Assembly: GCF_000024845.1 (NCBI RefSeq) | Contig: NC_013501.1 | Location: 1,716,874-1,780,873 of the forward strand | DNA: 64,000 bases | Source of the DNA: Rhodothermus marinus DSM 4252 | GTDB taxonomy: Bacteria; Bacteroidota; Rhodothermia; Rhodothermales; Rhodothermaceae | Direction of reading: 5' to 3' | In this document: positions 1 through 64,000 of the stretch, piece after piece | Numbering within the stretch: the first letter of the stretch is position 1 | Layout: each line of letters opens with the position of its first letter | Notes under the pieces: generated by a model | Told to the model about the DNA's origin: nothing | Seen by the model: the letters and a program-made list of their open reading frames with translations, nothing else | Database searches by the model: none | Position numbers and translations under genes: made by a program

Positions 1-285
1 CCCGATGCGGTGGACGTACACCTGCACGTGCGGGGCCTCGGCCGCGATGGTACCGGCCGCGCCGGCATGGTCCAGATGAATGTGCGTCAGCAATAGCGCC
101 CGCACGTCGGCCAGCGAAGCGCCCGCCTCGTGGAGCGCGGCCTTCAGGTTGTCCAGCGCCGAGGTCGGACCCGGGTCCACCAGCAGCAGCCCTTCAGGCG
201 CCTCCAGCACGGCACAGGCGATCAGCCGGTCCGTGCCCAGATAGTTCAGGTCCAGATAACGTACGCCTTGGTCCAGTGCGATCAT
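1..285 (-). CDS. Metallo-beta-lactamase-fold hydrolase (N-terminal part, cut by window edge)
   Basis: This is the first 95 codons of an MBL-fold metallohydrolase; the rest lies beyond base 1. The translation shows a strand-rich start with an LVDPG turn and then the metal-binding signature THIHLDHAG, which supplies the HxHxDH ligands of the dinuclear site. The ATG at 285-283 overlaps the TGA of the upstream TetR gene as ATGA, so the two are probably translationally coupled. The TetR protein may therefore control this enzyme. The substrate cannot be told from this fragment; glyoxalase II-like or quorum-quenching hydrolases share the motif. Confidence 0.85.
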   Translation of the reverse strand, partial: MIALDQGVRYLDLNYLGTDRLIACAVLEAPEGLLLVDPGPTSALDNLKAALHEAGASLADVRALLLTHIHLDHAGAAGTIAAEAPHVQVYVHRIG

Positions 286-905
286 GCTTCCCGATTGTCC
301 TTGCGCCGCATCAGCCGGCAGAGTCCGCCGATGGCCTGACGGATGGCGTGTTCGATCAGCGCTTCATGATCCACCTCGAGCCGGAGCCGGGCCAGGCGTC
401 CGGCCAGCAGCAGGCTGACGATCCCATGGAGGGCGCTCCAGAACGACACGGCCGCCACGCGGATGTCGGGCATTTCCAGGTCGTGCCGACGTACGTAATC
501 CTCGATCGCCTCCACAATGGGATCCAGCAGCCGGTAGGCCCGCTGCAACCGCTCCTCGGGGTACGAGGCCAGCTCGCGCGGATGCAGCATGAACAGAATC
601 TCGTAGGATTCGGGATAGGTCAGCCCGAAGTCCACGTAGGCCCGCGCCAGCGCCTGCAACCGCCCGCGGGGATCGTCGATCGCCTGAATCTGCGGATCGA
701 AAAAGCGCTCGGCCAGCCGCTCCTGCGCCCGATCCATCAGGGCAAAGAGCAGCCCTTCTTTGCTGTCGAAGTAGAGATAAAGGCTTCCTACACTGCAACC
801 GGCCCGCTGTGCAATACGCCGCATCGTCAGGCTGCCGTACCCTTCGCGGATCAGCAGGTACTGGGCGGCTTCCAGGATGGCTTCCTGCAGGTCGTGACGG
901 CTCAA
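282..905 (-). CDS. TetR/AcrR family transcriptional regulator
   Basis: A one-domain repressor of the TetR family, about 207 residues. The N-terminal helix-turn-helix is clear (residues about 8-50, with RRIAQRAGCSVGSLYLYF followed by DSKEGLL), and a helical ligand-binding domain follows. A longer reading to base 971 is possible, but a promoter and a perfect operator palindrome lie at 926-971. The TTG at 905-903, opening with SRHDLQEAILEA, is therefore the likelier start. No strong ribosome-binding site is visible. The gene overlaps the downstream MBL hydrolase by 4 nt. It is probably autorepressed through the palindrome and co-regulates the hydrolase. The inducer is unknown. Confidence 0.85.
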   Translation of the reverse strand: MSRHDLQEAILEAAQYLLIREGYGSLTMRRIAQRAGCSVGSLYLYFDSKEGLLFALMDRAQERLAERFFDPQIQAIDDPRGRLQALARAYVDFGLTYPESYEILFMLHPRELASYPEERLQRAYRLLDPIVEAIEDYVRRHDLEMPDIRVAAVSFWSALHGIVSLLLAGRLARLRLEVDHEALIEHAIRQAIGGLCRLMRRKDNREA

Positions 906-925
906 GGTGGTACTACATGAAAGAT

Positions 926-939
926 TGAACGATCGTTCA
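926..939. promoter_or_regulatory. TetR operator palindrome
   Basis: TGAACGATCGTTCA is a perfect 14-bp inverted repeat. It sits directly downstream of the -7 box of the tetR promoter and 21 bp upstream of the proposed TTG start. Position and symmetry are typical of TetR-family operators; the assignment is inferred. Confidence 0.7.
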
Positions 940-940
940 T

Positions 941-971
941 CAAAAATAAACCGAACCGGATGATAAATCAA
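941..971 (-). promoter_or_regulatory. Candidate Bacteroidota-type promoter of the tetR-MBL operon
   Basis: On the minus strand, TTG (971-969) and TATTTTTG (948-941) are separated by 20 nt. This matches the -33 TTG / -7 TAnnTTTG pattern of Bacteroidota primary-sigma promoters. The operator palindrome follows at once. Confidence 0.5.
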
Positions 972-1037
972 GAAAAGAAGCGCTTCCCGACCGTCGGCCG
1001 CTATGCATCATCGCGCACCCTTCCTACATTTTCTGCG

Positions 1038-1066
1038 TTGAAGAACCCGGCGTTCTGCTTCATACG
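1038..1066 (+). promoter_or_regulatory. Weak candidate promoter of the phosphoglycerate dehydrogenase gene
   Basis: TTGAAG (1038-1043) and CATACG (1061-1066) are spaced by 17 nt, 18 nt upstream of the ATG at 1085. The match is only approximate, and no Shine-Dalgarno sequence precedes the start. Confidence 0.25.
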
Positions 1067-1084
1067 ATTCCGGATCACGGTTCC

Positions 1085-2437
1085 ATGCCCAAAATCGACG
1101 GCGTCCGTTTTCTGAACGAGCAGTTTAAAAAAGCGCTCATTCTGGAGAATCCGGACCCGAGTCTGGACGACTACCTGCGCGCGCAGGGGATCGAGCCGGA
1201 GCGCCTGCCCGACGCGGTGGTGCAGAATCCCGAGGCGGTGATCGCGCGGCTGAAAGAAGGTCAGCATGACCTGCTCTTCAAGCGTAGCCGTTTCATTGTG
1301 GACGAGCGCGTGCTCCGGGCCTCGGAGAACCTGGCCGCCGTGATTCTCTGCTGCATCGGCGACGACTCGGTGGACAAGGAGGCCTGCGCGCGGGAAGGGG
1401 TCATGGTGATGAACGACCCCATCAGCAATGCCCGCTCGGTGGTCGAGCTGGTCTTCGGCGAGATGATCTGCCTGGCACGCCGGGTCTTCCAGGCCAACGA
1501 GGCCGCCCACCGGCACATCTGGACCAAGGACAACCGCAAGCGCTACGAACTGCTGGGCAAGACGATCTCCATCATCGGGCTGGGCAACATCGGCAAGCAG
1601 GTGGCCCAGATGGCCGAGAAGTTCGGCATGGAGGTTTACTTCTACGACAACCGCGAAGTGGCCCGTGAGGTGGGCGTGACGCTCGGCTGGAAGGCGTGCC
1701 GGACGCTGACCGAGGCGTTCCGCGTGGCCGACTTCGTGACGGTGCACGTCTCGGCCGAAGACCATCGGGGCCGCTCGAACCGCAACCTGATCACCTACGA
1801 ACACTTCGCCCAGCTCGGCGCGGACCGTGGTTCCAACAGCCCGCGCATTTTCATCAATGCAGCCCGCGGCTTCATCCACGAGCCGGAAGACCTGATCCGG
1901 GCCGTACGCGAAGGGCACGTGCAGGCGGCCGCCGTGGACGTCTACCCTGAAGAACCGGCCAGCAAGGACGAACCCTGGCACAACCCGTATGCCGGCATTC
2001 CGGAGATCGTCTGCACGCCACACATCGGCGCGGCTACCGAGGAAGCCCAGCCCCGCATCGCCGCTCATGTGGCCGGTACCGCCCATCTATTCAACCGGTA
2101 CGGTACCGTGCGCGACACGGTGTTCAGTCCCGGTCAGGTGATCGGCGTCGATGCCGAGCCGCCCTACTGGGTGCTCAGCGTCGTGCACAGCGACGCCCGC
2201 GGTACGAAAAAGGCCATCAGCGACGCCATCTACGAGGCCGGTGCCAGCAACCTGCAATCGAGCCACCGGGACTTCAGCCGCTACGGGTTCGCCTACGAGG
2301 TGAGCGCCATCGACAGGCCGCTTTCTCAGGAGCAATTGTTGCACATTGTCGAGACGGCGCGACGCATTTCGGGCGATCCGACGGCCATCCGGGCCATCCG
2401 CCAGTTCTACGTGCCGGCCAACGGCAACGATGACTAA
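1085..2437 (+). CDS. serA: D-3-phosphoglycerate dehydrogenase-like 2-hydroxyacid dehydrogenase
   Basis: A 450-residue D-isomer-specific 2-hydroxyacid dehydrogenase, most likely the NAD-dependent enzyme that oxidises 3-phosphoglycerate in serine synthesis. The Rossmann motif GLGNIG is at residues 165-170. The catalytic triad is visible as R261 (NAARG), E290 (YPEE) and H313 (CTPHIGAAT). Residues about 361-443 look like a C-terminal ACT-type regulatory domain, which favours phosphoglycerate dehydrogenase over other members. There is a family-unusual insertion around 226-252, before the catalytic arginine. The gene stands alone. Its TAA shares bases with the TAG of the convergent GWxTD gene. The specific substrate is inferred. 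Confidence 0.8.
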   Translation: MPKIDGVRFLNEQFKKALILENPDPSLDDYLRAQGIEPERLPDAVVQNPEAVIARLKEGQHDLLFKRSRFIVDERVLRASENLAAVILCCIGDDSVDKEACAREGVMVMNDPISNARSVVELVFGEMICLARRVFQANEAAHRHIWTKDNRKRYELLGKTISIIGLGNIGKQVAQMAEKFGMEVYFYDNREVAREVGVTLGWKACRTLTEAFRVADFVTVHVSAEDHRGRSNRNLITYEHFAQLGADRGSNSPRIFINAARGFIHEPEDLIRAVREGHVQAAAVDVYPEEPASKDEPWHNPYAGIPEIVCTPHIGAATEEAQPRIAAHVAGTAHLFNRYGTVRDTVFSPGQVIGVDAEPPYWVLSVVHSDARGTKKAISDAIYEAGASNLQSSHRDFSRYGFAYEVSAIDRPLSQEQLLHIVETARRISGDPTAIRAIRQFYVPANGNDD

Positions 2438-3828
2438 AGCACCTGGCCGGTGCGCCAGTACGTCAGCGCCCGGTGCCACATGTCGTAGTAGTAGGGCTGG
2501 CGGCGAAGCACGTAGTTGACGAACGGTGAGCCGGGCCAGCGCACCCGCTCGAACACGAACGTATAGCGGGGGTCCTGCTCGCTGTAGGTGTAGTACCAGA
2601 TCTGCTCGTCGACACGATCCTCAACCACGTAGGGCGGCCCCAGCATGATGTATACCATCCCCCGATCGGTCCGCCAGCCCTCTTTGAAGGTGGAAAACTG
2701 CAGGTTGGCCTGCTCGACGCGCTCGTAGTAGAGACGAAGCAGACGAGCTGCCTTACGCCGGTCGCCCACCAGACGCCCCCAGAAGGCGTCGAATCGAGCA
2801 CGCAATTCCGCGGGCGTGCGGGCAGCTCGAAGCTGCTCCCATTCGTCCGGGTAGGTCAGGTACACCAGCGCCTCGGCCATCTGGTCCAGCGTTTCCACCT
2901 GCGGAAAGGTCGGACCATGTACGGCCAGTTCGCGGCGGCTGACGGCGGGCTGCTTCTGTCCTTCGACCTGAGCCGTCACCTCCACCCGATAGACGCCGCG
3001 CTCGACCAGCGGCGGCAGCATGAAATCGATCCGAACCGAGCCGCTGAGTCCCTCCACCTGACGCGTGGACACCTGGAGCGTCTCCGGGCGGTCATACCGG
3101 ACGCCCCGGTAAGCCAGCGAGCCGGGCGCCGGCATCAGGTCGTATGGTGGGCGTGCTGCGCTGGTATCTGTCGGAAATTGCAATAACAGCAACTGGACCC
3201 GCACCCGATGCCGCGGCACCAGCTTGAACAGCTCGACGGCCGCCCGCAACGAATCGACACCGGCCGCCACATGGAGCCCCGGATGGACCTCGTAGCGCCC
3301 GTTTGCCCCGCGCCGCTCCAGCCAGACCGGACTCAGCAACGGACCACGGCCGGCCGGATCCGGCAGATAGACCCGCCGACGCCGCCTCGTATAATGACGG
3401 CTGTGCCGGTCGGTCACCGTCACCTCCAGCCGGTACCGTCCCGGCCGGTACGGCACAAACCGGTGCCACAGGTGCAGCACATGCGCGCGCGTGGCGGCAA
3501 AGGTCGGTACCCGGAGCGTGTCGTCGAAGGCCTGCTCGTAACGCACACGGCCCTTTTCGTCCAGCAACCGCACCAGCACTTCGCAGACGGCCTGATAGGC
3601 CGTATCGACATGCGTAAAGACGAGCGTACGCGGCCGAAGCCCCAGGTACAGTTCAAGTCCCGGCTGCGCGTCACGCAATACCGGTATGGCTTCCAGCACA
3701 AACGAAGGTCCCCCTTCCTCGTACCCTTCCACCGCTACCGGACGAGCGCTTCCGCATCCCGTGCCGGTCCCCACCAGGATCAATACCCCGATCCATCCGA
3801 GCCAGGCCGTCTGTCGTTGCACGGGCAT
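2434..3828 (-). CDS. GWxTD domain lipoprotein
   Basis: A predicted 464-residue lipoprotein. The start chosen (ATG 3828) gives a short signal sequence with a lipobox ending at C25 (TGTGC); an in-frame GTG at 3900 would add 24 residues that do not look like a signal peptide. The body is beta-rich. The last 80 or so residues hold the defining GWRTD motif followed by RGMVYIMLGPP and aromatic-rich segments, the hallmark of the GWxTD domain found in Bacteroidota and Acidobacteriota. The family's role is not established; an envelope location is expected. The 3' end overlaps the convergent dehydrogenase by 4 nt. Confidence 0.8.
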   Translation of the reverse strand: MPVQRQTAWLGWIGVLILVGTGTGCGSARPVAVEGYEEGGPSFVLEAIPVLRDAQPGLELYLGLRPRTLVFTHVDTAYQAVCEVLVRLLDEKGRVRYEQAFDDTLRVPTFAATRAHVLHLWHRFVPYRPGRYRLEVTVTDRHSRHYTRRRRRVYLPDPAGRGPLLSPVWLERRGANGRYEVHPGLHVAAGVDSLRAAVELFKLVPRHRVRVQLLLLQFPTDTSAARPPYDLMPAPGSLAYRGVRYDRPETLQVSTRQVEGLSGSVRIDFMLPPLVERGVYRVEVTAQVEGQKQPAVSRRELAVHGPTFPQVETLDQMAEALVYLTYPDEWEQLRAARTPAELRARFDAFWGRLVGDRRKAARLLRLYYERVEQANLQFSTFKEGWRTDRGMVYIMLGPPYVVEDRVDEQIWYYTYSEQDPRYTFVFERVRWPGSPFVNYVLRRQPYYYDMWHRALTYWRTGQVL

Positions 3829-4088
3829 ACCTGCAGCCCCGGCATTCGCGTCTTTTCTCACCAAAAAGGCGTCCGGGCCGGTGTCTTTCACGATCCCCAC
3901 TGATACCTTCGCGGGGCACTACAAACGCCTTCGCGTTCGTATCAGGCAATGGAAGCCGTGCCGGCTACCCTCTCCGGACGCGTCCTCACGGCATACATGA
4001 CCCGACAATCTTTCCCGGATCTGCAATAAAAAGACCGGCGTGGTCCGGAAGGATCCCATCCGGTTACAGGCCGTGCGCCAACGCCGGC
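3829..4088. other. Intergenic region between the GWxTD gene and tpiA
   Basis: About 260 bases without a supported gene. The right part (4025-4087) carries the tpiA terminator. The left part must hold the promoter of the GWxTD gene, but I find no convincing -33/-7 pair. Confidence 0.4.
4025..4087 (-). terminator. Intrinsic terminator of the gatB-tlpA-like-tpiA operon
   Basis: On the minus strand, CCGGCGT right after the tpiA stop (plus 4081-4087) pairs with ACGCCGG (plus 4035-4041). An inner CCGGA/TCCGG hairpin lies between them. The stem is followed by TCTTTTTATT, a good U-tract. Confidence 0.6.
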
Positions 4089-4838
4089 TCAGCAATGGGC
4101 GGCCCGCACGATCGCTGCAAAATCGGCGGCCTTGAGGCTGGCCCCGCCGATCAGGCCGCCGTCGACGTCCGGCTGCGCAAACAGATCGGCCGCATTGCCC
4201 GGTTTGACGCTTCCCCCGTACAGGATGTGCAGCGCGCGGCCGATGGCCTCACCGTACCGGTCGATCAGCAGGCGACGAATCAGCGCGTGCATCTCCTGCG
4301 CCTGCTCCGGCGTGGCCGTGTGGCCCGTCCCGATGGCCCAGACCGGCTCGTAGGCGATCACCAGCGCCTCGGCCGAATGCAGCGCGACGCCGTCCAGGGC
4401 CGCCCGCACCTGACGTTCCACCACGGCCGCCGCCTGGCCGGCCTGTCGCTCTTCGAGCGTCTCCCCCACACAGACGATCGGAATCAATTCGTACTGAAGG
4501 GCCCGCTTGATCTTGCGATTGACGCCCTCATCAGTCTCACCGAAGTACTGGCGCCGTTCCGAGTGGCCGAGAATCACGTACCGACAGCCCACCGACTTCA
4601 GCATGGGTGCCGATACTTCGCCCGTGTAAGCGCCCGCCTCCTCGTAGTGCATGTTCTGCGCGCCCAGCCGGATCGGCGTGCCTTCGATGATCTGACGCAC
4701 CACTTCCAGGTTGACGAACGGCGGACACACGGCCACCTGTACCGAACCGGGATCGCCCACTTCGGCGACGACGGCTTCGGCCAACCGAATGGCTTCCTCC
4801 CGATCCGTGTGCATTTTCCAGTTACCGGCTACCAGCAT
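4089..4838 (-). CDS. tpiA: Triose-phosphate isomerase
   Basis: A 249-residue TIM-barrel enzyme interconverting dihydroxyacetone phosphate and glyceraldehyde 3-phosphate in glycolysis and gluconeogenesis. The family motifs are complete: GNWKMH at the N terminus (active-site lysine), GHSERR (catalytic histidine), AYEPVWAIGTG (catalytic glutamate) and the phosphate-binding LYGGSV and GGLIGGASL loops. The length is normal. It is the last gene of an apparent operon gatB - TlpA-like lipoprotein - tpiA, 21 nt after the preceding stop, and is followed by an intrinsic terminator. It starts with ATG at 4838. Confidence 0.97.
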   Translation of the reverse strand: MLVAGNWKMHTDREEAIRLAEAVVAEVGDPGSVQVAVCPPFVNLEVVRQIIEGTPIRLGAQNMHYEEAGAYTGEVSAPMLKSVGCRYVILGHSERRQYFGETDEGVNRKIKRALQYELIPIVCVGETLEERQAGQAAAVVERQVRAALDGVALHSAEALVIAYEPVWAIGTGHTATPEQAQEMHALIRRLLIDRYGEAIGRALHILYGGSVKPGNAADLFAQPDVDGGLIGGASLKAADFAAIVRAAHC

Positions 4839-4859
4839 GGTTTTTCTGTCGAGGGTTTG

Positions 4860-6230
4860 TCAGGAAGGCGAAGATTCGTGGGTTCCGCTCTGCAACCGGG
4901 CCAGTGTCTGCTGCAGGCGGGCCAGCGCTCCGGCGCCTTCGAAGCGTCCCAGAATGCGTCCGTCCGGCCCGATCAGCCAGCGCACGGGAAGCGTCGTGAC
5001 GTTGTAGCGCTCGGCGATCGGATCCCGAAGGCCGCCGGGAAGGATGACCGCCTGCCCGGCCTGCACGAAGCGCTCGTGGAAGGCTTCGTTGACGGTCGTG
5101 TCGGGCTGCACCGAGAAGGCCAGCACGTTCAGCGGCAACGCGCGGTAGGTTTCGGCCAGGGCGTTGCGATAGGCCAGTTCGTTCAGGTAGGTCGGATCCT
5201 CCGGCCAGAAGAATTCGAGCAGCACGTAGCTCCCCCGCAGGTCGTCGAGCGTGATGGTGCGCCCGGCCGTCGTGGTGACCACAAAAAACGGCGCTTCCAT
5301 GCCCGGCCGCAGGTGGTCCAGTTCGTAGCGGACGCGCTCGGCCCAGCGCAGCCAGGTACTGTCGGTCGTCATGTGCGTCAGTTCGTCGAGCCCGGCGCGG
5401 GCCGCTTCGTCCTGAAGGCTGTCCATGTAGGCCCGGACCAGTTCGGCCTGCACGGCCACCCGCAGTTCGGGTCTGCGTAACCGTTCGCGGAGCGCCGTCA
5501 GCCAGCGCACGGTCGCCTGCTGGCCGTCACGGCGTGCCAGTGCCTGCCGGATGGCCTGCACGGCCTCCAGGTAGCGCGGGTTGTCAGGCGAAAGGCTGTC
5601 GAAGCGGGCCAGCGCCAGCGTGTCGTTCCACCCGGCCAGAAGCCGGATGGCTTCGGCCGCCGCCCATTGCGCGCCGAGCGTGTTCGGGTAGGTGCGTTCC
5701 ACGCTTTCGAGCAGCGCCAGCGTGCGTTCGACGATCTGCGCCAGTGCGGCCGAGTCGGGCGCCGCCTGTAGCTGTCGGAGCAGGTCCTGATTGTGCTGCG
5801 CGATGGCGTTCTGATAGGCGAGCCAGGCGGCATTTTCGCGGGAGCGCACCAGCAGGCGCCGCCCTTCCAGCGGGAATTCGGCCCGGAGCGTGGCCGAGTC
5901 GCCGTCGGCCACCACCAGCACGCCGCTGGCCAGCGTCGCGCCCCGCCGGCTGATGCGCAGCGGATAGAGCCCAGGCGCCGGTGCCCGGATGGTCATGGCG
6001 AAATGGCCTGTGCTGTCGGTCACGGCCAGCCCCAGCGTGTCGGGCTCGCCGGCCACCTGGCGGTAGACCAGCACTTCGAAATCGCGGTAATCCGGGATGG
6101 AGTCCACCTCAGCCCGAACGGTCAACTGCCCTTCCAGCACGCTCTGCACCGTCGGCTCCGGCGTGCGGGCACGGCACCCCAGCAGCAGACTCAACCCGAG
6201 GGCCACCAGCCAGCCTGCGCGGTACTTCAT
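4860..6230 (-). CDS. TlpA-like thioredoxin-fold lipoprotein lacking the CXXC motif
   Basis: A 456-residue predicted lipoprotein with the lipobox LLLGC at C19. After a beta-rich DUF4369-like part (about 30-130) and a helical middle, residues about 310-450 form a TlpA/AhpC-TSA thioredoxin fold. PGMEAPFF and LRGSYVLLEFFWPEDP mark its first strands, and TTLPVRWLIGPDG carries the cis-proline. Where TlpA-type proteins have WCxxC, this one has FWPEDPTY, so both redox cysteines are absent. It is unlikely to be a thiol oxidoreductase; a binding or chaperone role is possible. The ATG at 6230 lies 13 nt after the gatB stop. Confidence 0.8.
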   Translation of the reverse strand: MKYRAGWLVALGLSLLLGCRARTPEPTVQSVLEGQLTVRAEVDSIPDYRDFEVLVYRQVAGEPDTLGLAVTDSTGHFAMTIRAPAPGLYPLRISRRGATLASGVLVVADGDSATLRAEFPLEGRRLLVRSRENAAWLAYQNAIAQHNQDLLRQLQAAPDSAALAQIVERTLALLESVERTYPNTLGAQWAAAEAIRLLAGWNDTLALARFDSLSPDNPRYLEAVQAIRQALARRDGQQATVRWLTALRERLRRPELRVAVQAELVRAYMDSLQDEAARAGLDELTHMTTDSTWLRWAERVRYELDHLRPGMEAPFFVVTTTAGRTITLDDLRGSYVLLEFFWPEDPTYLNELAYRNALAETYRALPLNVLAFSVQPDTTVNEAFHERFVQAGQAVILPGGLRDPIAERYNVTTLPVRWLIGPDGRILGRFEGAGALARLQQTLARLQSGTHESSPS

Positions 6231-6243
6231 TGCGCCGTTCCGG

Positions 6244-7758
<1,515 letters not shown>

Positions 7759-7966
7759 GGTTTTCGATGGCTCCGGTCCGAATCGGATTTTGCCGAAACG
7801 AACAATCCTTCGTGCAAGATCCTTCAAAGTTAACCCACCCGACCCGCCCCGTGCCAGCCGACGGTGCATTCTTTTCGATCTTTTGCGAAAGGCCGTACGG
7901 GAAAGGTGCCGGTCGTCCGTCTTTACTGGTGAACATCCTGCGCACCATCAACCGTCCGGAGCAGTC
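7759..7966. promoter_or_regulatory. Divergent promoter region of gatB and the beta-galactosidase gene
   Basis: 208 bp between two divergent starts. For gatB, the minus strand has a perfect -7 box TAACTTTG (7832-7825), but no TTG at the expected distance. For the rightward gene, only the GGAG ribosome-binding site (about 7958-7961) is clear. Confidence 0.4.
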
Positions 7967-10372
7967 ATGCGTCACGCTTTCTGTCTGCTGGTCATTTCGT
8001 TCCTGTTGTCTGTTGCCAGTACGGCCAGTGCGCAACAGATCTACACGCTGGACGTGCGTCCGGCTCATGTGGACATCCGCCGCGGCCATCTGCGCATGGG
8101 CGGTTCCAGTCCACGGGGCGACACGATCGGCGTCAACAGTTTTTACCTGGAATACAACGGACGCCCGTGGTTTCCGCTGGTCGGCGAGTTCCACTACGTT
8201 CGCTACCCGTCCGCGTCGTGGGACGAGGAGCTGCGCAAGATGAAAGCCGGAGGCATTCAGGTTGTGGCCACCTACGTGTTCTGGATCATCCATGAGGAGA
8301 CCGAAGGGCATTTCGACTGGACGGGCAACCGCAACCTGCGTCATTTTCTGGAGCTGGTGGCGAAAAACGGCCTGTGGGCCATCGTGCGGGTGGGGCCGTT
8401 CATCCACGCGGAAATCCGCAACGGCGGCCTTCCCGACTGGCTCTACGGCCGGCCTTTCCGGGTGCGTTCGAACGATCCGGAATATCTGGCCTATGTGGCC
8501 CGCTACTACCGGGAGATCGCCCGTCAGCTCGAGGGGCTGTACTTCAAGGACGGTGGTCCGATCATCGCCATCCAGCTCGAAAACGAATACGAGCATTCGG
8601 CGGCGCCCTGGGCCTTCTCGTATCCGGACCAGCCGCCCGAATGGACCGCCTCGGCTTCCGATCCCGGCGTGCCGGGCTCGGAGCACATACGTCGGCTGAA
8701 ACAACTGGCCCGGGAGGCCGGCATGGACGCGCCGCTCTACACGGCCACGGGATGGGGCAACGCCGCCATCGCTCCCCTGGAGACGCTGCCCGTCAACTCG
8801 GCCTACCCCTATCCCACCTGGGCGCCGATTCAGCCCTCGCCGCTGTATCTGTTCCGTAACCTGCAGCAGACGCCCGACTATGCACCGGTCAGCTACGATC
8901 CTTCGCTGTACCCGGTGCTCGGTGCCGAGCTGTTCGGGGGCATTCAGGTAACCTACACCCGACGCCCTACCATTCCACCTCGAAGCCTGGAGGCTCAGAT
9001 CGTACGACAGCTCGGTAGCGGTGCCAACGGCATCGGCTACTACATGTACCACGGCGGCGCCACCCCGCGCGGCCGCTTTTTCTACTTCAGCGACGAAGCG
9101 ATCGGCGTACCACGCATCAACTACGATTTCCAGGCACCGATCGGCCAGTACGGCCAGCTACGTCCCTCCTTCCATTATCTCAAATTGCTACACTTCTTTC
9201 TGCAGGACTACGGTGCGCGGCTGGCGCCGATGGCCGTCGTCCTTCCCGAAACGGCCACGCAACTGCGTCCGACGACCACCGACACGCTGCGCTATTCGGC
9301 CCGCTCGGATGGCACCGGCGGCTTTCTCTTCATGCACAACTTTCAGGATCACGTCGCCATGCACGACCTGACCGACCTGCAACTGATCGTCTACACCCGG
9401 CGCGACACGCTCGTCATTCCCCGAGCGGGCACGTTCACGCTGAAGGCGGAAGCCTCGGCCATTCTGCCTTTCAACCTCCCGATCGGTGATCTCTGGCTGC
9501 GGTATGCCACGGCCCAGCCACTGGCCGTGTTGCACGTGCGCGACACGCTGCACCACGCTTTTGTCGCCCTGGAGGGCATTCCGCCCGAATTCGCCTTTGC
9601 ACAGGCCACGCTCCAGGAGCTGAACGCCGGCGACTGCCGGCTCGATACGACACCCGGAACGGCCTATGTGCACTGCCCGGCCGACCGTCCGGCCACCTTC
9701 ACCGCTATCGATCGGAGCGGCCGCCCCATCGTTTTCGCGCTGTTTCCAAAACAGATGGCGCTCAGCGCCTGGCGGCTCACGCTGGACGACGGCTCGTACC
9801 CGGCCTTTTCGGAAGCCACCGTGCTGGTGCACGACGCGCTGCACGAACTGCAACTTGAAGACACGTCGGCCGTCACGCTGGCGCTGTACCCGAAGCGGCT
9901 ACGGCCGCCCCGGGTGCGACCGGGCACCGTTTCGGTGACGGCACCGCCCCATCCGGCCCTTTCGGCCTACCGGGTCACGGTGCCGGCCGTGCGCCCCGAG
10001 GTGCAGGTGGAGCGCGTGCGTCGCGATCGCCTTGTGCTGCGCGTCGGACAGGAGCGCCTGCCGGAGCCGCTGCACGAAGTGTTCGTCGACATCGACTACG
10101 TAGGCGACACGGGCATGGCCTTCATCGACGGCCAGCTCGTGGACGACCACTTCTACTACGGCCGGCCCTGGCGTATCGGGCTGAAGCGATTCTGGAGCCG
10201 GCTTGCCCGCCACGAAATGTACTGTTACTTCCGACCGCTGTACCCCGACGCGCCCTTCCTGGACGATCTACCGCCCGAGGCCATCCCGGATAACCTGCGC
10301 GATCCCGAGCAGACGCTGCAGATCCGGGCCATCCGCATCGTGCCGGTCTTTCGAACTTACGTGGCTTTCTGA
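7967..10372 (+). CDS. Secreted beta-galactosidase, GH35-like (clan GH-A)
   Basis: An 801-residue secreted glycoside hydrolase. A signal peptide (about residues 1-22, ending STASAQ) precedes a TIM-barrel with GH35 landmarks: LVGEFHYVRYP, AGGIQVVATYVFW, RVGPFIHAEIRNGGLPDWL and GGPIIAIQLENEYE. E207 is the likely acid/base and E321 (VLGAELFGG) the likely nucleophile. Beta-sandwich domains fill the C-terminal half. The family might alternatively be one of the newer GH35-related galactosidase families such as GH147. It probably removes terminal galactose from galactan oligosaccharides, since it converges on an operon encoding an endo-galactanase. GGAG lies 8 nt before the ATG. Confidence 0.85.
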   Translation: MRHAFCLLVISFLLSVASTASAQQIYTLDVRPAHVDIRRGHLRMGGSSPRGDTIGVNSFYLEYNGRPWFPLVGEFHYVRYPSASWDEELRKMKAGGIQVVATYVFWIIHEETEGHFDWTGNRNLRHFLELVAKNGLWAIVRVGPFIHAEIRNGGLPDWLYGRPFRVRSNDPEYLAYVARYYREIARQLEGLYFKDGGPIIAIQLENEYEHSAAPWAFSYPDQPPEWTASASDPGVPGSEHIRRLKQLAREAGMDAPLYTATGWGNAAIAPLETLPVNSAYPYPTWAPIQPSPLYLFRNLQQTPDYAPVSYDPSLYPVLGAELFGGIQVTYTRRPTIPPRSLEAQIVRQLGSGANGIGYYMYHGGATPRGRFFYFSDEAIGVPRINYDFQAPIGQYGQLRPSFHYLKLLHFFLQDYGARLAPMAVVLPETATQLRPTTTDTLRYSARSDGTGGFLFMHNFQDHVAMHDLTDLQLIVYTRRDTLVIPRAGTFTLKAEASAILPFNLPIGDLWLRYATAQPLAVLHVRDTLHHAFVALEGIPPEFAFAQATLQELNAGDCRLDTTPGTAYVHCPADRPATFTAIDRSGRPIVFALFPKQMALSAWRLTLDDGSYPAFSEATVLVHDALHELQLEDTSAVTLALYPKRLRPPRVRPGTVSVTAPPHPALSAYRVTVPAVRPEVQVERVRRDRLVLRVGQERLPEPLHEVFVDIDYVGDTGMAFIDGQLVDDHFYYGRPWRIGLKRFWSRLARHEMYCYFRPLYPDAPFLDDLPPEAIPDNLRDPEQTLQIRAIRIVPVFRTYVAF

Positions 10373-10375
10373 AGC

Positions 10376-10420
10376 AAAAACGCGCGGTCCCTCCTCGTCG
10401 ACCGACGGGGAGGGACCGCG
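10376..10420 (-). terminator. Intrinsic terminator between the beta-galactosidase and galactanase genes
   Basis: A perfect 12-bp stem, CGCGGTCCCTCC (10383-10394) with GGAGGGACCGCG (10409-10420), has a 14-nt loop. On the minus strand it is followed by a T-run (plus AAAAA at 10376-10380), so it terminates the galactan operon. It may also act on the rightward gene, although the U-tract on that side is poor. Confidence 0.8.
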
Positions 10421-10442
10421 TGTGCACGTCCGGAAGGTGCGG

Positions 10443-11921
10443 CTATTCGGGGATGTAAAACAGCCAGCGGCTTTCCGTACGGTCCGACGTCTGCACGCGG
10501 AGCAGGTAGCGTCCGGTCGGGAGCGCTGCGGGTTGCCAGAAAAGGCGGTGCAGGCCGGCCGGTTGCCGCCCCGTACTCAACGTGGCTACAATGCGTCCCA
10601 GTACATCGAGCACCTGTACGGTAACCTGCTGCGGTCGGACCAGCCGATACGTTACGGTGAGGCGATTTCGAAAGGGCACGGGATAGACGGCTTCCAGCAG
10701 CACCGGCGTCTCGGGCGTGATGGCCTCGCCAGTTGTCAGCAGATCGGCGTACCACTCGCGGTGCGTCCAGCCAATCCCACCGTTGGCAATCAGGTTATAG
10801 GTGCCCGGTTCGAAGAAGGCCACGTGCTCGAAGGAAGAGCCCTGCCCCCAGGGCGTGCGGCACGGCGTCGAGACCCAGTCCGGTTCCCAGAACACTACTC
10901 CCTTCCCGCCCGCCTGGATGACCGTGCGCGTCAGGTCCACCATATAGGTGCGCTGCATCTCGGGCGAAAACGGATAGTAGTCGGGATCCTGCGTGTTGAG
11001 CAGATTGCCCAGTGCGTCATAGTTGCGCGAGGTCCAGGGGTAGGCGGTTTCCAGCACCATGATCTGGTAATCCGGGAAGCGGTCGACCAGCTCCCGAATC
11101 GTAGCGCCCAGCTCGGCAATGCTCCCGCCGTGGAAGGCGTAATAGTACGAAAGCCCCATGATGTCGAAGTCGGTCACGCCCAGACTGATCAGCCGCTGGA
11201 AGTGCTGCACGCTGCCGTTCAGGCCGGCGTAGTGGAGTGCGATCTTTGGCATCACCGAGCCCGCGGCCCCGGCATCGCGCACGGCCCGAATGGCCGCATT
11301 GAACAGTTGCGCGTGGCGCGACCAGCGCCAGTCAACGGGATTAATCCCGTTGTAATTTTCGTCCATGTCGGCGTGAATCAGGATTCCGCTGTTGTTTTCG
11401 TTGCCGACCTGGACGATCTCGGGCATGAGTCCTTCCCGGTCCAGCGTGGTCAGCACCGCGTAGGTGTAGGCATAGACCGAGTCTTTCAGCGCCTCCAGGT
11501 TATGGGCTACCGAGCGCCAGCGGGCTGGAATGACCTGTCGGCCGGGATCGGCCCAGAAGTCGGAGTAGTGAAAGTCCAGCAGCACCTGCATACCTGCCGC
11601 TTTCGCGCGGGCGATGGCCTCCCGCACGTCGGCCAGATCGCTGTACTGTGGCTTGACGCCCGGCGGCTGCTGCAACTGCCGCTGCCAGGTGGGGTCGACC
11701 CAGAGGCGGAGCCGGACCAGGTTCGTACCGTGATCGGAGAAAATCCGATAGATGTCTTTTTCGACGCCCCCTTCTTTGAACGTGGCCCCGCAATCCTCCA
11801 TCTGGTTCGCGTAGGAGAGGTCGTGTCCGAAATAAAAGGCCTGCGCCCGGGCGGTGCCGTGCCCTACAAGCAGCACCGACACCAGCCCGAGCGCCAGCCA
11901 CGTACGACGAGGCCGCTGCAT
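10443..11921 (-). CDS. Arabinogalactan endo-beta-1,4-galactanase (GH53) with T9SS sorting domain
   Basis: A 492-residue secreted GH53 enzyme that cuts beta-1,4-galactan chains of pectin side chains. A signal peptide (about 1-27, TARAQ) precedes the barrel. The motifs include GHDLSY, LRLWVDP and LLDFHYSDFWADPG. VQVGNEN puts the acid/base at E175 and VLETAYPW the nucleophile at E291. Residues about 405-492 form a FlgD/Por-type C-terminal domain (VYPVPFRNRLTVTYRL, LDVLGR, GRYLLRVQ), typical of T9SS cargo. The ATG shares one base with the SusD stop (TGATG). It is the last gene of the SusCD operon. Confidence 0.95.
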   Translation of the reverse strand: MQRPRRTWLALGLVSVLLVGHGTARAQAFYFGHDLSYANQMEDCGATFKEGGVEKDIYRIFSDHGTNLVRLRLWVDPTWQRQLQQPPGVKPQYSDLADVREAIARAKAAGMQVLLDFHYSDFWADPGRQVIPARWRSVAHNLEALKDSVYAYTYAVLTTLDREGLMPEIVQVGNENNSGILIHADMDENYNGINPVDWRWSRHAQLFNAAIRAVRDAGAAGSVMPKIALHYAGLNGSVQHFQRLISLGVTDFDIMGLSYYYAFHGGSIAELGATIRELVDRFPDYQIMVLETAYPWTSRNYDALGNLLNTQDPDYYPFSPEMQRTYMVDLTRTVIQAGGKGVVFWEPDWVSTPCRTPWGQGSSFEHVAFFEPGTYNLIANGGIGWTHREWYADLLTTGEAITPETPVLLEAVYPVPFRNRLTVTYRLVRPQQVTVQVLDVLGRIVATLSTGRQPAGLHRLFWQPAALPTGRYLLRVQTSDRTESRWLFYIPE

Positions 11922-13420
11922 CAGTAACCCGGGTTCTGTTCGATGACGCCGCCGCTCTGGTCGATCACAAACTGCGGGATCGGGAAGAGCACGTGGTGCG
12001 GCTGCGCGTTGATGCCGCGACGCTGCGCGTACTCGATGAACTTGCCGTGGCGGATCAGGTCCTGGCGACGGACTCCCTCGCTGTAGAGTTCACGGCCGCG
12101 CTCGACCAGCAGCGAGTCGCGCAATTGTTCTTTCGAGGTAAACTGATCGGGCGTCCAGGGCGCCACGCCGGCCCGCTCCCGGACCATGTTCACGTACTGA
12201 AGGGCCTCGGCTGTGGGGCCGCGCTGCTCGTTGATCGCCTCGGCCAGCGACAGCAACACCTCGGCATAGCGGAAGACCGGCCAGTCGATCTCGGCTCCGG
12301 CCGAGGTGCCCAGATCGCCGATGCACTTGAGCGGAATCGCTCCGCGCATCCGCTGGCGCGTGATGAGCTGCCCGCGCACGTTCGTGTAACTGTCGAGGAT
12401 CGTATACAGTCGCTTATCGCCGGCTTCATACTGATCGTAAAAGTCCCAGGGCATCCAGAAACCGGCCCAACCCTGCGGCCCGGTGATCGTCTGATCGCCG
12501 ACCTGTGCCGAGGCGAAGTCATTGGGTAGAATTTCCATCCAGTACCAGTTCGGCGACGAGGCGTCGGCTGGCACCGCGTAGATCAGCTCGGGATTCCGCT
12601 CCTCACAGATCTGCGTGTACTCGGGCATCAGCGTATAGCCCATGTTCATGAGCTCGCGGGCCACGTTTTCCGCCTCGGCCCAGCGTTTCTCGTGCATGTA
12701 AAGCCGAAGCAACAGCATGCGGGCCACGCCCTTGCTTACTCGTCCCCAGTTGGCGGGATCGTCGTTGTATTTGTCCGGCAGGTTCGGGATGGCCTCCTGG
12801 AGATCCCGCTCGATGGCCGCCACGTATTCTTCGCGGGAAGGACGCGGCGTGATTTCCGTGCTGTAGAGCGTGGCGGGATCCAGTTTGACGTTGACCGGCC
12901 CGAAAAAGTCGTACAGGATGTACATCATCCAGGCCCGGAGCACCTTGGCCTCGGCGATGTAGCGGGCCTTGATGTGTTCCGGCACGGACGCCGTGGATTT
13001 TTCGATCTTGTCGATGACGTCCGTAGCGCGGGCCACGTAGCGAATCTTCATGTAATTGGAGGCTTCCACGCCGGAGAACGTGGCCGGTCCCCAGGAGAAC
13101 GTGGTGAAGGTCGGGTCCCAGCCGGTGGCGTATTCGTCGGTAGTGATTTCGCTGCGGGCCCAGTAGGTTTTGCGGTCGTGGTTGTAGAGCGCCGCATACC
13201 ACTGGCCGTCGCCCAGGTCTGTCGTACCCCAGTCGGTCGAAAAAGCATTGTAGATGGCGACGACCGCGCTGTTGAAGTCGGCTTCCGACGAGAAGAAGGT
13301 CTCCGGTGTCAGTTCGCTGTACACTTCCGGCTCGAGCATATCGGAGCAGCCGACCAGCAGCGTGCCGGTCAGTCCGATCCATGCCACGAGCCAGGCGGTC
13401 GATAGACGAAAGCGTTTCAT
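11921..13420 (-). CDS. SusD/RagB-type outer-membrane glycan-binding lipoprotein
   Basis: A 499-residue SusD homologue, the surface lipoprotein that covers the SusC channel and binds glycan. The start at ATG 13420 gives a signal sequence with lipobox LLVGC and the family-typical downstream acidic residues. Recognisable SusD segments are AEAKVLRAWMMYILYDFFGPVNV, shown here only by its core LRAWMMY and FFGPV, the TPR-like helices, and VFRYAEVLLSLAEAINE before the C-terminal VLFPIPQ...NPGY ending. It lies 37 nt downstream of susC and is coupled to the GH53 gene. Galactan oligosaccharide is the inferred ligand. Confidence 0.96.
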   Translation of the reverse strand: MKRFRLSTAWLVAWIGLTGTLLVGCSDMLEPEVYSELTPETFFSSEADFNSAVVAIYNAFSTDWGTTDLGDGQWYAALYNHDRKTYWARSEITTDEYATGWDPTFTTFSWGPATFSGVEASNYMKIRYVARATDVIDKIEKSTASVPEHIKARYIAEAKVLRAWMMYILYDFFGPVNVKLDPATLYSTEITPRPSREEYVAAIERDLQEAIPNLPDKYNDDPANWGRVSKGVARMLLLRLYMHEKRWAEAENVARELMNMGYTLMPEYTQICEERNPELIYAVPADASSPNWYWMEILPNDFASAQVGDQTITGPQGWAGFWMPWDFYDQYEAGDKRLYTILDSYTNVRGQLITRQRMRGAIPLKCIGDLGTSAGAEIDWPVFRYAEVLLSLAEAINEQRGPTAEALQYVNMVRERAGVAPWTPDQFTSKEQLRDSLLVERGRELYSEGVRRQDLIRHGKFIEYAQRRGINAQPHHVLFPIPQFVIDQSGGVIEQNPGY

Positions 13421-13457
13421 GGCGATCAACTCGTTGTTTTCGCGTTAGCGTGTCCCT

Positions 13458-16400
13458 TCAGAATCCCAGTTCCACCCCGACGGTCACGGTGGTGTATTTG
13501 GGGTAGGGATTGGGCTCGGTGTATTCCGGATCGAACCCCGGATAGTCGGTCAGCACGCCCAGATTCTGCAGATCCACAAACAGCCGGGCACGCTGCACGG
13601 TCGAAGCCACGCCGCCCAGCCAGCGCCGGGGGATCGTGTAGCCCAGCGTAATGCTCCTCAGCCGGAGGAAACTGGCATCGTGCAGGTCGAAATCCGTATT
13701 GCCCGTCGGGTTGTTCGTGGCGTAGGGGTTGGCCGCCACCCCCGGCCGCGTGCCGTCCGGCCGGTCCGTCGACCAGATCTCCCGGGCGTAGATCGTCGTG
13801 TTCATTGGCGTGGTAAGCTGCGAGATCGCATCGACATTGGGCGCGAAGTTGTTGTACCGCTTGAAGCCCAGGTAGCCGTAGACGAACACGTTCAGATCGA
13901 AATTTCCAATCGAGATCGTGTTGTTCAGGCCCAGTTGCCAGCGCGGCGTGGTGTTCCCCAGGATGACCACATCCTGCGCATCCAGCACGCCATCGCCGTT
14001 CTGGTCGACGAAGATCAGGTTGCCCAGGTTGGCATTGGGCATATAGTCGGGACGATCCGCCTCGCTGCGAATGATCCCGGCCGTCTCCCAGCCGTAGATG
14101 ACGTCCAGCGGATCGTGCTCGCCCACGTAAGGTGGCAGCGGCACCTGCGGGTTCCGCTCCACCCAGTAGCTCTTGTAGTAGGAGAGCGTCAGGTCGGTAT
14201 TCCAGCGGAAGCGAGAGCCCGTCAGGTTGTCGGTGTGCAGCGCCAGCTCGAAGCCCCGGCTGCGCGTGGAGCCCACGTTGTCGGCCACGCGCCCTACCGG
14301 ATTGTTCACAGGCAATGGGTTGAAGTCCAGCAGGTCCCGCGCCGTCTTTACGAAGAAGTCCAGCGACCCCCGCACCCGATACTGCCAGAAGGCGAAGTCC
14401 AGCCCGACATTGAACGTCTGGACCGTCTCCCACTTCAGATTCGGGTTGGCCACCTGCGAGACGGCCACGCCGTTGTATTCGGTCGCGCCGATCAGGAACG
14501 GATAGCCGGCGCTGTAGAGCTGCAGCGTGTTGCCGCTGAGCACGCTTTCGTTGCCGGCCTCGCCGTAGCTGACGCGCAACTTGAGCTGCGACAGGCCGCT
14601 CACGTTCTGCATGAAGGGCTCTTCCGAAATCAGCCAGGCGGCCGAAATGCCCGGGAAGAAACCCCACTTATGGTTTTCGGAGAAAATGCTCGAGCCGTCG
14701 CGACGGGCTACCAGCGTCAGCACGTAGCGATCGTAGAGCGAATAGTTCACGCGGGCGAACTGCGAGAGCTTCGTGCGCGAGCTTTTCCAGGAATCCACGA
14801 TGTTGCGGAGCCGATCGCTGCTGACCTCCAGGTTGTGGTAGCTGAAGGCGTCCGTGAAAAAGCCCACGCCCTGCATGAAGCTGCCTTCCGTCCCGCCACG
14901 GTAATAGCCGGCGCCGGCGACGGCCGTCAGGTCGCCCGGGCCCAGCCGTCCCGTGTAGGTCAGGTACGACTCGGCGCTGTAGTTCTGGACGCTGTTCGTG
15001 CTTTTCTGCGCCATGCCCTCGGGCAACACGTCGTGGTCGGCCCGACGCGGCAGATAGAAGCCACGCAGCGTGGTTTCCTCCTGAACCTGACCGACGACGG
15101 TAAGCTGCAACTGATCGGTCAGATCCACCTCCAGCGTGGGCGCAGCAAACAGCGAGGTTACCCGGCTGTCGTCGTCGATGATGAGAAAGGCGGCCGGGTT
15201 CATCTGAATGCGATAGTAGGACTTCGTAAAGTTGCCGTTCTCGTCATAGACGGGTACCGTGGGCGCGAACGTCATGGCGTTCTGAATCATGTTGAATTTC
15301 TCCGGCCCTCCGGCATTGGCGCCCGTCGAGGCGTTGTTGCCCTCCAGCCGCGTGGCCTGCGTGCGGAGTTTGAGCCGTACGCGGGAAGAGATCGTCTGGT
15401 CGACGTTCACCCGGAGGCTGTAGCGATTGAAGGTGGAATTCTTCAGGACGGCGTCGTTGAGCTGCACGTTGAAGGACGTGTAGAACTGCGTACCGGGCGA
15501 GCCTCCACGCACGGCGATGTTGTGCTCGATAATGCGCCCGTTTTCGGAAATCAGGTCGATCCAGTCGGTGCCTTCGCCGGCCGCCTGAATGTCTTGGTCG
15601 GTAAAGAGCGGCGTGTAGGGCGTCACACTACCGGGATCGCGCGTGCCATAAGGAGGCAGCCCGTTTTCGAAAAGGTAGCGGTCGGACGAAAGCCGCCGCT
15701 GCTCCTCCATGAACTGGCGGGCGTTCAGCAGCGGGAAGTAGTCCTGCATGAGCTGCGCCGAGTAGCTGCCGCGATAGTCGACACGCACGGCGCCGGCCCG
15801 CCCGGATTTCGTCGTGATCAGCACCACGCCGTTGGCGGCCGCCGAACCGTAGATAGCTGCCGCCGCGGCGTCCTTCAGCACGGTAATCGATTCGATGTCG
15901 GCAGGATTCAGAAATGCCAGCGGATCGCGATCCACGCCCCCGTAGAACCCGAGGTCCCGGTCATAAAGCCCCGGATCCGACTGGCGGTACTCGGTGATGG
16001 GCACACCGTCGATCACGTAGAGCGGCGTGTTGTTGCCACGTGGCGAGATGGCGCCGCGCACGTTGACCGAGACGCCGCCGCCGGGCTGCGTGGTACGCAC
16101 CTGCATGCTCAATCCCGGTACCCTCCCCTGCACCATCTGGTTGACCGAGAGCGTGGCCAGCGGATTCAGTTCCTCTGCGCTGACCGTGGTGACGGCTCCG
16201 GAGACCTCCCGCTGCCGCACCGTTCCGTAGCCGATCACCACCACCTCTTCGCCGGTGATCACGGCCGGTTGCAGTTGCACGTCGATCACCGAGCGTCCGG
16301 CTACCGGAACGCTGACGGTCTCAAAGCCCACAAACGAGAAGACCAGCGTGTCGTTGGGCGAAGGCACCGCCAACGAATAGCGCCCGTCCAGATCGGTAGC

Positions 16401-16613
16401 CGTGCCAATGGCTGTGCCTTTCACCACGATGTTGACACCGGGCAACGGCTGGCCGTCTTCGGCCGAGGTTACCTGGCCGGACACGACCACCTGGGCATAG
16501 ACATCCCCGACATTTCCCAGCCAGAGCAGTCCCAGCAAAACCAGCACAATCGTGCCCGGCCGGGCAACGACGGCCGCTTGCCGGACACGTTCCATCAATC
16601 GTTGACGACCCAT
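13458..16613 (-). CDS. SusC/RagA-type TonB-linked outer-membrane transporter
   Basis: A 1051-residue TonB-dependent transporter. The order is a signal peptide (VYAQ), a carboxypeptidase-like DUF4480-type beta-sandwich (VSGQVTSAEDGQPLPGVNIVV), a plug with VVVIGYGTVRQ as TonB-box-like segment, NQMVQGRVPGL, VRGAISPRGNNTPLYVIDGVP and the SITVLKDAAAAAIYGSAAANG signature shared by SusC proteins, then a 22-strand barrel ending in an aromatic residue (ELGF). A good ribosome-binding site (GAGGTAGG) precedes the ATG. It works with the adjacent SusD to import galactan oligosaccharides. Energy would come from ExbBD/TonB, and a TonB gene lies at 24125. Confidence 0.97.
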   Translation of the reverse strand: MGRQRLMERVRQAAVVARPGTIVLVLLGLLWLGNVGDVYAQVVVSGQVTSAEDGQPLPGVNIVVKGTAIGTATDLDGRYSLAVPSPNDTLVFSFVGFETVSVPVAGRSVIDVQLQPAVITGEEVVVIGYGTVRQREVSGAVTTVSAEELNPLATLSVNQMVQGRVPGLSMQVRTTQPGGGVSVNVRGAISPRGNNTPLYVIDGVPITEYRQSDPGLYDRDLGFYGGVDRDPLAFLNPADIESITVLKDAAAAAIYGSAAANGVVLITTKSGRAGAVRVDYRGSYSAQLMQDYFPLLNARQFMEEQRRLSSDRYLFENGLPPYGTRDPGSVTPYTPLFTDQDIQAAGEGTDWIDLISENGRIIEHNIAVRGGSPGTQFYTSFNVQLNDAVLKNSTFNRYSLRVNVDQTISSRVRLKLRTQATRLEGNNASTGANAGGPEKFNMIQNAMTFAPTVPVYDENGNFTKSYYRIQMNPAAFLIIDDDSRVTSLFAAPTLEVDLTDQLQLTVVGQVQEETTLRGFYLPRRADHDVLPEGMAQKSTNSVQNYSAESYLTYTGRLGPGDLTAVAGAGYYRGGTEGSFMQGVGFFTDAFSYHNLEVSSDRLRNIVDSWKSSRTKLSQFARVNYSLYDRYVLTLVARRDGSSIFSENHKWGFFPGISAAWLISEEPFMQNVSGLSQLKLRVSYGEAGNESVLSGNTLQLYSAGYPFLIGATEYNGVAVSQVANPNLKWETVQTFNVGLDFAFWQYRVRGSLDFFVKTARDLLDFNPLPVNNPVGRVADNVGSTRSRGFELALHTDNLTGSRFRWNTDLTLSYYKSYWVERNPQVPLPPYVGEHDPLDVIYGWETAGIIRSEADRPDYMPNANLGNLIFVDQNGDGVLDAQDVVILGNTTPRWQLGLNNTISIGNFDLNVFVYGYLGFKRYNNFAPNVDAISQLTTPMNTTIYAREIWSTDRPDGTRPGVAANPYATNNPTGNTDFDLHDASFLRLRSITLGYTIPRRWLGGVASTVQRARLFVDLQNLGVLTDYPGFDPEYTEPNPYPKYTTVTVGVELGF

Positions 16614-16648
16614 GACCTACCTCTGTTTAGATGGATGACGTACGTTCG

Positions 16649-17221
16649 TTAGCCGACCGGAGCGTGCACCCCGGTCGCCTCATGATCTTCCTGCAAGGCC
16701 CGTTGCAGACGTCGCAGTGCCCGCCGTACATGCACCTCGACCGTTCGCGGGGAGATGTGCATCAGGCGGGCAATCTCCGGATGACGGTATCCGTACCAGC
16801 GCGAAAGCACAAAAGCCGTCCGCATGCGCCGGGGCATGCGTGCCAGCTCGGCTTCGAGCAGCCGGTAGCGTTCCCGGAGGAGCAACCGGCTTTCCGGACT
16901 GCTTCGCCCCATCACGTCATGCCGGGGTTCCAGCGGCACTTCCAGCCCCTTCCGCAACTGCGCCCGGCGCTGATAGTCGCGCACCCGGTTGCAGACGGCC
17001 TGGTGCAGGTAGGCCTCGACGTTCCCGTACACCTTCCAGTGGGCGCGCCGCTCCCAGAGTTTCAGAAACACGTCCTGCACGACATCCTGCGCCGCCGCCT
17101 CTTCGCCCAGCCGGCGCGCGGCCACTCCGAGCAACCGCTCGTAATAGGCCCGGTACAGCAGACTGAAGGCCCGCGGACACCCGCACTGCATGGCCGCAAT
17201 CCAGGACGCCTCGGTTTCCAT
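16649..17221 (-). CDS. ECF-type RNA polymerase sigma factor
   Basis: A 190-residue group 4 (ECF) sigma factor. Region 2 is seen in LLYRAYYERLLGVAARRLG...AAQDVVQDVFLKLWERR (residues about 18-60). Region 4 is seen in RMRTAFVLSRWYGYRHPEIARLMHISPRTVEVHVRRALRRLQ (about 125-170). The start at ATG 17221 fits region 2, 10 nt after the stop of the upstream secreted-protein gene. It precedes susC by 35 nt on the same strand, an arrangement seen for sigma factors controlling SusCD loci. No FecR-type anti-sigma gene lies beside it, so its control is unclear. Confidence 0.92.
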   Translation of the reverse strand: METEASWIAAMQCGCPRAFSLLYRAYYERLLGVAARRLGEEAAAQDVVQDVFLKLWERRAHWKVYGNVEAYLHQAVCNRVRDYQRRAQLRKGLEVPLEPRHDVMGRSSPESRLLLRERYRLLEAELARMPRRMRTAFVLSRWYGYRHPEIARLMHISPRTVEVHVRRALRRLQRALQEDHEATGVHAPVG

Positions 17222-17231
17222 TCGCTTTGCT

Positions 17232-18116
17232 TCAGCGCCGGAGCACGATCGGACGCGCCTGCACGGAAGCGCCGACCCCCGACAGGCGGGCGAAGTACAC
17301 ACCGGCCGGGAGCAGCCGCCCGCTTTCATCCCGACCGTCCCATTGCACCACGTAAGTTCCGGCCGCCTGGAACGACCGGACCAGCGTCCGCACCGGACGC
17401 CCCAGCAGATCATACAGCACCAGTTCGACAGGCCCCGCCTGTCGCAACGTGTACTGCATCCGCGTAAAGTCCCGGAACGGGTTCGGATAAGCAGGCGCCA
17501 GCGTCAGCGCCTCGGGAAGGCGTGCGCCTTCCTCCCGCGCCGTGGCCGTCGAGCGGAACAGGCGCACGTTGTCGATCTCGATGTAGGTACCATCATCCCC
17601 GATGTTGTCAATCGAAACACCCACACGCCGACCGATCGCCTCCGGCACGTCGCTCGCCGTGAAGCTGACCGAGAACTCCGTCATCAGATCGGCCACTTCC
17701 ACCGTGTCAGCCGCCGCAATCCGGCGCTCCCCGTCATATTCGTAGATAATGGCGATCTGAACCTGATAGGCCATCCAGCTATTGCGCAGGTCGACGTACA
17801 TCGTGATCACGTCGTTTTCCTGCAGCACGTAATCCGTAAGCTGCCAGATGGCCGGATCCTGACTGGCCAGCCAGGCGGCACAGGTGCCGTCCGTGGCATT
17901 ACCATTTTCCGAGACGCCCGAGTCCTGCGCCGGCGCATCCATGTTCCAGCCCGGAATCTGGTCCCAGTCGGTCAATCGAATGCAGGGCGTGCTGCCGTCC
18001 GGCGCCTGCTCGAAACTCGGATTTTCCAGCGGAATCGCTTCCTGTGCAAAAAGCGGGGCAGCGCCGGCCAGCAACAGGGCCAGCGTCAGGATTCCGAATC
18101 GTAGCGGCTGTCGCAT
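17232..18116 (-). CDS. Secreted beta-sandwich protein with T9SS C-terminal domain
   Basis: A 294-residue exported protein. A signal peptide (LFAQ) is followed by a beta-sandwich beginning IPLENPSFE, a phrase typical of DUF642/CBM-like domains. Residues about 205-294 form a FlgD-like T9SS sorting domain (AYPNPFRDFTRMQYTL, LYDLLGRPVRTL, WDGRDESGRLLPAGVYFARL). It is the first gene of the galactan operon, with an excellent AGGAGG ribosome-binding site. A carbohydrate-binding role on the cell surface is likely but not shown. An inverted repeat lies 38-51 bp upstream of the start. Confidence 0.8.
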   Translation of the reverse strand: MRQPLRFGILTLALLLAGAAPLFAQEAIPLENPSFEQAPDGSTPCIRLTDWDQIPGWNMDAPAQDSGVSENGNATDGTCAAWLASQDPAIWQLTDYVLQENDVITMYVDLRNSWMAYQVQIAIIYEYDGERRIAAADTVEVADLMTEFSVSFTASDVPEAIGRRVGVSIDNIGDDGTYIEIDNVRLFRSTATAREEGARLPEALTLAPAYPNPFRDFTRMQYTLRQAGPVELVLYDLLGRPVRTLVRSFQAAGTYVVQWDGRDESGRLLPAGVYFARLSGVGASVQARPIVLRR

Positions 18117-18153
18117 CGCTCCTCCTGGTTGCTATGGTGATGGTGGATTCAAT

Positions 18154-18167
18154 TCGGATCTATCCGA
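18154..18167. promoter_or_regulatory. Inverted repeat in the leader of the galactan operon
   Basis: TCGGATCTATCCGA is a 6-bp perfect inverted repeat around CT, 38 bp upstream of the first ATG. It sits in an AT-rich gap (18117-18284). It may be an operator or a leader hairpin; no regulator is identified. Confidence 0.35.
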
Positions 18168-18284
18168 TAGCACACCGATTTCCTTCACGCAAAAACCTTA
18201 TAAACCGGTTCAACAACAGAATACAACGATCTTGAACAAAAATCAATGGCTCCGGCCTGTGAAATAAAGGTGAACAGATGTGCG

Positions 18285-18761
18285 CTATGACAGACCGAAC
18301 CCCTTCAGCACTTCGTCGGCATGCTGCTCGACCTTCGGGCGGCGGATGACCTGGCGGATCCGGCCGTCTTCGTCGATCAGAAACGTCGTGCGCCGGATGC
18401 CCATGAACTTACGGCCGTAGAGCGTGCGCTCGCCCCAGACGCCATAGGCCTGGCAGATCTTCGCCTCGGGATCGGCAATGAGGGGAAAGGGCAGGCCATA
18501 CTTTTCGGCAAAGCGCCGGTGGCTGTTCGCGTCGTCGGCCGACACGCCCAGCACCACGATGCCGGCCTCCTGCAACCGGGCATAGCCATCGCGCAGGCTG
18601 CAGGCCTGCTTCGTGCAGCCCGGCGTGTCGTCCTTCGGATAAAAGTAGAGCGCCACTTTCCGGCCGCGAAAGTCACGCAGGCGGATCGTGCGCCCGTGCT
18701 GGTCGATTCCTTCAAAGTCCGGGGCTTCCTGCCCCACCTCGGGCATGGCGTTCTCACTCAT
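18285..18761 (-). CDS. bcp: Thioredoxin-dependent peroxiredoxin (BCP/PrxQ type)
   Basis: A 158-residue bacterioferritin-comigratory-protein peroxiredoxin that reduces hydroperoxides using thioredoxin. The key segment YPKDDTPGCTKQACSLRD contains the peroxidatic cysteine and, five residues on, the second cysteine of the PrxQ class. VLGVSADDANSHRRFAEKYGLPFPLIAD and TFLIDEDGRI complete the fold. The start used is ATG 18761; a second Met five codons later is possible. It lies 74 nt after the E1 dehydrogenase stop on the same strand and could be co-transcribed. Confidence 0.95.
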   Translation of the reverse strand: MSENAMPEVGQEAPDFEGIDQHGRTIRLRDFRGRKVALYFYPKDDTPGCTKQACSLRDGYARLQEAGIVVLGVSADDANSHRRFAEKYGLPFPLIADPEAKICQAYGVWGERTLYGRKFMGIRRTTFLIDEDGRIRQVIRRPKVEQHADEVLKGFGLS

Positions 18762-18835
18762 CGCTCTTTTGACACTGGTTACAGGAAAGCGACGGCAAGA
18801 TACCGGACCGATGCCGCTCGGGCAATCGAAAAACC

Positions 18836-20839
18836 TCAAAAACGAAGCAGGCGCACCAAGGCGGGGCGCAGACGCGGCCGGGCCGAAAAGATCTTTTCTT
18901 CGAGCGTGCGTGCGAACGGTACGGGCAGGTCTTCGGCCGCCACGCGCACCGGGGGCGCATCGAGCCACTCGAAGGCCACCTCGGCGATCTCGGCGGCAAT
19001 CTCGGCCCCGAAGCCGGCCGTCCGGGTCGCTTCGTGCAGCACGAGCAGCCGGTTCGTCTTCTGCACCGAAGCCAGCACGGCTTCCCGATCCCACGGAATC
19101 AGCGTGCGCAGGTCGATCACCTCCAGCGAGACGCCTCGCTCGGCCCACCAGGCCGCCTCCTCCAGCGCCCAGTGCACGCCCACGCCGTAGGTGACGATCG
19201 TCGCGTCGGTGCCAGCGCGGGCGACGCGTGCCTTTCCCAGCGGCACATGGTAGATGCCCTCGGGGACCGGTCCCCGTACGGAACGGTAGAGCAGCTTGTG
19301 CTCGAAGAAAAGCACGGGGTTGGGCTCCTCGATGGCCGTCAGCAGCAATCCTTTGGCGTCTTCCGGCGTGGCGGGCACCACGATCTTCAGCCCGGGCACG
19401 TGACAGAACCAGGCCTCTTTCGACTGGGAATGGAACGGTCCGGCGCCCAGTCCGCCGCCGAACGGCGCCCGGATCGTCACGTTGACGGGCTGGCCCCAGC
19501 GGTAATGCGTCGTGGCCAGGTTGTTTACGATCTGGTTGAAGGCGCAGGAGATAAAATCCGCGTACTGGATTTCCACCACCGGTTTGAAGCCTTCGATGGC
19601 CAGCCCCAGCGCGGCCCCCACCGCTCCGCTCTCTATGATCGGTGTGTTGCGCACCCGTTCTTTGCCGAAGCGTTCGACGAACCCCTCGGTCACCTTGAAC
19701 ACGCCACCGTATTCGGCAATGTCCTGGCCCATAAGCAGCACGCGCTCGTCCTGCTCCATGGCCAGCCGGAGCGCCTCGGAGATGGCGTCCACGAAGCGCA
19801 GCTCCCGCCGGGTGGGCTTTGGCGCGCGCAGCGCGAGGAACGGCGGCGCGAACAGATCGGCCCGCTCGGCCTCGGGTGTGCTCTCGACCTCCGGTTGCGC
19901 CAGCGCGTATTCGGTTGCCTCCCGCACCTCGGCCTCCAGCTCCGCCCGGATGGTCTTTCTTTCTGCTCTGGAAAGTACGCCCGCACGCTCCAGATAGGCC
20001 TCGAAGCGATCGATCGGGTCGCGTTTGCGCCAGTATTCGAAAAGCTCTTTCGGCACGTACTTCGTGCCCGAGGCTTCTTCGTGGCCCCGCATGCGGAAGG
20101 TCTTCATCTCCAGCAGCGTGGGGCCCTCGCCGGCCCGGGCGCGTTCGGCCGCCCGCCGCACCGCGTCGATCACGGCCAGCACGTCGTTGCCGTCCACGAC
20201 CTCCCCCGGCATGCCGTAGCCGACGGCCGCGTCGGCCACATCCTCGACAGGGATCGCCTCGTGCGCCGGCGTCGAAAGCCCGTAGCCGTTGTTTTCCACC
20301 ACGAAGATCACGGGCAGCTTCCAGACGGCCGCCAGGTTCAGCGCTTCGTGAAAGTCGCCCTCACGCGTGCCGCCTTCGCCCGAAAACGCCAGCACGACAA
20401 AGTCCTCACGCTTGAGCCGGGCGGCCAGGCCCAGCCCGCAGGCCACGGGCAGCATGGCGGCCATGTGCGAGATCATGCCGATGATGCGACGCTCGGGCAG
20501 GCCGAAGTGGAAGGTGCGATCGCGCCCCTTCGTGAAGCCGCCCGCCCGTCCCATGAGCTGGCAGAAGAGCGGCCGCAGCGGCACGCCCCGCGTGGTCCAC
20601 ACCCCCAGGTTGCGGTGCATGGGCAGGATGTAGTCGTGGTCCTCCAGCGCCCAGGCACACCCGACCGCAATGGCCTCCTGCCCGTACCCGCTGAACCACT
20701 TGGAAAGACGCCCCTGACGAATCAGCCGGAGCATGCGTTCTTCGATCACCCGGGGCAGCAACAGCGCCCGGTAGAGCGCCTTCAGATCCGTCGTCGCTGC
20801 AACGTCCATACATGTCGCCGATGGTTGCTTCAGGTCCAT
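18836..20839 (-). CDS. Fused E1 alpha/beta 2-oxoacid dehydrogenase (branched-chain or pyruvate type)
   Basis: A 667-residue thiamine-diphosphate enzyme with E1 alpha (about 1-340) and E1 beta (about 345-667) in one chain, as in many Bacteroidota. It performs the decarboxylating first step of a 2-oxoacid dehydrogenase complex. The alpha half has the ThDP motif from SGEGGTREGDFHEALNLAAV to VVENNGYG and the phosphorylation-loop-like RMRGHEEASGTKYVP. The beta half has GQDIAEYGGVFKVTEG and NTPIIESGAVGAALGLA. Sequence style favours the branched-chain (2-oxoisovalerate) class. E2 and E3 genes are not in the window. GAGG precedes the ATG. Confidence 0.92.
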   Translation of the reverse strand: MDLKQPSATCMDVAATTDLKALYRALLLPRVIEERMLRLIRQGRLSKWFSGYGQEAIAVGCAWALEDHDYILPMHRNLGVWTTRGVPLRPLFCQLMGRAGGFTKGRDRTFHFGLPERRIIGMISHMAAMLPVACGLGLAARLKREDFVVLAFSGEGGTREGDFHEALNLAAVWKLPVIFVVENNGYGLSTPAHEAIPVEDVADAAVGYGMPGEVVDGNDVLAVIDAVRRAAERARAGEGPTLLEMKTFRMRGHEEASGTKYVPKELFEYWRKRDPIDRFEAYLERAGVLSRAERKTIRAELEAEVREATEYALAQPEVESTPEAERADLFAPPFLALRAPKPTRRELRFVDAISEALRLAMEQDERVLLMGQDIAEYGGVFKVTEGFVERFGKERVRNTPIIESGAVGAALGLAIEGFKPVVEIQYADFISCAFNQIVNNLATTHYRWGQPVNVTIRAPFGGGLGAGPFHSQSKEAWFCHVPGLKIVVPATPEDAKGLLLTAIEEPNPVLFFEHKLLYRSVRGPVPEGIYHVPLGKARVARAGTDATIVTYGVGVHWALEEAAWWAERGVSLEVIDLRTLIPWDREAVLASVQKTNRLLVLHEATRTAGFGAEIAAEIAEVAFEWLDAPPVRVAAEDLPVPFARTLEEKIFSARPRLRPALVRLLRF

Positions 20840-20853
20840 GCCGCCTCAAACTA

Positions 20854-20912
20854 CGAATCCCGTCCATGCAAATGCAGCAGGACGCCACATGGAAGGGCCA
20901 CGACGGGATTCG
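20854..20912. repeat. 11-bp inverted repeat in the E1 dehydrogenase leader
   Basis: CGAATCCCGTC (20854-20864) and GACGGGATTCG (20902-20912) are perfect complements, 37 nt apart, upstream of the E1 start at 20839 and downstream of the sugar-transferase stop. This may be a leader hairpin or part of the transferase terminator; no T-run follows. Confidence 0.45.
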
Positions 20913-20972
20913 CGGCTTACGACAGGATCGAAGAAGCGCAACGTGCCGCTGTGACCGACACGGAACAGGCCG

Positions 20973-22406
20973 TTACTGCCCTTTGCCGGCCAGCATGGTG
21001 TAGATGGTCCGGAAGATGATCTTCAGGTCCATGCGCAGGCTCATGTTCTCGATGTAGAACAGGTCGAATTTGACCTTCTGGCGCACGTCGTCGAGGCTGC
21101 TGTCGTATTTCCAGCGCACCTGCGCCCAGCCGGTGATGCCGGGTTTGACGCGATGGCGGCGGTTGTAGAGCGGAATCTCGCGGGAGAGCTTTTCGACGAA
21201 ATATGGCCGCTCGGGTCGCGGCCCCACCAGACTCATGTCGCCTTTGAGCACGTTCCAGAACTGCGGCACCTCGTCCAGGCGCCAGCGACGAAGCCAGCGG
21301 CCGATGGGGGTCACGCGCGGGTCGTCTTTTGTGGCCCAGACGGGTCCGGTGCGCGCCTCGGCATCGACGTACATCGTGCGGAATTTGTACAGCGTAAAGA
21401 TGCGGCCGTGCTGTCCCACCCGCTGCTGCTTGTAGATGGCCGGACCGGGCGACGTGAGTCGGATCAGCAGCCCGATCGCCAGCCAGAGCGGCAGCCCCAG
21501 CCCCAGCACCAGCAGCGAGACGGTCACATCCATGAGCCGCTTCATGCTCTGCTCCCAGGCGGGCATGGGCTCGGGCAGCACTTCGATGAGCGGCAGCCCG
21601 TACATGTGCTCGGTGCGGGCCATGCCGCCGATGAGCGTGTAGAAGTCGGGCACCAGCTTGAGCTTGACCGGCTTGCCGTCGCACAGGCGGAGCACTTCGA
21701 GCAGTGCGTCGTGGTCGCGTCCGTCCAGCGCGATCAGCACATCCTGCACGCCGAGCTCGTCGATCAGTCGCGGCAACGCCTCGATCGTGCAGGCCGACGT
21801 GCCGACCTGCGCCACGGCGACGGCCGCGCCATCCCCTTCGCTTTCGGACACGGGGGGTTGCTCGCCCGGCCGGGCCACCCGGATGGCCCCCACGATCTTC
21901 AGCCCCGCCTCCGGATAACGGGACACCTCGCTGTAGAGCTGCTCCACCTTATCGCTCCACCCTACAATCAACGCTTTGTGCACCCCGTAGCCGCGCAGCA
22001 GCAGGGCCTTCTGGACAGTGCGCACGCCCAGCCGACCCACCGAAACCAGTCCATAGACCGAAGCCCAGTAGAAAAAGATGGCCTCCCGGCTCGAACTCGG
22101 CTCCAGCGTGTCGATAAAAATGGCAAACACCAGGATCAGCACGCCGACCGTGACCACCTTGAACAGCGAGACCAGCTCGTCGAAGCGGCTTTCGGCGTAC
22201 CGCTCCCGGTACATCCCCGAAAAGGCGAACAGCAACACCCAGTAGGCCGTCATCAGCAGCATGGGCAGCCAGAACATCATCGGATACAGCTTCGGCTGCC
22301 CGAACCACTGCCACTCGAACCGGGCCAGGTACAGCAGCGCATAGGCCAGGCTGAACATCAGGGCGTCGATCGCCAGCAGGGCGATCAGTTCGATCCGGCG
22401 CGACAC
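20973..22406 (-). CDS. Polyprenyl-phosphate hexose-1-phosphate transferase (WcaJ/WbaP type)
   Basis: A 477-residue initiating glycosyltransferase that transfers a sugar-1-phosphate to undecaprenyl phosphate to start exopolysaccharide repeat units. Four N-terminal transmembrane helices (about 8-125) are followed by a CoA-binding-like Rossmann region and another helix (about 285-305). The catalytic domain is typical: KRLMDVTVSLLVLGLGLP, YKQQRVGQHGRIFTLYKFRTM, WLRRWRLDEVPQFWNVLKGDMSLVGPRPE and PGITGWAQVR. The start is GTG at 22406. The gene stands alone, without other polysaccharide genes near it. Confidence 0.93.
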   Translation of the reverse strand: MSRRIELIALLAIDALMFSLAYALLYLARFEWQWFGQPKLYPMMFWLPMLLMTAYWVLLFAFSGMYRERYAESRFDELVSLFKVVTVGVLILVFAIFIDTLEPSSSREAIFFYWASVYGLVSVGRLGVRTVQKALLLRGYGVHKALIVGWSDKVEQLYSEVSRYPEAGLKIVGAIRVARPGEQPPVSESEGDGAAVAVAQVGTSACTIEALPRLIDELGVQDVLIALDGRDHDALLEVLRLCDGKPVKLKLVPDFYTLIGGMARTEHMYGLPLIEVLPEPMPAWEQSMKRLMDVTVSLLVLGLGLPLWLAIGLLIRLTSPGPAIYKQQRVGQHGRIFTLYKFRTMYVDAEARTGPVWATKDDPRVTPIGRWLRRWRLDEVPQFWNVLKGDMSLVGPRPERPYFVEKLSREIPLYNRRHRVKPGITGWAQVRWKYDSSLDDVRQKVKFDLFYIENMSLRMDLKIIFRTIYTMLAGKGQ

Positions 22407-22417
22407 GGGAACGCGCT

Positions 22418-22431
22418 ATGGTTTAAACCAT
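22418..22431. promoter_or_regulatory. 14-bp palindrome upstream of the sugar transferase
   Basis: ATGGTTTAAACCAT is a perfect palindrome 11 bp before the GTG start of the transferase, inside its divergent promoter gap with the radical SAM gene. It could be a repressor site; the cognate regulator is unknown. Confidence 0.4.
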
Positions 22432-22545
22432 TGACTCAAAAAGAGGTGGTAGCAAACTGCGCGCCGTCGAGAGGCTTCGTTCCGGTTTCGTCTCAGGTTC
22501 GTTCCCGCTTTCAATATACAAAAGCCGCGGCAAAAATCCAGCACC

Positions 22546-23517
22546 ATGTCGCGTCCCTGGCCGTCCTACCTGGCACTGAGCCGTGAGGAATGGCAGCGCC
22601 GCGTCGAACAGGCCCGCGCCATGCTGGCCGACTGCCGGGCCTGTCCCCGCGACTGCGGCGTCAACCGCCTGGAAGATCGGTACGCCGCCTGCAAGACGGG
22701 CCGCTATGCACTCGTGAGCAGTTACTTCCCGCACTTTGGCGAAGAGGACTGTCTGCGGGGCTGGAACGGTTCGGGCACGATCTTTTTCGCCCATTGCAAC
22801 CTGCGTTGCGTCTTCTGCCAGAACTATGACATCAGCCAGGCCATCAAGCCACACAAGGCGCCGCCGGGGCATCCGCCCGAAGCCATTGCGGCCATGATGC
22901 TGGAGCTGCAGGAGCTCGGCTGCCACAACATCAACCTGGTCACGCCCGAGCACGTCGTCCCTCAGATCGTCGAGGCCCTGGCGATTGCCGTTGAACACGG
23001 CCTGCGCCTGCCCATCGTCTACAACACCAGCGCCTACGACCGCCTCGAAAGCCTGCGGTTGCTCGAAGGCATCGTCGATATCTACATGCCGGACTTCAAG
23101 TTCTGGAGCGCGGAGCGCAGCCGACGCTACATGAAGGCGGCCGACTATCCCGAACACGCCCGCGCTGCCATCAAAGAAATGCACCGGCAGGTGGGCGATC
23201 TGGAACTGGACGACGAAGGGCTGGCACGCCGCGGCCTGCTCATCCGGCATCTGGTTATGCCCGGCTGTCTGGATGAAACGCGGGCCATTCTGGAATGGAT
23301 CGCCCGCGAGCTCGGCCCCAACACCTACATCAATCTGATGGACCAGTACTATCCGGCCGGACGCGTCAACAGCATGACCTTCCCCGAACTCAACCGCCGC
23401 CTGAGCCCCGACGAGTATGCCGAAGCGCTGCACATCGCCGCCGAGCTGGGCCTGCACCGGCTGGACCGTCGCCGCCCCCACCCCCGCCTGCTCATGAAAA
23501 GCCCCTGGTTCTATTGA
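22546..23517 (+). CDS. Radical SAM protein, PflX-like (COG1313 type)
   Basis: A 323-residue radical S-adenosylmethionine enzyme resembling the PflX/pyruvate-formate-lyase-activase-like group. The cluster-binding motif CNLRCVFC follows GSGTIFFAH at about residues 85-92. Upstream lie four further cysteines (CRACPRDCGVN and AACKTG) typical of this subgroup. HNINLVTPEHVVPQIVEAL and MPDFKFW mark the barrel. Its substrate is unknown; no glycyl-radical partner is nearby. The stop overlaps the end of the convergent Uma2 gene by 7 nt. Confidence 0.88.
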   Translation: MSRPWPSYLALSREEWQRRVEQARAMLADCRACPRDCGVNRLEDRYAACKTGRYALVSSYFPHFGEEDCLRGWNGSGTIFFAHCNLRCVFCQNYDISQAIKPHKAPPGHPPEAIAAMMLELQELGCHNINLVTPEHVVPQIVEALAIAVEHGLRLPIVYNTSAYDRLESLRLLEGIVDIYMPDFKFWSAERSRRYMKAADYPEHARAAIKEMHRQVGDLELDDEGLARRGLLIRHLVMPGCLDETRAILEWIARELGPNTYINLMDQYYPAGRVNSMTFPELNRRLSPDEYAEALHIAAELGLHRLDRRRPHPRLLMKSPWFY

Positions 23518-24122
23518 CTTGGATTTATCTCGGCAAAAAGGTCACGCACCGGTACCTCAAAACCCTTCAACAATGCCGACCGGGCCGTCTCCTCCGGTCC
23601 GAACTTGCCCAGCGGCTCATAGACATGTCCCCGTAGCACATACACCTCGATGGTGCGGTTTTCCGGATCGACGATCCAGTATTCCCGCACGCCGGCCCGG
23701 GCGTATTCAAAGAACTTTTCGCCCCGATCCACCTCACGTGTACCGGGCGAAAGCACTTCCGCCACAAGATCCGGCACGCCGCAGACCTGTTCTCCGATCC
23801 GATCGGCATGCGCCCGGTCGATAAAAAACAGATCCGGCTCCCGAATCTTCCCCGGCCACAGACGCACGGGCAGCGGCGCAAAGCGTACGATTCCCAGGCC
23901 ATGGGCTTCGACGAACGCCTGCAGGCGCAGAAATAGCCGCTGCAATACCGACTGGTGCGTATAGGTAGGGTGCGGAGGCATAATAAGACAGCCTTCCGAA
24001 AGCTCCACGTAGCGGTTGGTCTCCGGCAGGGCAAAATAATCCGCCTCGGTCCACTGCCCCTGCGGCGGAAACAGTTCCGCCACCGGTGCCGGCCGATGAC
24101 CGCGCTGTTCAGCTCGCGCCAT
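23511..24122 (-). CDS. Uma2 family endonuclease-like protein (DUF820)
   Basis: A 203-residue member of the Uma2/DUF820 family with a PD-(D/E)XK nuclease fold. EPDLFFI and PDLVAEVLSPGT are the conserved acidic motifs, followed by KFFEYARAGVREYWIVDP. Members are abundant in cyanobacteria and thermophiles, and their biological role is unclear. The ATG at 24122 lies 2 nt after the tonB stop, with GGAG before it, so it is probably the last gene of the PorV-mtnA-tonB operon. An in-frame GTG at 24128 is less likely. Confidence 0.85.
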   Translation of the reverse strand: MARAEQRGHRPAPVAELFPPQGQWTEADYFALPETNRYVELSEGCLIMPPHPTYTHQSVLQRLFLRLQAFVEAHGLGIVRFAPLPVRLWPGKIREPDLFFIDRAHADRIGEQVCGVPDLVAEVLSPGTREVDRGEKFFEYARAGVREYWIVDPENRTIEVYVLRGHVYEPLGKFGPEETARSALLKGFEVPVRDLFAEINPSQ

Positions 24123-24124
24123 GA

Positions 24125-24871
24125 TCACTCCAGCCGGAAACGGAAGGTGATGGTGCCGGTCTGGTTTTCCGGCGGAACGCCGGGCGGCAGTGGATTGAAG
24201 CGCCAGCGCCGCAGGGCCTCCAGCACGGCGCGTTCCAGCGCCGGGTTGCCTTTGATCAGCGGAATGGCCTGCACCACGCGCCCCTGCGGATCGACCACGA
24301 TGCGCACGCGGATGATGGCGTTGACCTTCTCGGCATAGACGGGCAGCGGCGCCTGCACGAGCGTGCGATCCAGCCCCTCGATCAGATAGGGCGCGCTGCG
24401 CTGATCCTCCTGGCCTTCTCCCTCATTTCCGGTGGCCGCGCCGGCCGTCCCCTCGGCCTGCCCGCCGCCCTGCGGCCGAACAGGTTGCGCGGCTTTGTCG
24501 GGCTCGGGCTTTTTGACCTCGGCCGGGTTGGTCTGCGGCTCCGGCGCCACACGCGTCTCTTCGGGCTCGTTGATCCGCTCCTCTTCCTGGACCGGTGGCG
24601 TCTCGGGCAGCTCCACCGGACGTGTCTTTTCCGGCAGGGCCGCCGTCTCCTCCTGTGGGGTTTCCGGTTGGGGCTCCGGCGCCGCCTCGTTCGGCCGCGG
24701 CTGCTCGGACTGCTGCACGGGGCGCCCCTCGGCCCAGGGCCCCAGCTCCACCTCGATGAAGCCCAGCGGGGGCGCCTGCGTCAGCTGCACGTGCTTGAAC
24801 GCCAGCAACAGCAACACCAGCGCGTGGACGACCAGGCTGGTCAGCAGTCCGATCCAGTCGTTGCGTTTCAT
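24125..24871 (-). CDS. tonB: TonB-family energy transducer
   Basis: A 248-residue TonB-like protein. One N-terminal transmembrane helix (about 7-25, LLTSLVVHALVLLLLAF, with the His typical of TonB) is followed by a long acidic and proline-rich periplasmic spacer (about 45-150). The C-terminal TonB domain (about 165-248) contains VNAIIRVRIVVDPQGRVVQAIPLIKG and ALRRWRFNPL. It links ExbBD at the inner membrane to TonB-dependent transporters such as the SusC at 13458. It is 6 nt after mtnA. The exbBD-like genes of this window lie far away at 57690-58824. Confidence 0.92.
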   Translation of the reverse strand: MKRNDWIGLLTSLVVHALVLLLLAFKHVQLTQAPPLGFIEVELGPWAEGRPVQQSEQPRPNEAAPEPQPETPQEETAALPEKTRPVELPETPPVQEEERINEPEETRVAPEPQTNPAEVKKPEPDKAAQPVRPQGGGQAEGTAGAATGNEGEGQEDQRSAPYLIEGLDRTLVQAPLPVYAEKVNAIIRVRIVVDPQGRVVQAIPLIKGNPALERAVLEALRRWRFNPLPPGVPPENQTGTITFRFRLE

Positions 24872-24877
24872 GGCCGG

Positions 24878-25939
<1,062 letters not shown>

Positions 25940-25976
25940 GGGCAGGGGTTGGTTTCAGGTTGGTTTTACCGGAGAA

Positions 25977-27113
25977 TCAAATGTCCGGGCGGTGCCAGTT
26001 TTCCCGGGCCAGCACGAAGCGCACGGCCAACCGGTGCGCGAACCCCAGCTCGGAGGCCAGTCCGGCAAAGTCGCCGAAGCTGTAATCGAGGGTCAGATGC
26101 CGGAGCCGCACGCCCGCGCCCACCGTGGGCGTCAGTTCGAGTCCGAAGCGGTCGGAGTAGGCCAGGCGGTTGACGCCCGCCCGCAGCGCCACCACGTCCC
26201 GATACCAGAACTCGGCCCCCAGCCGGGGGTGCAGCGACACATCGCCCACGTTGACGGCGTAGGCGCGCTGGCCGTCGAAGGCCACGTCCACGTCGGCGGC
26301 CACCACGAGCCGGTGCATGCCGAGCGGCTGCTCGTAGGCCGAGCCCAGCCGGAGCACCGGCAGCACCAGGTAGGTGCCCCCCTCCGGCAACTCCTGACCG
26401 AACGCTTCCTCGAACGTGTAGGGCTGGCCCGTTTCCGGGTTGATCGTCTCCAGCGCGAACGCATCCGGGTTGATACTCCAGCTCTGGAGCATCGTCGAAA
26501 GATCCTGCACGTTCACCCCCAGCCAGAAGCGTCCCAGCCGATAGCGAGCGCCGGCGTCGACGCTGTAGCCCCAGGCTTCGGCGAAGTCACCGATCGCCCG
26601 GCGCACCACCTTGGCCGAAAGTCCCACGGCCAGGTCTTCGCCCAGCAACCGGGCATAGCTGAAGTAGAACGCATAGTCGGCCGCCGAGAACGTCTCGATG
26701 AACTCCTCGGCGTGCGGCTTCGGGCGGTTGCGCACCGGATCCCAGGCGTTCAGCGTGTTCTTGATGTCGTTGACGCCACTCCGGAAAAACGCGATGCCCA
26801 GCGTCGAGGTGGCACTGATCGGCCAGGCCAGCGCCGCGTAGTCGAACGAGACGATCCCGGCGAAGCGCTCGGCGTGCATGTAGGCGAGCTCCGGGTAGGC
26901 CAGCAGGCTCAGACCGGCCGGATTCCAGTAGGTGGCGTCCACGTCGGCCGCCAGCGCCACGTAGGCCCCGCCCATGCCGAGCGCCCGACCGCCCACGCCG
27001 CCGGCCAGAAAGTCGGCGCCGTACTTGGCCACCCGTTGTCCGGCGACCGGCAGGGCCAGCCCGCTCCATCCGATCAGCAACCAGAGGACCGCCGTTTTTC
27101 TCGAAACGAACAT
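25977..27113 (-). CDS. PorV/PorQ family outer-membrane protein
   Basis: A 378-residue exported beta-barrel protein of the PorV/PorQ family, associated in Bacteroidota with type IX secretion. After the signal peptide (ALPVAGQ), the conserved start KYGADFLAGGVGGRALGMGGAYVA and DVDATYWNPAGLS is plain, and TLDYSFGDFAGLASELGFAHRLAVRF closes the barrel. Several such paralogues occur per genome, so a direct role in T9SS is not certain. The T9SS cargo proteins at 10443 and 17232 are consistent with the system being present. The start is ATG 27113, two codons inside a TTG alternative. Confidence 0.88.
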   Translation of the reverse strand: MFVSRKTAVLWLLIGWSGLALPVAGQRVAKYGADFLAGGVGGRALGMGGAYVALAADVDATYWNPAGLSLLAYPELAYMHAERFAGIVSFDYAALAWPISATSTLGIAFFRSGVNDIKNTLNAWDPVRNRPKPHAEEFIETFSAADYAFYFSYARLLGEDLAVGLSAKVVRRAIGDFAEAWGYSVDAGARYRLGRFWLGVNVQDLSTMLQSWSINPDAFALETINPETGQPYTFEEAFGQELPEGGTYLVLPVLRLGSAYEQPLGMHRLVVAADVDVAFDGQRAYAVNVGDVSLHPRLGAEFWYRDVVALRAGVNRLAYSDRFGLELTPTVGAGVRLRHLTLDYSFGDFAGLASELGFAHRLAVRFVLARENWHRPDI

Positions 27114-27165
27114 GCGCAATCGCTTCGCGTTGATTCTGGCTCACAACGAAAAGATCGCGGCGCCG

Positions 27166-27196
27166 GCCGGTTGGCAGGGACGAGACTCCAACCGGC
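27166..27196 (+). repeat. 9-bp hairpin in the leader of the rRNA methyltransferase gene
   Basis: GCCGGTTGG (27166-27174) pairs perfectly with CCAACCGGC (27188-27196), 42 nt before the ATG at 27238. It has no T-run, so it is more likely a leader structure or operator than a terminator. Confidence 0.4.
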
Positions 27197-27237
27197 GGGC
27201 GCCCGGCCCGTTCCCCCGACCCGTATCGTAACCGACC

Positions 27238-28440
27238 ATGCGCGTCGTTCTCAAACCCGGCAAAGACAAACTGCTGCGTCGCGGCTACCCGTGGGTGTTC
27301 GCCAATCAGATTCACCGCGTGGAAGGACGCCCGCGGACCGGCGATGTCGTCGAGATCGCCGCGGCCGATGGCACCCTCTATGGACTCGGATTCTATCACG
27401 AGCGCTCCCAGATTGCCGTGCGCTTTCTCACGCCCGATCCGGAAGCCACCATCGACGCCGCATTCTTCCGCCAGCGGCTGGAGCGGGCGCTGGCGCTCCG
27501 CGAGACCGCCTTCGGCGACAGCACGCACTACCGCCTGGTCTTCAGCGAAAGCGACGGCCTGCCCGGCACGATCATCGACCGCTACGGCGAAGTGCTCACC
27601 TGGACCTGTCTCTGCTACGGGATGGAGCAGCGCCGGGACCTGATTCTCGACCTGCTGGAGGAGCTGCTGCAACCCCGCGCGATCGTCGAACGCAACGACA
27701 ACAGCCTCCGCGAAAAGGACGGCCTCCCTCAGCAACGGGGCATCCTGCGCGGCCGCTACGACGGACCGGTGGAGATCGTCGAGGATGGCGTGCGTTTCCG
27801 CGTGGACGTGCTCGAAGGGCTCAAGACGGGCTTCTTTCTGGATCAGCGATTGCACCGGCCCGTGGTGGCCCGCCTGGCGCGCGACCGGCGCGTGCTCGAT
27901 GTGTTTTCGGCCGATGGCGGCTTCGGGCTGATGGCCGCAGCGCGCGGTGCCGCCCACGTACACCTGCTCGACATCTCCGAGCCAGCCATGCAACGCGCCC
28001 GCGAAAATGCCCGCCTGAACGGCCTCGACCTGTCGCGCCTGACCTTCGACGTAGCGAATGCCCTCGACCGCCTTGGCGAACTCGTTGCGCAGGGCGCCAC
28101 GTACGACCTGATCGTGCTCGATCCGCCCGCCTTCGCCAAAAGCAAGCGGCATCTGGACGACGCGCGCCGGGCCTACCAGCGCATCAACATCAGCGCGCTG
28201 CGCCTGCTACCGCCCGGCGGCCTGCTGGCCACGGCTTCGTGCTCGCAGGCGCTCGACGAAGACGAGTTTCTGAAAATCATTCACTACAGCGCCCGCCGTG
28301 TCGGGTGCGGCCTGCGCCTGCTCTACCGAGGCACCCAGCCGCCCGATCATCCCGTCCTCGAAGCCATGCCCGAAACGCATTACCTCAAGTTCTTCCTCTT
28401 TCAGAAGATGGCCGACGAAGTGCCACCGGTCCGGCAGTGA
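27238..28440 (+). CDS. rlmI: Class I rRNA (cytosine-C5) methyltransferase, RlmI-like
   Basis: A 400-residue S-adenosylmethionine methyltransferase resembling RlmI, which makes m5C in 23S rRNA. An N-terminal PUA domain (about 1-75, with KDKLLRRGYPWVFANQI) is followed by a linker (RLVFSESDGLPGTIIDRYG) and a Rossmann methyltransferase. This has VLDVFSADGGFGLMAAARGA as SAM site, LDPPAFAKSK as the catalytic PP motif and LLATASCSQ with the conserved cysteine. Family members ending in RlmK-like domains are longer. It is followed by a strong bidirectional terminator. The exact target base is inferred. Confidence 0.9.
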   Translation: MRVVLKPGKDKLLRRGYPWVFANQIHRVEGRPRTGDVVEIAAADGTLYGLGFYHERSQIAVRFLTPDPEATIDAAFFRQRLERALALRETAFGDSTHYRLVFSESDGLPGTIIDRYGEVLTWTCLCYGMEQRRDLILDLLEELLQPRAIVERNDNSLREKDGLPQQRGILRGRYDGPVEIVEDGVRFRVDVLEGLKTGFFLDQRLHRPVVARLARDRRVLDVFSADGGFGLMAAARGAAHVHLLDISEPAMQRARENARLNGLDLSRLTFDVANALDRLGELVAQGATYDLIVLDPPAFAKSKRHLDDARRAYQRINISALRLLPPGGLLATASCSQALDEDEFLKIIHYSARRVGCGLRLLYRGTQPPDHPVLEAMPETHYLKFFLFQKMADEVPPVRQ

Positions 28441-28450
28441 TCATCCATAA

Positions 28451-28482
28451 AAAAACGGCGCCTACGAGGGGCGCCGCTTTTG
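28451..28482. terminator. Bidirectional intrinsic terminator
   Basis: CGGCGCC (28457-28463) pairs with GGCGCCG (28471-28477) around a 7-nt loop. An A-run lies to the left and TTTT to the right, so it can end both the rlmI transcript and the convergent CBM48 gene. Confidence 0.85.
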
Positions 28483-28489
28483 CACGGGA

Positions 28490-28783
28490 TCATTCCACGT
28501 GCAGCAGGCAGTTCTCGCTGAAGAACGGGCTGGCGGTGTAGCCGTCGGCCTGATCGTCGTTCACCCAGCGCTCGCCATCGACAAAGTAGCGGAACTGATA
28601 GGTACCGGGCTTGAGCACGATCGACTTGCTCCAGTAGCCTTTGTTTTTGTAGAGGCGCATGGGATGGGCCGACGGATCCCAGTTGTTGAAGTCGCCCACG
28701 ACGGACACGCTTTCATGCGCCACGTCGGCCGGCAACTTGAAGGTAACACTGATACCCCGACTCGTCTTTTTCTTCTCGATCAT
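28490..28783 (-). CDS. Stand-alone CBM48 / AMPK glycogen-binding-type domain protein
   Basis: A 97-residue protein consisting almost entirely of one isoamylase N-terminal/CBM48 beta-sandwich: VSVVGDFNNWDPSAHPM, the two tryptophans, and GTYQFRYFVDGERWVNDDQAD are the glycogen-binding signature. There is no catalytic domain and no signal peptide. It probably binds alpha-glucan in the cytoplasm and may act as an accessory or regulatory subunit. GAGG lies before the ATG. The 170-bp upstream region is dense in palindromes. Confidence 0.9.
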   Translation of the reverse strand: MIEKKKTSRGISVTFKLPADVAHESVSVVGDFNNWDPSAHPMRLYKNKGYWSKSIVLKPGTYQFRYFVDGERWVNDDQADGYTASPFFSENCLLHVE

Positions 28784-28846
28784 AGGGCCTCGAACAGGGA
28801 TTGGTGAACAGGGATCGCCTTCGCATGAATTGGAAACGTACGCAAA

Positions 28847-28861
28847 AGTTGCCCGGCAACT
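28847..28861. promoter_or_regulatory. Palindrome within the candidate CBM48 promoter
   Basis: AGTTGCCCGGCAACT is a 7+1+7 perfect palindrome. On the minus strand it lies between a TTG (28874-28872) and a -7-like AACTTTTG (28850-28843), spacing about 21 nt. It is therefore well placed for a repressor. Confidence 0.45.
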
Positions 28862-28890
28862 GTTGAAAAAACAACCATCCCTGCCGCGAC

Positions 28891-28954
28891 AAGCGCTTTT
28901 CTAATGAAAAGCTAAAAAAGCAGCGCTTGCTTTGATTTTGAGAAAGCGCTTTCT
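28891..28954. repeat. Cluster of three AGCGCT-centred palindromes
   Basis: AGCGCT cores occur at 28892-28897, 28922-28927 and 28945-28950. The last lies in the perfect 14-bp palindrome AGAAAGCGCTTTCT (28941-28954), and the middle one is flanked by AAAGCA/TGCTTT. They resemble LacI/CcpA-type operators (cre-like). The middle element read on the minus strand also looks like a small terminator (AAAGCA-loop-TGCTTTTTT) for the gene ending at 28957. Confidence 0.45.
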
Positions 28955-28956
28955 AC

Positions 28957-30129
28957 TTACCTGCCCATCCCGGTAGCCTGCGCAAGGGGTGCTGTCGTGT
29001 GCAGGCGTCCACGGGCCTGTTCGAAGAAAGCGTCATCGCCCAGCAATTGCAACACCAGTCCCTGTTCGAGGCGCGTCTGGGCCAGGTGGTAGAGCACGGC
29101 CATGGGAACGGCGTCCATCAGCAGCACCGCCACGCGCACCCCGGGCCGATCGTGCCGCCGGGCATAGGCGGCCACGCTGACCAGCCCCGGAAACAGCCCG
29201 CTTTCGACGGCCAGCACCTTCAGGCTGGTCTGCAACGTGTCGGGTAGCGTACGCTCCAGATAGCCACGCATGGTGCGTCCCCAGGCCGAGCTGTCGGTCG
29301 CAATACGCCGAAGCAATGCGGCATAACCCTGCGCCGTACCACGGGGGTAGGTAGCCTGCGCCCGATCGCGCTGGTCCCACAGACTCAGGCCGGAGCCCTG
29401 CTGCTCCAGATGGGTTGCCAGCGCATCATGCAGACGTGCATCGCGCACGACGGCCTGCGTCAGTGCAAAGGGCTCGGTACGGCGACCCTCCAGCGCCGGC
29501 ATGGCATGCCAGCTCAGAAAAAGCCCCAGGAGCGGCCGCGGCGGTTCCAGCGTCGGCACACCGAATCGCTCCGGCAGCGTGGCCAGCGAAGCCTGCCCCA
29601 GACGCAGCAGCAGGTAGTCGTGCGCGGCCGGATCGTTGCCTTCCAGCAGGAGCTGCACGACCTGCCACAGGGGGAGTGTATCGCCGGTGTCCGGCAGCAG
29701 CGAGAGGGCATGCGTGTGCACCTGCGCGCCCAGCGATGGCAACACGTACCGGTCGAGCGCCTGGCGGGCGATCGGTTCGTCCGGGTCCAGCTCGCCCTGC
29801 GCCACCGCTTCGGCATAGCCGGCCAGCAGCAGCAGTCGGGGGAGTCCGGCCACCGGCCGCGCCACCTCCGGCTGGAAGTAGAGCCCGGAGTCCGGCGCCG
29901 TGACGTCAAAGACCACCAGCGAAGCCTGTGTCGGGTGATCCAGCAGATAGGCGAGCAGGTCCTGCGGACTGCGCAACGTTTCGGCCAGCGCGCGGCCCTC
30001 TCGCATGGCCCGCAGATTGTCCAGCATCACGCCAAAGGTGTCCCGATAGCGCAGGACGACGACCCCGATCGCCACTACCAGCAATCCGGTGGCGATCAGC
30101 AGATGGCGTTTCAGGTTGATCCCCGCCAT
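28957..30129 (-). CDS. Degenerate class A beta-lactamase-fold (serine hydrolase-like) membrane protein
   Basis: A 390-residue protein with one N-terminal membrane anchor (about 8-26) and an exported domain resembling class A beta-lactamase-like serine hydrolases. The overall order is preserved, but the three catalytic motifs are not. The SxxK position reads VAGLPRLL (93-100), the SDN-like position reads GND (164-166), and the KTG position reads ESG (309-311). It is thus probably not an acylating hydrolase. A binding or regulatory role in the periplasm is possible. The start is ATG 30129. The symporter terminator lies 42 nt upstream. Confidence 0.7.
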   Translation of the reverse strand: MAGINLKRHLLIATGLLVVAIGVVVLRYRDTFGVMLDNLRAMREGRALAETLRSPQDLLAYLLDHPTQASLVVFDVTAPDSGLYFQPEVARPVAGLPRLLLLAGYAEAVAQGELDPDEPIARQALDRYVLPSLGAQVHTHALSLLPDTGDTLPLWQVVQLLLEGNDPAAHDYLLLRLGQASLATLPERFGVPTLEPPRPLLGLFLSWHAMPALEGRRTEPFALTQAVVRDARLHDALATHLEQQGSGLSLWDQRDRAQATYPRGTAQGYAALLRRIATDSSAWGRTMRGYLERTLPDTLQTSLKVLAVESGLFPGLVSVAAYARRHDRPGVRVAVLLMDAVPMAVLYHLAQTRLEQGLVLQLLGDDAFFEQARGRLHTTAPLAQATGMGR

Positions 30130-30164
30130 AGTTGCAACCGCTCTGCGTTTTTTGCCCACAAAAT

Positions 30165-30200
30165 AAAAAAGGGCGGCGGCACCCGAAGGCACCGCCGCCC
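30165..30200 (-). terminator. Intrinsic terminator of the acetate symporter operon
   Basis: GGGCGGCGG (30171-30179) pairs with CCGCCGCCC (30192-30200). On the minus strand the stem is followed by a TTTTTT run (plus A-run 30165-30170). It lies just after the symporter stop. Confidence 0.85.
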
Positions 30201-30212
30201 CGGGGGTCCCGA

Positions 30213-31889
30213 TCAGGCCGATTCCAGCTCTTCGGCGCGCAGCACGCGCGGATAACGGATCTGCTCCACGAGCGTCTGCACTTCCTTCGGAGGCGGCGGC
30301 GTGCGGAGCGAGACCAGAATCGTCACGATGAAGTTCAAGATCATACCGATCGTGCCCACGCCCTGCGCGTTGATGCCCAGGAAGCTGCTCAGGATCGGCT
30401 CCTCGAGGCCGAGCACGCGGTCGGCCCGCATCAGCACGATCAGCGTAAACGTAAAGAGCAGACCGGTCAGCATGCCGGCGATGGCCCCTTCCTTGGTGCA
30501 CCGCTTCCAGAACACGCCCAGTACGATGACCGGGAAGAAGCTGGAGCAGGCCAGGCCGAAGGCAAAGGCCACCACCTCGGCCACGAAGCCCGGCGGGAAG
30601 ATGCCCAGCAACCCGGCGATGATCACACCAAGGAAAATCATCACGCGGGCCACCGTCAGCTTCACATGATCGGGGGCGCTCGGGTTGATGATCTGGCCGT
30701 AGATGTCGTGCGCCATGGCCGAGCCGATCACCAGCAGCAGGCCCGAGGCCGTCGATAGCGCTGCGGCCAGACCACCGGCCGCCACCAGCCCGACCACCCA
30801 GGCCGACAGGTTGGCGATCTCCGGCGTGGCCAGCACGATAATGTCGCGGTCGATCGTGCTGAGCAACGCAGCCGCCGTCATGCCCTCACTCCACTCGCCT
30901 GTGCGGATCAGACCGGTCTGCGCCCAGTTCTGGACCCAGCTCAGATCGAGCATGCCCGTCGGCCCCAGCTCGCTGAACGCATTCAGGATATAGTAGCGGG
31001 CGAACATGGCCACGGCCGGCGCCGTCAGGTACAGCAAGCCGATGAAGAACAGCGCCCAGAAGGCCGACCAGCGGGCATCCACCACGCGCCGCACCGTGTA
31101 GAAGCGCACGATCACGTGCGGCAGACCGGCCGTTCCGGTCATCAGGGCGAACGTCACGCAGAAGACGTTCAGCATGTCCCAGCTCCCCTTGAAGGGCTGG
31201 CTGTAGAAGTTGCCCAGCAGCTCGTACTGGAGCTGGTCCAGCCGCGGCAGCACTTTACCCAGCGCCAGCTGCGGCAGCGGAATGCCCGTCAGCGTGTAGG
31301 CAATGGCGAAGGCTGGGATCAGGTAGGCGATGATCAGCACGGTGTACTGGGCCACCTGCGTCCAGGTGATTCCCTTCATGCCGCCCAGCACGGCGTAGAG
31401 CGAGACGATCGCCATGCCGATGACCACGCCCCAAACGATGTCCACCTGCAGGAAGCGGCTGAAGACGACGCCCACGCCGCGCATCTGCCCGGCCACGTAA
31501 GTAAAGGAAACGAACAGGGCCGCGATAGCCGCCACCACCCGGGCCGTATTGGAGTAGTAGCGTTCGCCCACGAAGTCGGGCACCGTGAACTTCCCGAACT
31601 TACGCAGGAACGGCGCCAGCAGCACGGCCAGCAGCACGTAGCCGCCCGTCCAGCCCATCAGGTAGACGGCCCCGTCATAGCCCATGAAAGAAATCAGCCC
31701 CGCCATCGAGATGAAGCTGGCCGCACTCATCCAGTCGGCGGCCACGGCCGCGCCGTTGGCAACGCTCGGGATGCCCTGCCCGGCCACGTAGAAACCGGCC
31801 GTGTCCTTCACGCGACTCCAGATGGCGATACCGATGTAGACGGAAAACGTGATCGCCACCCAGAAGAAAGTCCAACCAATGATGCTCAT
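30213..31889 (-). CDS. Sodium:solute symporter (SSS family), ActP-like acetate permease
   Basis: A 558-residue SSS-family transporter with about 13 membrane helices. GFYVAGQGIPSVANGAAVAADWMSAASFISMAGL and GYVLLAVLLAPFLRKFGKFTVPDFVGERYY, seen in short pieces such as ADWMSAASF and TVPDFVGER, are the typical Na+/solute core. The DUF4212 small partner encoded 36 nt upstream marks the VC_2705-type subfamily. Together with acs upstream, acetate or another short carboxylate is the likely substrate. It is the last gene of porin - DUF4212 - symporter, and a GGAGG site precedes the ATG. Confidence 0.92.
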   Translation of the reverse strand: MSIIGWTFFWVAITFSVYIGIAIWSRVKDTAGFYVAGQGIPSVANGAAVAADWMSAASFISMAGLISFMGYDGAVYLMGWTGGYVLLAVLLAPFLRKFGKFTVPDFVGERYYSNTARVVAAIAALFVSFTYVAGQMRGVGVVFSRFLQVDIVWGVVIGMAIVSLYAVLGGMKGITWTQVAQYTVLIIAYLIPAFAIAYTLTGIPLPQLALGKVLPRLDQLQYELLGNFYSQPFKGSWDMLNVFCVTFALMTGTAGLPHVIVRFYTVRRVVDARWSAFWALFFIGLLYLTAPAVAMFARYYILNAFSELGPTGMLDLSWVQNWAQTGLIRTGEWSEGMTAAALLSTIDRDIIVLATPEIANLSAWVVGLVAAGGLAAALSTASGLLLVIGSAMAHDIYGQIINPSAPDHVKLTVARVMIFLGVIIAGLLGIFPPGFVAEVVAFAFGLACSSFFPVIVLGVFWKRCTKEGAIAGMLTGLLFTFTLIVLMRADRVLGLEEPILSSFLGINAQGVGTIGMILNFIVTILVSLRTPPPPKEVQTLVEQIRYPRVLRAEELESA

Positions 31890-31925
31890 GGCTCGTGCCT
31901 CCAGATTGGTTCAACGGGAGCCTCC

Positions 31926-32216
31926 TCAGTGCGCCTGCGAGGGGGGTGCCGTCGTGCCGGCGTCTTCCTCGACACCGGCCGCCCGGTCCAGCTTACCCAT
32001 CATGATGGCGTAAGCCAGAATCAGCAGGATGAAGATCATAATGCTGCCCTGCTGGGCCATCCAGAACCCCATCGGGACGCCGGCGATCTTCAGCGTGTTG
32101 AGCGGTTCGACCAGAAAAATGCTCAGCACGTACCCGACGATGAACCAGATGACCAGCAGCCAGGCGGTACGCTTGCGCACTTCCCGCCAGTACGTTTTGC
32201 GGTCCATTTGCGCCAT
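31926..32216 (-). CDS. DUF4212 small membrane subunit of the SSS symporter
   Basis: A 96-residue protein with two membrane helices (TAWLLVIWFIVGYVLSIFLV and a second one about 25 residues on). It matches the DUF4212 family, which is encoded directly before VC_2705-type sodium/solute symporters and is presumed to be a partner subunit. The start MAQMDRKTYWREVRK at ATG 32216 has GGAGG 6 nt upstream; an in-frame GTG at 32228 overlaps that site and is unlikely. The acidic tail (about 78-96) is variable. Confidence 0.88.
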   Translation of the reverse strand: MAQMDRKTYWREVRKRTAWLLVIWFIVGYVLSIFLVEPLNTLKIAGVPMGFWMAQQGSIMIFILLILAYAIMMGKLDRAAGVEEDAGTTAPPSQAH

Positions 32217-32237
32217 GGCTTCCTCCACAGATGGTTG

Positions 32238-33467
32238 TTAGAAAAACAGAAACACGGTGAAATTCCCCCGGACGTTGGTGGCCGCTTCCGTGTCGCCGAT
32301 CGGCTTGTAGCGGTCGTCGAAGCGGCTGGCATAGGCCGCCGAGGTCACTTCCAGTTCGAAGGCGAAGCGGACCGGTCCGTGGTTCAGGTTCAGGCGCGGC
32401 GCCAGCCGCCAGAGCTGCTTGATGTTCGGCGCGCGGGCGGCCGTGGCCACGACCGGCCCGTCCAGGTCGCCGCTGGCCCCCTGGTTGACCAGATAGCCCA
32501 CAAACAGACCGGGAGCCACGCGCCCCGCGCCGTCGATGTCTACCCAGCCGGAAAGCAGTTGCAGCGGCTTAAAGGCCCCGGCGTAGTAGTCCCCCTGGCG
32601 ATCGGCGCTGGGCGCATAGACGTAGCCGCCCGTCATCAGGTGATCGGTCAGATCCCCACCGTAGGTGACCTTACCCCGCAGCGTCGCGCCCTTGCCGGCC
32701 AGCGTGAAGTAGCCCTGCACGGCCCAGGCAAAGAAACGGTCGCCCGTGGCCACCGGTCGCAGCGACTTCAGGTAGGCCCCGGCCCCTACCACGCTACCGC
32801 CCTGGCTGAAGAGCTGCAGATGCGTGTGCAGCGCCGGAAGCGCCGAAAGTTGTTGTTGCTTGATCCCCGAAACACCGTTGAAGCTGATGTCCTGAAAGGC
32901 GTCGCGCTGCCAGGCCAGCGCTCCGATGAAACGGACGCCCTGGCCTTTGAGTGTGGCGCGAATCTGCGGCTGGCGGGCAAACGGCTGGAACGGCGCACCG
33001 GTCGTCGTCGCTACCGTGCGCGGAAAAGCCGCCAGGGTAAACAGCGGCGACCACTCCTGACCGAAGAGCAATTCGGCCTGATCCCAGGCCAGCCGCACAA
33101 AAGCGCGCCGCAGGCGGAAGGTACTCTCCAGTCCGTTTTGAGGCCCGAAGAAGTCCGATTCAAAATACCCTGTCACCTGCGCCCCGAGGGCCTCCGGCAG
33201 GTCGCCGATCGTCAGGCTCAGCCGCGAGAAGAACACAAACGCCCCGAGGTTATCCGTCTCCGTGGCTTCAGATTTGGGCAGCGGGAACAGGTGAAATTCC
33301 CCGTCGCGAGCAGCGGCAACCTGGCGCGTGTCGTACAGGTACTCCGCTTTGATGAAGCCGCCGACTTTGAACGACTGGGCCCAGAGCGTCAGCGGCGTGG
33401 CCAGGAAGAGCAGCAGCAGGCCGAAACCCCGGCCCATACCCGGCGTACGACGTAACGTGTGCTTCAT
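32238..33467 (-). CDS. Outer-membrane porin, DcaP-like
   Basis: A 409-residue exported beta-barrel protein. After a signal peptide (LTLWAQ), SFKVGGFIKAEYLYDTRQ and the alternating hydrophobic strands through the C-terminal FTVFLFF indicate a porin of the DcaP/trimeric outer-membrane type, with DNLGAFVFFSRLSLTIG and LRRAFVRLAW as early strands. It is the first gene of the porin - DUF4212 - symporter operon, so it probably lets small carboxylates such as acetate cross the outer membrane. A consensus AAGGAGGTGA ribosome-binding site precedes the ATG. Confidence 0.82.
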   Translation of the reverse strand: MKHTLRRTPGMGRGFGLLLLFLATPLTLWAQSFKVGGFIKAEYLYDTRQVAAARDGEFHLFPLPKSEATETDNLGAFVFFSRLSLTIGDLPEALGAQVTGYFESDFFGPQNGLESTFRLRRAFVRLAWDQAELLFGQEWSPLFTLAAFPRTVATTTGAPFQPFARQPQIRATLKGQGVRFIGALAWQRDAFQDISFNGVSGIKQQQLSALPALHTHLQLFSQGGSVVGAGAYLKSLRPVATGDRFFAWAVQGYFTLAGKGATLRGKVTYGGDLTDHLMTGGYVYAPSADRQGDYYAGAFKPLQLLSGWVDIDGAGRVAPGLFVGYLVNQGASGDLDGPVVATAARAPNIKQLWRLAPRLNLNHGPVRFAFELEVTSAAYASRFDDRYKPIGDTEAATNVRGNFTVFLFF

Positions 33468-33494
33468 GAGTCACCTCCTTGGTTTGGTTCGTCC

Positions 33495-33584
33495 GGGGAG
33501 GGACTCCTTTTCCAGAAAACACGGCGCTCCGCAGGTGGCCGCCCCCCTCCCCCACAGGGCGGCCACCCGGATGCGGAGACCGTG
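33495..33584 (-). promoter_or_regulatory. Strong structured RNA element upstream of the porin gene
   Basis: On the minus strand a long hairpin forms from three helices: 5 bp (33520-33524 with 33580-33584), 7 bp (33527-33533 with 33572-33578) and a perfect 11-bp top stem (33534-33544 with 33557-33567). TTTTCT follows, so it looks like an intrinsic terminator or attenuator. The loop (CCCTCCCC on the plus strand, 33545-33552) is exactly complementary to GGGGAGGG (33495-33502), just before the porin ribosome-binding site, so a pseudoknot is possible. Confidence 0.6.
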
Positions 33585-33594
33585 CACCCACCAG

Positions 33595-33639
33595 ACGGCG
33601 CCCGGTTCGATGGTTGGCGGCCTCGCAACCGGGCGCCGT
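33595..33639. terminator. 13-bp hairpin just after acs
   Basis: ACGGCGCCCGGTT (33595-33607) and AACCGGGCGCCGT (33627-33639) are perfect complements with a 19-nt loop. On the minus strand no T-run follows. On the plus strand TTTG follows, but no rightward gene is known there. It may cooperate with the following structured element to end or attenuate the acs transcript. Confidence 0.6.
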
Positions 33640-33652
33640 TTTGTGTGCGGTG

Positions 33653-35638
33653 TCAGCGGTTGAGTCGATTCTGCACCAGCTCTTCGACGACCGACGGATC
33701 GGCCAGCGTCGAAATATCCCCCAGGTCCTGATATTCGTTGGCCGCAATCTTGCGCAGAATGCGGCGCATGATCTTGCCGGAACGCGTCTTGGGCAAAGCC
33801 GGCGTAAACTGGAGCAGATCGATCGTGAAGATCGGCCCCAGCAAGTTCCGCACGTGCTGGATCAATTCCTTGCGGAGTTCGTCGCTGGGCTCGAAGCCCG
33901 CCTTCAGCGTCACGAAGGCGTAGATGCCCTGCCCTTTGATTTCGTGCGGATAGCCCACCACGGCCGCCTCTGCCACCGCCTCATGCTGCACCAGCGCGCT
34001 TTCGATTTCGGCCGTGCCCAGACGGTGACCGGAGACGTTGATCACGTCGTCGACGCGTCCCACGATCCAGTAGTAGCCGTCCTCGTCCCGACGTGCGCCG
34101 TCTCCCGTGAAGTACTTGCCCGGGAAGCGGGTGAAGTAGGTCTCCACGAAGCGATCATGGGCCCTGTAGACCGTGCGCATCTGGCCGGGCCACGAATCGA
34201 GAATGACCAGCATGCCGTCGGCCGGCCCTTCCAGGATGTTCCCGTCGTTGTCCACGATGGCCGGCTGGATACCGAAGAACGGCAGCGTGGCCGAGCCCGG
34301 CTTGAGCGGCGTGGCGCCCGGCAGCGGCGTAATCATGATGCCGCCCGTTTCGGTCTGCCACCAGGTGTCCACGATCGGGCAGCGTTCTTCGCCCACCACC
34401 CGGTAGTACCAGAGCCAGGCTTCCGGGTTGATCGGCTCCCCGACCGTGCCCAGCAGCCGGAGCGACTTCCGGCTCGTCTTCTTCACCCACTCGTCGCCTT
34501 CGCGCATCAACGCCCGGATGGCCGTAGGTGAGGTGTACAGGATGTTCACCTGGTATTTGTCGACCACCTGCCAGATACGCGACGGATCCGGGTAGTTCGG
34601 CGTGCCCTCGAAAAGCACCTCGGTCACGCCGTTGGCCAGCGGCCCGTAGACGATGTAGCTGTGGCCTGTCACCCAGCCGATGTCGGCCGCGCACCAGTAG
34701 ACGTCGCCGTCGTGATAGTCGAAGACGAGCTGGTGCGTGAGCGAGGTGTAGACCAGATAGCCGCCGGTCGTATGCACCACGCCCTTGGGCTTGCCTGTCG
34801 AACCCGAGGTGTAGAGGAAGAAGAGCGGATCTTCGGCATCCATCACCTCGGGCGGGCACTCGGCCGAAACGGTCTGGATTTCCTCATGATACCAGCGGTC
34901 GCGGCCTTCCACCCACGGGATGTCGCCGCCCGTGCGACGCACGACCAGCACGGTCTTCACGTCCGGGCAACGTTCGAGCGCCTTATCGGCATTCCGCTTG
35001 AGCGGCACGCGACGCCCGGCCCGGAGCCCCTCGTCGGCCGTGATCAGGTAGGTCGCCTCGCCGTCCAGAATACGATCGGCCAGCGAGTCGGGCGAAAAGC
35101 CCGCAAAGACCACCGAGTGGATCGCCCCGATCCGGGCGCAGGCCAGCATGGCGTAGATGGCTTCCGGGATCATGGGCAGGTAGATCGTCACCCGGTCGCC
35201 TTTCTTCACGCCGTGCTTTTTGAGCACATTGGCCAGCCGGCAGACTTCTTCGTAGAGCTGGCGGTAGGTGATCGCCTTGCTCTCTTCGTTCGGATCGTCC
35301 GGCTCCCAGTAGAAGGCCACCTGATCGGCCCGCTTTTCCAGATGACGGTCGATGCAGTTGTAGGCCGCGTTCAGTTTGCCGCCCTCGAACCAGCGGATAT
35401 AGAGATTCGAGGGGTCGTACGACGTGTTTTTAACCGTATGGAACGGCTCGAACCAGGTGATGCGCTGGGCCTGCTCGCGCCAGAAGCCTTCCGGATCTTT
35501 GATGGAGCGCTCGTAGAGCTCACGATATTGCTCCATCGAGCTAATGAAAGCCCTTTTGCGAAACGCTTCCGGAGGATCGAAGACCAGTCCGCGTCCCGAG
35601 AAGGCCGCCGTTTCTCTGATCGTTTCCTGAACACCCAT
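33653..35638 (-). CDS. acs: Acetyl-CoA synthetase (acetate--CoA ligase)
   Basis: A 661-residue AMP-forming acetyl-CoA synthetase, converting acetate, ATP and CoA to acetyl-CoA. Motifs: [50 protein letters not shown] (given here by its core [10 protein letters not shown]), [31 protein letters not shown] and, at the C terminus, [14 protein letters not shown] with the acylation-controlled lysine. Length is standard. GAGGAG precedes the ATG, and an AT-rich gap lies upstream. It is flanked by uptake genes on one side and the SSS-kinase signalling operon on the other. Confidence 0.97.
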
Positions 35639-35794
35639 GGCTCCTCTTTATTTATTCCTGTTTAAGAATAAGTTGATTCTCTGGCTTTCCGCTCCGCTTT
35701 TTTTACCTGTGAAAGATCTGTTTAATGTTATAAAAAATTTTCGCAAGAGATGCAAGAGGGGATTACAATATTCCTACACAGGAATATCTTTCTC
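35639..35794 (-). promoter_or_regulatory. AT-rich gap, probable acs promoter region
   Basis: This 156-bp gap is conspicuously AT-rich in a GC-rich window and lies upstream of acs. It contains the inverted repeat ATATTCCT-ACAC-AGGAATAT (35768-35787), which on the minus strand follows the pseudo-kinase stop and could be a weak terminator or a regulator site. I see no clear -33/-7 pair or sigma-54 site. Confidence 0.45.
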
Positions 35795-36739
35795 TTAGGA
35801 AAAGATTGGCAGTACCAGACGCAAGCGAGCACCCCGGGCGTCGCGCTGCACCCAGAGATCGGCTTCGTGCCAGGCCAGCACTTCCGAAAGCGTCAGCGAC
35901 AGCCCCTGTTCGTCCAGTGTCAGCGTCTGCGTCAGCCAGCGCTGCAGGCGCTCCGGAGGCAGTCCCCGCCCCTGCCAGCACAGGTCAATCCAGAGCAATC
36001 TTTCGTCGCTTTCGGCCCGTAGCACCCATTCTTTGCCCCGGGGCAACACCTGGCGGAGCTGTCGTCCCAGTAGCTCCCAGAGCCGGAACCAGAGCCGCCG
36101 ATCTGCCTGCACGATACCGGGCGGACACGCGGCCGCTATCCGCACGCGCCGGGCGTCCTGCTGCAGCGCCGAGGCCATCAGTTGCAGCAACGCGGCGGCC
36201 GGCATACGCTCCAACGGCCAGTGAGCCTGCAGGTACCGGGTGTAGGCCGAAACCGTTTGCTCCAGCAGCCGGGCCAGCGCTTCCGTCTGCTCCCGGATGA
36301 TGTGCTGAAACTGCGCCGCCAGGTCTGGCGCCATATCGGGATAAGAGGCGAGCGTCTCGATCGCGGCCCGGATGTTGGCGACCGGCCGCCGCAGCCCCTC
36401 CAGCAACTGCCGCAACAGCAGCGGCTGCCAGTCGTCGGATCGGGTGGAAGCCGAACGAACCTGCAGTACGAACTCCTCCCCGCCGGCCAGCGGCCAGGCC
36501 TGCACCGACAGCAGTCGGCCCTCCGGGCTGCGCACATGGCCGGTGGTTTCCGGCGGCCAGGGCAATCCGGGCAAAACGGCCGGCAATCTGGCTTCGGTCC
36601 CTTCGTCGGCGGGCAGCGTCAGCCACTTCCGGGCCCGCCGATTGGCCCACAGTACACGTCCCGCCGCATCGCAGAGGATCACTCCATCCGGCAGCGCCTC
36701 CAGTGCGGCCGCCAGTTTGCTTGCGTTCGGCGTCTTCAA
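35795..36739 (-). CDS. PAS-containing degenerate histidine kinase (pseudo-kinase)
   Basis: A 314-residue soluble protein with a PAS domain (about 8-95), a DHp-like helical region (about 105-175) and an ATPase-like region (about 180-312). In the SSS-kinase encoded two genes upstream, the DHp motif is HELRTPL; here the matching segment is EGLRRPV, so the phospho-accepting histidine is replaced by E114. The N-box asparagine is replaced (ELLGRQ around 222), and the G1/G2 glycine motifs are lost. It is unlikely to be an active kinase. Start is TTG 36739, overlapping the response-regulator stop as TTGA. It is the last gene of the operon. Confidence 0.7.
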   Translation of the reverse strand: MKTPNASKLAAALEALPDGVILCDAAGRVLWANRRARKWLTLPADEGTEARLPAVLPGLPWPPETTGHVRSPEGRLLSVQAWPLAGGEEFVLQVRSASTRSDDWQPLLLRQLLEGLRRPVANIRAAIETLASYPDMAPDLAAQFQHIIREQTEALARLLEQTVSAYTRYLQAHWPLERMPAAALLQLMASALQQDARRVRIAAACPPGIVQADRRLWFRLWELLGRQLRQVLPRGKEWVLRAESDERLLWIDLCWQGRGLPPERLQRWLTQTLTLDEQGLSLTLSEVLAWHEADLWVQRDARGARLRLVLPIFS

Positions 36740-37134
36740 GGCTGCTCCGCTTCTCCAGACCGGTTCAGCAGGGTGCGCACGGTCTCCATCACTTCGCGAA
36801 TGGCAAACGGCTTGACGATGTAGGCGTCGGCCCCGACGGCTCGACCTTTTTCCAGGTCGGTCTCCCGCCCGCGCGCCGTCACCAGCACTACCTTGATGGC
36901 CTGTCCGTCCGGACCCGCTTTGAGCTGCCGGCACACCTCAAACCCGCTCATTCCCGGCAGCATGACGTCGAGCAAGACCAGGTCGGGCGGCACATTCCGG
37001 CAGGCCTCCAGCGCCGCCTCGCCGTCTTCCACGACGTGCACCTGATAGCCTTCCTGCTCCATCAGAAAGCGCAGCGACAGCGCGATGCTGGGTTCGTCTT
37101 CGACAATCAATATGCGGGGGGTCTGGCCGGTCAT
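36736..37134 (-). CDS. Receiver-only response regulator
   Basis: A 132-residue CheY-like receiver without an output domain. The acidic pair is in IVEDEPS, the phospho-acceptor aspartate in LVLLDVMLPGMSG, the conserved threonine in VTARG and the lysine in IVKPF. The gene starts 6 nt after the stop of the SSS-kinase, with a GGAG site. It is the natural partner of that kinase. Because it has no DNA-binding domain, its output must go through another protein, such as the pseudo-kinase coupled to it by a 4-nt overlap or the ArsR regulator at the operon head. Confidence 0.93.
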   Translation of the reverse strand: MTGQTPRILIVEDEPSIALSLRFLMEQEGYQVHVVEDGEAALEACRNVPPDLVLLDVMLPGMSGFEVCRQLKAGPDGQAIKVVLVTARGRETDLEKGRAVGADAYIVKPFAIREVMETVRTLLNRSGEAEQP

Positions 37135-37140
37135 CGCTCC

Positions 37141-39900
37141 TCATGGATTCAGTCGGACGGTGTCGCGCACGGGCTGCCTCGTTCCATCGGACGCCGGCAG
37201 GCGCGGCAGCGTGAACGAAAACGTCGCCCCGTGGCCGGGCTCGCTTTCGACCCAGATACGGCCATGGTGATGCTGCACGATGCGCTGGGCGATGGCCAGT
37301 CCCAGCCCGGTGCCCGGCGGCCGCCTTCCAGTGCTCGTGTGCACCTGCCGGAATTTATCGAAAATCGTAGCCTGATCCTCGGGGGCAATGCCCGGACCGT
37401 TGTCCTCCACGTCCACACGCACGCGGTCGGGCTCCACCAGCAGCCGCACCGCGATACGCCCGTCCTCCGGGTTGCAGAACTTGACGGCGTTCGAGAGCAG
37501 GTTCAACAGCACCTGCACCAGCTGATCGCGGTCGCCCAGCACGTAGCAGGGCGTCTCGGGGACAGAAACCGTCAGCGTGATTCCGTTGAACTGAACATGC
37601 GGCTGAATGGCCTCGACGGCCTCTTCGATCACTTCCTGCATGCGCACCGGCTCCAGGTTCAATTCCACGGTGCCCGACTCCAGCTTCTGGAGCGTCAGTA
37701 CCTGGTTGATCAGCCGGGTCAACCGCTCGGCCTCTTTGATGATGATGCCCAGAAACTCCTGGCGTTGCGCTTCGGGCAGGTTCGGATTGGCGTGCATGAT
37801 TTCACTGAAAGCCCGGATCGAGGTCAGCGGCGTGCGCAGCTCGTGGGTGATCGTCGAGATGAACTCGTCTTTGAGCCGGTCCAGTTCTTTGAGGCGCTCG
37901 TTGGCCGCCTGCAGCTCGCGCGTGGCCCGTTCCAGTTCGGCCGACTTCCGTTCCAGTTCGTGGCTGTAGGCGATCACCTGCTGCGTCTCGTCCAGAATGT
38001 CCATGACCTCGCGCAGGCTCAGCGGCTCCTCCTTGACCACCGAAGCGATCAGCACCCGGGCCGAGGCCGATCCGATGGCACCGGCCAGTAGTCGCTCGGC
38101 GTGCTGCACCACCTCGGCCGTTGCGGTCACCGTACCCCCACCCTGCGCCAGTACCGGACGCAGCGCTTCGTCCGCCTGCTTTTTGCCCAGAAACCGCCGC
38201 AATAGCTGTTGCAGATCCGACACGTAGGCGGTCCCGCGCCAGGTGGCCTCGCCCGGCCGCCCCGACAGGCGAAACACGTCCACGAACGCCCGCGCCTGCA
38301 GCAGCTCCTCCACGCGCTGCTGCGTGAACAGCGACACGCCCACGTACAGCCCCGCATTGAACAGCAGGCTCCAGAAGAGCGCATGCGAGATCGGATCGAA
38401 GCCCTCCAGTCCGAACAACTGGTACGGACGTAGCCAGCCGACGCCCCAGGGGCCGTTTTCGGTGAACGAGACCGGCAACAGGCCGGCGTCGACCAGCGAC
38501 GGCAACGGGAGCGTGTAGCCCCAGATCAAAAAGCCGGCGATCAGCCCGCAGAGCGCGCCGGCCCGCGTGCCACGCCGCCAGTACATGCCGCCCAGCATCG
38601 CCGGCGCAAACTGCGCGACCGCGGCAAAGGAAATCAGTCCGATCGAAACCAGCGCATAGGCATGCGCAATGGCGTGGAAGTACAGATAGCTCAGCACCAG
38701 CACCAGGACAATGCCGCCCCGACGAATGCCCAGCAGCAGCCCGGTGAGCCGTCCACGTTGCGCCAGCCGGAGAAAACGAATGCGCAGCAGGATGGGCATG
38801 ATCAGATCGTTGCTGATCATGGTGCTGAGCGCCACGGTGGCCACGATGACCATGCTGGTGGCCGCCGAAAAGCCACCGATAAAGGCCAACAGCGCCAGCA
38901 GCTCCTGCCCATGCGCCAGGGGAATCGCCAGCACGAACATGTCGGCATCGACCTGTCCGCCCGGAAAGGCCATCAATCCGGCCAGCGCAATGGGCAACAC
39001 GAACAGGTTGATCAACCACAGATACAGCGGAAACAGCCAGATCGCCTTGCGCAGGTGGCGCTCGTCCACGTTTTCGACGACGGCCACCTGGAACTGGCGG
39101 GGCAGAAACAGAATGGCCAGCATGGCCAGCAGGGTCATCCAGAACCACTGACCGTAGGCGCCCGGCCCGAGCGCCTCTTCCATGGTCAGCAGCCGGCGGA
39201 ATTCCGGGCGGGCCAACGCGCGGCCAAACAGATCGGCCGGTCCGTCGTAGAGCCCGAACGTCACAAACAGACCGACCGCCACAAATGCCGGGAGCTTCAC
39301 CAGCGACTCGAAGGCGATGGCCGCTACCAGCCCCTCGTGACGCTCGGTGGCGTCCAGATGGCGCGTCCCGAACAGAATCGAAAACAACGCCAGCGCCAGC
39401 GTCACGTACAGCGCCGTGTCGTCCAGCAGACTTTCGGTCGGGGTCGGGGTGGGACGCCCGCTAAGCACCTGAAAGCTAACGGAAATGGCCTTGAGCTGAA
39501 GCGCGATGTAGGGCACGCCGCCGGTGACGGCGATCACGGTCACCAGGGCGGCCAGACCGCTGCTTTTGCCGTAGCGCGAGGCCACAAAGTCGGCGATCGA
39601 AGTGATCCGGTACACCTTGCTGATCCGGATCATCTTTCGCAGCACCATCCACCAGAGCACGGCCGTCAGCGTGGGCCCCAGATAGATGGGCAGATACCCC
39701 ACGCCACTGCTGGCCGCCCGTCCCACGCTCCCGTAAAAGGTCCATGCCGTGCAGTAGACGGCCAGCGAGAGCGCATAGATGTACGGGCTGCTGATGATGC
39801 TTCGGCCCTGCTCGGCCCGCCGATCGCCATACGTGGCAATGGCAAACAGCAGGCCGATGTACAGCAGTGCGATGAGAAAGATGAAACCGCCCTGGAGCAT
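37141..39900 (-). CDS. SSS transporter-histidine kinase fusion (CbrA/CrbS-like sensor)
   Basis: A 919-residue hybrid. Residues about 1-530 are a 13-helix sodium:solute symporter-type domain (TAWTFYGSVGRAASSGVGYLPIYLGPT-type start, shown here as FYGSVGRAA). A linker with a STAC-like/coiled part leads to a complete kinase core. H686 lies in HELRTPL, the N-box LLNLLSNAVKF is near 800, G1 is DNGPGIAP (833-840) and G2 GTGLGLA (863-869). Such proteins (CbrA, CrbS) sense carbon sources; CrbS controls acs in Vibrio and Pseudomonas. Its position next to acs here suggests the same role. Confidence 0.92.
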   Translation of the reverse strand: MLQGGFIFLIALLYIGLLFAIATYGDRRAEQGRSIISSPYIYALSLAVYCTAWTFYGSVGRAASSGVGYLPIYLGPTLTAVLWWMVLRKMIRISKVYRITSIADFVASRYGKSSGLAALVTVIAVTGGVPYIALQLKAISVSFQVLSGRPTPTPTESLLDDTALYVTLALALFSILFGTRHLDATERHEGLVAAIAFESLVKLPAFVAVGLFVTFGLYDGPADLFGRALARPEFRRLLTMEEALGPGAYGQWFWMTLLAMLAILFLPRQFQVAVVENVDERHLRKAIWLFPLYLWLINLFVLPIALAGLMAFPGGQVDADMFVLAIPLAHGQELLALLAFIGGFSAATSMVIVATVALSTMISNDLIMPILLRIRFLRLAQRGRLTGLLLGIRRGGIVLVLVLSYLYFHAIAHAYALVSIGLISFAAVAQFAPAMLGGMYWRRGTRAGALCGLIAGFLIWGYTLPLPSLVDAGLLPVSFTENGPWGVGWLRPYQLFGLEGFDPISHALFWSLLFNAGLYVGVSLFTQQRVEELLQARAFVDVFRLSGRPGEATWRGTAYVSDLQQLLRRFLGKKQADEALRPVLAQGGGTVTATAEVVQHAERLLAGAIGSASARVLIASVVKEEPLSLREVMDILDETQQVIAYSHELERKSAELERATRELQAANERLKELDRLKDEFISTITHELRTPLTSIRAFSEIMHANPNLPEAQRQEFLGIIIKEAERLTRLINQVLTLQKLESGTVELNLEPVRMQEVIEEAVEAIQPHVQFNGITLTVSVPETPCYVLGDRDQLVQVLLNLLSNAVKFCNPEDGRIAVRLLVEPDRVRVDVEDNGPGIAPEDQATIFDKFRQVHTSTGRRPPGTGLGLAIAQRIVQHHHGRIWVESEPGHGATFSFTLPRLPASDGTRQPVRDTVRLNP

Positions 39901-39903
39901 GGC

Positions 39904-40110
39904 TCAGGGATTTTCCTCCGGCGGGGTCGTCCGACGTCGCTCCATCAGCCAGATGAGCAGGCCGATCACCAGGGCCCACACACCGTAAAGGTACACGTAC
40001 AGCACGGGCATCCCCAGCAGCAGACGCTCCCGGCTGAAGAGTGACAGCAGCGGAAAGTTCATCAGCAGCAGGCCCAGCACAAAGAGGGCCACCAGGCGTG
40101 CGCGTGTCAT
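39904..40110 (-). CDS. Small two-helix membrane protein (DUF3311-like)
   Basis: A 68-residue protein with two membrane helices (about 5-22 and 35-57), separated by the loop RERLLLGMPVLYVYLYGVW. The length and the P-x-L-Y-x-Y-x-x-W pattern recall DUF3311-type partners encoded before SSS-family proteins. It overlaps the ArsR stop as ATGA and lies 3 nt before the SSS-kinase start. It is probably a structural partner of the SSS domain, just as DUF4212 partners the symporter at 30213. The family assignment is tentative. Confidence 0.7.
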   Translation of the reverse strand: MTRARLVALFVLGLLLMNFPLLSLFSRERLLLGMPVLYVYLYGVWALVIGLLIWLMERRRTTPPEENP

Positions 40111-40439
40111 GGCGGTGTTCCGTCCGGTGGAGCTTCCAGGCTCCGGCACAGCAGCAGGAACAGTCCGGCCAGCGAAGGATCGGCCAGCCGGTAGCGCACA
40201 TGCACCCCGTCGCGGCGCCGCTGCACCAGTCCTTCGCGGGCCAGCTGGTTCAGGTGCTTGCTCACGTTCGGCTGCCGCAGACCCAGCGCATCGACCATCT
40301 CCTGGACACTCAGCTCGCCGTGCGTGCGCAGCAGATTCAGCAGCCGCAACCGCACCGGATCGCCCAGCACCCGCAACCGGCGTGCGGCCGGTTCCAACAG
40401 GGTTTCGGGCACCAGCGGTGCCTGTTCAACCACGCCCAT
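40107..40439 (-). CDS. ArsR/SmtB family transcriptional regulator
   Basis: A 110-residue winged-helix regulator: LEPAARRLRVLGDPVRLRLLNLL, ELSVQEMVDALGLRQPNVSKHLNQL (recognition helix) and the wing LVQRRRDGVHVRYRL are typical of ArsR. I see no metal-binding cysteines of the classical CxC type, so a metabolite or protein signal is more likely than a metal. It heads the SSS-kinase operon, which makes it a candidate for the DNA-binding output missing from the receiver-only regulator. The start used is ATG 40439; a longer reading would enter the divergent promoter gap. Confidence 0.88.
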   Translation of the reverse strand: MGVVEQAPLVPETLLEPAARRLRVLGDPVRLRLLNLLRTHGELSVQEMVDALGLRQPNVSKHLNQLAREGLVQRRRDGVHVRYRLADPSLAGLFLLLCRSLEAPPDGTPP

Positions 40440-40519
40440 CCCGGATTGCCTTTCAGGATTCTGCTGTTTTGTTTCTATCTTACAGCGTAACGCGCCGAAA
40501 ATCAAATGCCCACGGCTTT
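40440..40519. promoter_or_regulatory. Divergent promoter gap, arsR operon / membrane exonuclease
   Basis: 80 bp between two divergent starts. On the minus strand, TTTG followed after 20 nt by TAAGATAG is a weak -33/-7 match. A short palindrome GCGTAACGC (40485-40493) lies between the two genes and could be an ArsR site. No clear ribosome-binding site precedes the rightward ATG. Confidence 0.35.
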
Positions 40520-42370
40520 ATGCCGCTGTCGGCTCGCTTCTGGAAAACCTACGCTGTGCTGGCGCTGCTGGGCCTGCTGCTGCTGGCCGCGCCCAATCTG
40601 ATCTGGTGGCTGAGCGCTTCGCCCTCGGAACGGGCCTGGCTGCTGGCACGCTATCCGTTTCTGCTGGTGCTCATCGTGCTGGTGCTGGGCGGCATCTATG
40701 CGCTCTGGCTGCATGTGTACCAGACGCACGTGCGCCCGATCGACCAGCTCACCGATGCGATCCATCAGGTACTGGATGGCCACACGCTGCCGCCCCTCCC
40801 GCAGGCCAGCACCCGCGAACTCCGAAAACTGCAGGAAGCGGTGACCGAACTGGCCCGCCGCCATCGCCTCCACTCCACAACCCCGGCTGCCGCCCCCCTT
40901 CACCGCGAGCGCAACCTGCTGGCCACGCTGCTGGGCGAGTTGCCCGAAGCCGTGCTCGTGTGCCGGACCTCCGGCCAGATCCTGCTCTATAACGAAACGG
41001 CCCGCCGCCTGCTCGAGACGCCCGAACATCCGGGCGCCATTGGCCTGGGCCGCTCCATCTTTCACAGCCTGGATCGGGACCTGATCGTCTTCGCCCTGGA
41101 CGAACTGGCCTATCGGTTGCGCCAGCAACATCCCCGTCCCACCGTCCATTTCGCCACCTGCCTGCCTTCAGGGCAACTTGTGCGCGTGCAAGCCGCCCCG
41201 ATCCGCGACGAAGCGGACCGCCTGGAAACCTTCATGCTGCTCCTGCAGCCGCTCCGCTCAGAAGCCGAACCGTTCGAGATCATCCGAGGGGCCGATCTGC
41301 TGCAGGCCCTGGACCTGCAACTCCGGGAAGCAGGCGTTTCGCTCCAGCTCGAAGGCGTCACAGGCACCCTCTGGCTCCGGGTTCGCCTGCCTGAGGCCTT
41401 CGAAGCGCTCCGGCGACTGGCCTTTCAGCTACATCAGGAAACTTCCTGCACACAACTACTGGCTCGCACCACCTCGGAAAATGGCCGCGTGCATCTGTGG
41501 CTTCGTCCGCTCGATGGTCACCCGCAAGCACTCGAACGGCTGCAACCCTATGTGCAGGAACCCTCTCTGCAGGCGCTCCTGCAGGAACATCAGGCCACCC
41601 TGCAGCTCGACGGCGAGGCCCTGCGCCTGACGCTTCCGGCCTCGCCGCCCCCGCACTCGGGCGCGGCCCGTGCCTTTCTGCCCGGACCCTCGGCCGCGCG
41701 TCGTCCGATTTATGCCGATCTATCCCTGCTGGAAACCTCCGAGGCCACGCCGCTCGACGATCGCCCGCTGCGCAGCCTGATCTACACGGTCTTCGATACC
41801 GAAACCACCGGCCTGCATCCCGAGCAGGGCGACGAAATCATCGCTATCGGGGCCGTCCGCATCGTCGGCGGCCGCATCCGCCCCGAGGAAACCTTCGACC
41901 AACTCGTCAATCCTCGTCGACCGATCTCGCTCGATTCGGTGCGCGTGCACGGCATTCAGCCCGTCCTGCTTCAGGACAAGCCACCGATCGAAGAAGTGCT
42001 CCCGCGCTTCTATCGCTTTGCCCGGGATACCGTGCTGGTGGGCCACAACGTGGCTTTCGATCTGAAATTCATCCGCCAGAAAGAAAAAGCTCTGGGCCTG
42101 CGCTTCGACCAGCCGGTGCTCGATACGATGTTGCTAGCGGCCGTGGTCGATCCGGAACGTCAGCATTACGGACTGGATGAGCTGGCTGCGGCTTTCGGAA
42201 TCGAACCGGTGGGACGACACTCGGCCCTGGGAGATGCGCTGATTACGGCCGAGCTGCTCCTGCGTCTGCTGCCCCTGCTTGAGCAGCGCGGCATCCACAC
42301 CCTGCGCCAGGCCCGCGAGGCGATCCAGCAGTCCCGACCGGCCCGCAACCGCTACGGGCGCATCTCCTGA
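40520..42370 (+). CDS. Membrane-anchored PAS protein with DEDDh (DnaQ-like) 3'-5' exonuclease domain
   Basis: A 616-residue protein. Two membrane helices (about 12-31 and 46-64) are followed by a HAMP-like linker (65-115), a PAS domain (about 130-245), and a middle region (about 255-375) that aligns by eye with the ATPase-like part of the pseudo-kinase at 35795. A complete DEDDh exonuclease follows (about 415-585): Exo I FDTETTG, Exo II VGHNVAFDLKF, Exo III HSALGDA. Compared with a sensor kinase, the DHp helices are missing and the output is a nuclease. Such proteins are often annotated as DNA polymerase III epsilon. The substrate is unknown. It is divergent from the SSS-kinase operon. Confidence 0.88.
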   Translation: MPLSARFWKTYAVLALLGLLLLAAPNLIWWLSASPSERAWLLARYPFLLVLIVLVLGGIYALWLHVYQTHVRPIDQLTDAIHQVLDGHTLPPLPQASTRELRKLQEAVTELARRHRLHSTTPAAAPLHRERNLLATLLGELPEAVLVCRTSGQILLYNETARRLLETPEHPGAIGLGRSIFHSLDRDLIVFALDELAYRLRQQHPRPTVHFATCLPSGQLVRVQAAPIRDEADRLETFMLLLQPLRSEAEPFEIIRGADLLQALDLQLREAGVSLQLEGVTGTLWLRVRLPEAFEALRRLAFQLHQETSCTQLLARTTSENGRVHLWLRPLDGHPQALERLQPYVQEPSLQALLQEHQATLQLDGEALRLTLPASPPPHSGAARAFLPGPSAARRPIYADLSLLETSEATPLDDRPLRSLIYTVFDTETTGLHPEQGDEIIAIGAVRIVGGRIRPEETFDQLVNPRRPISLDSVRVHGIQPVLLQDKPPIEEVLPRFYRFARDTVLVGHNVAFDLKFIRQKEKALGLRFDQPVLDTMLLAAVVDPERQHYGLDELAAAFGIEPVGRHSALGDALITAELLLRLLPLLEQRGIHTLRQAREAIQQSRPARNRYGRIS

Positions 42371-43176
42371 AGCGGCGGGGCCGGTGCGCTCCAGTTCGGC
42401 ACCGCGCCCGCTTCCCGATCCTGCAGAATGCGGCGCATCAGTTCATCCGTGACGTTTGCGTAGTCCCGGGCTCCACGTGAGTAGGGTTCGCGCGTGAATA
42501 CGGTGGACCCGTCCTCGTAGGAGCGGGCCAGCGAGGCGCTGGTGCGGATGACCGCCTCCAGGACGCGATCGCCATAACGGCGACGCATGTAACGTCGGTA
42601 GAGCTGGTGTGCCCGCTTGCGGGCATCCACCTGGGTAAACAGAAAAAGCGGCGGGAAAAGCGTCGGGTTGAGCTTTTCGCGCACCAGTTGCACCGTCTGG
42701 GCCGTCTGCTCGGCGCCGAGCACCGGCTGATACTCGGGCGTCACGGGAACGAGCACGTGCTGGCTGGCCACCAGCGCATTCAGACTGTAGACGGTAATGG
42801 CGGCGGCCGTATCGAAGAGGACCACGTCGTAGTCCAGCCCACTCTGCTCGAGGGCTTCCTTGGCCCAGAGTACGTCCGTGGGGCGATTGAGCTGGCGCAT
42901 CACGCGCGTCATCGCCGTCGAGGAAGGCAGCAGATCGAATCCCCCCACCGTATGGCGGCGTACCTCGCGCAATGAACGCGCCGGATCGAACAGGGCCAGC
43001 ACCGAATGCTCCTCAGGGGGCTCGGGCACGCCCATAACCCGGGTCAGAAAACCCTGTGGATCCAGATCGATAACGAGCACCCGGTGGCCGCTGAGCCCGA
43101 GCGCTGCTGCGATGTGGATGGCCGTCGTGGTCTTACCGGTGCCGCCCTTGTGGTTGCAGATGGTCAGAGTAATCAT
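42352..43176 (-). CDS. Orphan ParA family ATPase
   Basis: A 274-residue ParA/Soj-type P-loop ATPase. The deviant Walker A is CNHKGGTGKTTTAIHIA, Walker A' lies in VLVIDLDPQGFLTRVMG, and DYDVVLFDTAAAITVYSLNAL is the Walker B region. The proline of the usual DxxP is absent (DTAAAI). No ParB gene or parS-like repeat is adjacent, so it is probably an orphan that positions some protein or complex, not the chromosomal partition ATPase. The start is ATG 43176; an upstream TTG adds two residues. Its end overlaps the convergent exonuclease gene by 19 nt. Confidence 0.9.
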   Translation of the reverse strand: MITLTICNHKGGTGKTTTAIHIAAALGLSGHRVLVIDLDPQGFLTRVMGVPEPPEEHSVLALFDPARSLREVRRHTVGGFDLLPSSTAMTRVMRQLNRPTDVLWAKEALEQSGLDYDVVLFDTAAAITVYSLNALVASQHVLVPVTPEYQPVLGAEQTAQTVQLVREKLNPTLFPPLFLFTQVDARKRAHQLYRRYMRRRYGDRVLEAVIRTSASLARSYEDGSTVFTREPYSRGARDYANVTDELMRRILQDREAGAVPNWSAPAPPLQEMRP

Positions 43177-43207
43177 GTGCAACCGGTTTGCTGACCTCGC
43201 TTAAGGT

Positions 43208-44713
43208 ATGCAAGTTAGTTTGCAGGCCCGCCCCTGTCAAATACTGCGCCACCGTTTCTGGATGCTGGCCGTGCTGAGCGGCCTGCTGCTGGGGCTGAGC
43301 TTTCCACCGGTGCCGCTACCGGGGCTGGTTCTGACCGCGCTGGTGCCCCTGTTGCTTGCGCTGGAGCAGACGCGCACGCCGCTGCAGGCCCTGCTGGCCG
43401 GCGTGGTAGCCACGCTGCTCTGGGTCGGGCTGACGCTGCACTGGGCGCTGCGCCACGCGGTGCCCGCGGCAGCTTTTGCCTCGGCGGTGGGCCTGCTGTG
43501 CCTGACGCTGCTCATGGCGGTGCCGGCGGTCATCGCCAGGGGGGTGCAGCTTCGCCGGGGACGGGCAGCCGCGCTGGCCGCGTTTGTGCTGGGCTGGATG
43601 GCACTCGAAGCGCTGCTCACCTACGGCCCACTTCCCTTTCCCTGGTTGCAACTCGGCTATGCTACGCTGCCGCTGTCGTTCTTTCGGGGACTGATCGCTA
43701 CGCTGGGCGCACCGGCCCTTTCGCTCTGGGTGCTGGGCACCAACGTACTGGCCTATGCACTGCTTCGCCGGCGTGATCTAATGACAAGCCTGCTGCTGGC
43801 GGGCTGGCTGCTGCTGCCGCTCGGCTTCCCTGTACCGCCACCGGACCTGGCGCCTCGTACCGTACCCGTGCTGGTCGTGCAACATGGCGTACCGGCCGCC
43901 ACCTGGGACCGAATGGACGGCCCGGAGCGCCTCGCGCACCTGTTGACGTTGACCGAGACGGCGCTGGACACGGCTCGCGTGCGCCCTGCGCTGATCCTCT
44001 GGCCCGAAACGGCCCTGCCCGACACCTCGGTGCTTTTTCGCCTCCGCGCGTGGGTCGCTCACCGGCGGATCCCCCTGCTGACGGGAGCCGTCGTGCCCGC
44101 CGACGGTCCGGGACCGGCACGCTTCGCCTACACGAACAGCGCATTGCTGCTGCAACCGGACCGTCCCCTCGATCGCTACGACAAGCAACGGCTGGTACCC
44201 TTTGCCGAACAGGTCCCGCTCGTCGAGACCTTTCCGGCGCTGCAGGCGCTGGCCGTCCCGGCCGGTGGCGTGGCCGGCTACCGCTCCGGCCGAACCCCGG
44301 CCCGCTTTGCGGTCGGCCCCCTGCGCCCCGGCGTACTCATCTGCTTCGAGAGCTTTTTCGGGAACCTGGCCCGACGCTCGGCCGAAGAAGGGGCGAACCT
44401 GCTGGTGGTGCTCACGCAGGACGGCTGGTGGGGACGCGGCCCGGTCTATCGACAGCACCTGCAGGCCGCGCGTCTGCGCGCCATCGAAACGGGCCGCGCC
44501 GTCGTGCAGGCGGGCGCCGACGGACTGACGGCCCTGGTGCTGCCCTCCGGACGAATCGCTCAGGAACTGCCGCCCCACCGAGCCGCAGTGCGCCTGTTCA
44601 TGGCGCCGTTGCACGAAGCGCATACGCCCGCCGTGCGGGTCGGTGACCTCCTGACGCCCACCGTCCTGCTGAGTCTGTTTCTGCTTCTGAGCTGGACGTT
44701 CCTGAAACGATGA
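43208..44713 (+). CDS. lnt: Apolipoprotein N-acyltransferase
   Basis: A 501-residue integral membrane enzyme that adds the third acyl chain to bacterial lipoproteins. About six N-terminal helices precede a periplasmic nitrilase domain, with the Glu-Lys-Cys triad visible in LILWPETALP, YDKQRLVPFAEQVP and GVLICFES; a final helix closes the protein (LLSLFLLLSWTFLKR). Length is normal. It begins only 31 nt from the divergent parA start and heads an apparent operon lnt - maf - GATase - aguB - aguA. Several lipoproteins in this window are its likely substrates. Confidence 0.95.
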   Translation: MQVSLQARPCQILRHRFWMLAVLSGLLLGLSFPPVPLPGLVLTALVPLLLALEQTRTPLQALLAGVVATLLWVGLTLHWALRHAVPAAAFASAVGLLCLTLLMAVPAVIARGVQLRRGRAAALAAFVLGWMALEALLTYGPLPFPWLQLGYATLPLSFFRGLIATLGAPALSLWVLGTNVLAYALLRRRDLMTSLLLAGWLLLPLGFPVPPPDLAPRTVPVLVVQHGVPAATWDRMDGPERLAHLLTLTETALDTARVRPALILWPETALPDTSVLFRLRAWVAHRRIPLLTGAVVPADGPGPARFAYTNSALLLQPDRPLDRYDKQRLVPFAEQVPLVETFPALQALAVPAGGVAGYRSGRTPARFAVGPLRPGVLICFESFFGNLARRSAEEGANLLVVLTQDGWWGRGPVYRQHLQAARLRAIETGRAVVQAGADGLTALVLPSGRIAQELPPHRAAVRLFMAPLHEAHTPAVRVGDLLTPTVLLSLFLLLSWTFLKR

Positions 44714-45303
44714 AACTGCGCGTACCGCTGATTCTGGCCTCCCGATCGCCTCGGCGCCGCAAGCTGCTGGCGCAGCTCGGGCTGCACTTCGAAGTGCATC
44801 CGAGCGACCTGGACGAAAACGCCACGAACCACCGGCTGCCGGAGCAGCTGGTCGAGCAACTGGCGCTGGAAAAGGCACGCACCGTGGCCGCTCGCTTTCC
44901 CGAGGCGCTCACGCTGGGCGCCGATACGATCGTCGTGCTTGACGGCGACGTGCTCAACAAGCCCGCCGACGAAGCCGAAGCCCGCGCCATGCTGCGCCGC
45001 CTGAGCGGCCGCACGCACACGGTCTACACCGGCGTGGCGCTGGTGCATCCGGCCAGCCAGCGCGAAGTCGTCGACTACGAAGCCACGCAGGTTACCTTCG
45101 CTCCGCTGACCGACGCCGAAATCGACGCCTACGTCGCCACCGGCTCGCCGCTCGACAAGGCCGGCGCATACGGCATCCAGGATGACTACGGCGCCGTCTT
45201 CATTCGCCGCATCGAAGGCGACTACTACAACGTGGTGGGGCTGCCACTGCACCGCCTCTACCGCATGCTTCGCAACCATTTTGCCGACCTGATCGAGGAC
45301 TGA
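44710..45303 (+). CDS. maf: Maf family nucleoside triphosphate pyrophosphatase
   Basis: A 197-residue Maf protein, a house-cleaning pyrophosphatase that hydrolyses non-canonical or surplus nucleoside triphosphates (dTTP/UTP type). Motifs: LASRSPRRRKLL at the start, LGADTIVVLDGDVLNKP with the catalytic aspartate, SGRTHTVYTGVAL and SPLDKAGAYGIQ. The length is typical. Its ATG overlaps the lnt stop as ATGA, so the two are translationally coupled. Confidence 0.96.
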   Translation: MKLRVPLILASRSPRRRKLLAQLGLHFEVHPSDLDENATNHRLPEQLVEQLALEKARTVAARFPEALTLGADTIVVLDGDVLNKPADEAEARAMLRRLSGRTHTVYTGVALVHPASQREVVDYEATQVTFAPLTDAEIDAYVATGSPLDKAGAYGIQDDYGAVFIRRIEGDYYNVVGLPLHRLYRMLRNHFADLIED

Positions 45304-45306
45304 CAC

Positions 45307-46032
45307 ATGCCCTCAGCGATCCGGGTGCTTCTGATCCAGGCCCGCCGCCTTCCGGAAATCGAACGACAGGAACAGCAATGCTTTCTGGAATGCGGCCGTC
45401 TGCGCCCCGACCAGCTCCGCTGCGTGAACGTCACGCGCGACGCGCTTCACCCCGACCTGCTCGACGGCATCGACGCCGTGCTGCTCGGCGGCTCTGGCGA
45501 GTTTTCCGCCACCGAGCGTTATCCCTGGACCGAATCGCTTCAGACGCTCCTTCTGGGAGCGGCCGATCGCAACCTGCCGATGTTCGGCTCCTGCTGGGGC
45601 CATCAAACGTTGGCCGTCACCTTCGGCAGCGAAGTGCGACGCGATCCGGACCACGCCGAGTTTGGCTCCGGTGAGGTGGCGTTGGCCGAAGCCGGTCGTC
45701 ATGATCCCGTCTTTCGATACCTGCCCGACCGCTTCCGCGTCAACATGGGCCATCGCGACCGCGTCGTGGCCCTGCCGCCCGGCGGGATCGAACTGGCCCG
45801 CAACGCCCAGCCCTTTCAGGCTTTCCGGCTAACCGATCGCCCGATCTACGGCACCCAGTTTCACAGCGAACTGAACGCCCGTCGCCTGCGCGAGCGCCTG
45901 CAGGCCTACCGGGACCTCTACATCGATGTGCTGGGCCCGGAAGGCTTTCGCCAGGCCATGCAGGCGGCCACCACACCCGAGGCCGACGAACTGGTCTATC
46001 GCTTCCTGTGCACCTACACCGCCCATCGATGA
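45307..46032 (+). CDS. Class I glutamine amidotransferase-like protein
   Basis: A 241-residue stand-alone GATase1 domain. The nucleophile lies in MFGSCWGHQ, the oxyanion glycines in VLLGGSGEFSAT, and the catalytic histidine in YGTQFHSELN, so the Cys-His pair is intact. Family members related to GMP synthase glutaminase domains often act on peptides or gamma-glutamyl compounds. A role with the downstream agmatine genes in polyamine nitrogen metabolism, such as gamma-glutamyl-putrescine cleavage, is conceivable but only inferred. It lies 3 nt after maf. Confidence 0.88.
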   Translation: MPSAIRVLLIQARRLPEIERQEQQCFLECGRLRPDQLRCVNVTRDALHPDLLDGIDAVLLGGSGEFSATERYPWTESLQTLLLGAADRNLPMFGSCWGHQTLAVTFGSEVRRDPDHAEFGSGEVALAEAGRHDPVFRYLPDRFRVNMGHRDRVVALPPGGIELARNAQPFQAFRLTDRPIYGTQFHSELNARRLRERLQAYRDLYIDVLGPEGFRQAMQAATTPEADELVYRFLCTYTAHR

Positions 46033-46104
46033 AAATGCTGCAGAACGAAACTCCAGGCCCGATCTGGCATTGAGCAGCCCGCACGCTCACCCGTCGGTCG
46101 CACC

Positions 46105-47004
46105 ATGCCGGAAACGCTGAAGGTCGGACTCGTTCAGATGCGCTGCAGCGACGATCCCGCGCAGAACCTGGAGCGGGCCGTCGCGGGCATTCGCGAAGCG
46201 GCCCGCCAGGGCGCCCGGATCGTCTGCCTGCCCGAGCTGTTTCGCACGCCCTACTTCTGCAAACACGAAGACCCGCGCTACTTTCAACTGGCCGAGCCTG
46301 TGCCGGGCCCGACCACCGAAGAGCTGGCCCGGCTGGCCGCCGAACTGAACGTCTCGATCCTGGCCAGTCTGTTCGAGAAACGCACCGACGGACTCTACCA
46401 CAACACGCTGGCCGTCCTCGACCCGGAGCGGGGCTACCTGGGCAAATACCGCAAAATGCACATCCCGCACGATCCCCTCTTCGAAGAAAAGTACTATTTC
46501 GCGCCCGGTGATCTGGGCTTCCGTGTGTTCGACACGGCCGGCGTGCGCATCGGCACGCTCATCTGCTGGGATCAGTGGTTTCCCGAAGCGGCCCGCCTGA
46601 CGGCCCTGCAAGGCGCGCAGATTCTTTTCTATCCCACGGCCATCGGCTGGCTGCCGGAAGAAGAGGCGTCCGAAGGCGCCGTGCAGCACGAGGCCTGGGA
46701 ACTGGTGCAGCGGGCGCACGCCATCACGAACGGCTGCTATGTGGTGGCCGTCAATCGGACCGGCTTCGAGCCGGCGCCGCCGGGCGCGGCCTACCGGGGC
46801 ATTCGCTTCTGGGGACAGAGCTTCGTGGCCGCGCCGGACGGGACCGTGCTGGCCCGTGCCCCCGTCGACGAAGAGGCCGTGCTCGTGGTCGAGCTGGACC
46901 TGTCGTTCATCGACCGCTTTCGCACCACCTGGCCGTTTTTCCGGGACCGACGCATCGACGCCTATGCCGAGCTTACCCGCCGTTTCCTCGACACCTGCGA
47001 CTGA
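46105..47004 (+). CDS. aguB: N-carbamoylputrescine amidase
   Basis: A 299-residue nitrilase-superfamily enzyme that converts N-carbamoylputrescine to putrescine, CO2 and ammonia. The catalytic triad is visible: Glu in IVCLPELFRTPYFC, Lys in YRKMHIPHDP and Cys in GTLICWDQWFPEAAR. The text FYPTAIGWLPEE and the Arg-rich C terminus are typical of AguB. The adjacent agmatine deiminase makes its substrate, so together they form the arginine-agmatine-putrescine route. The start is ATG 46105, 72 nt after the GATase stop. Confidence 0.95.
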   Translation: MPETLKVGLVQMRCSDDPAQNLERAVAGIREAARQGARIVCLPELFRTPYFCKHEDPRYFQLAEPVPGPTTEELARLAAELNVSILASLFEKRTDGLYHNTLAVLDPERGYLGKYRKMHIPHDPLFEEKYYFAPGDLGFRVFDTAGVRIGTLICWDQWFPEAARLTALQGAQILFYPTAIGWLPEEEASEGAVQHEAWELVQRAHAITNGCYVVAVNRTGFEPAPPGAAYRGIRFWGQSFVAAPDGTVLARAPVDEEAVLVVELDLSFIDRFRTTWPFFRDRRIDAYAELTRRFLDTCD

Positions 47005-47008
47005 GACG

Positions 47009-48037
47009 GTGCCCGCCGCACAGGGCTTCCGCATGCCGCCGGAGTGGGCTCCGCACCGGGCCACCTGGCTTTCCTGGCCGTACAACCGGGAAACGTGGCC
47101 CGACGAACTGGAGCAGGTCGAGCGCACCATGGCCGACGTCGTGCGCCTGCTCAGCCAAGGCGAAGCGGTTTACATCAACGTCAACGACGCGGCGCACGAA
47201 CGGCACGTCCGGCAATTGCTCGACGAAGCCGGCGTGAGCGGCCCGGTGCGTTTCTTTCACATTCCGACCGATGACGCCTGGATTCGCGACCACGGCGCCA
47301 TCTTCGTGGTGCACCCGCAGCAGCGTGTGCTGGCGGCCACCGTGTGGGGCTTCAACAGCTGGGGCGGCAAGTATCCACCCTGGGATCGGGATGCGCAGGT
47401 GGCCCGGCGCATGGCCGAAGCCCTTCAGGTGCCGACCTTCGACGGCGGCATGATCCTCGAAGGAGGATCGATCGACACGAACGGCGCCGGCACGTTACTG
47501 ACCACCGAACAGTGCCTGCTCAACCCCAATCGCAACCCCCATCTCGACCGCGCAACCATCGAGCAGCGGCTCAAAGATTTTCTCGGGGTCCGTCAGGTGC
47601 TCTGGTTGGGGCGCGGCCTGGAGGGCGACGATACCGATGGGCACGTGGACGATCTGACGCGCTTCGTGGCCGAAGACGTAGTGGTTACCGCTATCGAAAC
47701 GAACCCGCACGATCCGAACCACGACGTGCTGCAGGAAAATCTGGAGCGCCTGCGGGCGTTCCGGCTTCCGGACGGTCGTCCGCTGCAGATCGTCACGCTG
47801 CCCATGCCGGAGCCCCTGGAGATTGCCGGCGAGCGCGTGCCGGCCACCTACGCGAACTTCTACATCGCCAACGGCCTGGTGCTCATGCCGGCCTACGGCG
47901 ATGCCCGCGACGAAACGGCCCGGGAGATCCTGCAGCGGTGTTTTCCGGAGCGGACGGTCGTGCCCGTGGACTGCCGCGCCATTATCCGTGGGCTGGGCGC
48001 TCTGCACTGCCTGACGCAGCAGGTGCCGGCCGTCTGA
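47009..48037 (+). CDS. aguA: Agmatine deiminase
   Basis: A 342-residue enzyme of the guanidino-group-modifying superfamily that hydrolyses agmatine to N-carbamoylputrescine. Motifs: GFRMPPEWAPHRATWLSWPYN, DDAWIRDHGAIFV, WGFNSWGGKYPPWDRD, LEGGSIDTNGAGTLLTTEQCLLNPNRN, GDDTDGHVDD and the C-terminal GLGALHCLTQQ with the catalytic cysteine. I place the start at GTG 47009, 4 nt after the aguB stop, because homologues have residues before FRMP. The ATG at 47033 is an alternative. It converges on the HDOD gene with a 1-nt gap. Confidence 0.94.
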   Translation: MPAAQGFRMPPEWAPHRATWLSWPYNRETWPDELEQVERTMADVVRLLSQGEAVYINVNDAAHERHVRQLLDEAGVSGPVRFFHIPTDDAWIRDHGAIFVVHPQQRVLAATVWGFNSWGGKYPPWDRDAQVARRMAEALQVPTFDGGMILEGGSIDTNGAGTLLTTEQCLLNPNRNPHLDRATIEQRLKDFLGVRQVLWLGRGLEGDDTDGHVDDLTRFVAEDVVVTAIETNPHDPNHDVLQENLERLRAFRLPDGRPLQIVTLPMPEPLEIAGERVPATYANFYIANGLVLMPAYGDARDETAREILQRCFPERTVVPVDCRAIIRGLGALHCLTQQVPAV

Positions 48038-48038
48038 C

Positions 48039-48920
48039 TCAGGCCTGCTCGTTCAGTTCGCGGAGATTCCGAACCAGTTGAAACAGCACGGCCTCCTCCA
48101 GTCCCAGATAGGCCAGCACCGATTGTCCCACGGCCTGCCATTCGGCCGCAGGTGGCTGCTCGGCGTAAAGCCGCAGCACGTGCTGCGCCGTCAGCAGCAG
48201 GGCGAGTTTATCGACGGTTGGATCGGGCTCCTCGCGTCGGTAATAGTCGAGCGCGTCGTGGTGGCGCAGAATGGCCTGACAGAGATCGGCGGGCAGCTTC
48301 CAGGTACGCGCCAGCAGAAAACCGGCCGCCGCATGATCGGTGCGCAGACGCTCGTGTTCGACCTCGATAAACGGCCGCTGATGTGCCTCCCTTTCGGCCG
48401 CTTCATAAACGCCCGGATAGGCCGGAAATTGCTGCAGCAGCAGGGGCACGCCACAGTCACAGAAAAGGCCCAGGGCGTAGGCTTCCTCGCGGGGAACGCG
48501 GGGGCACCAGCGCGCAATCAGCGCGGTGGTGCGGGCCATGACTTCGGCCCGGCGCCAGAAACGTTCCATGAAGGCACCCCGCAGGTTGCGAAACGCCTGA
48601 TGCAGCAGCAGGCCGGTGATCAGACCGGAGATATTCTTCAGGCCGAGCATCCGCACGGCGTGCCGGATGTCCACTACCGGACGCGCCAGCCCGAAAAGCG
48701 GCGAATTCACCAGCTTGAGCGTGCTGGCGGCCAGCGCCACGTCTTCACTGATCAGTTCGGCAATGCGATCCAGGTCGGGGTCCGGCTTGCCCTGCTCCTC
48801 CAGCACGGCCACCAGCAACGTCGGGCGCGGCGGAATCAACACGCTGCGCAATAACTCTTCGGTCTGCGCCACGTCCAGCGCCCGTTGCCCTTCCAGCGTC
48901 AGCGTCGTTTCCATGGTCAT
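48039..48920 (-). CDS. HDOD domain protein
   Basis: A 293-residue protein made largely of an HDOD domain (about 35-230), a non-catalytic relative of HD hydrolases found in signalling proteins. Seen are LAASTLKLVNSPLFGL, DIRHAVRMLGLKNISGLI, EAYALGLFCDCGVPLLLQQFP and the HDOD-typical ...LCQAILRHHDALDYY tail. No GGDEF, EAL or receiver domain is attached. It may bind a nucleotide or partner in a regulatory chain. ATG 48920 is used; a second Met two codons on is possible. It follows folB by 11 nt. Confidence 0.86.
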   Translation of the reverse strand: MTMETTLTLEGQRALDVAQTEELLRSVLIPPRPTLLVAVLEEQGKPDPDLDRIAELISEDVALAASTLKLVNSPLFGLARPVVDIRHAVRMLGLKNISGLITGLLLHQAFRNLRGAFMERFWRRAEVMARTTALIARWCPRVPREEAYALGLFCDCGVPLLLQQFPAYPGVYEAAEREAHQRPFIEVEHERLRTDHAAAGFLLARTWKLPADLCQAILRHHDALDYYRREEPDPTVDKLALLLTAQHVLRLYAEQPPAAEWQAVGQSVLAYLGLEEAVLFQLVRNLRELNEQA

Positions 48921-48931
48921 AATTTTTCGGA

Positions 48932-49348
48932 TCAGGCCCGCCGACAACTGTAGGTCACTTCGGCCCGATCGCAGGCGCCACCAACTGGCGGATTGGGCTT
49001 GCGCACTGTGACCTCGACGGCCTCGACGATCGGGAAAGCTTCCAGTATCTGATGGGCGATCCTGTAAGCCAGCCGCTCGATCAGGTAGAACTTATTCCCG
49101 GTGACCACCTCGCGCACCAGGCGGTAGACGCCCTCGTAGTCGACGGTTTTCTCCAGCGCATCAGTCCGGGCCGCCTCCTCCACGTTCAGCTCCATGGCCA
49201 CATCCACTTCGTAGCGCCCGCCGATGCGGTGCTCTTCCTGCGTGACCCCGTGGTGCGCGTAGAAAACGGCGTTGACCAGGCGCACAATGCCGCGCGCGTG
49301 GCCCGGTGCTACCGGTAGGATGGACGGCGAAGCCGGCTCAGGTTGCAT
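48932..49348 (-). CDS. folB: Dihydroneopterin aldolase
   Basis: A 138-residue FolB-type enzyme of folate synthesis, cleaving dihydroneopterin to hydroxymethyl-dihydropterin and glycolaldehyde. Family segments: VNAVFYAHHGVTQEEHRIGGRYEVD, VDYEGVYRLVREV, LIERLAYRIAHQIL and VTVRKPNPPVGGACDRAEV. There is a 20-residue N-terminal extension compared with short FolB proteins. It overlaps the PfkB gene by 11 nt upstream and precedes the HDOD gene by 11 nt, so the three are probably co-transcribed. Confidence 0.93.
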   Translation of the reverse strand: MQPEPASPSILPVAPGHARGIVRLVNAVFYAHHGVTQEEHRIGGRYEVDVAMELNVEEAARTDALEKTVDYEGVYRLVREVVTGNKFYLIERLAYRIAHQILEAFPIVEAVEVTVRKPNPPVGGACDRAEVTYSCRRA

Positions 49349-50294
49349 GGTTCAGTCCCGGTAGTGCAAGCGTCTGCAAATCCACTTCCGGAAACATGGT
49401 AAGCCGCCGGAAGGCCGCTACGCGCTGCGCGATTTCCTCCGGCGTGAGCGCCAGCAATCGTTCCGGCCCGAAGCGTTCGACCACGAACGAGGCCAGCGCG
49501 CTTCCGTAAATGACCGCCTGTCGCAACGCCGCCTCGTCGAAACACTGCTGCGTGGCCAGGAAACCCGCCATCGCTCCAGCGAACGTATCCCCGGCCCCGG
49601 TGGGATCGAACACGTCTTCGAGTGGATAGGCCGGTGCGCTGAAGATTTCCTCTTCGAAAAACAGAAGCGCGCCGTGCTCCCCTTTTTTGATGATGACAAT
49701 CCGCGGGCCCATCGCCTGAATTTTACGGGCGGCTCGGATCAGGTTGGGCTCGGCGGCCAGCTGCCGCGCCTCGGCGTCGTTGACGACCAGGCAATCGACG
49801 CGGCGCAGCACGGCCCGAAGCGCCTCGGGCGTATGCTCGATCCAGTAGTTCATTGTGTCGCAGATCACAAACGCGGGCGCTTCGACCTGATCGAGCACAC
49901 GCTGCTGCAGGTGCGGATCGAGATTGCCCAGACAGACGATCTGACTGTCGCGATAGGCCGCGGGCAGGACGGGATCGAACGTGGCCAGCGCGTTCAGGTG
50001 CGTGTAGAGCGTGTCCCGCTCGTTCAGATCGTAATGGTAGCGTCTGCCCCAGGCGAACGTGTCTTCCTGTGCATTGACGACAAGCCCTTCCAGATCGACG
50101 CCGGCCTGCTGAAGCACCTGCCGGTAAGCTTCGGGGAAATCGCGGCCGACGACGGCCACCAGGCGCACTTCGGGCCAGAAGTAGCGCGCCGCCAGGGCCA
50201 GATACGTGGCGCTTCCGCCCAGCAATCGGTGTGCAGTGCCGAAGGGTGTTTCGACCGAATCGAGCGCGACGGTTCCGACGACCAGAATGCTCAC
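49338..50294 (-). CDS. PfkB family sugar/nucleoside kinase
   Basis: A 318-residue ribokinase-like kinase. The N-terminal signature contains GGSATYLALAARYF, and the C-terminal PfkB signature is DPTGAGDTFAGAMAGFL with the catalytic aspartate. VKKGEHGALLF-like IIKKGEHGALLFF marks the nucleotide site. The subgroup with DLNERDTLYTHLNAL and CDTMNYWIEHTPEALR is annotated as sugar kinase of unknown substrate in Bacteroidota. The start is GTG 50294. It leads the folB-HDOD group. Confidence 0.9.
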   Translation of the reverse strand: MSILVVGTVALDSVETPFGTAHRLLGGSATYLALAARYFWPEVRLVAVVGRDFPEAYRQVLQQAGVDLEGLVVNAQEDTFAWGRRYHYDLNERDTLYTHLNALATFDPVLPAAYRDSQIVCLGNLDPHLQQRVLDQVEAPAFVICDTMNYWIEHTPEALRAVLRRVDCLVVNDAEARQLAAEPNLIRAARKIQAMGPRIVIIKKGEHGALLFFEEEIFSAPAYPLEDVFDPTGAGDTFAGAMAGFLATQQCFDEAALRQAVIYGSALASFVVERFGPERLLALTPEEIAQRVAAFRRLTMFPEVDLQTLALPGLNHAT

Positions 50295-50318
50295 CGTTCT
50301 ATCTGCGTGCGGTTAGAC

Positions 50319-50355
50319 AAAAGCATGCGAGGACAACGCATCGGTTGTCCTCGCA
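50319..50355 (-). terminator. Intrinsic terminator of the DUF883-like gene pair
   Basis: TGCGAGGACAAC (50326-50337) pairs perfectly with GTTGTCCTCGCA (50344-50355) around a 6-nt loop. On the minus strand the stem is followed by TGCTTTTG. It lies between the DUF883-like gene and the PfkB gene. Confidence 0.85.
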
Positions 50356-50418
50356 CGCTACGCAAAGATACAGCAATTGTGCCGGTGGCACGCACACCGG
50401 ACCGATTTTTTCGGCAAA

Positions 50419-51117
50419 TTAGCGAAGGCGCCGCATCCAGTCGTTCAGTTTCTTGAGCGTCGCGGCGGCCACGGCCGTGGCCGCAGCCCCCAGCAGCGTT
50501 TCGGCCGCGTCCAGCCCGCGGCGCGCTTCCCGTTTGACGCGTTTCGACGTGTGGCGGGCGGTTTCTTCAAGCGACTCGGCGGCTTCCGAGGCCTGCTCGG
50601 CCAGCATCTTGCTGAGCGCCTCAGCCTGCGTCCGGATGCGCTCGCTCAGTTCGGCCGCCTGTTCGGGCAATTCTTTCCGCAACGCGCGCGCCCGCTCGGC
50701 CACCGTTTCGCCCAGCTCATCCACCTGTTCGGCGAGCTGGCGGCTGAGCAGACGCGCCCGCTTGCGGGCCTGGCGGGCCAGTCGCTCGGCCTGACGCCGC
50801 GCCCGCTCGGTCAGCGGAGGCGGCGAAGGCTGCAGCGCCATGGCCACCAGGCGTCCGGCCAGCACGCCGGCTCCCAGCGCCAGCAGCAGCGCCAGCGTGG
50901 GGTTCTCGCTCACCCAGTCGCGTGCCCGCTGCGCGGCCGCCTGCGCATCCAGACGGGCCAGTTGCTCCCGCAGCCGCTGCAGCGCCTCGTTCAGCTCCTG
51001 GCGCGTCTTCTCGTAGGCATCGACCAGCTCCTGGCGTGCCTTTTCATACGTTTCGCCCAGCCCGCCACCCGTCGCTTCGGTCTGCGCTTCCTGCGTCTGT
51101 TTTTTCTGTTCCGCCAC
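50419..51117 (-). CDS. DUF883-like membrane-anchored coiled-coil protein
   Basis: A 232-residue protein, almost wholly helical. Amphipathic helices rich in E, A, R and Q (about 22-65) lead to WVSENPTLALLLALGAGVLAG, a short membrane segment with the GxGxxxG pattern of YqjD/ElaB/DUF883 proteins. A long A/E/R-rich coiled-coil (about 100-200) with KKLNDW near the end follows. In other bacteria DUF883 proteins tether ribosomes or bind membranes. Here the long C-terminal coiled coil is additional. It forms a pair with the small gene at 51155, 37 nt upstream. Confidence 0.7.
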   Translation of the reverse strand: MAEQKKQTQEAQTEATGGGLGETYEKARQELVDAYEKTRQELNEALQRLREQLARLDAQAAAQRARDWVSENPTLALLLALGAGVLAGRLVAMALQPSPPPLTERARRQAERLARQARKRARLLSRQLAEQVDELGETVAERARALRKELPEQAAELSERIRTQAEALSKMLAEQASEAAESLEETARHTSKRVKREARRGLDAAETLLGAAATAVAAATLKKLNDWMRRLR

Positions 51118-51154
51118 GGCTATCTCCTCCGGTTTTGGCGTTCAATGCTTCCGA

Positions 51155-51361
51155 TTATCGCCGCCAGAGCGCTCCCAGGAACACCCCCACCGCAAAGGCG
51201 GCCACCATGGCCACCACCTGATTTTCCCGTACCCACGTCTTCACCGCTTCCAGCCCGGAAGTGGTCGTCTGCTCCAGCGTTTCCAGCGGGGTGGGTTGCT
51301 CCTGCGCAGCGCCCGACGCTTCCGCTTTAGGCTCCTGCACCTTGTCGGCCGGTTCTACCAT
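51155..51361 (-). CDS. Small DUF883-like membrane protein
   Basis: A 68-residue protein: an acidic, glutamine-rich N-terminal half followed by WVRENQVVAMVAAFAVGVFLGALWRR. This repeats the WVxENxxxA...GVxLG pattern of the larger neighbour and of YqjD/DUF883 proteins. It probably inserts in the inner membrane by its C-terminal helix. A GGAGG ribosome-binding site lies 5 nt before the ATG. It is the first gene of the two-gene unit ending at the terminator at 50326. Confidence 0.75.
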   Translation of the reverse strand: MVEPADKVQEPKAEASGAAQEQPTPLETLEQTTTSGLEAVKTWVRENQVVAMVAAFAVGVFLGALWRR

Positions 51362-51419
51362 CGCGTCCTCCGAGTTTTAGAGGTTGCACCGAAGTTTTTG
51401 TAGCGACTTTGCTGTATTT

Positions 51420-51445
51420 TTCCGGTAACCGGAACCGAACGTTCC
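51420..51445. promoter_or_regulatory. Overlapping palindromes between the DUF883-like and TPR genes
   Basis: TTCCGGTAACCGGAA (51420-51434) is a 7+1+7 perfect palindrome, and GGAAC-N5-GTTCC (51431-51445) overlaps it. They lie in the 197-bp divergent gap 51362-51558 and may serve either gene. Confidence 0.4.
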
Positions 51446-51558
51446 GCGGCTCCTGCGACAATTACAACATTGTTAACAGTGGCGCGTTTGTCCGAAAGCA
51501 TAATTTCGAGGGCACGTGCTGCGTTTGCTAATCGTCCCTGCCACCAACCGGACTCACC

Positions 51559-54500
51559 ATGCTGCGCATCATCGGGCGGCTCTGCACGCTGAGCCTGTTG
51601 TTCTTCGGACCTGTGGCACTGCAGGCGCAGCCTGCGCCGCCGGGTCCGGCCGTTTCGTTCGCCCATGCCCTGGCGCTGCACAGCGACGGATTCTACACGC
51701 TCTCGGCCCAGACGTTTGCGCAGTTTCGGAGCACGTACCCGGACGATCCGCGGGTCCCCGAGGCGCTGTTTTACGAAGCCGAGGCGCGGCTGGCACTGGG
51801 ACAGACCGACGAGGCGGCCGCCCTGCTCCGCGTGTTCGCCGCCCGCTACCCGACGCATCCGCTGGTCTACGAGGCCCAGCTTGCCCTGGGCAAGTACTTT
51901 TTCGATACCGGGCGCTATGACGACGCCCGCCAGGCCTTCGGCCAGGCGCTGCGTCCCGGCGTGCCCGCCACTCAGGCTGCCCGAGCGCTGTTCTGGATGG
52001 CCGAGTCGGCGCAACGGCTGGGACGTCCGGCCGAGGCCATCGGCTACTATCGGCGGCTGGCCGACACGTACCCGAACACGCGGCTGGCCCCACAGGCGCT
52101 GCTGGCAATGGCTTACACGCAGGTGGAGATGGGCGCCTACGACGAGGCCGCCCGCACCTTCGAAGTGCTGGCCGCACGCTACCCCGCCGCCCCGGAAGCC
52201 CGGGGACTGGGTCTGGCGCTGGCGCAGGTTTACTACGAGCTGGGCGACTACCGCCGTGCCATCGACGAAGTGCAACGTCGCCTGCCCGACCTGAAAGGCG
52301 AGGCGCAGCAACAGGCCTGGCTACTGCTGGCCGAGTCCTACAACCAGCTCCGCGACAGCGAAAACGCCATCGTCTACTACCGTCGCGTACTGGAAGACCC
52401 CGACAGTCCCTACTACCGCCGGGCGCTCTACGGTCTGGCGTGGAATTACTACTTCGAGGGTGTTTACCAGTGGGCGGCCGACCATTTCCGCCAGGTGCGC
52501 GAAGGCCGGCGCGACACGCTCGCCATGAAGGCCACTTACTACGAGGCGGTCTGTCGCAAGCTGGCCCGCGAGCCGCAGCAGGCACTGGAGCTGTTCCGGA
52601 CTGTCGTGCTCGAATGGCCCGACAGTCCGCTGGCCCCCCACGCCCAGTACGAACTGGCCCTGCTGCTCTACGAAATGCGACGGTGGGAAGAAGCGCATGA
52701 CGCGTTCGACTTTCTCGTGCGCACCTACCCCGACAGCGAACTGCTCGGCGACGCGCTCCGGATGCGCGGCTACACGGCCATCGCGCTCGGCCACTTCGAC
52801 GAAGCCTACGAGAGCTTCGACCGCGCCGTGGCCCTACAGGCCGCCTCGCCACAACTCCGCACCGAGATCGCCTTCCAGAAGGCCTGGCTTCAGTACCGCC
52901 AGCAGAACTACGCGGCCGCCAGCGAGGCCTTTCTGGAACTGTACCGTCAGGATCCACGAGGCCCTAAAGCCGGCGATGCCCTTTTCTGGGCGGCCGAAAG
53001 CTTCTACCAGCTGGGCCGGCTCGACCGCGCCGAAGCGCTCTTTCGCGACTACCTCCGGAGTTTTCCCGATGGCGCCCACGTCGAAGCCGCCCACTACGCG
53101 CTGGGCTGGGTCTATTTCCGCCAGCAGCGCTACGAAGCCGCCATTCAGGCCTTCCAGCAGTTTCTGCGGGCCTATCGCCGCACCGAAGAGGCGGTCCCCT
53201 ACCGGCTCGACGCGCTGCTCCGGCTGGCCGACAGCTACTACGCGCTCAAGCGCTATCCCGAGGCCATCCGCTACTATCGCCAGGCGGCCGCCGAAGGCGA
53301 AAGCGACTATGCGCTCTATCAGATCGGCCAGGCCTACTACAACGCAGGCAACTACGAGGAAGCCCTGCGCACCTTCAACCGATTGCTGGAAGAACACCCC
53401 GAAAGCACCTGGCGCGAGGAGGCGCTCTACCAGATCGGCTACATCCATTTCCTGAACCAGGAATACGATCAGGCCATCGCGGCCTACCGGCGGCTGCTCG
53501 AACTGGCCCCGAACGATCCGCTGGCCGCCAAGGCGCAGTACGGCATCGGCGACGCGCTCTTCAATGCGGGACGCCTGGAAGCGGCCGTCAACGCCTACAA
53601 ACGCGTGCTGGAGCGCTATCCGCAGAGTCCGTTCGTGGCCGACGCCGCCACCAGCATCCACTTTGCGCTGATCGCCGCCGGCAACGAAGCGCGCGCGCAG
53701 GCGCTGATCGATTCGTTCGCCACGGCCTACCCGGACACGCGCATCGTGGACGAACTGCGCTTTCGGCGGGCCGAGGCACTCTACCGCAGCGGCCGCTCCG
53801 AGGAGGCCATCCGGGCACTCGAAGCCTTCGTGCGCGGGAGCCATGCGCCGGACCTGATGGGCGAGGCGCTTTACTACCTGGCCACGCTCTACGCAGAACA
53901 GGAACTGTACGACGAGGCCGAGCGCACGCTGCAGCAACTGCTGGCCGCCCATGCCGAGCACCGAAGGATGCCCGAAGCACTGCTCCTGCTGGGTAATGTC
54001 CAGCTGAAGCAGGAGCGCTACGAAGCCGCCCTGGTGAGCTTCCGGCGCCTGGCGTCAATGGCACCGGAGCGCTCCGAGCTGCTGGCCCGTGCCCTCTACG
54101 GCCAGAGCGTCGCCCTGCTGGAGCTGGGCCGCTTCGCCGAGGCACGCCAGGCGCTCACAGAAGCACAGGCGCGTTTTCCGGAAGATGGCCAGCCCGCCAT
54201 CCTGCTGCTCGGGCAGGCACGCCTGGCCGAGGCCGAGGGCCGTCCGGACGAAGCGGAGCGCCTCTACCGGGCGGTGGTCGGTCGCGCCCAGGACGAAGCC
54301 GGTGCCGAGGCGCTCTATCGCCTCGGGGAACTGCTGCTACGCCGGGGCGACCCGCATCGGGCCATCGAAGAGCTGAGCCGTCTGCCCACACTCTTCCCGG
54401 GCTATCCAGAATGGCTGGCCCGTGGCTATCTGGCCCAGGCGCGGGCCTTCCTTGCGCTCGGACAGCGCGGCGAGGCCACCCGCCTTTATGATCTGGTCAT

Positions 54501-54561
54501 CACCGAATTTCCCAACACGTCGTTTGCCCGCATTGCTGCCCAGGAAAAAGCCCGGTTGTAA
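51559..54561 (+). CDS. Exported 1000-residue tetratricopeptide-repeat protein
   Basis: A secreted or periplasmic helical-repeat protein. A signal peptide (about 1-24, VALQAQ) is followed by tandem TPR units over nearly the whole length. Typical repeats read like RYDDARQAFGQAL, AIGYYRRLADTYPNTRLAPQALLAMAY (shown by cores such as YYRRLADTYPNT), RYEAAIQAFQQFL and NYEEALRTFNRLLEEHPES. About 25 repeats fit. Long TPR proteins of this kind (BamD/CpoB/YbgF-like) scaffold envelope complexes. It opens a six-gene rightward cluster ending with ExbD and precedes the beta-barrel gene by 3 nt. Confidence 0.88.
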   Translation: MLRIIGRLCTLSLLFFGPVALQAQPAPPGPAVSFAHALALHSDGFYTLSAQTFAQFRSTYPDDPRVPEALFYEAEARLALGQTDEAAALLRVFAARYPTHPLVYEAQLALGKYFFDTGRYDDARQAFGQALRPGVPATQAARALFWMAESAQRLGRPAEAIGYYRRLADTYPNTRLAPQALLAMAYTQVEMGAYDEAARTFEVLAARYPAAPEARGLGLALAQVYYELGDYRRAIDEVQRRLPDLKGEAQQQAWLLLAESYNQLRDSENAIVYYRRVLEDPDSPYYRRALYGLAWNYYFEGVYQWAADHFRQVREGRRDTLAMKATYYEAVCRKLAREPQQALELFRTVVLEWPDSPLAPHAQYELALLLYEMRRWEEAHDAFDFLVRTYPDSELLGDALRMRGYTAIALGHFDEAYESFDRAVALQAASPQLRTEIAFQKAWLQYRQQNYAAASEAFLELYRQDPRGPKAGDALFWAAESFYQLGRLDRAEALFRDYLRSFPDGAHVEAAHYALGWVYFRQQRYEAAIQAFQQFLRAYRRTEEAVPYRLDALLRLADSYYALKRYPEAIRYYRQAAAEGESDYALYQIGQAYYNAGNYEEALRTFNRLLEEHPESTWREEALYQIGYIHFLNQEYDQAIAAYRRLLELAPNDPLAAKAQYGIGDALFNAGRLEAAVNAYKRVLERYPQSPFVADAATSIHFALIAAGNEARAQALIDSFATAYPDTRIVDELRFRRAEALYRSGRSEEAIRALEAFVRGSHAPDLMGEALYYLATLYAEQELYDEAERTLQQLLAAHAEHRRMPEALLLLGNVQLKQERYEAALVSFRRLASMAPERSELLARALYGQSVALLELGRFAEARQALTEAQARFPEDGQPAILLLGQARLAEAEGRPDEAERLYRAVVGRAQDEAGAEALYRLGELLLRRGDPHRAIEELSRLPTLFPGYPEWLARGYLAQARAFLALGQRGEATRLYDLVITEFPNTSFARIAAQEKARL

Positions 54562-54564
54562 GCC

Positions 54565-56298
54565 ATGCCGCGATTTTTCAGGATTTTTCTGCTCCTGAGC
54601 TGGGCGATCGCCGCGCCAGCACTGGCTCAGGTGCGCGATACGGCGCAGGTCATCCTGCCGGATCTGGCCCCCCGCGAGGTGGAGATCCGGGGCACACTGG
54701 AGATCTCGTTTCCGTCGCTGCAGCGCCAGCCGCTCATCGGCTTCAACCCACCGCCGCTGGTGCCCCAGATTCCCCCGGATCGCCAGCCGTACGTGGAGCC
54801 CTACCGTCAGGCGGCCGCCGCCCTGTCGCCGGTGTCCCTGAAGCGGCCGGAGCCGCCCCCCATTGCCACCATCGGCCGCGGCAATCCGGCCAACGGTCTG
54901 TTCGAAAGCACCCTAGGGCGCTACCTGACCCGCTCGTTCAACGGCTACCTGGAATATCCGCTGACCGGAGGCCTTACGCCCTATGCCGCGCTCATCTACA
55001 CGGGAAGCAGCGGATTTCAGCCGTTTGCAGAACGCTCTGACCTGGAAGCCCCGTACGATCTGCTCGACGCCCGAACCGGCCTGGCCTACACCGGTCGCCT
55101 GCAGGCAGGCCTGGAACTGGGGGGCTTCGCCCATCGGTACCGCCTCTACGGCCTGGTACATGACCTGACCTACAGCGCACCGCGCCGCGAAGGTCAGGGC
55201 GGCTACGTGCAACTCCGGGTAGCCCCTTCGGCCCAGGACGATCTGGAAGGCTTCCTTCAGGTACGGCTGAGCACTATTCGCTATGCGACCACCTACCCGG
55301 CCGGTTTCTTCGGCAGCCAGAACCCTGTAGAACGAGCCCTGCTGGAGCGTCGGCTGGACCTGAGCGGAGCGTTCAGCTATCCGTTTGCGACCGGCACGCT
55401 TTCGTTCGACCTGCAGGGGCACGTAGCCGGCATCGATCCGCAGGCCTTTCTGGAGTCCGACGTACGCTCGCTGGCCGTCGGAGCCACCTGGCAATTTGCT
55501 TTTGGATCCACGCTGCAGCTGACGGTGGGCGGCCGCCTGCTGGGCCTGGAAGCCACGCCTACAAACACCCGGGCGCTTTATGTATCGCCCGTGCTGGAAC
55601 TGGCAATGTTTCCGGCTCCCGGCACGCGGCTGTACGTGCGCCAGCAGCCATCGCTTGAGGCCTACCGGCTCGACGAGCTCCTGCAGGAAACGCCCGTGCT
55701 GGATGAACCCCTGATGCCACAACCGGCCCTGCGTCACATCGACCTGGAAGCCGGCGGAGACTTCTTCCTGGGGGCGCTTCGGCTGCAGACGGCCGCGGGC
55801 TTCACGCAGGCCCCCTTAGAACGCTATCGTTACCAGATCCGCCGGTCTTTCCCGCCGGTCGTCTCGGTCACCCGCCTGAACTACGCCGAGCAGCGCCGCC
55901 TGTACCTTCGCACCGAGGCCACGCTGACCCTGCCCGCCGGCCTGCAGGGCACGCTGGGCCTGACGTTCCAGCAGGTCAATCTTCAGGAGACCAATCAACG
56001 CGTTCCCTACGAGCCGAACTGGCTGGCCCACCTGCTGCTGAGCTATCGGTTTGACCGGCAACGCGGCTTCATTCAGTTGCTGGGTCGCTATGAGGGCGTC
56101 CGCTATGCCGCCTTCAACAAGCAGGATCGATTGTCGCCCTACCTGGACCTCGACCTGCAGGCCACCTATCAGCTCACGACGGCCATCGGTGTCGTGGCGC
56201 GCCTGGAAAACCTGGCACCTCGGCGCTACCGCACCCGCTGGCTTTATTATCCAGAGCCTTCCGCCATCTTCAGCGCGGGCATGAGAATTCGCTGGTAG
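54565..56298 (+). CDS. Outer-membrane beta-barrel protein (TonB-receptor-like, no plug recognised)
   Basis: A 577-residue exported protein. A signal peptide (ALAQ) is followed by a proline-rich N-terminal part (about 25-95) with no clear plug or TonB box. Alternating amphipathic strands from about 105 (LTRSFNGYLEYPLTGGLTPYAALIYTGS) to the C-terminal SAGMRIRW indicate an outer-membrane barrel of about 22 strands. The strand TAIGVVARLENLAPRRYRTRW resembles the last strands of TonB-dependent receptors. The ATG is 3 nt after the TPR gene, and the two products probably form a complex. Its ligand is unknown. Confidence 0.8.
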   Translation: MPRFFRIFLLLSWAIAAPALAQVRDTAQVILPDLAPREVEIRGTLEISFPSLQRQPLIGFNPPPLVPQIPPDRQPYVEPYRQAAAALSPVSLKRPEPPPIATIGRGNPANGLFESTLGRYLTRSFNGYLEYPLTGGLTPYAALIYTGSSGFQPFAERSDLEAPYDLLDARTGLAYTGRLQAGLELGGFAHRYRLYGLVHDLTYSAPRREGQGGYVQLRVAPSAQDDLEGFLQVRLSTIRYATTYPAGFFGSQNPVERALLERRLDLSGAFSYPFATGTLSFDLQGHVAGIDPQAFLESDVRSLAVGATWQFAFGSTLQLTVGGRLLGLEATPTNTRALYVSPVLELAMFPAPGTRLYVRQQPSLEAYRLDELLQETPVLDEPLMPQPALRHIDLEAGGDFFLGALRLQTAAGFTQAPLERYRYQIRRSFPPVVSVTRLNYAEQRRLYLRTEATLTLPAGLQGTLGLTFQQVNLQETNQRVPYEPNWLAHLLLSYRFDRQRGFIQLLGRYEGVRYAAFNKQDRLSPYLDLDLQATYQLTTAIGVVARLENLAPRRYRTRWLYYPEPSAIFSAGMRIRW

Positions 56299-56300
56299 GC

Positions 56301-56332
56301 TTGGACTCTGTACATTTTTCGTCGTAGTTTTA
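56301..56332 (+). promoter_or_regulatory. Candidate promoter of the HU-like gene
   Basis: TTG (56301-56303) and TAGTTTTA (56325-56332) are 21 nt apart, close to the -33 TTG / -7 TAnnTTTG pattern, 29 nt before the ATG at 56361. It could start a separate HU-SPOR-ExbBD transcript within the cluster. Confidence 0.35.
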
Positions 56333-56360
56333 GGTAACCTACCGTTAACACAAAGGCCCC

Positions 56361-56567
56361 ATGGAAACGCCCACCCCTGAACAGGTAGCACAGGCACTGG
56401 CCGAACTGGTGCAGGAGGCCCTGATGCGTGGCGAGTCGGTGCACGTGCCCGGTCTCGGGACGTTCTACGTGGACCACCGCGGCAGCACGACCGAACGGCT
56501 GCCGGACGGGCGCGTGGTGCTGCATCCGCCCCGTGATCTCCCCGCCTTTACGCCAGAGGCTTCCTGA
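56361..56567 (+). CDS. Small HU/IHF-like protein without DNA-binding arms
   Basis: A 68-residue protein with the core of an HU fold: helices at about 6-24 (PEQVAQALAELVQEALMRGE), then VHVPGLGTFYVDHR, equivalent to the GFGTF hairpin of HU, and a short ending PPRDLPAFTPEAS like the HU C terminus. The long DNA-wrapping arms and their basic residues are absent, so classical DNA bending is unlikely. It resembles the HU-CCDC81-type variants seen with SPOR domains in Bacteroidota. The next gene encodes a related N-terminal domain, 24 nt downstream. Confidence 0.65.
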   Translation: METPTPEQVAQALAELVQEALMRGESVHVPGLGTFYVDHRGSTTERLPDGRVVLHPPRDLPAFTPEAS

Positions 56568-56591
56568 CCCGCCACCAACCGGAACTGTCGC

Positions 56592-57677
56592 ATGTCCGCG
56601 TCGCTGATTCAGCAACTGGCCGAACGACTCGGTTGCACGCCCGAAGCCGCCGAGGCAGCGCTTCGCCAGTACATCGACCGCATCCAGAAGCAACTGGCGC
56701 AGGAAGGACAGGCCATCCTGCCCGGGTTGGGACATCTGATTCGCAGCGAAGAAGGCCTGCGGTTCGAGCCCGACGCTTCGCTGGCGCAGGCCGTCAACCA
56801 TCGCTTTGCCGGACTGGAGCCGGTGACTGTGGAGCCGCCCTCGTCGCAGGCGTATCGCAAGACAGAAGTCGTTCTGCCGGAAGGCGAAGAATCGGAAGCG
56901 ACCGAAGAGACCGAAGCTGCGGAAGAAGCTCCCACTTCGCCTTTCTACGAAGTGGAGCCTGAAACCCCACAGGCGGAAGCGCCTCCTCCCGAAGCTGAAG
57001 AGGCGGCTTCGGCGGTCATGGAAGAAGCGCCGACAACGCCGCCTCCCGAACCCGAGCCTGAGCCGGAACCGGAAGCCTCGGCCGAGTCGGCGGAGCCAAC
57101 GCCGCCCTCACCAGAGCCCTCGCTGCGCCCCCCGCGGCCTCCTCGCTTTCGCGTCGAGGAAGAGCGGCGTCGCGGGCTTCCGGTCTGGGTGCCGGCTGCG
57201 CTGCTCATCGTGGTGCTCGGTGCCGTGGCCGTCTGGTTCCTGCTGTTTTCGCGTCCCTCGGAGCCGGAGGTCGTCCCTCCTGCGCCGTCTCAGGCTGAAG
57301 TTCAACCGACCGCGCCGGCCGAAACGACCGCTGCAGCCGCCACACCCGCTGCCGATACCGCTGCCGAGACGTCCACCCCGACCGTCGAAGCCCCACCGCC
57401 GCCCGCTCCGCCGGCTCCCGGCGACTATGCGCTGATCGTCGGATCGGTAACCAGCCAGGCGGCCGCCGAACGCATTGCGGAACGCTTTCGCCGCACGCTG
57501 TCCGAACGAGGCCTACCGGTCACCATCGTAGCCACCTCGACAGGTGGAACCACCCGATACCGGGTGGCGGTTGGACGGTATAGTTCGCCTGAGGAAGCGC
57601 TGGCCGCCAAACGCCAGCTTGGCGACGTGCTGCCTCCGGATGCCTGGGTGCTTCGGATACCTTCCACGACCCAATAA
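56592..57677 (+). CDS. HU-like - transmembrane - SPOR domain protein
   Basis: A 361-residue bitopic protein. Residues about 1-75 are an HU/CCDC81-like domain (IQQLAERLGCTPEAAEAALRQYIDRI, ILPGLGHLIRSEEG). An acidic, proline-rich stretch (about 95-180) with a Pro-Glu repeat follows, then a basic stop (RVEEERRRG) and one membrane helix (about 198-219). The periplasmic part has a Pro/Ala/Thr linker and a SPOR domain (about 277-356, YALIVGSVTSQAAAERIAERF, RYRVAVGRYSSPEEALAAKRQL). SPOR domains bind denuded peptidoglycan at division sites. The protein therefore links the cytoplasm to the cell wall. It lies before ExbB/ExbD. Confidence 0.82.
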   Translation: MSASLIQQLAERLGCTPEAAEAALRQYIDRIQKQLAQEGQAILPGLGHLIRSEEGLRFEPDASLAQAVNHRFAGLEPVTVEPPSSQAYRKTEVVLPEGEESEATEETEAAEEAPTSPFYEVEPETPQAEAPPPEAEEAASAVMEEAPTTPPPEPEPEPEPEASAESAEPTPPSPEPSLRPPRPPRFRVEEERRRGLPVWVPAALLIVVLGAVAVWFLLFSRPSEPEVVPPAPSQAEVQPTAPAETTAAAATPAADTAAETSTPTVEAPPPPAPPAPGDYALIVGSVTSQAAAERIAERFRRTLSERGLPVTIVATSTGGTTRYRVAVGRYSSPEEALAAKRQLGDVLPPDAWVLRIPSTTQ

Positions 57678-57689
57678 TCTGACCCCGAC

Positions 57690-58406
57690 ATGGTGCTGCT
57701 GCAAGCCGTCTCGTTGCCGACCGATACGCTAAACGCATTGGTTCCGCCCGCTACTTCCATGTCGCTGCTCGACATCCTGGTGCAGGGCGGGTGGATCATG
57801 ATCCCTATCGGGCTGCTTTCGCTGCTTACCATCTACCTGATCGTCGAGCGCCTCATCACCGTGCAGCGGGCCAAAACCGACCCGCGCCAGATCATGGATC
57901 GCGTGCGCGACTACGTGGAGGCCGGCGACATCCGGGGTGCGCTGGCCTACTGCGAGGCGCAGGACAAACCCATCACGCGCATCCTGCGCCGGGGACTGGA
58001 GCGGCTGGGCCGCCCGATCTCGGAGATCCGCGATGCCGTCGAAGCGGCCGGCAAGTACGAGGCGTTCGAGCTGGAAAAACGCATGGACATCCTGGCCAGC
58101 ATCGCAGGCATCGCCCCCATGCTGGGTTTCCTCGGCACGGTGACCGGCATGATCGAAGCCTTCCAGCAGATCCAGAACCTGCAGGGCAACGTGAACCCCA
58201 GCGTGCTGGCCGGTGGTATCTGGGAGGCGCTGCTCACCACGGCGTTCGGCCTGGTGGTAGGGATTCTGGCCCTGTTCGGCCACAACTTTCTGCTGACGCG
58301 CATCAATCGGCTGGTCAACGACATGGAGCGGTCCGCCACGGACTTCATCGACCTGCTGCAGGAGCCGGTGCCGCGTCCGCGTCGCCAACCCGAAACCCTG
58401 CTCTGA
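57690..58406 (+). CDS. exbB: ExbB/TolQ/MotA family proton-channel subunit
   Basis: A 238-residue inner-membrane protein with three helices: about 30-50 (GGWIMIPIGLLSLLTIYLIVERL), 135-160 (ILASIAGIAPMLGFLGTVTGMIEAF) and 180-205 (EALLTTAFGLVVGILALFGHNFL). APMLGFLGTVTGM is the signature of the family. It assembles with the ExbD encoded 4 nt downstream into a proton-driven motor. The ATG at 57690 lies 12 nt after the HU-SPOR gene; a second in-frame Met at 57759 would shorten the N-terminal tail. No TonB or TolA follows. Confidence 0.93.
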   Translation: MVLLQAVSLPTDTLNALVPPATSMSLLDILVQGGWIMIPIGLLSLLTIYLIVERLITVQRAKTDPRQIMDRVRDYVEAGDIRGALAYCEAQDKPITRILRRGLERLGRPISEIRDAVEAAGKYEAFELEKRMDILASIAGIAPMLGFLGTVTGMIEAFQQIQNLQGNVNPSVLAGGIWEALLTTAFGLVVGILALFGHNFLLTRINRLVNDMERSATDFIDLLQEPVPRPRRQPETLL

Positions 58407-58410
58407 AGCC

Positions 58411-58824
58411 ATGCCCCTGAATTTTTCCACCTCGCGCAAGCCGCTGACCACGTTCGCGCTGGCCGGACTGGCCGACATCGTGCTGCTGCTGCTGATTTTC
58501 TTTCTGCTCACCTCCAGCTTTATCCCCCAGTTCGGCATCCGGGTCAACCTGCCCCGTGTCGAAGCCGGAGCGCCCACGCAGGCCCGGTACGTGACCGTCG
58601 TGATCACCGAAGACGGCCGCTTCTACGTCGAGCAGCAGCAGGTGGCCCGCGAGGACCTGCTCAGCACGCTGCGGGCCGTCAGGGGCGACCGGAATACGCT
58701 CGTGCTTCGCGCCGACCGCAAGGCGACCGTCGATCAGTTCGCCTACGTGGCCAGCGCGGCCAAAGCGCTCGGCATGACAATCCTGATGGCCACCGAGCGC
58801 GCCGATGTGAGCCCGCGCCGCTGA
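58411..58824 (+). CDS. exbD: ExbD/TolR family proton-channel subunit
   Basis: A 137-residue bitopic protein with the N-terminal helix ALAGLADIVLLLLIFFLLTSSF, whose aspartate is the proton-binding residue of the ExbBD/TolQR channel. The periplasmic domain (about 45-130) has VNLPRVEAG, ITEDGRFYVEQQQV, LVLRADRKATVDQFAYVASAAKALGM, the last typical of ExbD. It is the final gene of the cluster and ends 3 nt before the convergent yifB gene. Confidence 0.94.
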   Translation: MPLNFSTSRKPLTTFALAGLADIVLLLLIFFLLTSSFIPQFGIRVNLPRVEAGAPTQARYVTVVITEDGRFYVEQQQVAREDLLSTLRAVRGDRNTLVLRADRKATVDQFAYVASAAKALGMTILMATERADVSPRR

Positions 58825-58827
58825 ACT

Positions 58828-60369
58828 TCAGCGCACGAACCAGGATTCCCGGTCCAGCGAGCGGTACTGAATCGCCTCCGAGAGGTGCTCGGGCCGGATC
58901 TGCTCGCTGCCTGCCAGATCGGCGATCGTGCGCGCCACCTTCAGGATGCGGTCGTAGGCACGGGCACTCAACCCCAGCCGGTGAATGGCCAGCTTCATGA
59001 GCTGCTCTCCCTCGGCGTCCAGCGTGCAATAACGGCGAACCAGACGCGCCGGCATCTGCGCATTACAGTAGACGCCCGGCACGTCCCGAAATCGCTCGGC
59101 CTGCCGCTCCCGCGCCGCCACCACCCGCGCCCGGATCGCCGCCGACGGCTCGCCCTCCTGCCTGCGACTCAACTCCTCGAAAGGCACCGGCGTCACCTCG
59201 ATATGCAGATCGATCCGGTCCAGTAACGGCCCGCTGATCTTCGACAGGTAGCGCTGCACCTGCGGCGGCGTGCATACGCACGTGCGCCGGGGATCGTTCA
59301 GATGCCCGCACGGACAGGGATTCATGCTGGCCACCAGCATAAAGCGCGCCGGATACTCGATGGAAAAGCGCGCCCGACTGATCGTGATGCGGCCCGACTC
59401 GAGCGGCTGCCGGAGCACTTCGAGCACCTGCCGCTTGAACTCCGGGAGCTCATCCAGAAACAGCACGCCATTGTGCGCCAGCGAGATCTCGCCAGGCATG
59501 GGATGCGCTCCGCCTCCGCAGAGTCCGGCATCCGAGATCGTGTGGTGCGGCGCCCGGAAGGGTCGCCGGGCGATCAGCCCGACTCCGTTCAGCTTGCCCC
59601 CCACCGAATGAATCTTGGTGGTCTCCAGCGCCTCCTCGGGCGTCAGCGGCGGCAGGATCGTGGGAAGTCGCCGGGCCAGCATCGTCTTACCGGCCCCGGG
59701 CGGTCCCACCATCAGCACGTTGTGTCCACCGGCGGCCGCCACCTCCAGTGCCCGTTTGACGTTCTCCTGTCCGCGCACATCGGCAAAGTCCACCTCGTAG
59801 GTCTGCGCCTCGGCAAAGAGCGCTTTGAGATCGCGCCGGAACGGCTCGCGCTGCACCGCGCCCGTCAACAACCCCACCGCCTCCTGCAACGACGCGACGG
59901 GATACACCTCCAGCCCCTCCACCAAGGCAGCCTCTTCGGCATTGTCCAGCGGCACGATCACTCCTCTGCGCCCATCGCGCCGCGCCTGAATGGCTATGGG
60001 CAGTACGCCCCGCACCGGCCGCACCTTGCCATCAAGCGCCAGCTCTCCCACGATGACGAATGGCGCCAGCGCCTCCGGACTCGGACTTCCTTCGCTGGCG
60101 GCCAGCAGTCCCAGCGCCATGGGCAGATCGAACGCCGCCCCCTCCTTGCGCAGATCGGCCGGTGCCAGGTTCACCGTGATGGCCCCGCGCGGTAGCGGCA
60201 ACCCGCTGTTGCGCAGCGCCGCCCAGATGCGATCGCGGCTTTCGCGCACGGCCCCGTCGGGCAATCCGACCACCGTATAGCGCGGCATGCCCGACTCGAT
60301 GTGCGTCTCGATCTCTACCGGAATGGCCTCAATGCCCAGCGTCGTGCTGCTCCAGACCCGGCTCAACAT
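58828..60369 (-). CDS. comM: YifB/ComM family Mg-chelatase-like AAA+ ATPase
   Basis: A 513-residue ComM-like protein, a hexameric helicase that aids branch migration during natural transformation in several bacteria. The N-terminal Lon-like domain ([30 protein letters not shown]) is followed by the AAA+ core. [17 protein letters not shown] is Walker [27 protein letters not shown] contains Walker B, and [15 protein letters not shown] has the zinc-like cysteines of the family. The start at ATG 60369 fits the usual N terminus; a longer reading has no family match. It stands alone on this strand. Confidence 0.94.
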
Positions 60370-60471
60370 GGAAGGGAACGTTTTTTTCTGGAAAAGACAC
60401 CGAAACGGCTCCGGTGTAACCTGCAGCGCCGTGTTCGGGTGCCGGCCCTGGCCGTCGGCTTTTCCCGGTAT

Positions 60472-60906
60472 ATGATCCTCAGATGGGATCTGCGGGCGTT
60501 TGCCGGGCGGCGCGTGGCCGACCACGGCCTGCTGGAACTGACCACCTGGAGCGTGGAACGCCAGGATACCGACCTGGAAGAATTCGGCAAGCTCCGGATT
60601 GTCGAGATCCTGGGAGGCGATCCGAACTGGGACGAACAGACCGTTACGTTCCAGACGCTCTGTCAGAGGCAACCCCTGGAGGAAGTCTTCAACACCCAGA
60701 TGATCATCGACGTGGACGTGCCCGAACGGCGCGGCGCAAAGCTCTTTGCCACCATCTCGCGACCCGTACTCCAGCGGCTGATCGACGGCCGCACCCTTGG
60801 GATCGTGCTGCTACCGCTGGGTGCGCTCCATGCCACGTTTCTGGCGCGGGAGGCCCTCGACGGCCGCCATGCGGCCACGTTGCATTTCACGACGACCGAT
60901 CGATAA
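60472..60906 (+). CDS. Conserved hypothetical protein (no recognised family)
   Basis: A 144-residue protein I do not recognise. It starts [30 protein letters not shown] and has mixed alpha/beta character with a high share of acidic and branched residues, but no signal peptide, membrane helix or known catalytic motif. [34 protein letters not shown], seen here by its core [17 protein letters not shown], resembles a beta-hairpin followed by a helix. Codon and base use match the neighbours. It lies between yifB (divergent, 102 nt) and nadK (99 nt downstream) and may be co-transcribed with nadK. Confidence 0.65.
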
Positions 60907-61005
60907 GCGCCCGTTTCTTCAAAAAGTCCCGAAAAGCAACGATTGCCGCTTTTCCGCGCCGCCTGTATCGTACTTTCCCGTAGACAGGGCGCATCGGTAT
61001 CCGCC

Positions 61006-61878
61006 ATGATCTACGGCATCACGGGCAACACACAGAAAGAGCAACTCTGGAAGCCGGTCGGCGAACTGATTCGCTGGATGGCCCGTCAGGGGCTGGAAGT
61101 ACGCCTGCACCCGGACGTGGCACGGGGCCTGGTCGCCCGCGGTCTGCTCTCCGACGACGAGGCGGCCGCGCTCACGGCGCACGATCTGGCGGCCGAGGTG
61201 GACCTGCTGCTTTCCTTCGGGGGCGATGGCACGCTCCTGCAGAGTGCCCACCTGGCCGGTCGCCGGGGCACACCCGTGCTGGGGGTCAACATCGGTCGCA
61301 TGGGCTTTCTGGCCGATGTGGAAGTGGAACAGGTGCGCGAGGCGATCCGCACGATCGAAGCGGGCGACTACCACCTGGAAGCCCGCATGGTGCTCGAGGC
61401 CGAACTGGAAGACGGGCCCGTGCCGGAGCTGCCCTGGGCCCTGAACGAGTTCGTGATCGACCGCAGCGGGCTGGCCGGTCTGATCACGATCGATGTAACG
61501 GTCGACGGCGTATCGCTGACCCGTTACTGGGCCGACGGGCTCATCTTCTCCACACCGACCGGCTCCACGGCCTATTCGCTATCGGCCGGCGGCCCGATCG
61601 TCTCGCCGGAATGCGAGGTGGTGATCCTGACCCCCATCGCCCCGCACACGCTCACGCTGCGCCCCATCGTGCTGCCGGCTTCCGTCGAAATCGAGGCCCG
61701 CGTCTACACGGGCGGCCAGCCTTACGTACTGGCGGCCGACGGCCGCAGCCAGCTCATCCATCGCGAAGGCCAGCGCATCACCATCCGCCGGGCCGAGCAT
61801 ACGGTCAACCTGGTCAAGCTGCCCGGCCAGCATTACTTCCAGACGCTGCGCTCCAAGCTGATGTGGGGCGTCCGTTAG
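61006..61878 (+). CDS. nadK: NAD kinase
   Basis: A 290-residue ATP-NAD kinase that makes NADP+. The family motifs are complete: LLLSFGGDGTLLQSAHL (GGDG), LGVNIGRMGFLADV, YWADGLIFSTPTGSTAYSLSAGGPIVSPE and LTPIAPHTLTLRPIVLP. Length is normal. The ATG at 61006 gives the N terminus IYGITGNTQKEQL. It overlaps the convergent LacI gene by 4 nt. NADPH supply may be relevant to the sugar oxidoreductase nearby, but there is no sign of common regulation. Confidence 0.96.
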   Translation: MIYGITGNTQKEQLWKPVGELIRWMARQGLEVRLHPDVARGLVARGLLSDDEAAALTAHDLAAEVDLLLSFGGDGTLLQSAHLAGRRGTPVLGVNIGRMGFLADVEVEQVREAIRTIEAGDYHLEARMVLEAELEDGPVPELPWALNEFVIDRSGLAGLITIDVTVDGVSLTRYWADGLIFSTPTGSTAYSLSAGGPIVSPECEVVILTPIAPHTLTLRPIVLPASVEIEARVYTGGQPYVLAADGRSQLIHREGQRITIRRAEHTVNLVKLPGQHYFQTLRSKLMWGVR

Positions 61879-62936
61879 TCGGCCGCCAGCGAGCGCTCGG
61901 TGGCCATCCGCACGGCAAAGCGCCGGAGGTAGTCTTCCGGCGTGATCAGCTCGGTCTTGAGCACGACCTGGCGCGGCTGGATCCCGTCTTCGCTTTCGAT
62001 TTCTTCGATCAGCATTTCCACAGCCCGACGGCCGATCTCGCGGGCCGGCTGCCGGACGCAGATGTGCGGATAGACGTAGAATTCGTTCAGACCGCCTTCG
62101 CTGAACGAAATCAGTTGAATGCGCTCCAGCAGCGACGGATCGGTCTCGCGCATGGCCGCCCGAATGCCCAGCTCGACCGGGAACGTAACGGCAAAGATCA
62201 CTTCGGGCAACTCTTTGCCCTGCAGCAGCCGCTTGAAGGCGTAGTAGCCATGCCACTCGTCGAATCCGCCTTCGATGATCCATTCCGGCCGGATCGGAAG
62301 GCCGGCATCCCGAAGGGCGGCCTCATAGCCGGCCCGACGCTCACGGCCGATGAGCACTTCCGAAGTGCCCGCCACATGCGCAATCTTCCGGTATCCCTTG
62401 CGGATCACGTACTCGATGGCCCGGTAGGCCCCTTCCCGGTCATCCACGATCACGCTGCTGAATCCCAGCCCTTCGATCGCGCGGTCAAAAAACACGAGCG
62501 GCACGCCCATCTGCCGCACCCGCTCGTACACTTCGAGATGGGGCTCCTGCTGCGAGACCGACACGAGGAGCCCGTCGACGCGCATGGCCAGCAGGCGTTC
62601 GATGTGCTGCCGCTCCAGATCGGCCCGCTCCTGCGAGACGGCCAACACAATGCCGTAGCCCCGCTGCGTGGCCGTCTCCTGAATGGCATCGACCACCGTG
62701 GCCATGAACGCGTGCGCGATCTTCGGCACGACCACGCCCAGCGTGTAGGAACGCCGGGACGAAAGCGACCGGGCCAGCAGATTAGGCAAATAGCCCATCT
62801 CGGCGGCCGTCTTCTTGACCAGCTCGCGTGTTTCCTTGGAAATGTCCGGGTGATCGCGAAGCGCTTTCGAGACGCTGACCTTGCTCAGATTCAGCCGCTC
62901 GGCAATGTCGGCCAGTCGCACCCGTTTCTTTGCCAT
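61875..62936 (-). CDS. LacI family transcriptional regulator
   Basis: A 353-residue repressor. The N-terminal helix-turn-helix reads VRLADIAERLNLSKVSVSKALRDHPDIS with the hinge LLARSLSSRRSYTLGVVVP. The sugar-binding domain follows (MRVDGLLVSVSQQ, FFDRAIEGLGFSSVIVDDREGAYRAIEYVI). It is transcribed away from the SDR gene of a probable hexuronate operon, the usual place for its regulator. A -7 box TAATTTTG on the minus strand overlaps the palindrome ATTTTGCAAAAT, suggesting autorepression. The effector is unknown; mannonate or another aldonate is plausible. Confidence 0.92.
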   Translation of the reverse strand: MAKKRVRLADIAERLNLSKVSVSKALRDHPDISKETRELVKKTAAEMGYLPNLLARSLSSRRSYTLGVVVPKIAHAFMATVVDAIQETATQRGYGIVLAVSQERADLERQHIERLLAMRVDGLLVSVSQQEPHLEVYERVRQMGVPLVFFDRAIEGLGFSSVIVDDREGAYRAIEYVIRKGYRKIAHVAGTSEVLIGRERRAGYEAALRDAGLPIRPEWIIEGGFDEWHGYYAFKRLLQGKELPEVIFAVTFPVELGIRAAMRETDPSLLERIQLISFSEGGLNEFYVYPHICVRQPAREIGRRAVEMLIEEIESEDGIQPRQVVLKTELITPEDYLRRFAVRMATERSLAAD

Positions 62937-62961
62937 GAGCCCCTGCCGGTTAATCCTCCAG

Positions 62962-62973
62962 ATTTTGCAAAAT
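62962..62973. promoter_or_regulatory. Palindrome overlapping the lacI-type promoter
   Basis: ATTTTGCAAAAT is a perfect 12-bp palindrome. On the minus strand TAATTTTG (a perfect TAnnTTTG -7 box) overlaps it, so a bound repressor would block the regulator's own promoter. Confidence 0.5.
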
Positions 62974-63027
62974 TACGGCAAACACAACATCCGTGCCTGG
63001 TCTCGTTCAAAAATTTTGTGCAGATTG

Positions 63028-63042
63028 CGCGTTGCTTACGCG
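63028..63042. promoter_or_regulatory. Inverted repeat in the LacI/SDR divergent region
   Basis: CGCGT-TGCTT-ACGCG is a 5+5+5 inverted repeat, 86 bp upstream of the SDR start. With the palindrome at 62962 it is a candidate second LacI operator. Confidence 0.4.
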
Positions 63043-63127
63043 TTCGTCCCGATGCAGGTTTTGCACGGCATGATTATTTTGTTTTACTCGGTTGCGTAAC
63101 CGTTAACTTTTTCCGATCTTCAGCATC

Positions 63128-63961
63128 ATGGGCATGCATGCAGACCTCGTGCAGCAGTTCGATCTGAGCGGCCGGGTGGCGCTCGTCACCGGCGGTAGCG
63201 GCGCGCTCGGACGCGCCATGGCGCGCGGCCTGGCCATGGCCGGTGCCCGGGTGGCCCTGCTGGCCCGCCGACCGGAGCGCCTGCAGGAAGCCGTGGCCGA
63301 GATCGAGCAACTCGGCGGCGAAGCGCTGGCCCTTCCGGGCGACGTGCTGGATCGCGCTTCGCTCGAAAAGGCCCGGGAAACCCTGCTGAGCCACTGGGAT
63401 CGGCTCGACATCCTGGTCAACGGCGCCGGCGGCAACGTCCGGGAGGCCACGCTCGAACCCGGCCACACCGTCTTCGAGCTGACCGAAGAAGCCTTCCGCA
63501 GGGTCATCGACCTGAACCTGATGGGCACCATCCTTCCCACCCTGATCTTCGGGGAAGTGATGGCCCGGCAGCGGCGCGGCGTGATCGTCAACGTCTCGTC
63601 CATGGCCGCCACCCGCATCCTCACCCGCGTGGTGGGCTACAGCGCGGCCAAGGCCGCCGTGGAGAATTTCACGCGCTGGATGGCCGTGGAACTGGCCCGC
63701 ACCTACGGCGAAGGGCTTCGCGTCAATGCGATCGCGCCGGGCTTCTTCCTGGGCGAGCAGAACCGGCATCTGCTGCTCCGCGAAGACGGATCGCTGACCG
63801 AACGCGGCCAGGCGATCCTCGCGCATACCCCTATGGGACGCTTCGGCGAGGCCGATGATCTGATCGGCACGCTCGTCTGGCTGTGCAGCGACGCTTCGCG
63901 CTTTGTGACGGGCGTCGTGGTTCCTGTTGACGGAGGATTTTCCATCTACACCGGCATCTGA
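63128..63961 (+). CDS. SDR family oxidoreductase, probable D-mannonate oxidoreductase
   Basis: A 277-residue short-chain dehydrogenase/reductase. The cofactor loop is TGGSGALGRAMA, NNAG is replaced by NGAGGN, the catalytic serine and YxxxK appear in VSSMAATRIL...YSAAKAAVENF, and NAIAPGFFLGEQNRHLL is characteristic of SDR-type mannonate/fructuronate oxidoreductases in hexuronate operons. It would reduce fructuronate to mannonate reversibly. The LacI gene is divergent from it, and another gene starts 1 nt after its stop. The substrate is inferred from these features. Confidence 0.82.
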   Translation: MGMHADLVQQFDLSGRVALVTGGSGALGRAMARGLAMAGARVALLARRPERLQEAVAEIEQLGGEALALPGDVLDRASLEKARETLLSHWDRLDILVNGAGGNVREATLEPGHTVFELTEEAFRRVIDLNLMGTILPTLIFGEVMARQRRGVIVNVSSMAATRILTRVVGYSAAKAAVENFTRWMAVELARTYGEGLRVNAIAPGFFLGEQNRHLLLREDGSLTERGQAILAHTPMGRFGEADDLIGTLVWLCSDASRFVTGVVVPVDGGFSIYTGI

Positions 63962-63962
63962 A

Positions 63963-64000
63963 ATGGTAACGGTACTGCAAACCCTCCTGCAGCGCCCTCG
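63963..64000 (+). CDS. Start of the next gene in the hexuronate operon (cut by window edge)
   Basis: An ATG one base after the SDR stop opens a frame reading MVTVLQTLLQRP to the window end. Only 12 codons are visible. The N terminus resembles that of KDPG-aldolase-type proteins, which would fit the operon, but the fragment is too short to assign. Confidence 0.4.
   Translation, partial: MVTVLQTLLQRP

Follow-up and report, generated by a model that had tools for sequence, protein, structure and literature searches.

A membrane DEDDh exonuclease fused to a degenerate histidine kinase module, and its possible link to an SSS-domain kinase in Rhodothermus marinus

Introduction

The usual endpoints of two-component systems are transcription, cyclic-nucleotide turnover and motility. 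Two described systems come closest to the genes considered here. In the CrbS/CrbR (MxtR/ErdR) system with PP_0353 and PP_0354, one regulon holds an SSS-kinase, acs, an ActP-type symporter, an exonuclease of the RNase_T family and a CBS-domain protein; PP_0353, a soluble exonuclease, has been reported to be under CrbS/R-type control, and its loss delays growth on pyruvate (PMC9927547). The second system is that of the pseudo-histidine-kinase DivL of Caulobacter, which binds DivK~P via its DHp (PMC4211667). DivL carries a PAS domain and a DHp-CA fold in which the acceptor His is replaced, and it is paired with a stand-alone receiver.

The window analysed here (64,000 nucleotides of R. marinus DSM 4252, contig NC_013501.1, positions 1,716,874 to 1,780,873) encodes a membrane exonuclease (P0001) and a soluble pseudo-kinase (P0002), whose genes lie on the two sides of an SSS-kinase gene and are divergently transcribed (Table 1).

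Results

As in the CrbS/CrbR system, the SSS-kinase gene lies beside acs and an ActP-type symporter gene. CrbS/MxtR, however, is a hybrid kinase that carries a REC of its own and has a DNA-binding regulator as partner, whereas the REC at this locus is stand-alone: Response_reg covers residues 8-119 of its 132 aa, nearly the whole protein, and no CrbR-like regulator with a DNA-binding output is encoded with the kinase at the locus. The REC gene overlaps the start of P0002, which begins with a TTG codon. DUF294 was considered as a further member of the P0001 cluster and rejected; it is absent there and is encoded elsewhere in the genome, as well as in a congener that has no exonuclease.

Table 1. 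Features of the acs/SSS-kinase region and of the two proteins (positions are those of the window)
Feature	Positions	Strand	Basis
VC_2705-family sodium/solute (ActP-like) symporter	30213..31889	-	TIGR03648, 750 bits
Small two-helix membrane protein, DUF4212-like from position and composition	31926..32228	-	
Porin-like protein (putative), between acs and symporter genes	32238..33467	-	ORF; no NCBIfam match
acs, acetate-CoA ligase	33653..35638	-	TIGR02188, 1043.7 bits
P0002, soluble pseudo-histidine-kinase, 314 aa, PAS + pseudo-DHp + pseudo-CA	35795..36739	-	Pfam, profiles, predicted fold
P0002 pseudo-DHp, residues about 98-173	36221..36448	-	Family HMM and predicted structure
Stand-alone receiver (REC), phospho-acceptor site, no output domain	36736..37134	-	Response_reg, E=5.9e-29
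SSS-domain sensor histidine kinase, H, N and G boxes intact	37141..39900	-	Domain searches and residue check
P0001, membrane PAS-pseudoCA-DEDDh exonuclease, 616 aa	40520..42370	+	Domain and homologue comparison
P0001 two transmembrane helices, residues about 10-31 and 42-67	40547..40720	+	Hydropathy
P0001 HAMP-like linker, residues 69-114	40724..40861	+	Pfam HAMP, 21.4 bits, under cut-off; homologues align
P0001 PAS domain, residues about 134-247	40919..41260	+	Pfam PAS, residues 135-244, 21.1 bits
P0001 degenerate CA domain, residues 251-375	41270..41644	+	Profile and fold comparisons
P0001 DEDDh 3'-5' exonuclease domain, residues 417-600	41768..42319	+	Pfam RNase_T, residues 424-580, E=2.5e-38

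The first-pass annotation of this DNA had described P0001 as two membrane helices followed by a HAMP-like linker, a PAS domain and a DEDDh exonuclease, and hydropathy and Pfam bear this layout out, with HAMP below its cut-off; the full order is TM-TM-HAMP-PAS-degenerate kinase CA-DEDDh exonuclease. The PAS domain scores 112 bits against the PAS HMM of the family and is predicted at a pLDDT above 90. The CA domain has lost the N-box, G1 and G2, and the pseudo-DHp that would stand immediately before it is deleted, so that P0001 has no phospho-acceptor His and keeps the CA half alone of the histidine kinase fold. The RNase_T fold together with the full catalytic set (D426, E428, D514, H567 and D572) predicts a DEDDh 3'-5' exonuclease, and all five residues are invariant in 81/81 homologues.

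By nuclease-domain sequence, the nearest solved structure is the PolC exonuclease 2p1j (E=2.8e-34), and PolC-type and DnaQ exonucleases share with P0001 the catalytic domain and its five catalytic residues. This would suit a housekeeping proofreading or repair nuclease with acquired, decaying kinase debris. We consider such an origin very improbable: P0001 adds to the shared domain a membrane anchor, a PAS domain and a dead kinase and has no polymerase or helicase partner, the fused exonuclease is sporadic (9/296 genomes in the phylum sample) and tied to acetate-type clusters, and the dead-kinase module is retained over phyla as a full fold with a signature of its own (E-x-x-R). P0001 also differs from the exonucleases of the PP_0353 type, which are short and soluble, lie next to DUF294 and lack both PAS and kinase parts, whereas P0001 is a long membrane protein in a cluster without DUF294. 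Orthology of its nuclease with PP_0353 is unsupported, as the soluble DUF294-linked exonucleases branch far apart from it in the exonuclease tree, from which the Pseudomonas copy, falling below the motif cut, was excluded.

In P0002, the Pfam scan found PAS, HisKA-like and HATPase-like stretches, the latter two under cut-off. Its Glu114 occupies the position of the phospho-acceptor His (LLEGLRRP). Although phmmer of P0002 against PDB gave no match, the family profile matched histidine kinases alone, including the receiver-sensing pseudo-kinase DivL (E=4.6e-5), and the profile of the pseudo-kinase module matched the SSS-kinase core with E=3e-20. Structure prediction, which had been proposed as a check, gave histidine-kinase-like folds for both proteins: histidine kinases rank first among the PDB fold matches of P0002 (pLDDT 84.8) and of the P0001 fragment 118-400 (pLDDT 89.5), and the predicted middle region of P0001 superposes on the catalytic region of CpxA at 3.7-4.0 A across about 140 columns. 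The best PDB matches in profile and fold were the PAS histidine kinases WalK/VicK and ThkA; these are active kinases, whereas the present module lacks the H, N and G boxes and has a nuclease domain as its output.

The first-pass annotation had also aligned residues about 255-375 of P0001 by eye with the ATPase-like half of P0002, noting shared LLQ, ERLQ and LRLxLP landmarks. Direct BLAST of the two proteins was significant for the PAS domains alone (E=1e-5), and the middle regions by themselves gave no significant pairwise match (E=1.8), so this likeness required profiles. In profile-profile comparison, P0001 251-375 aligns with P0002 175-312 (probability 96.5, E=9e-10) with the three landmarks in register, and the PAS and middle regions of P0001 span all of P0002 (E=6e-15) with a single clean gap, which is the P0002 DHp. 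The middle region of the genus exonucleases gave no signal when compared directly with a real kinase core; its link to kinases goes via the pseudo-CA of the family. Together with the fold matches, the profiles support the proposed sensor-kinase origin of the P0001 head. P0002 is indeed a relative of that head, scoring 131 bits against the HMM of the exonuclease-fused module and 37 bits against real SSS-kinases. A recent duplication of P0001 as the source of P0002 was rejected on its tree position, the deep nodes of the pseudo-kinase tree having no resolution, and on the occurrence of such genes without a fused exonuclease.

Relatives of the fused exonuclease number at least 529 and come from Pseudomonadota, Desulfobacterota and Bacteroidota. 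Loss of the DHp, also claimed at first pass, holds for the exonucleases of the genus, but in most sampled relatives PAS and CA still enclose a dead DHp (His to Glu, N-box Asn to Arg), so the loss postdates the nuclease fusion and took place in several lineages. At the phospho-acceptor position, the family pseudo-DHp has Glu in 52/64 and His in 1/64. The N-box Asn, whose absence from both proteins had been pointed out, is missing across the family (Arg in 60/77), and D-x-G-x-G and G-x-G are lost. Neither the family nor P0002 thus retains the acceptor His or the N-box and glycine boxes of an active sensor kinase.

The proposed survey of co-occurrence with SSS-kinase genes revealed tight linkage to SSS-kinase and acs across phyla. 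The usual cluster comprises acs, SSS-kinase, stand-alone REC, exonuclease, DUF294 and an SSS symporter; it is conserved in Beta-, Gamma- and Alphaproteobacteria, in many with a stop-to-start overlap of REC and exonuclease, and kinase-REC-exonuclease clusters occur in Bacteroidota. A full-length pseudo-DHp tracks the adjacent REC. The first locus set held 56 loci with both, 9 with the pseudo-DHp only, none with REC only and 12 with neither (p=8e-9), and freshly drawn loci gave 16, 6, 1 and 21 (p=5e-6), both p values ignoring shared ancestry. In the one REC-only locus of the freshly drawn set, no pseudo-DHp was detectable. Bacteroidota contributed 4 loci with both and 1 with neither. Joint absence could be a product of operon decay. 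Against the pseudo-DHp HMM, SSS-kinases score a median of 43.7 bits and 20 other kinases of the genome 17 or less, whereas the CA part showed no preference for SSS-kinases in the same comparison, as retention of the receiver-docking surface would predict.

These two patterns bear on a simpler reading, in which the pseudo-kinase region is a mere scaffold for dimerisation and PAS signals, the PAS exerts control in response to a small ligand or to redox state, and the target of REC is some other neighbour, for example DUF294. Many exonucleases without pseudo-DHp and pseudo-CA still keep the PAS, DUF294 lies near more exonucleases than REC does in the second locus set, and a review describes inhibition of MxtR phosphorylation by ubiquinone (PMC7918813). 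We nevertheless judge this reading improbable, as it leaves unexplained both the tracking of REC by the pseudo-DHp in separate lineages and the specific resemblance of the latter to the DHp of the cognate SSS-kinase. Like DivL, the family pairs a dead DHp-CA with a stand-alone receiver, here encoded alongside it; DivL, however, targets the kinase CckA, has Tyr in place of Glu and has no nuclease, while the present module is fused to or encoded beside a DEDDh exonuclease.

In the genus Rhodothermus, a soluble PAS-pseudoDHp-pseudoCA gene directly follows REC. SSS-kinase, REC, P0002 and exonuclease occur together in 5/7 congeners and are jointly missing in 2/7. In the tree, the genus exonuclease nests within proteobacterial ones, beside that of Hydrogenophilus. 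P0002 belongs to the stand-alone pseudo-kinases of other Rhodothermia, and five further Rhodothermia genomes encode SSS-kinase, REC and such a pseudo-kinase without a fused exonuclease; P0002 may therefore have another target.

Discussion

We lean slightly towards a two-component branch with a nuclease output, running from SSS-kinase through REC~P and pseudo-kinase docking to exonuclease gating. The SSS-domain kinase would sense acetate or a related monocarboxylate, an acetate link that the neighbouring genes suggest for the P0001 system, and would phosphorylate the stand-alone REC. In most relatives, REC~P would dock on the dead DHp of the membrane exonuclease, in the manner of DivK~P and DivL; the kinase fold, its catalysis lost, would then relay that change to the DEDDh nuclease at the C-terminus. 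In this genome, where the exonuclease lacks the docking helices, the soluble P0002 encoded after REC would substitute for them, probably pairing with the PAS/pseudo-CA region of the exonuclease at the membrane. The likely substrate would be RNA, with transcripts or small RNAs trimmed upon a switch in acetate use.

A different division of labour is possible, if rather unlikely in our view: P0002 and the exonuclease may be homologous but functionally separate, P0002 acting on REC or the SSS-kinase as phosphate sink, feedback element or anti-kinase, and a horizontally acquired exonuclease running on PAS input alone. The Rhodothermia genomes with stand-alone pseudo-kinases and the divergent transcription at our locus accord with this, as does the grouping of the genus exonuclease with Hydrogenophilus, minus its pseudo-DHp, since REC control may have been lost with it. 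Yet in the genus the exonuclease is never present without kinase, REC and P0002, the segment missing from it is exactly what P0002 supplies, and elsewhere the PAS, pseudo-kinase and nuclease modules form a single protein.

Returning to the receiver-gated exonuclease, our confidence is evenly balanced on the broader proposition of a widespread, undescribed output class, in which nutrient-sensing SSS-kinases and stand-alone receivers would have a membrane DEDDh exonuclease under their control, with a dead histidine kinase (His to Glu) as the receiver's docking partner, reaching nucleic acid turnover directly and with no transcription factor; the dead kinase would be a separate subunit in some lineages, as here. 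We found no description of such a PAS-, kinase- or membrane-fused exonuclease in the open-access literature; the soluble exonuclease of the CrbS/R regulon was already known.

Paracoccus denitrificans PD1222 and Cupriavidus necator are laboratory strains in which the idea is directly testable. In several bacterial phyla the fusion recurs alongside the same kinase and receiver genes, which suggests that nutrient sensing may control a nuclease by a route not described before, and this may give a reason for the presence of an exonuclease within the acetate and pyruvate regulon of Pseudomonas CrbS/R. If correct, receiver gating of a membrane exonuclease would bring a nuclease into the range of known two-component outputs, and the DivL principle of a dead kinase as receiver sensor would widen from one cell-cycle protein to a multi-phylum family.

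Results

The membrane exonuclease P0001 carries two membrane helices, a weak HAMP match, a PAS domain and a strong RNase_T/DEDDh domain, and its middle (residues 251-375) had no credible Pfam match. In pairwise BLAST against the soluble pseudo-kinase P0002, significance was confined to PAS. The first-pass annotation had likened this middle to the catalytic (CA)-like half of P0002, and profile-profile comparison recovered the link: the middle of the genus's exonucleases matched P0002 175-312 (E=9e-10), with the three landmarks it had named (LLQ, ERLQ and LRLxLP) in register. PAS plus middle matched all of P0002 (E=6e-15), the single gap falling exactly at the position of P0002's dimerisation domain (DHp).

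Features of the exonuclease and kinase/acs region
Feature	Coordinates	Strand	Arrangement
Exonuclease P0001	40520-42370	+	divergent from kinase/acs run
SSS-kinase	39900-37141	-	first of run
Stand-alone receiver (REC)	37134-36736	-	after SSS-kinase
Pseudo-kinase P0002	36739-35795	-	overlaps REC
acs	35638-33653	-	after P0002
Porin-like gene (putative)		-	after acs
Small DUF4212-like membrane protein (putative)		-	after porin-like gene
VC_2705-family symporter		-	after DUF4212-like gene
ArsR/SmtB-type regulator	40107-40505	-	between SSS-kinase and exonuclease, divergent from exonuclease
ParA-like ATPase	42352-43182	-	tail-to-tail, 19-base overlap with exonuclease 3' end

Full-length relatives at about 40% identity were found by tblastn in plasmids of Paracoccus, Cupriavidus and others, and searching a single genome from each species gave at least 529 relatives, mainly in Beta- and Gammaproteobacteria but also in Alphaproteobacteria, Desulfobacterota and Bacteroidota; 80 loci, selected by similarity to P0001, were kept and read. 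In most relatives, though not in P0001, a segment of 72 residues separates PAS from the CA-like region. One minimal relative (locus L241, 3760-4758, minus strand) has two hydrophobic helices immediately before the exonuclease, and no PAS, dead kinase or neighbouring REC was detectable there.

The fused module of this family is a dead histidine kinase. Its profile matched only histidine kinases in the PDB, DivL included, with DHp and CA covered, and aligned with the neighbouring SSS-kinases over DHp and CA (E=3e-20). The phospho-acceptor position holds Glu in 52/64 members and His in one of the 64, Glu also standing there in P0002 and other stand-alone pseudo-kinases; the glycine boxes are lost, and the N-box asparagine, already noted as missing in the first reading, is Arg in 60/77. 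All 46 scorable SSS-kinases retain H and N, and all 81 exonucleases the five DEDDh residues. Confident AlphaFold models (84.8 for P0002, 89.5 for a P0001 fragment) both gave histidine-kinase matches in Foldseek (WalK, VicK and ThkA, with the P0001 middle matching the CpxA catalytic region), as anticipated; because their input alignments contained family sequences, the models do not count as separate evidence of homology.

Full-length pseudo-DHp and adjacent REC occurred together at 56 loci of the first set, with pseudo-DHp only at 9, REC only at none and neither at 12 (Fisher p=8e-9); newly drawn loci from Alphaproteobacteria and Burkholderiales gave 16, 6, 1 and 21, respectively (p=5e-6). Both p values are too small because the tests ignore relatedness, and REC was found by sequence, so that divergent receivers could be missed. 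Losses were separate in Alphaproteobacteria, Burkholderiales, Desulfobacterota and Bacteroidota; four of five Bacteroidota loci had both and one neither. A plasmid of Paracoccus sp. SMMA_5_TC (L036) carries a DUF294-REC-exonuclease cluster that lacks an SSS-kinase gene and retains REC and pseudo-DHp. With a pseudo-DHp HMM, the median score of SSS-kinases was 43.7 bits, against 17 or less for 20 other kinases of the R. marinus genome; a pseudo-CA HMM showed no preference for SSS-kinases. This likeness would be equally expected had the module descended from an SSS-kinase. The simplest reading of these sequence patterns is that a surface on which the shared receiver docks was retained and catalysis lost.

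P0002 scored 131 bits on the fused-module HMM and 37 on the SSS-kinase core, as against 11-21 and 187-195 for the genus's other kinases; by these profiles it is a member of the same family as the fused module, in line with its earlier designation as a relative or partner of the exonuclease. Five genomes of other Rhodothermia families have further stand-alone members beside REC and SSS-kinase, with the fused exonuclease absent nearby in all five; one (G043) encodes a DUF294-soluble exonuclease pair elsewhere.

At the 58 loci where 6 kb or more of upstream sequence was available, the neighbours included REC (43/58), DUF294 (39/58) and SSS-kinase (38/58). Kinase, REC, P0002 and exonuclease occur together in five genomes of the genus; kinase, P0002 and exonuclease are jointly missing in two, one (G005) a fragmented assembly. 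Within the genus (L146-L148, 35795-42370), identity is 93-95% for the SSS-kinase, about 75% for the exonuclease and 63-67% for P0002; the downstream parts evolve much faster. In the tree, the genus's nuclease domain falls within the proteobacterial membrane exonucleases, next to Hydrogenophilus (support 95/89); this placement suggests horizontal acquisition of the exonuclease by a lineage already owning the kinase-REC-pseudo-kinase operon, the direction being inferred.

Discussion

No description of the fused exonuclease or stand-alone pseudo-kinase was found in the part of the literature that was searched. Pseudomonas putida requires PP_0353, a soluble exonuclease of the MxtR/ErdR regulon, to grow normally on pyruvate, and the authors of that study speculate on mRNA decay (PMC9927547); the role of the internal REC domain of MxtR is unknown, according to a review (PMC7918813). 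DUF294, which combines CBS and nucleotidyltransferase parts, is encoded beside these exonucleases with great constancy (for example, L031, L034, L045, L058 and most loci) and also adjoins short exonucleases without kinase parts; with a nucleotidyltransferase and an exonuclease so paired, nucleotides might be both added to and taken off a common target.

DivL illustrates how a dead histidine kinase can serve to sense a phosphorylated receiver (PMC4211667). The proposed system would share this output logic, a phosphorylated receiver docking on a dead kinase, with a nuclease as its output. In R. marinus, docking module (P0002) and nuclease (P0001) would be split over two proteins, and their contact is probable because relatives are fused and P0002 holds exactly the segment that the exonuclease lacks.

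Follow-up and report, generated by a model that had tools for sequence, protein, structure and literature searches.

A cluster of six genes occupies positions 51559–58824 of a 64-kb window of the Rhodothermus marinus genome (the window being the whole stretch of DNA analysed here, C1:1716874–1780873, in a genome of 3.39 Mb). The predicted products combine a proton motor with an outer membrane barrel and two HU-like proteins, which raises two questions: what would transmit the force of the motor, and is the cluster a counterpart of Tol-Pal?

Composition of the cluster

All six open reading frames were confirmed, and domain searches agreed with the names that the original prediction had given to these collinear genes. 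They lie on the same strand and are tightly packed, with intergenic gaps of 3, 62, 24, 12 and 4 bases. The features considered below, including one encoded outside the cluster, are:

51559..54561 (+): exported TPR protein of 1000 aa, a putative periplasmic scaffold (Pfam TPR_6, 4e-97, plus further TPR families)
54565..56298 (+): plugless outer membrane barrel like a TonB receptor, with a disordered N-terminal tail bearing a TonB-box-like segment (AF2 model, Foldseek, PDB profile, motif)
56361..56567 (+): HU1, the first HU domain, as a separate gene of 68 aa (PF00216, 1.7e-7)
56592..57677 (+): HU-SPOR, arranged as second HU domain (HU2), linker, TM helix, linker and SPOR domain (PF18175, 6e-8; PF05036, 6e-11; TM 200–218)
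57690..58406 (+): stator of TolQ/ExbB type (PF01618, 1e-33; start possibly at 57759)
58411..58824 (+): subunit of TolR/ExbD type, with Asp22 in its TM helix (PF02472, 2e-20)
24125..24871 (-): cluster-type force transducer like TonB/TolA, 248 aa, about 27 kb upstream of the cluster (cluster-transducer profile, PF03544)

The TPR protein began with a signal-like sequence, and no lipobox was seen at its N-terminus. It also matched the tol_pal_ybgF and BamD repeats of NCBIfam, with scores that were inflated by the number of repeats. Divergent from the TPR gene is a coiled-coil-like protein (50419–51117, -), the position of which is kept in many Rhodothermales loci.

The barrel produced a weak match to the Pfam family TonB_dep_Rec_b-barrel. 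It had been described as lacking a recognisable plug, and this was borne out: no plug family was identified by the domain search at E <= 0.1, and residues 1–106 of an AlphaFold model (mean pLDDT 83) were disordered, with a confident beta-barrel from residue 110 onwards that had about 22 strands by our own count. The best Foldseek matches were the TonB-dependent receptors OprC, FrpB and BtuB (TM about 0.6), and a profile of the barrel compared with the PDB likewise retrieved TonB-dependent receptors (best 1.5e-10). The tail of the R. marinus barrel contained the segment LPDLAPREVEIRG, which includes the TonB-box-like REVEIRG; the counterpart segments were IELPDFVITG in Ignavibacteria barrels and LQEYTIVG in Calditrichota. 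Of 116 barrels, 62 carried the TonB-box-like pattern, compared with 6 expected by shuffling, but because the pattern was chosen after the sequences had been viewed, the motif is treated as a lead.

The two motor subunits were those of a proton motor of the ExbB/ExbD kind, as anticipated, both in their domain matches and in their key residues: the pore threonine of the GT(V/I) motif was invariant in 18/18 stators, while Asp22 of the TolR-type subunit was invariant in 12/12 sequences, E. coli TolR and ExbD included. Comparison with NCBIfam gave the stator 94 bits for TolQ and 55 bits for ExbB, both below cut-off, and the order of matches in the PDB also placed TolQ nearer than ExbB. By score the stator is closer to TolQ, neither cut-off being passed. 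A stator tree with E. coli TolQ and ExbB, the second R. marinus ExbB and MotA contained long branches that made the placement unusable. Other members of the superfamily in the genome were an ExbB with two ExbD-like genes (L017) and MotAB (L018).

HU1 was matched best by Bac_DNA_binding (1.7e-7), with weaker scores for the CCDC81-type HU families, and its start falls inside helix 2 of the HU fold. The prediction of one TM helix and a SPOR domain in HU-SPOR held (TM 200–218; SPOR, 6e-11); its HU part matched HU-CCDC81_bac_2 (6e-8) and Bac_DNA_binding (6e-5). The PF18175 score of the R. marinus protein was 32.8 against a curated cut-off of 35, which its relatives exceed. Since PF18175 alone overlooks many HU-SPOR proteins of Rhodothermia, its absence was left out of the evidence. 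By sequence, an arm-like hairpin is kept in HU1, while the arm is shortened in HU2. Most Rhodothermia encode HU1 separately, whereas in Bacteroidia and some Rhodothermia (L062, L063, L072, L073, L081, L082) HU1 and HU2-SPOR are one fused protein, an indication that in R. marinus the separately encoded HU1 acts together with HU2-SPOR. In an AF2 model of a fused relative, HU1, HU2 and SPOR each reached a pLDDT of around 90 or above; its structural matches included HU, CwlC and FtsN, with weak E-values. Proteins with two HU domains, a TM helix and a SPOR domain have reportedly been described in Bacteroidetes by Burroughs et al. in 2017 as HU-CCDC81-SPOR (Pfam PF18174/PF18175). The present case differs in that HU1 is separate in most Rhodothermia and that the pair is linked to a whole motor-barrel unit. 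In one Ignavibacteria locus (L232, 8400–8927), the HU-SPOR position is held by a TM-SPOR-like protein of 175 aa without HU.

An unlinked transducer

The observation that a TonB or TolA gene is missing held for the cluster itself, but not beyond it, because an ortholog of the cluster transducer is encoded in the same window. A whole-genome search, using a profile built from the transducers of clusters in class Rhodothermia, produced a full-length match at C1:1741001–1741744 (-), that is, window positions 24125–24871 (-), with an E-value of 5.2e-61. This protein was 33–44% identical to its relatives in the class, shared with them a FIEVxxG segment following the TM helix, and matched PF03544 above cut-off; its gene is flanked by an IF-2B family gene (24878–25939) and a Uma2 gene (23511–24128). 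Membership of the transducer family was established by these comparisons, and the protein would be physically coupled to the motor.

The position of the transducer gene varies among lineages. In 18/18 loci of the class outside Rhodothermales (L079–L096), TolR was directly followed by a gene of about 270 aa with a TonB_C-like C-terminal domain, and five Bacteroidia loci (L132, L133, L137, L139, L143) had the order TolQ-TolR-TonB, then FolC (identified by sequence). In Rhodothermales, TonB was not adjacent to TolR, and most genomes had a full-length transducer ortholog away from the cluster. Among 49 Rhodothermales, the transducer was found in 39/42 genomes with the cluster TolQ ortholog and in 1/7 without it (Fisher, 4e-5), a value that stands for about two losses, since those seven genomes represent just two families (f7 and f5). 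As a separate observation, another TonB_C match (L022, 4345–5691, -) fell in a protein of 448 aa that has several hydrophobic helices at its N-terminus and is encoded next to a small BlaI-like gene; by sequence, this is the arrangement of BlaR-type sensors.

Given the position of its gene, HU-SPOR might have replaced TonB/TolA as the transducer of the motor, which was the original proposal: it adjoins TolQ and TolR, it has one TM helix and a periplasmic SPOR domain, and no TonB is adjacent in Rhodothermales. This is now very improbable, because a dedicated transducer follows TolR in relatives and its ortholog lies in the R. marinus window. Such a transducer, encoded beside TolR in sister lineages and away from the cluster in R. 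marinus, co-occurs with HU-SPOR in the clusters of sister families, Bacteroidia and Ignavibacteria. The proposal was rejected on this ground, and also because HU-SPOR and the motor unit dissociate in both directions, as described below.

Conservation and separability of the genes

The cluster TolQ ortholog was identified in 129/146 genomes of the class (E <= 2e-66), with the second paralog well apart at about 1e-37. Gene order was then compared in 40 Rhodothermia loci from 18 families, which were chosen via TolQ; conservation is therefore judged by the remaining genes alone. HU-SPOR, TolQ and TolR adjoined in 40/40 loci, and the barrel was upstream of HU-SPOR in every locus where the contig extended far enough. 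The TPR ortholog stood directly before the barrel in 21/22 loci of Rhodothermales and f15 with sufficient contig. In 16 Balneolia-type loci (L081–L096) the TPR gene was outside the cluster, and a full-length ortholog was found elsewhere in 4/4 genomes tested. Loci of Salinibacter carry the cluster, and relatives of it occur in Bacteroidia, Ignavibacteria (with the full cluster), KSB1 and Calditrichota. Conservation of gene order, proposed as a check on the original prediction, was thus found across the class and beyond. These comparisons indicate that the putative proton-driven machine linking inner and outer membranes is ancient, being conserved over Rhodothermia and in several Bacteroidota families, as well as in neighbouring phyla. 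That these are merely neighbouring housekeeping genes with no joint function is the least probable explanation considered; the parts do separate in some lineages, but their order is conserved over phyla, and parts that are unlinked are jointly absent in family f7.

The 15 genomes of f7 (Rhodothermales) all lacked the cluster TolQ ortholog. The barrel was not found in the 5 genomes searched for it, nor TPR in 3; a transducer search of six genomes returned nothing in five and a generic match of 5e-4 in the other. HU1 and HU2-SPOR were still in place in the four regions of f7 that were read (L270–L273), adjoining pfkB and near folB, maf and a ParA-like gene (matched by eye), which are their neighbours in the R. 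marinus window also. The motor unit is dispensable in f7, because this family is without the unit and, in the genomes searched, without detected TolB. The idea that f7 represents salt-adapted Salinibacteraceae, which would explain the loss, was discarded: neither its base composition nor the pI of its proteins agreed with this, and Salinibacter loci carry the cluster.

The opposite situation was seen in three KSB1/Calditrichota-type genomes, where the order was TPR-barrel-TolQ-TolR-TonB with no gene between barrel and TolQ, and where the HU-SPOR profile found unrelated SPOR proteins only. Because the profile likewise fails to detect the HU part in genuine but remote HU-SPOR proteins, as in Ignavibacteria, the lack of HU-SPOR in these outgroups is judged chiefly from the vacant position in the cluster and from the architecture of the SPOR proteins that were found. 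Finally, in family f5 (L141), TPR, barrel, HU1 and HU-SPOR were kept, but TolQ and TolR were not beside them. Each of these patterns counts against HU-SPOR as the transducer. The best reading is a five-gene, putatively proton-driven unit (TPR, barrel, TolQ, TolR and transducer), with HU1/HU2-SPOR as a separable partner for division or the nucleoid.

Relationship to Tol-Pal and Ton, and possible function

The suggestion that the cluster substitutes for Tol-Pal in division stood in part. A TolB_N domain (PF04052) was found nowhere in the R. marinus genome and was absent from 55/60 Rhodothermales. The five OmpA domains of the genome were all away from the cluster, and neither an OmpA/Pal nor a TolB gene was linked to it, so that a search for canonical Tol-Pal, also proposed at the outset, returned neither TolB nor an OmpA domain linked to the motor. 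The genomic context includes division-type genes: in Balneolia-type loci (L083, L088, L090, L093, L096) the barrel is preceded by ftsK, lolA and LPG_synthase_TM genes, and an FtsE-like gene (by sequence) is beside TPR-barrel in Flavobacteriaceae-type and f35 genomes. Together with the SPOR domain, these ftsK and FtsE-like genes suggest a role in division. The energised, conserved system and the absence of TolB fit the suggestion; the role in constriction is a predicted one.

Compared with the E. coli system (tolQ-tolR-tolA-tolB-pal-cpoB), the likeness consists of a TolQ/TolR-like motor, a transducer with a C-terminal domain of TonB/TolA type and a TPR protein; the link to division would be part of the same likeness. 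The differences are that TolB is lacking, Pal-like OmpA proteins are unlinked, HU-SPOR is added, the outer membrane component is a plugless barrel and the TPR protein has 1000 aa rather than about 260; the transducer gene is unlinked in R. marinus, although linked in sister lineages. The Ton system (ExbB-ExbD-TonB) shares the motor, a TonB_C transducer, a receptor-like barrel and, possibly, a TonB box in the form of the TonB-box-like segment, but here a plug is lacking from the barrel, TPR and HU-SPOR are partners, and the genome holds a separate ExbB with two ExbD-like genes. The cluster was filed under neither system, because it has no TolB or linked Pal and no plug.

In a published survey, tol-pal loci could not be identified in Bacteroidetes, and further systems for stabilising the outer membrane were expected (PMC12204202). 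With TolB absent here as well, the unit is a candidate for the missing system. PorE, a single TPR-TolB-CP-OmpA lipoprotein, has been proposed as a tether between outer membrane and peptidoglycan in Bacteroidetes (PMC12204202); it is an answer to the same gap, but none of the proteins of this cluster has its architecture. No published account of the cluster was found in full-text literature searches.

A motor of the Tol/Ton class, in which TolQ, TolR and the transducer act on a plugless barrel with TPR as scaffold, as a functional counterpart of Tol-Pal, is given a probability of about one half. Points that weigh against it are the lack of a linked OmpA/Pal or TolB gene, the dispensability of the unit in f7 and the position of TPR outside the cluster in Balneolia-type genomes. 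Protons would flow through TolQ/TolR, in which the catalytic residues are conserved by sequence, and the motor would drive the TonB-like transducer encoded at 24125–24871. The C-terminal domain of the transducer may grip the TonB-box-like segment in the tail of the barrel, which would draw the outer membrane inward, and the TPR protein may arrange the contact between transducer and barrel. HU1 and HU2-TM-SPOR would form one HU pair on an inner membrane anchor, and SPOR should bind denuded septal glycan; they are a separable partner, not the transducer, that would target the division site, link it to the nucleoid, or both.

The main rival is energised transport, in which the same five-gene unit, with the plugless barrel as a gated channel for some substrate, the TPR protein as its scaffold and TolQR-TonB as its power source, would import or export across the outer membrane and be unrelated to constriction. 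Pairs of TPR proteins and barrels are typical of secretion ports, which the pairing here resembles, and the fold of the barrel is closest to TonB-dependent receptors, with a TonB-box-like tail. Constriction and transport are functions that the sequence does not separate. Transport is nonetheless held to be a possible but less probable explanation: there is no plug and there are no substrate genes nearby, while the unit is present as one conserved copy from Rhodothermia to Calditrichota and is linked to SPOR, ftsK and FtsE-like genes. The Tol-like motor on a plugless barrel is favoured because of the absence of TolB, the division-type neighbours and the published gap in tol-pal loci. A motor for surface motility or secretion, like Agl-Glt of Myxococcus, was considered improbable; Agl-Glt comprises a TolQ/R-like motor, a TonB-type protein, TPR and barrels, a parts list resembling that of the cluster, but there is one conserved set throughout the class, and the comparison with NCBIfam gave only a weak TPR match to GltC.

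It is tentatively proposed that in FCB bacteria a plugless barrel bearing a TonB box took the place of TolB-Pal, and that in the Bacteroidota/Ignavibacteria branch HU1/HU2-SPOR couples this constriction machine to the septal wall and nucleoid. If so, the FCB motor would hold on to the outer membrane by an integral barrel instead of a lipoprotein, and a Ton/Tol-type motor would act on a barrel without a plug. One conserved gene set has been defined, the unlinked transducer identified and HU-SPOR set apart; thus, the coupling of the outer membrane to division in a major Gram-negative phylum becomes testable by single deletions.

A TolB_N-like domain was observed in 5/60 Rhodothermales (G016, G022, G045, G047, G335), where it occurred only in long frames of 824–1105 aa (L262–L265).
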